Of a DNA stretch of 11,805 bases, positions 1-11,805 are shown in pieces (positions within the stretch are counted from its first letter, which is position 1; each line of letters starts with the position of its first letter). The stretch covers positions 1 to 11,805 of the forward strand of contig JAGVFS010000013.1 of the NCBI GenBank assembly GCA_020057535.1. Direction: 5' to 3'. The DNA comes from Patescibacteria group bacterium (GTDB lineage Bacteria > Patescibacteriota > Patescibacteriia > UBA2591 > PGYQ01). The notes beneath the pieces are model-generated. The model saw only the letters and a program-made list of their open reading frames with translations, made no database searches and was not told the DNA's origin. The position numbers were made by a program, and so were the translations under genes.

Positions 1-42
1 TCATAATTCATTATTCATTATTCATAATTCATAATTCATTCA
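1..42. repeat. Heptamer tandem repeat, TCATAAT type
   Basis: Five consecutive 7-bp units read TCATAAT, TCATTAT, TCATTAT, TCATAAT, TCATAAT from position 1, followed by a shortened TCAT and TCATTTT. The array ends just before the cvpA-like start codon at 47 and may continue to the left of the window. Other 7-bp-period arrays occur inside priA, at the start of fmt and at the ATPase/glycosyltransferase junction. Function is unknown; simple slippage expansion is the plain explanation. Confidence 0.75.
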
Positions 43-46
43 TTTT

Positions 47-553
47 ATGCCCATACTTGATATTTTTATCATCATTATTTTATTATGTTTTTTAGTGGCT
101 GGATTTCGATTTGGATTTATTCAAGCCATTGGAGCCTTGATTGGTCTTATTGTTGGAACTTTTTTGGCTATGCTTTATTATGACACATTAGCTAATTTTT
201 CTTTGTCTTTATTTTTAGGCAATTTAAAAATTGCCAAAATTGTTTGTTTTATTTTTATTCTTATTTTAACTAGCCAAATAATCGGATTTATTTTTTATAT
301 TATTAATAAAATTTTTAATATTATCGCTATTATTCCTTTTCTAAAAACATTTAATCGTTTACTTGGCGGAATTTTTAGTTTAATTGAAGGAATTTTAATT
401 TTAGGAGTAATTTTATATTTATTTGGAAATCATTTTCAGCAATTTTTAATTAATTCTTCTCTTGCCTCAATTTTAATTAAAATAGCCGGAATATTAATTT
501 CTTTTTTACCAAAAGAATTACAATGTATTGGCGTTAGTTGTTTACTAGTATAA
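47..553 (+). CDS. CvpA-family integral membrane protein
   Basis: A 168-residue, very hydrophobic protein with about four predicted membrane segments (roughly residues 4-22, 27-46, 62-90 and 100-126). The start fits CvpA: an Asp at residue 5 precedes the first membrane segment, glycines are spaced in helices one and two (GFRFGF, then GALIGLIVG), and NRLLGG opens the last hydrophobic segment, as in the family. CvpA proteins are inner-membrane proteins linked to colicin V export and envelope maintenance; their biochemical role is unsettled. ATG 47 places the Asp where expected and no clear Shine-Dalgarno precedes it, only the heptamer array. It lies in the same direction as tatD, 105 bp upstream. 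The family call rests on overall pattern, so other small membrane proteins are not excluded. Confidence 0.72.
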   Translation: MPILDIFIIIILLCFLVAGFRFGFIQAIGALIGLIVGTFLAMLYYDTLANFSLSLFLGNLKIAKIVCFIFILILTSQIIGFIFYIINKIFNIIAIIPFLKTFNRLLGGIFSLIEGILILGVILYLFGNHFQQFLINSSLASILIKIAGILISFLPKELQCIGVSCLLV

Positions 554-623
554 TGTTCTATAAATAACAAATTTGAACTTTGAATTTTATTAAAATAGAA
601 TTAGAAAATGAAAATTAGTAATT

Positions 624-651
624 GCAAAAATTTCTCTCTCAAAATTTTTGC
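624..651 (+). promoter_or_regulatory. 10-bp perfect hairpin upstream of tatD
   Basis: Arms GCAAAAATTT (624-633) and AAATTTTTGC (642-651) are exact reverse complements around an 8-base loop. The hairpin ends seven bases before the tatD ATG at 659. There is no T tract after it, so it is not a standard intrinsic terminator; it could shape translation of tatD or be a weak end for the cvpA-like transcript. The structure is seen directly; its role is inference. Confidence 0.4.
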
Positions 652-658
652 TTACTTT

Positions 659-1444
659 ATGTTTGACATTCATAGTCATTTAAATTTTATCGCTTTTGAA
701 AAAGATTACGCCGAAATAATTGGGCGTAGTTTTAATAATGGGATAAAAGGAATAATTAATATTGGCTCAAATTTAGAAACAAGCAAGAAAGCGATAAAAA
801 TTGCTCACGAATTTTTTAATAAAAAAATATACGCGACAGTTGGTTTGCATCCAATTTACATAAACGACGAAAAATTTAATTTAAAAAAATATCAACAAAT
901 AGCCAAAGATTCTAAAGTAAAAGCTATTGGAGAAATTGGATTAGATTATTATAGAATATCAGATATAAAAACTCAAAACCTACAAAAAACACTTTTTTTA
1001 AAACAATTAAATTTAGCAAAAAAATCTAATTTGCCAATAATTTTACACTGCCGCGGAAACCAAGAAAGGCCATTGAAGGCATATGAAGAAATGTTAGATA
1101 TTTTAAAAAAATATCCTAATTTAACAGGGGTAATTCATTGTTTTGAAGCAAATTGGAAAATAGCTGAACAATTTTTGTATTCAAACTTTTTAATTTCTTT
1201 TACCGGCATTATCACATTTAGCGATAATGAAAAAATAAAAGAAGTGATTAAAAAAATTCCTTTAGATAAAATCTTAACAGATACAGATTGTCCGTATTTA
1301 ACTCCAAAGCCATTTAGAGGAAAACGCAACGAACCTCTCTATGTAAAATATATAATTCAAAAAATCGCTGAGATTAAGCAAATAAATTTTAAAAAAATAG
1401 ATCAAGCGACAACTCAAAATGCTATGAAATTATTTAAAATCTAA
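659..1444 (+). CDS. tatD: TatD-family metal-dependent hydrolase (DNase)
   Basis: A 261-residue protein of normal TatD length, with a TIM-barrel metal-hydrolase motif set: HSH near the N-terminus (H5, H7), GEIGLDYY (E92), ILHCRG (H130), GVIHCFE (H160), and DTDCPYL (D210) followed by FRGKRNEP. These residues bind the divalent metals in TatD/YcfH proteins, which are 3'-5' exonucleases or DNA-repair nucleases in the cytoplasm. The usual ETD before the last metal Asp is DTD here, a mild change. The ATG at 659 is chosen over the in-frame ATG at 608 because family members start directly with M-x-D-x-H-x-H. The 17 extra residues from 608 would also run through the hairpin at 624-651. It converges with the AtpZ-like gene, six bases apart stop to stop. 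Confidence 0.9.
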   Translation: MFDIHSHLNFIAFEKDYAEIIGRSFNNGIKGIINIGSNLETSKKAIKIAHEFFNKKIYATVGLHPIYINDEKFNLKKYQQIAKDSKVKAIGEIGLDYYRISDIKTQNLQKTLFLKQLNLAKKSNLPIILHCRGNQERPLKAYEEMLDILKKYPNLTGVIHCFEANWKIAEQFLYSNFLISFTGIITFSDNEKIKEVIKKIPLDKILTDTDCPYLTPKPFRGKRNEPLYVKYIIQKIAEIKQINFKKIDQATTQNAMKLFKI

Positions 1445-1450
1445 TTTTGC

Positions 1451-1675
1451 CTATTTTATTATTTTAATTATTTTTTTATAAACTATATAAACTGAGATAA
1501 TAATGGCCATTGAGATTCCACAAAGAAATAACCACGGCGAAGTGTGAAAATATTTATCTAAAAAACGTCCGATTAAAGCAAAAAATATTAATGGCAAAGC
1601 AATTAAATACCCTAATTCCCAAGCTAAAGATAACATTGACCAAAAATTTTCTTTGTTATTTTTTTTATTATCCAT
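1451..1675 (-). CDS. AtpZ/AtpI-like small membrane protein
   Basis: A 74-residue protein with two membrane helices (about residues 21-38 and 48-67) joined by the short loop GRFLDKYFHTSPW, followed by a lysine-rich tail. This loop and topology match the AtpZ/AtpI family (ATPase_gene1), small proteins normally encoded just ahead of F1Fo ATP synthase genes and linked to Mg2+ supply or c-ring assembly. No ATP synthase subunit gene is in this window, so this copy stands alone at the end of the secE-nusG-rpsI strand block. ATG 1675 (MDNKK) is preferred to ATG 1699, whose eight extra residues are hydrophobic and overlap the spacer from the preceding gene. The stop is TAG. Confidence 0.75.
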   Translation of the reverse strand: MDNKKNNKENFWSMLSLAWELGYLIALPLIFFALIGRFLDKYFHTSPWLFLCGISMAIIISVYIVYKKIIKIIK

Positions 1676-1709
1676 AAATATAAAATTAAAATAAATCAAA
1701 ATGATAATT

Positions 1710-2152
1710 TTATTTTATATCTTCTGTATTTTTAATAACAATATCATCATATTTTTTTCCAAATTCTTTCTCAAGTTTTTTTATTCTGTCATTTTTAATT
1801 TTCTCATCTTTGATTATAGAATCTTCAATTATTCTTTTTGCATTTCCAAATTCCCCTATTTTATAATAAGCATAAACAAGTTCTCTTTCTACAAGTCTTA
1901 TCCACTCAATACCATGCTTTGGATCAGCGCCACGTTTTGAATTAAATTTATTTTCATTAAATCACTCTTCTGCTTCTTTATAATGCCCATTTTCTATAGC
2001 CTTTTTAAAATCATCTGTATTTTCAATCTCTACTGTTTGTTCTTTTTTTCGTTATCCATTTCCCTATTATTTAATCCCACTTCTTTATTTACATTTATAA
2101 ATTTTAAATTAAAAAATAAAATAATAAATAAAAATAATAAATAAAATTTTAT
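1710..2152 (-). pseudogene. Disrupted TPR-like gene with hydrophobic leader
   Basis: Three pieces on the minus strand read as one protein. The first (2152 to about 2043) is a hydrophobic leader, KFYLLFLFIILFF, leading to MDNEKK. At an A7 tract (2043-2049) one extra A, or a -1 slip on A_AAA_AAG, joins it to the frame reading EQTVEIENTDDFKKAIENG. That frame runs to TAA at 1710, interrupted only by TGA at 1962-1964, within EAEE-stop-FNEN, where Trp would fit. The C-terminal part has helical-repeat character (AYYKIGEFGNAKRIIEDS resembles a TPR) and keeps coding-like composition for 83 codons after the TGA. No ATG opens the leader; ATA 2152 sits where one is expected, and ATG 2059 is the only ATG after the rpsI stop. 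It begins 13 bp after the rpsI stop. Either a decaying gene or one expressed by recoding; function is not recognised. Confidence 0.6.
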
Positions 2153-2165
2153 ATTATCTCTTTTA

Positions 2166-2633
2166 TTACCTCTTTGCCCACTGTGGAGCTTTTCTGGCTT
2201 TTTTAAGTCCTGGTTTTTTTCTTTCTTTTTCACGAGAATCACGAGTTAAAAATCCGTATTTTTTTAAAATTAATTTACTTTCTGGATCAACTTTTACCAA
2301 AATGCGAGCGATGCCGTGTCTTATACTTTCCGATTGACCGCTTTTTCCCCCTCCCCTAACTAAAACCGAAATGTCAACTTTTTTAAGTTTGTTAATTTTT
2401 TCTAATGGATCTGTTACATTTTTCTGCCAAACAAAAAATGGAAAATATTTCTTAAAATCTTGATTATTTACAATAATCTCCCCCTTTCCATTTTCATAAT
2501 ATCGCACCTGAGCTGTCGCTCTTTTTCTTCTACCAATAGCATAAACATATTTTCGATTCTCAAAAATAGAAGGTATTTTTTCTTCCACTGTCTCTTCTTT
2601 TTTTATTTTTTTTATTGTATTTTTTTTTATCAT
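2166..2633 (-). CDS. rpsI: 30S ribosomal protein S9
   Basis: A 155-residue protein with the S9 signature: YAIGRRKRATAQVR (residues 31-44), VRGGGKSGQSESIRHGIAR (92-110), GFLTRDSREKERKKPGLKKARK, and a basic C-terminal end APQWAKR. In the ribosome this tail reaches the P-site tRNA. The family usually ends SKR; here Ser is Ala. The protein is longer than the usual ~130 residues because of a lysine-rich N-terminal extension of about 27 residues. The usual partner rplM is not upstream; instead there is a 176-bp gap to nusG. The start codon lies in a 19-bp tandem duplication. The disrupted TPR-like gene follows on the same strand. Confidence 0.96.
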   Translation of the reverse strand: MIKKNTIKKIKKEETVEEKIPSIFENRKYVYAIGRRKRATAQVRYYENGKGEIIVNNQDFKKYFPFFVWQKNVTDPLEKINKLKKVDISVLVRGGGKSGQSESIRHGIARILVKVDPESKLILKKYGFLTRDSREKERKKPGLKKARKAPQWAKR

Positions 2634-2659
2634 AATTTTATTTTTTTATCATAATTTAT
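2622..2659 (-). repeat. rpsI: 19-bp tandem duplication around the rpsI start codon
   Basis: Positions 2622-2640 and 2641-2659 match at 17 of 19 bases, and each copy contains ATGATAAAAAAA on the minus strand. The downstream copy (ATG 2633) opens rpsI; the upstream copy (ATG 2652) reads ATG ATA AAA AAA TAA, a four-codon leader frame ending four bases before the rpsI ATG. It may be a chance duplication or act as a small upstream ORF. Confidence 0.7.
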
Positions 2660-2809
2660 AATTTAATATACAGAACACACGTAAATCAATAGCTACACGC
2701 AATAAAGCCTATATTTAAATTTATAAATATTTTCACAAACTTCATGTAATTTATTGACTGAATCTAGTTTTATGTTTAAATTTTGACTTTTGTTATTTTG
2801 AGTTTTATT

Positions 2810-3354
2810 TTATATTTTTTTAATTTGCAAAAAATCCAATTCCATTGGGGTTTCTCGTCCAAAAACAGAAATTGAAACTTTAATTCTTCCACGAGTTTCA
2901 TCTATTTCTAAAATTTTCCCTTCAAAATTTTTAAACGGTCCATCCGCAATTTTTATTGGATCGTTTATTATGACATCAATTTTATATTTTGGTTCTTCTA
3001 TTTTTATTCGTTTTTGCAAAGATTCAATTTCTTCTTTGGAAATAGGTGTTGGTGTAATTCCTGTACCTATAAATCCTGTAACTGAAGGGGTATTTCTAAC
3101 GACATACCATGAGTCGTCAGTTACAATCATTTCTACTAAAATATATCCCGGAAAAATTTTTTCTATTACGGTTTTTCTTTTTCCACCTTTAAATTTTATT
3201 TTTTTTCAGTTGGAATTAAAATATTAAAAATTTTATCCTCCATGTTCATAGATTCTATTCTTTGTTTAAGATTACAAGCGACTTTTTCTTCATATCCAGA
3301 ATAAGTATGTAAAACATACCATTGACGACCTTCTTGTAATATTTGTTTCGCCAT
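2810..3354 (-). CDS. nusG: Transcription factor NusG, frame-interrupted at an A8 tract
   Basis: The N-terminal frame (ATG 3354 to TAA 3196, 52 residues) has the NGN-domain start QWYVLHTYSGYEEKV and ends ILIPTEKK. The rest lies one frame away: KFKGGKRKTVIEKIFPGY, ILVEM, DDSWYVVRNTPSVTGFIG, then a KOW domain with DPIKIADGPFKNFEGK, ending at TAA 2810. The frames meet at A8 (3199-3206). Nine As, or a -1 slip on A_AAA_AAA directly before the TAA, gives GAA AAA AAA ATA AAA and a 181-residue NusG of normal length. NusG binds RNA polymerase, aids processivity, and couples transcription with translation or Rho. All expected parts are present, so this is one gene with a sequence error, slippage, or programmed frameshift. 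It follows secE by 22 bp, as in most bacteria, but rplK-rplA do not follow. Confidence 0.9.
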
Positions 3355-3376
3355 AAAACCAATAACAAATAATAAA

Positions 3377-3559
3377 TTAAAGCAGTTTTTCTACTGCTAT
3401 TGTTAAAAAATAATCAATAATACCTAAAAAAATAGCTAAAGCAATACTAATTCCAATTACATTTAATGTATGATTAATAGCTTCTTTTTTGGTTGGCCAT
3501 GTAACTTTTTTTAATTCAATTTTTGAATCTTTAAAATATTGAATAAGTTTATTTGTCAT
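3377..3559 (-). CDS. secE: Preprotein translocase subunit SecE
   Basis: A 60-residue protein with the short bacterial SecE layout: an amphipathic N-terminal helix (YFKDSKIELKKV), the conserved cytoplasmic motif VTWPTKKEA, and one membrane helix at about residues 32-56. SecE clamps SecY in the SecYEG channel. The secE-nusG order is a strong context marker. ATG 3559 is the only sensible start. It has a promoter-like sequence immediately upstream and no Shine-Dalgarno, so the transcript may have almost no leader. Confidence 0.95.
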   Translation of the reverse strand: MTNKLIQYFKDSKIELKKVTWPTKKEAINHTLNVIGISIALAIFLGIIDYFLTIAVEKLL

Positions 3560-3569
3560 ATTATTTATA

Positions 3570-3597
3570 ATAATAACTTTAATTAAAATATTGTCAA
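3570..3597 (-). promoter_or_regulatory. secE: Promoter-like site for secE-nusG
   Basis: On the minus strand, TTGACA (3597-3592) is followed after 16 bp by TATTAT (3575-3570). A start seven bases on would lie near 3563, about four bases before the secE ATG at 3559. A second TATTAT overlaps at 3572-3567. The -35 hexamer lies in the direct repeat shared with the divergent HD-priA promoter. Confidence 0.55.
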
Positions 3598-3612
3598 CAA
3601 ATTTGTCAACAA
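3591..3612. repeat. Direct repeat TTGTCAACAA x2 between divergent promoters
   Basis: TTGTCAACAA occurs at 3591-3600 and again at 3603-3612, a 12-bp period. Each copy is nearly palindromic and supplies a -35-like hexamer on either strand: TTGACA for secE on the minus strand, TTGTCA for HD-priA on the plus strand. It may simply be paired -35 elements, or a site for a regulator controlling both directions. Confidence 0.55.
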
Positions 3613-3631
3613 CCGCTATTTATGATAGTAT
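3603..3631 (+). promoter_or_regulatory. priA: Extended -10 promoter for HD-priA, leaderless geometry
   Basis: TTGTCA (3603-3608), 17 bp, then TAGTAT (3626-3631), preceded by TG one base away (extended -10). Six bases follow before ATG 3638, so a start seven bases after the -10 would fall on the A of the start codon. No Shine-Dalgarno is visible. The same geometry is seen at the ATPase gene. Confidence 0.55.
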
Positions 3632-3637
3632 TTAAAC

Positions 3638-6331
3638 ATGAAAAAGTCAAATGAAAATCAAAAAAAATGCATGTCTTTATTAAAAAAATACAAATTACCC
3701 GAAAAAATAATTAATCATATTTTAGGAGTCACGAAAGTGGCTATTTTTTTAGCCAAAAAATTTAAAAAAAAAGGAATAAATATAGACATAGATTTAATTG
3801 AAAAAGCCAGCCTTTTACATGATTTAGATAAAATAATATATAAATTAACAAATAAAAAACATGGGGAATTATCCGCAAAAATTCTTACCAAAGAAGGATT
3901 TTCTAAAAAAATTATTGAAATTGTCAAAAAACACACCATCACATCTCTTTTTAAGAAAGAAACCACGCCGCAAACATGGGAGGAAAAAATAGTTTATTAT
4001 GCGGATAAAATTTTTGATCAATCAATTTGTTCAGTAGATGAAAGATTGGATAAAATGATCCAAGAAAATCCTCAATACATTAAAGAAAGTAAAATTTTAA
4101 AACCTTTAATTATAAAATTAGAAAAAGAAATTCTCGATAAAATAAACATTACTTTTGAAAGTATTAAAACTCAATTTTTAAATAATGAACAGCAATTAAT
4201 CGCTTCGATTATCCCCGCCATTCGCCTTCCTCGACAATTAAATTATTTTGATTATTTAATCCCAAAAAAACTTGAGAACAAAATTAAAATTAATCAAATT
4301 GTAGAAATTCTATTTCATAATCAGAAAATAAAAGGCATTGTTATAGAAATAACAAATAAAACACAAAATAAATACAACTTTATTAAATCCCGCGAAGCAG
4401 AAATTTCGTCAAAAACAAAATTATTTAACAGGACAAAATTAAAAGAAATTAATAAAATTATTGAACCAAAAATAATTTTACCAGAACATCTGATTAAATT
4501 AGCAAAATGGATAAAAAAATATTATTACAGCTCTTTACCTTTAATTATTAAAATTATTCTTCCAGAAATTCCAAAGCATGAAATGCAAAAACACTTTCAC
4601 GGACTAACTTATGAAACTGCCAAAAATTTAACGATTTCTAGAGAATCCGTACCAAGAATAAAAAAAATAATTCATGAATTGATTTATGAACAAAAAAACA
4701 CGCAAACTTTGTTATACTATAAAAATTGGAAAGAAAAATTAACTATTTATATAAAAATTATTAAACAATTAACAAACAAAAATTCAACAAAACAAATTCT
4801 TATTATTGTTCCGCAAATCACGGATATTCAGGAAATTTATAAATATTTAAATTATTATTTTCCAAATCAAATCGCTATCTTACACAATAAACTTTCTAAA
4901 ATTCTTTTTTGGCAAGAATGGCAAAAAATATATAATCAAAAAATTAAAATTATTTTAGGAACGCGTTTAGCTATTTTTGCTCCAATTAAAAATCTAAATT
5001 TAATTATTGTAGACAATGAAGAAGTTTTAACAGAATACAAATCAGAACAAAATCCTCGTTATAATGTTCAAGAATTAGCCAAAAAACTTAGCGAACTAAC
5101 TAAAACTAAATTAATTTTTTCCAGTCAAACGCCACACATGGAGACGTATTTTTTATCATCTCAATCATTAAAATTGAGAATAAAATCGCTATACAACACA
5201 ACAGAAGCTAATGAAGCTAATATTAAAATTATTAATATGCAAGATGAATGGCGTAAAAATAATTATTCATTAATTAGCGACAATTTAGAAGAAATAATTA
5301 AACAAAATTTAAAAAAGAAACAAAAAATATTTTTATTTCTTAATCGTCGCGGGGCTGGAACAACAATAAAATGTCAAGATTGCGGATATTTATTTAAATG
5401 TCCAAATTGCAATTTACCCTTCAATTCAAGCTACAAACCACAAACTACAAGCTACAAACTAATTTGTTATCATTGCAATTTTGCTTTGTTAAATAATTCT
5501 GTTTTTGACGAAATTTCTGCTTCGCGGAATTTAACAGGGTTTACACAAAATATCCCAACAAAATGTCCTCAATGCAACGGAGTAAATATAAAAACTTCTG
5601 GAATTGGAATACAAAGGGTTGAAAAAGAAATTAAAAAATTATTCCCAACAGCCAAAGTGATAAGAATTGACAAAGACGCAGAAAATATAAATTATAAATT
5701 ACGAATTTTAAATCATGAATCACAAATTACAAACTATGATATTGTTATTGGAACACAATTCTTTTTTAAATTATTTAATTCACTAGCCAATAAATTAATT
5801 TTTAATTTAATTGGAATTATTTCTGCTGATTCTTTACTTTATCGTCCAGATTTTCGTTCTTTTGAAAAAACTTTTCAACAACTTTCTAAAATTATTAATT
5901 GGGCAAACAATCAATCAATAACAAATAAACAAATAAAAATTTTAATTCAAACACATTCTCCGGAAAATTATGTAATTCAAGCCCTATCTAAACAGGATTA
6001 TGATTTTTTTTATGAACGCGAAATTAAAATGCGAGAGAAATTTAATTATCCACCATTTTGTAAATTAATTAAATTAATTTATCAAAATTCTGATTTAAAA
6101 AAAGTAGAAGAAAAAACAAATGAATTAGCCAGCAGATTAAAATTGATAAAAGATTTAATTTTCTATCAAATGCTTCCAATAATTCCAAAAGTTAGAGAAA
6201 AATACAGAAAACAAATTATTCTTAAAATAATTAACAATCAGCAATCAACAATCAACAATGAGTTAGAGCAAATTTTAAAAAATCTTGACGAAAATTGGAT
6301 TATTGATGTGGATCCGATAGAAATACTTTGA
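3638..6331 (+). CDS. priA: HD-domain / degenerate PriA fusion protein
   Basis: An 897-residue protein. Residues ~1-180 form an HD phosphohydrolase domain with likely metal ligands H27, H61-D62, H99 and D123. From ~187 the sequence follows PriA: 3'-DNA-binding domain (IIPAIRLPRQLNYFDYLIP), helicase lobes, zinc module and C-terminal domain ending WIIDVDPIEIL. All eight zinc cysteines are present (C579, C582, C588, C591, C610, C613, C643, C646), and LNRRG, GTR-AIFAP and YEREIKMREKFNYPPF are recognisable. The Walker A site (family GxTGSGKTE) reads KNWKEKLT, DEEH reads DNEE, KGHDF after GTQ is lost, and GRAGR reads NWANN, so ATP-driven unwinding looks impossible. PriA normally restarts stalled replication forks; this one may be a structural primosome factor. 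def and fmt follow, as in the classic priA-def-fmt order. Several in-frame repeat insertions are listed separately. The TGA stop fits the family end. Confidence 0.88.
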   Translation: MKKSNENQKKCMSLLKKYKLPEKIINHILGVTKVAIFLAKKFKKKGINIDIDLIEKASLLHDLDKIIYKLTNKKHGELSAKILTKEGFSKKIIEIVKKHTITSLFKKETTPQTWEEKIVYYADKIFDQSICSVDERLDKMIQENPQYIKESKILKPLIIKLEKEILDKINITFESIKTQFLNNEQQLIASIIPAIRLPRQLNYFDYLIPKKLENKIKINQIVEILFHNQKIKGIVIEITNKTQNKYNFIKSREAEISSKTKLFNRTKLKEINKIIEPKIILPEHLIKLAKWIKKYYYSSLPLIIKIILPEIPKHEMQKHFHGLTYETAKNLTISRESVPRIKKIIHELIYEQKNTQTLLYYKNWKEKLTIYIKIIKQLTNKNSTKQILIIVPQITDIQEIYKYLNYYFPNQIAILHNKLSKILFWQEWQKIYNQKIKIILGTRLAIFAPIKNLNLIIVDNEEVLTEYKSEQNPRYNVQELAKKLSELTKTKLIFSSQTPHMETYFLSSQSLKLRIKSLYNTTEANEANIKIINMQDEWRKNNYSLISDNLEEIIKQNLKKKQKIFLFLNRRGAGTTIKCQDCGYLFKCPNCNLPFNSSYKPQTTSYKLICYHCNFALLNNSVFDEISASRNLTGFTQNIPTKCPQCNGVNIKTSGIGIQRVEKEIKKLFPTAKVIRIDKDAENINYKLRILNHESQITNYDIVIGTQFFFKLFNSLANKLIFNLIGIISADSLLYRPDFRSFEKTFQQLSKIINWANNQSITNKQIKILIQTHSPENYVIQALSKQDYDFFYEREIKMREKFNYPPFCKLIKLIYQNSDLKKVEEKTNELASRLKLIKDLIFYQMLPIIPKVREKYRKQIILKIINNQQSTINNELEQILKNLDENWIIDVDPIEIL
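4383..4430 (-). repeat. Palindromic coding element, copy 1 (inverted)
   Basis: The minus strand here matches 5487-5534 at 46 of 48 bases, including an identical 28-bp core (4390-4417). It is translated as about 17 residues (around 249-265) containing KSREAEISSKTK. They lie between the GIVIEI strand and the KLKEINKIIE segment of PriA's DNA-binding domain, where ordinary PriA proteins have little or nothing. No stop codon results in the frame used. Confidence 0.85.
5429..5463 (+). repeat. Heptamer array inside the PriA zinc module
   Basis: Units AGCTACA, AACCACA, AACTACA, AGCTACA, AACTAAT at a 7-bp period encode SYKPQTTSYKL between C591 and C610. The Cys-to-Cys spacing is 18 residues here, against about 14 that I recall for typical PriA, so the array looks like an in-frame expansion. 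Confidence 0.75.
5487..5534 (+). repeat. Palindromic coding element, copy 2
   Basis: This copy matches the reverse complement of 4383-4430 at 46 of 48 bases (mismatches at 5499 and 5528). Its ends carry GTTAAAT (5488-5494) and ATTTAAC (5529-5535), an inverted terminal pair; the inside contains GAAATTTC and a CGAA/TTCG stem. It is translated as LLNNSVFDEISASRNLTG (residues ~617-634). That lengthens the C613 to C643 spacing to 29 residues; without the ~18 element-encoded residues it returns to about 11, near the family norm. Confidence 0.85.
5684..5739 (+). repeat. Heptamer array before the PriA GTQ motif
   Basis: Eight consecutive 7-bp units of general form AxTxxxA run here, among them AATATAA, ATTATAA, ATTACGA, ATCACAA, ATTACAA and ACTATGA. 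They encode residues ~683-700 (NINYKLRILNHESQITNY), just ahead of DIVIGTQ. The units are diverged but the period is steady. Confidence 0.6.
6234..6261 (+). repeat. Heptamer array near the priA 3' end
   Basis: Units ACAATCA, GCAATCA, ACAATCA, ACAATGA at a 7-bp period encode the Asn/Gln-rich stretch NNQQSTINN (residues ~866-874), between the last conserved strand and the C-terminal helix of PriA. Confidence 0.75.
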
Positions 6332-6421
6332 ATTATAACTTTTAATTTTAGCTTCTGAACTTTATTCAATATTTCATTTTAAATTGCATTATTATTTTTT
6401 ATTTTAATTTTTATATTTTTT

Positions 6422-6946
6422 ATGTCTCTAAAAATTTTACAACATCCAAATCCAATTTTAAGACAAAAAACAAAAAAGATTAAAAAACAAGATATAAAAA
6501 ACGAAGAAATTCAAAAATTAATTAAAAATATGATTGACGCATTAGAAAAAACAAAAGGGATTGGTTTAGCCGCGCCACAAATTGGAGAAAGTATAAAATT
6601 AATTTTAGTTCGTATCTATAATAACACTTATGTCCACATTAATACTTATGATAATATGTTTCAAAATAGTTTTTATAATTTAAATAAAAAAATTTTAATT
6701 TTAATTAATCCTAAAATCACCAATAAATCTTGGAAAAAAGAAATTAGCGAAGAAGGGTGCCTTTCTATTCCGGGATTTTTTGGCTCAGTGAAAAGATCAA
6801 AAAAAATCACAGTTAAGGCTTTGGATAAAAATGGAAAAAAAATAAAATTTAAAGCTGAAAATCTATTCGCTCGAATTATCCAACATGAAGTGGATCATTT
6901 AGACGGAATATTATTTATTGATAAAATAAAAAAATACAAAGCGTAA
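6422..6946 (+). CDS. def: Peptide deformylase
   Basis: A 174-residue protein with all three deformylase motifs: GIGLAAPQ (residues 46-53), EGCLS (111-115, metal ligand C113) and QHEVDHLDG (154-161, metal ligands H155 and H159, catalytic E156). It removes the formyl group from the N-terminal methionine of new proteins, using a bound metal, in the cytoplasm. A tyrosine/asparagine-rich stretch at residues ~67-88 (YNNTYVHINTYDN and following) sits between the first motif and LINPKI and is about 15-20 residues longer than in ordinary deformylases. ATG 6422 begins the usual MSLKILQHPNPILR. It lies 90 bp after HD-priA and upstream of fmt, the expected partner that adds the formyl group. Confidence 0.96.
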   Translation: MSLKILQHPNPILRQKTKKIKKQDIKNEEIQKLIKNMIDALEKTKGIGLAAPQIGESIKLILVRIYNNTYVHINTYDNMFQNSFYNLNKKILILINPKITNKSWKKEISEEGCLSIPGFFGSVKRSKKITVKALDKNGKKIKFKAENLFARIIQHEVDHLDGILFIDKIKKYKA

Positions 6947-7086
6947 AACAAAAAATGCAAAACAGACAATTTAATTCAAAATAAATTTAAAATTTTATCG
7001 CAAATTGAAAGATTATTTTAAACTTTAAATTGCCTATTTTACATTTTAATTTTTGTATTTCTATCTATTACTTTTTTTGTATAATT

Positions 7087-8133
7087 ATGTCAAATATTAA
7101 TTATCAAATATTAAATATCATATTCATCGGCACTTCTGATTTTGCCACTCCAACTTTAGAATCTCTTATTAAAAATTCTATTTTTAATATTACAAATATA
7201 ATTACGCAACCAGATAAATTAGTTGGTCGGGATCAAATATTGCGCGCCTCGCCAATAAAACAAATTGCTTTAAAACATAAAATTCCTTTATTCCAACCAG
7301 AAAATATTAAAGATAAAAAAAATATAGAGATAATAAGAAAAGCGCGACCAGATTTAATTATTGTTGCCGCTTATGGTCAAATCCTACCGAAAGAAATTTT
7401 AGAAATTCCAAAATTTTGTTGTTTAAATATTCACGCTTCTCTACTCCCAAAATATCGCGGAGCTTCGCCAATTCAATTTGCGATTTTAAATAACGACAAA
7501 GAAACAGGCGTAACTATTATTCTTATGGACACAAAAATGGATACTGGAAAAATAGTACAAACTACAAAATGTAAAATAAAAAATTATTACGACAGTAAAA
7601 TTTTACATGATAAATTAGCCAATTTAGGAGCTAAACTCCTTGTAGAAATTTTGCCAAAATATATTCAAGAAACAAAAAAAATATTAAATTTATGGCAAGA
7701 GAAATATCAAAAAAATTTAACTATCGGCAAAATTGATTTAATTGATTCGCAATTTATTTCTAATAATTCATCGTTAATTGAGCAAGATGAATCAAAAACG
7801 AGTTATACAAAAATTTTAAAAAGAGAGGATGGAAAAATTGATTGGATAAAATCAGCTCAAGAAATTCAAAATCAAATTCGCGCCTTCTCTCCTTGGCCAG
7901 GAAATTTTACAAAATTCAAAGGAAAAAAATTAAAAATTTTCAAAACTAAAATTATAAACCCAAATGAATTTACCACGAATTTCCATAAATTTAAAATTGG
8001 TGAATTTTTTACGACTGAAAATAATAAATTGGCGATAAAATGTAATCATGGAATTTTAATTATTAAAGAACTGCAACTTGAAGGGAAAAAAAGAATGTCC
8101 TCTCAAGAATTCTTAAAAGGACACGCGCTTTAA
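7087..8133 (+). CDS. fmt: Methionyl-tRNA formyltransferase
   Basis: A 348-residue protein that formylates initiator Met-tRNA with 10-formyl-tetrahydrofolate. The nucleotide-binding-like start IIFIGTSDFATPTLE, VTQPDK-type ITQPDKLVGR, and the catalytic segment NIHASLLPKYRGASPIQ (N114, H116) with MDTKMDTG (D152) are all present. The C-terminal tRNA-binding domain follows from about residue 240 and ends LEGKKRMSSQEFLKGHAL, complete. The linker between domains (about 210-235) is longer than usual. ATG 7087 is chosen; an in-frame TTG at 7030 would add 19 hydrophobic residues with no counterpart in the family. Even from ATG 7087 there are about ten extra residues, encoded by a heptamer array. It is 140 bp downstream of def and probably part of the same unit. 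Confidence 0.96.
   Translation: MSNINYQILNIIFIGTSDFATPTLESLIKNSIFNITNIITQPDKLVGRDQILRASPIKQIALKHKIPLFQPENIKDKKNIEIIRKARPDLIIVAAYGQILPKEILEIPKFCCLNIHASLLPKYRGASPIQFAILNNDKETGVTIILMDTKMDTGKIVQTTKCKIKNYYDSKILHDKLANLGAKLLVEILPKYIQETKKILNLWQEKYQKNLTIGKIDLIDSQFISNNSSLIEQDESKTSYTKILKREDGKIDWIKSAQEIQNQIRAFSPWPGNFTKFKGKKLKIFKTKIINPNEFTTNFHKFKIGEFFTTENNKLAIKCNHGILIIKELQLEGKKRMSSQEFLKGHAL
7090..7124 (+). repeat. Heptamer array at the fmt 5' end
   Basis: Units TCAAATA, TTAATTA, TCAAATA, TTAAATA, TCATATT follow directly after the fmt ATG and encode SNINYQILNI, the part that precedes the conserved IFIGTSDFA strand. The extra N-terminal residues of Fmt are therefore repeat-derived. Confidence 0.6.
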
Positions 8134-8144
8134 CTTTAAATTTA

Positions 8145-8165
8145 AATTAAATTTGTGATTTAATT
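8145..8165. terminator. AT-only hairpin between convergent fmt and GT2 genes
   Basis: AATTAAAT (8145-8152) and ATTTAATT (8158-8165) pair perfectly around TTGTG. It lies 12 bp after the fmt stop in the 120-bp gap between convergent genes. There is no GC pair in the stem and no clean T tract, so it would be a weak terminator; low confidence. Confidence 0.25.
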
Positions 8166-8253
8166 ATTTAAATACATTACGGCATTATTCAGGTTAATCT
8201 AAAAACAAAAAGGCAATTAGGTTAATTTATTTTATATTTTATTGTTGATTATT

Positions 8254-9747
8254 TTATTTTTTCCTCATTTTTTTTGTAACATCAAAACCAAAAGGTCTTC
8301 CTGTTATTAAACGAGTTTGAGCGTCAATGGCTGGAATGGCGCTAAAAATAATTAGAACAAACGGTAAAAAAACCCATTGTAAAAACATTAATAACCATTT
8401 TGTTTTTTTATATCTTTGCGGACAAGGAGGGAGAATTATTGTACTTAAAATACTTATTATAAATAATCCGATCATGCAAATATTCATTATTATTTCTAAA
8501 ATATGAGGAGCTGTTTGTGTTACAGTAATTTTAATTCCTTGTTGATTGGCAACGATTAATAAAGGCAACCAACCTAAAATAAAAATTAAAATTGGCGCGA
8601 CAGCCCAAAAAAAACTTCCCTCTAATTGATTCCAATAAAAACGAATTCTTTTTAAAAATGGCACTTGATTTTTTTTAAAATACCAAACCATAAATGGAAA
8701 ATTTTCAACGCCATAAGCCCAACGACGTTGTTGTTTATAAATACCAATCATGCTTCGCCAAAACGTCCTTTCTAAAATCGCATCCATGGAAACTGGAATA
8801 TATATTGGAATAATCGAATAATTCCCTTGATAATGAGCTATCATTTGCAAAAATATTCTTGAATCTTCACTAACTATATCTCTTTGCCAAAAACCAACAT
8901 CGACCAAAGATTTAAAACTCATACTATGAGAAGAAAAAGTAATTAGTTTTTCCGGTTTTGCCAACTCAGTTAAAAGCCAAAAAGAAGTACTATTTGCCAC
9001 TATTCTTGCTAAACTAGGGGCATCCCAAATATTATTATGAAATAAAATTAATGGCTGATAACTAACACGAGTTGGATTTGGATGAGTTAAATATTTATAA
9101 CTCAAACAAGAAAAATATTGAGGATACGGACACGTATCTAAATCAAAAGAAGAAATAATAACATTTTCATAAGAAATTTTTTCTTGATCAATAAATTCTT
9201 TTGCTTTTTTTCCAGCCCAAGCAACATTTGATCCTTTGCCAGCAAGATCTCCTGGTAAATTTTGAGGATGTAAAGTAATTAAAAATTTATAAAATTTATC
9301 TCCAAATTCTTTTTTAATTATTTCCGCATTTTTTAAAAAATTTTCTTTATCTCTTTCTTCGCCAGCTAAAATAACTATAAATTTATCTAATGGATAATTT
9401 GTTTTAACAAAATTTTCAAAAGTAGCTTTAAGAATTTCAATCCCCTCTTTGTAAGTTGGAAAAAGAACAAGATGATAAATTTTTTCCCAATTAGGAATTA
9501 ATTTAACTTTTTCTAACCAATTAATTTTTATATTTTTTCGAAATTGCCGCCAAGAAATAAAAACAAAAACTAAAAAATAAATAATTCTAAAAAGCCAATA
9601 TAAATCAAAAACAATAATAAAATAAATAGCCCAAATGGGTTTAACGAAAGAAATTATAATTGTTGCAAAAAATATTAACCATATTAACGCACCTGGAATA
9701 ATTTCTAAAAAACGATATTTAATATAATCTTGTTTTGAAACAAACAT
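8254..9747 (-). CDS. Membrane GT2 glycosyltransferase, processive type
   Basis: A 497-residue protein with two N-terminal membrane helices (about residues 13-33 and 38-65), a cytoplasmic GT-A domain, and about three C-terminal helices (about 377-400, 418-438, 452-474). The GT2 catalytic set is intact: LFPTYKEG at the domain start, FDLDTCPYP (D202, D204, nucleotide-sugar and metal binding), VSEDSRIF (catalytic base region, D295) and QQRRW (339-343, the QxxRW acceptor-site motif of cellulose- and hyaluronan-synthase-like enzymes). The tail ends TGRPFGFDVTKK. It likely builds or exports a polysaccharide using nucleotide sugars; the sugar cannot be told from sequence alone. It begins 20 bp after the ATPase homologue stops and is probably co-transcribed with it. 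ATG 9747 is immediately upstream of the first helix. Confidence 0.87.
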   Translation of the reverse strand: MFVSKQDYIKYRFLEIIPGALIWLIFFATIIISFVKPIWAIYFIIVFDLYWLFRIIYFLVFVFISWRQFRKNIKINWLEKVKLIPNWEKIYHLVLFPTYKEGIEILKATFENFVKTNYPLDKFIVILAGEERDKENFLKNAEIIKKEFGDKFYKFLITLHPQNLPGDLAGKGSNVAWAGKKAKEFIDQEKISYENVIISSFDLDTCPYPQYFSCLSYKYLTHPNPTRVSYQPLILFHNNIWDAPSLARIVANSTSFWLLTELAKPEKLITFSSHSMSFKSLVDVGFWQRDIVSEDSRIFLQMIAHYQGNYSIIPIYIPVSMDAILERTFWRSMIGIYKQQRRWAYGVENFPFMVWYFKKNQVPFLKRIRFYWNQLEGSFFWAVAPILIFILGWLPLLIVANQQGIKITVTQTAPHILEIIMNICMIGLFIISILSTIILPPCPQRYKKTKWLLMFLQWVFLPFVLIIFSAIPAIDAQTRLITGRPFGFDVTKKMRKK

Positions 9748-9759
9748 AAAAATTGAAAA

Positions 9760-9780
9760 TTTATAATTTATAATTTATTC
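9760..9780. repeat. Heptamer repeat at the ATPase/GT2 junction
   Basis: TTTATAA, TTTATAA, TTTATTC (plus-strand reading) at a 7-bp period fill most of the gap between the two genes and overlap the last codons and stop of the ATPase gene. A short version of the arrays seen elsewhere. Confidence 0.5.
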
Positions 9781-11744
9781 AATTCTTTATCAAAAAACAA
9801 TAAACATGAATTTACTATTACTAATAACATTCCTAAAATTATCGAGATGTTTATAATTAGGGGGGTTAAAAGAATTCCGGCTGAAAAATAAAAAAGACCT
9901 GTGGCTATTGGTAGACATAAAACGCTACAAAAAAGGGCTAAAAATATATTTTGTTTTGCCTTTCTTAAAATTTTCTTAGAAATTTTTATAACCCAAGGAA
10001 TCTCTGTAAGATCGTTGTTAAACAAAATAATATCCGATATTTCTTTTGTTATTTCTGAGGTTTTTCCTAAAATAATTCCAACATCAGCTTGAGCTAAGGC
10101 TGGAGCGTCGCTAATTCCATTTCCAATTAAAGCGACTATTTTTTTACTCATTTGAAGTTTTTCTATTTCTTCCCCTTTTTCGTCTGGTAAAACTTGAGCT
10201 AAAACATTTTCTATGTTTAATGCTGTAGCAACCGCTCTTGTCGCTCTATATGTATCTCCAGAAACTAAAATTATTTGCTGATTCATTTTTTTTAAATCTT
10301 CAATCGTTTTCCTGGCTTTTTCTTTTAAGGCGTCACAAATGCCAATTAAACCAATAATTTGATTGTCATAAGCGACAATTACAACCGTTCTTGTTTCCAT
10401 TTCTAATTCTTCTATTTTTTTATTAAAATTTGAACAATCTAATCCATGTTCTTTCATTAACATCTGATTTCCAAAAAGGGCTTTTTTGTTATCAACCATC
10501 CCCTCCACTCCAAACCCTCTACGCGATTTAAATTCTTTACATTCTAAAAAATGAATATTTTCATTTCTAACTAAAGAAAGAATTGTTTGAGCTAACGGTC
10601 GCATTGATTTTTGTTCTAGACTGGCAATTATTTGCAAAATTTCTCTTTTTGAATATGGGTTTTGTAAATTAAAATTTGGAATTATTTCTGTTACTCTAGG
10701 TTTGCCAAATGTTATTACCCCGGTTTTTGTAAAAATAATTGTCTCTAAATTATTAAGTGTTTCTATAATTCTTTTATCTTTAATAAAAATTCCTCTTTTT
10801 TTGATTAAATAAGAACTTATAATAAAGGGGAGTTGAGCGGCAAATCCTAAAGCTGGAGAACAAATCAAAATTAAAACAGAAATTAAAATGGCAAAAGAAA
10901 ATAAAAATGATTTTTCAATTGAAAAAAACCACAATAAAAAACTTAACAAAGAAATTACTATTATCACCGGAAAAATATACACAGCAAACCGGCTCTCAAA
11001 ACTTTGAAGCGCTGGTTTCTCTTCTATAGATTTTCTAACTAAATTTATAATTTGAGAAAGGGTGGAATCGTCCCCTATTCTAGTTGGCCTAATTTTTAAA
11101 ACTCCATATTTATTAGTCGTTCCGCTTATTACTAGATCGTCAAATTCTTTTTCTTTAAAAAAATTTTCTCCACTCATTAAAGACTCGTCTACACATGAAA
11201 CCCCTTCAATAACTATTCCGTCAACTGGAATTATTTCGTTTGGATAAATAACCACTGTATCAATATTTTTTAACGCGATTCTAGGAATAAATATTTCTTG
11301 ATTTTCTCTAATTACTCTAACTTTTTCAGAAATAACGTTTTTTAGTTTTTCAATTATTTTTCCTTTTTTAACCTTTGCTTTAGATTTTATATATTTCAAT
11401 AAAATCATAAACAAAATAATTAGGGCTGTTGTGCCAAAATAATTTTCAAAATCAACAATAAAAAAAACAGCTACGACACTATAAAAATAAGTGGTTAAAA
11501 TAACCACTCCAACCAATGTGTCAATATTTGCTGTTTTATCTTTAAAAAAATATTTAATCCCTAAAAAAAACTGAGGAAAAGAAATAAAAACTAAAAAAGT
11601 AGTTAAAAAAAATAAAATAATTCCTTCATTCTGAATAATTGATTTTAAAGAAGCAATAATAAAAATTGCCGCGCTTAAAAAAATAACAAAAATGACAAAC
11701 TGTTTTATTTCATAAAGATTCTTTTTTATATAAGGCTTTTCCAT
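9768..11744 (-). CDS. P1B-type ATPase homologue lacking catalytic residues
   Basis: A 658-residue protein with the full heavy-metal (P1B) ATPase layout: four N-terminal membrane helices, an actuator domain with PVDGIVIEG, two helices (about 254-276 and 281-300), P and N domains, and C-terminal helices. There is no N-terminal CxxC metal-binding domain. Family motifs are visible but changed. DKTGTLT reads TKTGVIT, so the phosphorylated Asp is Thr339. TGE reads SGE (191-193), CPC reads CSP (295-297), the HP motif reads RP (382-383), and GDGxND reads GNGISD (541-546). The YN and MxxSS metal residues of the last helices are also gone. A working ion pump is therefore unlikely; a sensing or scaffolding role with the downstream GT2 enzyme is possible but inferred. 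The reading frame is intact over full length, which argues for selection. Start ATG 11744 has no Shine-Dalgarno. Confidence 0.85.
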   Translation of the reverse strand: MEKPYIKKNLYEIKQFVIFVIFLSAAIFIIASLKSIIQNEGIILFFLTTFLVFISFPQFFLGIKYFFKDKTANIDTLVGVVILTTYFYSVVAVFFIVDFENYFGTTALIILFMILLKYIKSKAKVKKGKIIEKLKNVISEKVRVIRENQEIFIPRIALKNIDTVVIYPNEIIPVDGIVIEGVSCVDESLMSGENFFKEKEFDDLVISGTTNKYGVLKIRPTRIGDDSTLSQIINLVRKSIEEKPALQSFESRFAVYIFPVIIVISLLSFLLWFFSIEKSFLFSFAILISVLILICSPALGFAAQLPFIISSYLIKKRGIFIKDKRIIETLNNLETIIFTKTGVITFGKPRVTEIIPNFNLQNPYSKREILQIIASLEQKSMRPLAQTILSLVRNENIHFLECKEFKSRRGFGVEGMVDNKKALFGNQMLMKEHGLDCSNFNKKIEELEMETRTVVIVAYDNQIIGLIGICDALKEKARKTIEDLKKMNQQIILVSGDTYRATRAVATALNIENVLAQVLPDEKGEEIEKLQMSKKIVALIGNGISDAPALAQADVGIILGKTSEITKEISDIILFNNDLTEIPWVIKISKKILRKAKQNIFLALFCSVLCLPIATGLFYFSAGILLTPLIINISIILGMLLVIVNSCLLFFDKELNKL

Positions 11745-11760
11745 GCGATAAATATCGCAT
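11743..11760. promoter_or_regulatory. 18-bp perfect palindrome over the ATPase promoter and start
   Basis: ATGCGATAAATATCGCAT (11743-11760) is a perfect inverted repeat (8-bp arms, 2-bp centre). It covers the -10 hexamer, the predicted transcript start and part of the ATG of the ATPase gene. That is a classic position for a repressor operator. If transcribed from further upstream, it would fold over the start codon. It stands out by its GC content against the AT-rich surroundings. Confidence 0.55.
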
Positions 11761-11779
11761 ATTTTAGCCTTTTTGTCAA
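11751..11779 (-). promoter_or_regulatory. Extended -10 promoter for the ATPase-GT2 unit
   Basis: On the minus strand a consensus TTGACA (11779-11774) is followed after 17 bp by GATATT (11756-11751), preceded by TG one base away. Six bases separate the -10 from ATG 11744, so the predicted start falls on the A of the ATG. This is the same geometry as the HD-priA promoter. Confidence 0.6.
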
Positions 11780-11805
11780 ATTAATTAATTAATAAAAACA
11801 CCCCA

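Follow-up and report, generated by a model that had tools for sequence, protein, structure and literature searches.

Two palindromic repeats within a priA gene of Patescibacteria as probable deletion derivatives of a minimal GIY-YIG element

Rickettsia palindromic elements (RPEs) are dispersed palindromes of ~150 bp that sit within protein genes without disturbing the frame, each having an open reading frame (ORF) for a conserved peptide; the sections of the source drawn on here name no enzyme or autonomous partner (PMC10969869). The REPIN/RAYT system combines hairpin-forming miniature DNA with a small single-domain enzyme (PMC3116915). Insertions with GIY-YIG ORFs have been reported in CPR rRNA genes; they belong to neither intron type and seem to lie outside homing spread, and palindromes go unmentioned in the main text of that paper (PMC11270868). 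Finally, the double-hairpin elements of Allomyces mitochondria and the repetitive hairpin elements of sponges consist of adjacent hairpins that are thought to be mobile and sometimes lie in genes, the text making no mention of an endonuclease (PMC2800124).

The locus studied here lies in a window of 11,805 nucleotides (the whole stretch of DNA that was analysed) from a Patescibacteria group bacterium, whose genome is denoted G000. The host gene belongs to the priA family (TIGR00595, 348.5 bits against a cut-off of 230), with Pfam matches to HD (46 bits), PriA_3primeBD (57.9) and PriA_C (39). Its features are collected in Table 1. An initial annotation had described two inverted copies of a palindromic element of ~48 bp, translated without stops. 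The ORF indeed runs through both copies in frame, and re-measurement gave the same figures: positions 4383-4430 match the reverse complement of 5487-5534 at 46 of 48 bases, 28 of them in one uninterrupted run. Over a wider span (4376-4440 and 5477-5541) 57 of 65 bases match as reverse complements (88% according to the repeat finder). When the window was resampled 20 times with a Markov model, the longest exact inverted repeats measured 16 to 26 bases, so that in DNA this rich in AT a run of 28 bases on its own exceeds chance only modestly. We accept the observation as real because a search for further copies (model R1) found the same element at nine places in G000 and in 12 of the 26 genomes of the order, its own included.

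Table 1. Coordinates of the host gene and of the two element copies in the window.
Feature	Position	Strand	Details
Host gene, HD-PriA fusion (replication restart helicase)	3638..6331	+	897-aa ORF
Element copy 1 with 4-nt flanks ACAA / CAAA	4374..4437	+	Hairpin A first on + strand
Copy 1, location			Within PriA 3'-DNA-binding domain; translated as ..YNFIKSREAEISSKTKLFNRTK..
Copy 1 core, 56 bp, equivalent of CCCTGTTAAAT...ATTTAACAGGG	4378..4433	+	Model R1, 71.9 bits
Copy 1 hairpin A, CCCGC-GAA-GCAGA, 2/5 pairs decayed	4389..4401	+	Alignment A1, structure
Copy 1 hairpin B	4402..4422	+	Alignment A1, structure
Element copy 2 (inverted) with 4-nt flanks TTTG / TTTA	5480..5543	-	
Copy 2, location			Between Cys pairs of PriA zinc module; translated as ..FALLNNSVFDEISASRNLTGFT..
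Copy 2 core, 56 bp	5484..5539	-	Model R1, 74.4 bits
Copy 2 hairpin B	5495..5515	-	Alignment A1, structure
Copy 2 hairpin A	5516..5528	-	Alignment A1, structure

The repeat is thus real, but it is longer than first described and not a simple palindrome. The short unit consists of a 56-bp core with ~4 nt per side and folds as a three-way junction, formed by a terminal stem (CCCTGTTAAAT/ATTTAACAGGG) and two abutting hairpins. Neither this junction nor the putative autonomous form with a GIY-YIG gene, described below, was noted in the initial annotation. In 197 distinct short copies the terminal repeats are present with no more than four changes overall, and core lengths among 179 flank-unique copies range from 37 to 81 nt, 56 being the commonest. 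Each of the 177 short copies with a core of at least 42 nt (171 distinct interiors) was compared with 40 shuffles of itself. Interiors are unrelated in sequence between copies, yet two abutting hairpins exceed the shuffles in 142/177, 137 of these being without an unpaired base. The pass rate is 24/25 in Patescibacteria, 12/12 in Omnitrophota, 10/14 in Desulfobacterota and 4/18 in WOR-3; WOR-3 accounts for 14 of the 35 failures, and the single copies of Cloacimonadota, Clostridium and Bacteroidales all fail. Covariation in 18 copies amounts to 37 double-change cells against 19.5 in shuffled data (0 of 500 shuffles as high), although two of the five measures did not stand out, 47 and 315 of the 500 shuffled sets reaching the same level. 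The flanks show polarity, with TTTA at one end and RTTCA at the other in 50/168 copies against nine same-type pairs. Direct 4-mers flank 13/168 copies (permuted mean 3.6, maximum 12) and none reaches 5 nt. Insertion into other palindromes was considered and rejected, since flanks beyond these 4-mers show no complementarity above permutation.

Comparison of PriA with its orthologues from five other genomes of the order, and with that of the sister genome G002, shows that the segments are insertions. At the zinc site the segment is missing from all five orthologues, by exactly 20 residues in each. None of the five carries the element at the copy 1 site either: three are shorter by 20-21 residues and two have other, unrelated inserts. 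With these sites empty and further copies elsewhere, the proposal that the repeat is mobile and non-autonomous and has entered the gene in frame gains support, and the reading that would have undone it, of segments shared by all orthologues, fails. The near identity of the copies had, however, been attributed to recent spread or conversion, which is contradicted by G002, where both copies are present at the same sites. Orthologous copies differ at 5/56 positions for each copy, against 8 differences between copy 1 and copy 2 within G000 and 12 within G002. The insertions consequently predate the split of G000 and G002, with no recent conversion. Elsewhere, the C10 copy is occupied in both G000 and G002; the corresponding locus of G003 is without it but too diverged for the junction to be located, and a comparison of G000 with G002 at the remaining two joined loci revealed no clear empty site. 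In murE a 36-bp remnant is found at the same site in G001, the G003 orthologue being equivocal there.

The same termini occur in Patescibacteria, Omnitrophota, Desulfobacterota and WOR-3 (in the latter mostly without hairpins), with phyla taken as given in the sequence records, mostly of metagenome-assembled genomes; a search of the viral collection gave one stretch. The initial annotation's attribution to a single lineage is therefore too narrow. Its view that the element is readable in both directions is borne out: both strands have an open frame, and hosts use both. Among in-gene copies 22/22 keep the reading frame, with a core length of 2 mod 3, a class comprising 58% of all copies. Host genes include priA, leuS, gltX, tsaE, ftsZ, rsmA and rpsI.

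The termini also bracket elements of 269-301 bp whose single gene encodes an 85-aa GIY-YIG endonuclease (P0001). The consensus of the terminal stem is (TTYA)CCCYGTTAAAT/ATTTAACRGGG(TRAA). The gene sits in the loops of the three-way junction: the loop of hairpin A takes up the leader and the initial third of the coding sequence, that of hairpin B the remainder, while the last codons, often including the stop, lie in stem B and in the right terminal repeat with its flank. An exact junction is formed by 21 of the 25 full elements, with arms differing in sequence; the other four do not form it. The C-terminus of the protein (..YLTG) is the right terminal repeat itself, and a similar C-terminus is seen in 117/120 relatives among the matches listed, out of 2,872 (E<=1e-10, clustered at 90% identity). 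Genome G052 contains a graded series: a full element of 288 bp, a 151-bp form keeping the A loop, forms of 135-137 bp in which the B loop is partly preserved, and one of 56 bp that is nested within a further copy. Between G004 and G015 the full elements share 92% identity, and their alignment ends 22-29 bp outside the element, where flanks are unrelated.

Terminal inverted repeats above 99% of the null were found for 21/24 close relatives, and for 20/40 other solo GIY-YIG genes, mostly with other sequence. These counts are based on a replacement null; a first null of cross-locus pairs, exceeded by only 5/24 and 6/40 loci, was spoiled by loci sharing ends, and the replacement is cleaner. Among the loci examined, CCCGTTAGAGA termini of another GIY-YIG family gave five candidate short derivatives and seven other GIY-YIG termini gave none, whereas the two matches to CTAAATTTTAAA termini both lie inside full elements of the CCCTGTTAAAT family.

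GIY-YIG is the only Pfam match of P0001. Residues Y6, Y17, G19, R27 and E51 are invariant in 26 sequences and comprise the catalytic Tyr, Tyr, Arg and Glu of the GIY-YIG fold. The predicted structure (pLDDT 96.7) places SLX1 and HIGLE at the top of the VIA fold list, followed by I-TevI, with the UvrC fold listed too, and Foldseek ranks UPF0213 (1zg2) first and SLX1 next; both lists were inspected for the named families and are not exclusive. The nuclease may be an SLX1-like cutter of branched DNA.

Shared termini and junction, together with the series of sizes that links full element and short repeat within one genome, argue strongly that short copies are internal-deletion derivatives of the GIY-YIG element. 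We infer that GIY-YIG elements are the autonomous partner and that their nuclease moves the short copies. The two PriA repeats, then, are probably non-autonomous and derive by internal deletion from a minimal mobile element; the sole gene of that element, a solo GIY-YIG of ~85 aa, is the candidate mover. In such a mechanism the loops of a full element of ~290 bp would collapse to palindromes of ~44-66 bp keeping termini and junction. The nuclease, acting in cis and in trans, would cut the extruded junction and/or the target, and the element would be copied into the break with a net gain of core + 4 bp. In genes only insertions of multiples of three would survive, inserting ~16-22 residues (20 in PriA).

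Gene and palindrome could instead be co-travellers moved by something else. Host processes such as template switching, or hairpin-primed or break repair at palindromes, might spread the repeats, the GIY-YIG gene being a passenger once captured between arms. Many carriers indeed lack a recognisable nuclease: PF01541 has no match in G000, G002 or G003, and among 47 exact-pattern carriers searched with P0001 six gave no match and 17 a match of at least 60% identity. For 26/129 arm sequences (each nested arm length being counted as one) the same arms moreover carry hairpin loops in both orientations, a pattern expected from flipping by the host, and target duplication is not clear. Such processes do not readily account for a terminal 11-mer kept across phyla far beyond pairing needs, for the graded series down to 56 bp, for a gene whose C-terminus is the repeat in nearly all listed relatives, or for other solo GIY-YIG genes likewise having terminal inverted repeats. 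We regard this explanation as rather unlikely.

Small size, hairpins and multiple copies are equally features of REPINs (as outlined in PMC3116915), for which the mover would be a Y1 (HUH) transposase, and of MITEs, which would depend on an ordinary DDE insertion sequence. Y1_Tnp (PF01797), however, is found in 5/12 carriers against 7/14 non-carriers of the order and in neither G000 nor G002; a RAYT/Y1 partner was rejected for this lack of association. Moreover, GIY-YIG is the only gene found between the same termini (the transposase search covered Y1_Tnp), which leaves these readings very improbable. That the segments are ancient conserved protein or structured RNA might be suggested by both copies being coding and conserved in G002. 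It is refuted by their absence from five orthologues, and the same DNA recurs in unrelated genes and intergenic DNA. The window has no Rfam match either (a search of window and five loci returned a single sub-threshold hit, mir-1991, E 0.46), so that hardly any weight is left for this possibility.

Taken more broadly, a structure-specific GIY-YIG nuclease acting on its own element's three-way junction might constitute a distinct class of bacterial mobile DNA, a proposal for which we see the chances as evenly balanced. The CCCTGTTAAAT family would be one of several, given the other solo GIY-YIG genes between other inverted termini, and deletion derivatives of such elements would make up many of the palindromic repeats and in-frame palindromic peptides that lack an explanation in uncultured bacteria, and perhaps RPEs as well. 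The class would have a gene of only ~255 nt. It would offer a candidate enzyme for the entry of short palindromes into protein genes, namely an 85-aa nuclease encoded in the loops of its own possible substrate, and a possible role for the many proteins that carry the label 'GIY-YIG nuclease family protein' or 'putative endonuclease'. It could also account for the ~16-22 extra residues that essential enzymes carry in frame, both in Patescibacteria and in other phyla. The GIY-YIG-linked palindromic element looks undescribed so far; no description appeared among the papers listed by a literature search.

Compared by description, the Allomyces and sponge elements resemble ours in having adjacent hairpins, presumed mobility and an occasional location within genes, but are mitochondrial. 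The GIY-YIG insertions in CPR rRNA genes differ from the derivatives observed here, which are short and were found in intergenic DNA and within protein genes. Unlike free-standing GIY-YIG homing endonucleases and I-TevI, the element is not located in a known intron (11 loci carrying complete or partial GIY-YIG elements were searched against Rfam and gave no match at E 0.1 or below), occupies many scattered sites rather than one cognate site, and leaves short derivatives. MITEs of DDE insertion sequences are deletion derivatives sharing terminal inverted repeats with an autonomous element, as the short copies do with their putative one; here, however, the partner is without a transposase, duplication of the target is not evident, and the interior is a conserved junction rather than arbitrary. 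The likeness to REPIN/RAYT lies in the pairing of hairpin-forming miniature DNA with a small single-domain enzyme, but the enzyme is a GIY-YIG without Y1 association and is encoded within the repeat itself, of which a single genome contains full, partial and short versions. RPEs share the in-frame insertion in ORFs, and are set apart, by description, by the length of ~44-66 bp, the fixed 11-mer termini, the two hairpins, the occurrence in several phyla and the candidate autonomous partner of the element described here.

The inverted pair reported in the initial annotation proved to be real: positions 4383-4430 and 5487-5534 are inverted copies identical at 46 of 48 bases, including an uninterrupted run of 28, and longer arms match at 57 of 65. 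In the source genome, a 523-kb draft assembly, the element was found at 9 places with R1, our model of it. Counting this genome, BLAST detects the element in 10 of 38 genomes, and the model in 12 of 26 from the order that bears it (Patescibacteria); it is present in JAQUOF010000002.1 (Patescibacteria group bacterium STD1_195). When 84,980 named species genomes were scanned for both termini at a spacing of 20-45 nt, at least 111 stretches were found, and the titles of the matches listed include Patescibacteria, Omnitrophota, WOR-3, Desulfobacterales, Cloacimonadota, Armatimonadota and Bacteroidales. A search of 379 genomes from the phylum with the exact pattern, which overlooks diverged copies (all those of the source genome among them), found it in 7, against 0 with a reversed control. 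Because the genomes are mostly MAGs, phylum labels are possibly wrong through binning; an identical interior appears under Armatimonadota and Desulfobacteraceae/Desulfobacterales titles (L077, L085, L111).

Conserved 4-mers lie just outside the 56-bp core (CCCTGTTAAAT...ATTTAACAGGG). The alignment was confined to the 18 copies of the commonest length (54 nt from CCTG to CAGG, or 56 nt from CCC to GGG), other lengths being left out. These share a terminal stem and two abutting internal hairpins, A and B, with zero free bases between them, which is a three-way junction. Double-change cells number 37 in these copies against 19.5 when shuffled (0 of 500 shuffles reach 37), and paired cells and the covariation score likewise exceed every shuffle; shuffles were as high in 47 of 500 cases for the number of doubly changed pairs and in 315 of 500 for the number of further pair types, two measures that do not stand out. 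Interiors are mostly unrelated in sequence, and two hairpins beating all 40 shuffles are present in 142 of 177 flank-unique copies with a core of at least 42 nt (171 distinct interiors), 137 of them with zero bases separating the hairpins. By title, this test was passed by 24/25 Patescibacteria, 12/12 Omnitrophota and 10/14 Desulfobacterota copies, by only 4/18 from WOR-3, and by 0/1 each from Cloacimonadota, Clostridium and Bacteroidales; the latter two may therefore be chance matches. WOR-3 copies (L080-L151) keep the 11-bp termini around an interior of 38-41 nt. Of 184 copies, 32 contain the triloop hairpin GCGAAGC or its complement, against 0.6 in shuffles; this is presumably an unusually stable DNA hairpin, which would fit an element folding as DNA. 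For 26 of 129 arm sequences (nested arm lengths counted separately), both orientations of the loop are found on identical arms (AAA/TTT, GAA/TTC), as if single hairpins had been flipped.

A putative autonomous form was found in genomes G004 and G015, where these termini stand 291 bp from each other and enclose a single gene; its product, P0001, is an 85-aa GIY-YIG protein (Pfam 58.9 bits). The P0001 search covered carriers of the palindrome, 47 genomes reached via 50 of the at least 111 scan loci: 41 contain matches, some within longer ORFs, and 17 a match of at least 60% identity. Full elements with these ends are found, by title, in Cloacimonadota (L294), Desulfobacteraceae (L297, L328), Omnitrophota (L300) and several Patescibacteria (L287, L288, L291, L296). 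Terminal inverted repeats exceed the 99% null in 21 of 24 close relatives (at least 60%) and, among GIY-YIG loci at greater distance, in 20 of 40; an earlier null of cross-locus pairs, many with shared CCC ends, was exceeded in 5/24 and 6/40. Of the more distant loci with inverted repeats, most have other termini (CCCGTTAGAGAT, CCCCCACAC.., CCGTAGA.. and others); ends were inspected in about one third of the 90 GIY-YIG matches from the order. A three-way junction of exactly this kind is formed by 21 of 25 full elements, the fold failing in L329, L300, L331 and L305. Hairpin A arms run from the leader into the codons of the motif NLKLRF and hairpin B arms onward to the last codons, and junction arms vary (AATTTTAAATTTT, AGCTTGAGGTT, CCTTTCAA) while pairing is kept. 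The right terminal repeat encodes the protein's end, a YLTG-like motif standing in the last 14 residues of 117 of the best 120 of 2,872 relatives.

Host gene of the window's copies and graded forms of the element in genome G052.
Feature	Genome	Locus or position	Length	Remark
Host ORF of both copies	Source genome	3638-6331	897 aa	HD domain joined to PriA
Full element	G052	L286	288 bp	
A-loop-keeping form	G052	L316	151 bp	
Forms keeping just part of the B loop	G052	L315, L317, L318	135-137 bp	
Short form	G052	L315	56 bp	Within another copy

It is chiefly on the series in G052 that we base our reading of the short repeats as internal-deletion derivatives, and apparent further intermediates occur in other genomes (L103, 146 bp; L095, 143 bp). 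An autonomous/non-autonomous relation of full and short forms is strongly indicated, and we infer a role of the nuclease in their movement. Between G004 and G015 the full elements share 92% identity, and alignment of their 2.8-3.4 kb loci ends 22-29 bp beyond the elements, so the insertion sites differ. The two PriA copies are older: orthologous copies in the source genome and its sister genome show 5/56 differences each, paralogous ones 8 and 12 within the respective genomes. PF01541 has no match in these two genomes or in G003 (the source genome is 92.5% complete), which suggests that copies in this genus may be relics.

The PriA zinc-module insert that the initial annotation had proposed is absent, by exactly 20 residues, from all five orthologues, in G009, G010, G005, G016 and G018; at the other site three of the five fall short by 20-21 residues and the remaining two contain unrelated inserts. 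The 20-residue absence therefore gives a net gain of 60 bp, the core plus 4, matched by the nested L315 copy in a by-eye comparison with its sister copy. Of the 197 distinct short copies, 22 are in-gene (within an ORF, at least 50 aa on either side); for random windows taken from these loci the figure is 524 of 985. The core length is 2 mod 3 in every one of the 22, against 114 of 197 overall. The 22 take in repeats (L220 twice; orthologues of PriA in the source and sister genomes, TnpB twice, TsaE twice) and the doubtful L145, and leave out window copy 1, too diverged for the filter. By our count they represent 17 independent events, with a chance of about 2e-5 (0.526, the share of 92/175 among copies outside genes, to the 17th power). 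Hosts include leucyl- and glutamyl-tRNA synthetases, RsmA, TnpB, S9 and TsaE above curated cut-offs, RluA-family, RmlD, HolB and TolQ/ExbB relatives below them, FtsZ, DsbD_2, PMT_2 and DUF4012 by Pfam, and in the source genome a putative MurE-like ligase, named from motifs. Most in-gene copies encode xHPVKS...FNRV and the others, on the opposite strand, FTLLN...LTG. At the MurE site, G001 has an in-frame 36-bp single-hairpin remnant where the 56-bp copy stands. In two families of the order, TsaE bears the element at what looks by eye to be one and the same position, with differing interiors (L013 in G025, L041 in G008), reflecting either repeated use of one site or remodelling in place.

In the source (3638-4180) and sister genomes, the N-terminus of PriA is joined to an HD-domain phosphohydrolase module; the ORFs of the five other aligned orthologues show none. 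Low-complexity in-frame stretches at 5426-5462 (ACAAACTACAAGCTACAAACTA) and 6236-6262 (CAATCAACAATCAACAA) seem to lengthen PriA relative to orthologues, and MurE of G001 is similarly lengthened by an AAACGC repeat; perhaps this is another kind of in-frame insertion in the lineage.

Other solo GIY-YIG genes lie near or beside tRNA genes in L257, L269, L274, L277, L279, L284, L304 and L311 (8/8 loci picked by eye); in L274 two near-identical genes alternate, by eye, with tRNA-Met-like pieces. Those in L275, L263 and L281, possible further families, are bracketed by TCATTCCCGCG-, GTCATTGCGAGGAG- and CGCGGCAATCCCG-type repeats, which we take to be very common palindromic repeats of many bacteria. 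Short palindromes at L273 1334-1396, L226 3140-3231 and L305 2141-2236 have CCCGTTAGAGA-type ends, which are the termini of a further group of solo GIY-YIG genes (L280, L306, L310).

We know of no IS family with a GIY-YIG enzyme. The leading matches of our PMC literature searches, whose scope takes in few subscription papers or preprints, included no paper on such an element, and its novelty stands within that scope. The nearest paper found (PMC11270868) describes, in CPR bacteria, rRNA insertions that are not introns and contain GIY-YIG ORFs, which its authors regard as standing outside homing.
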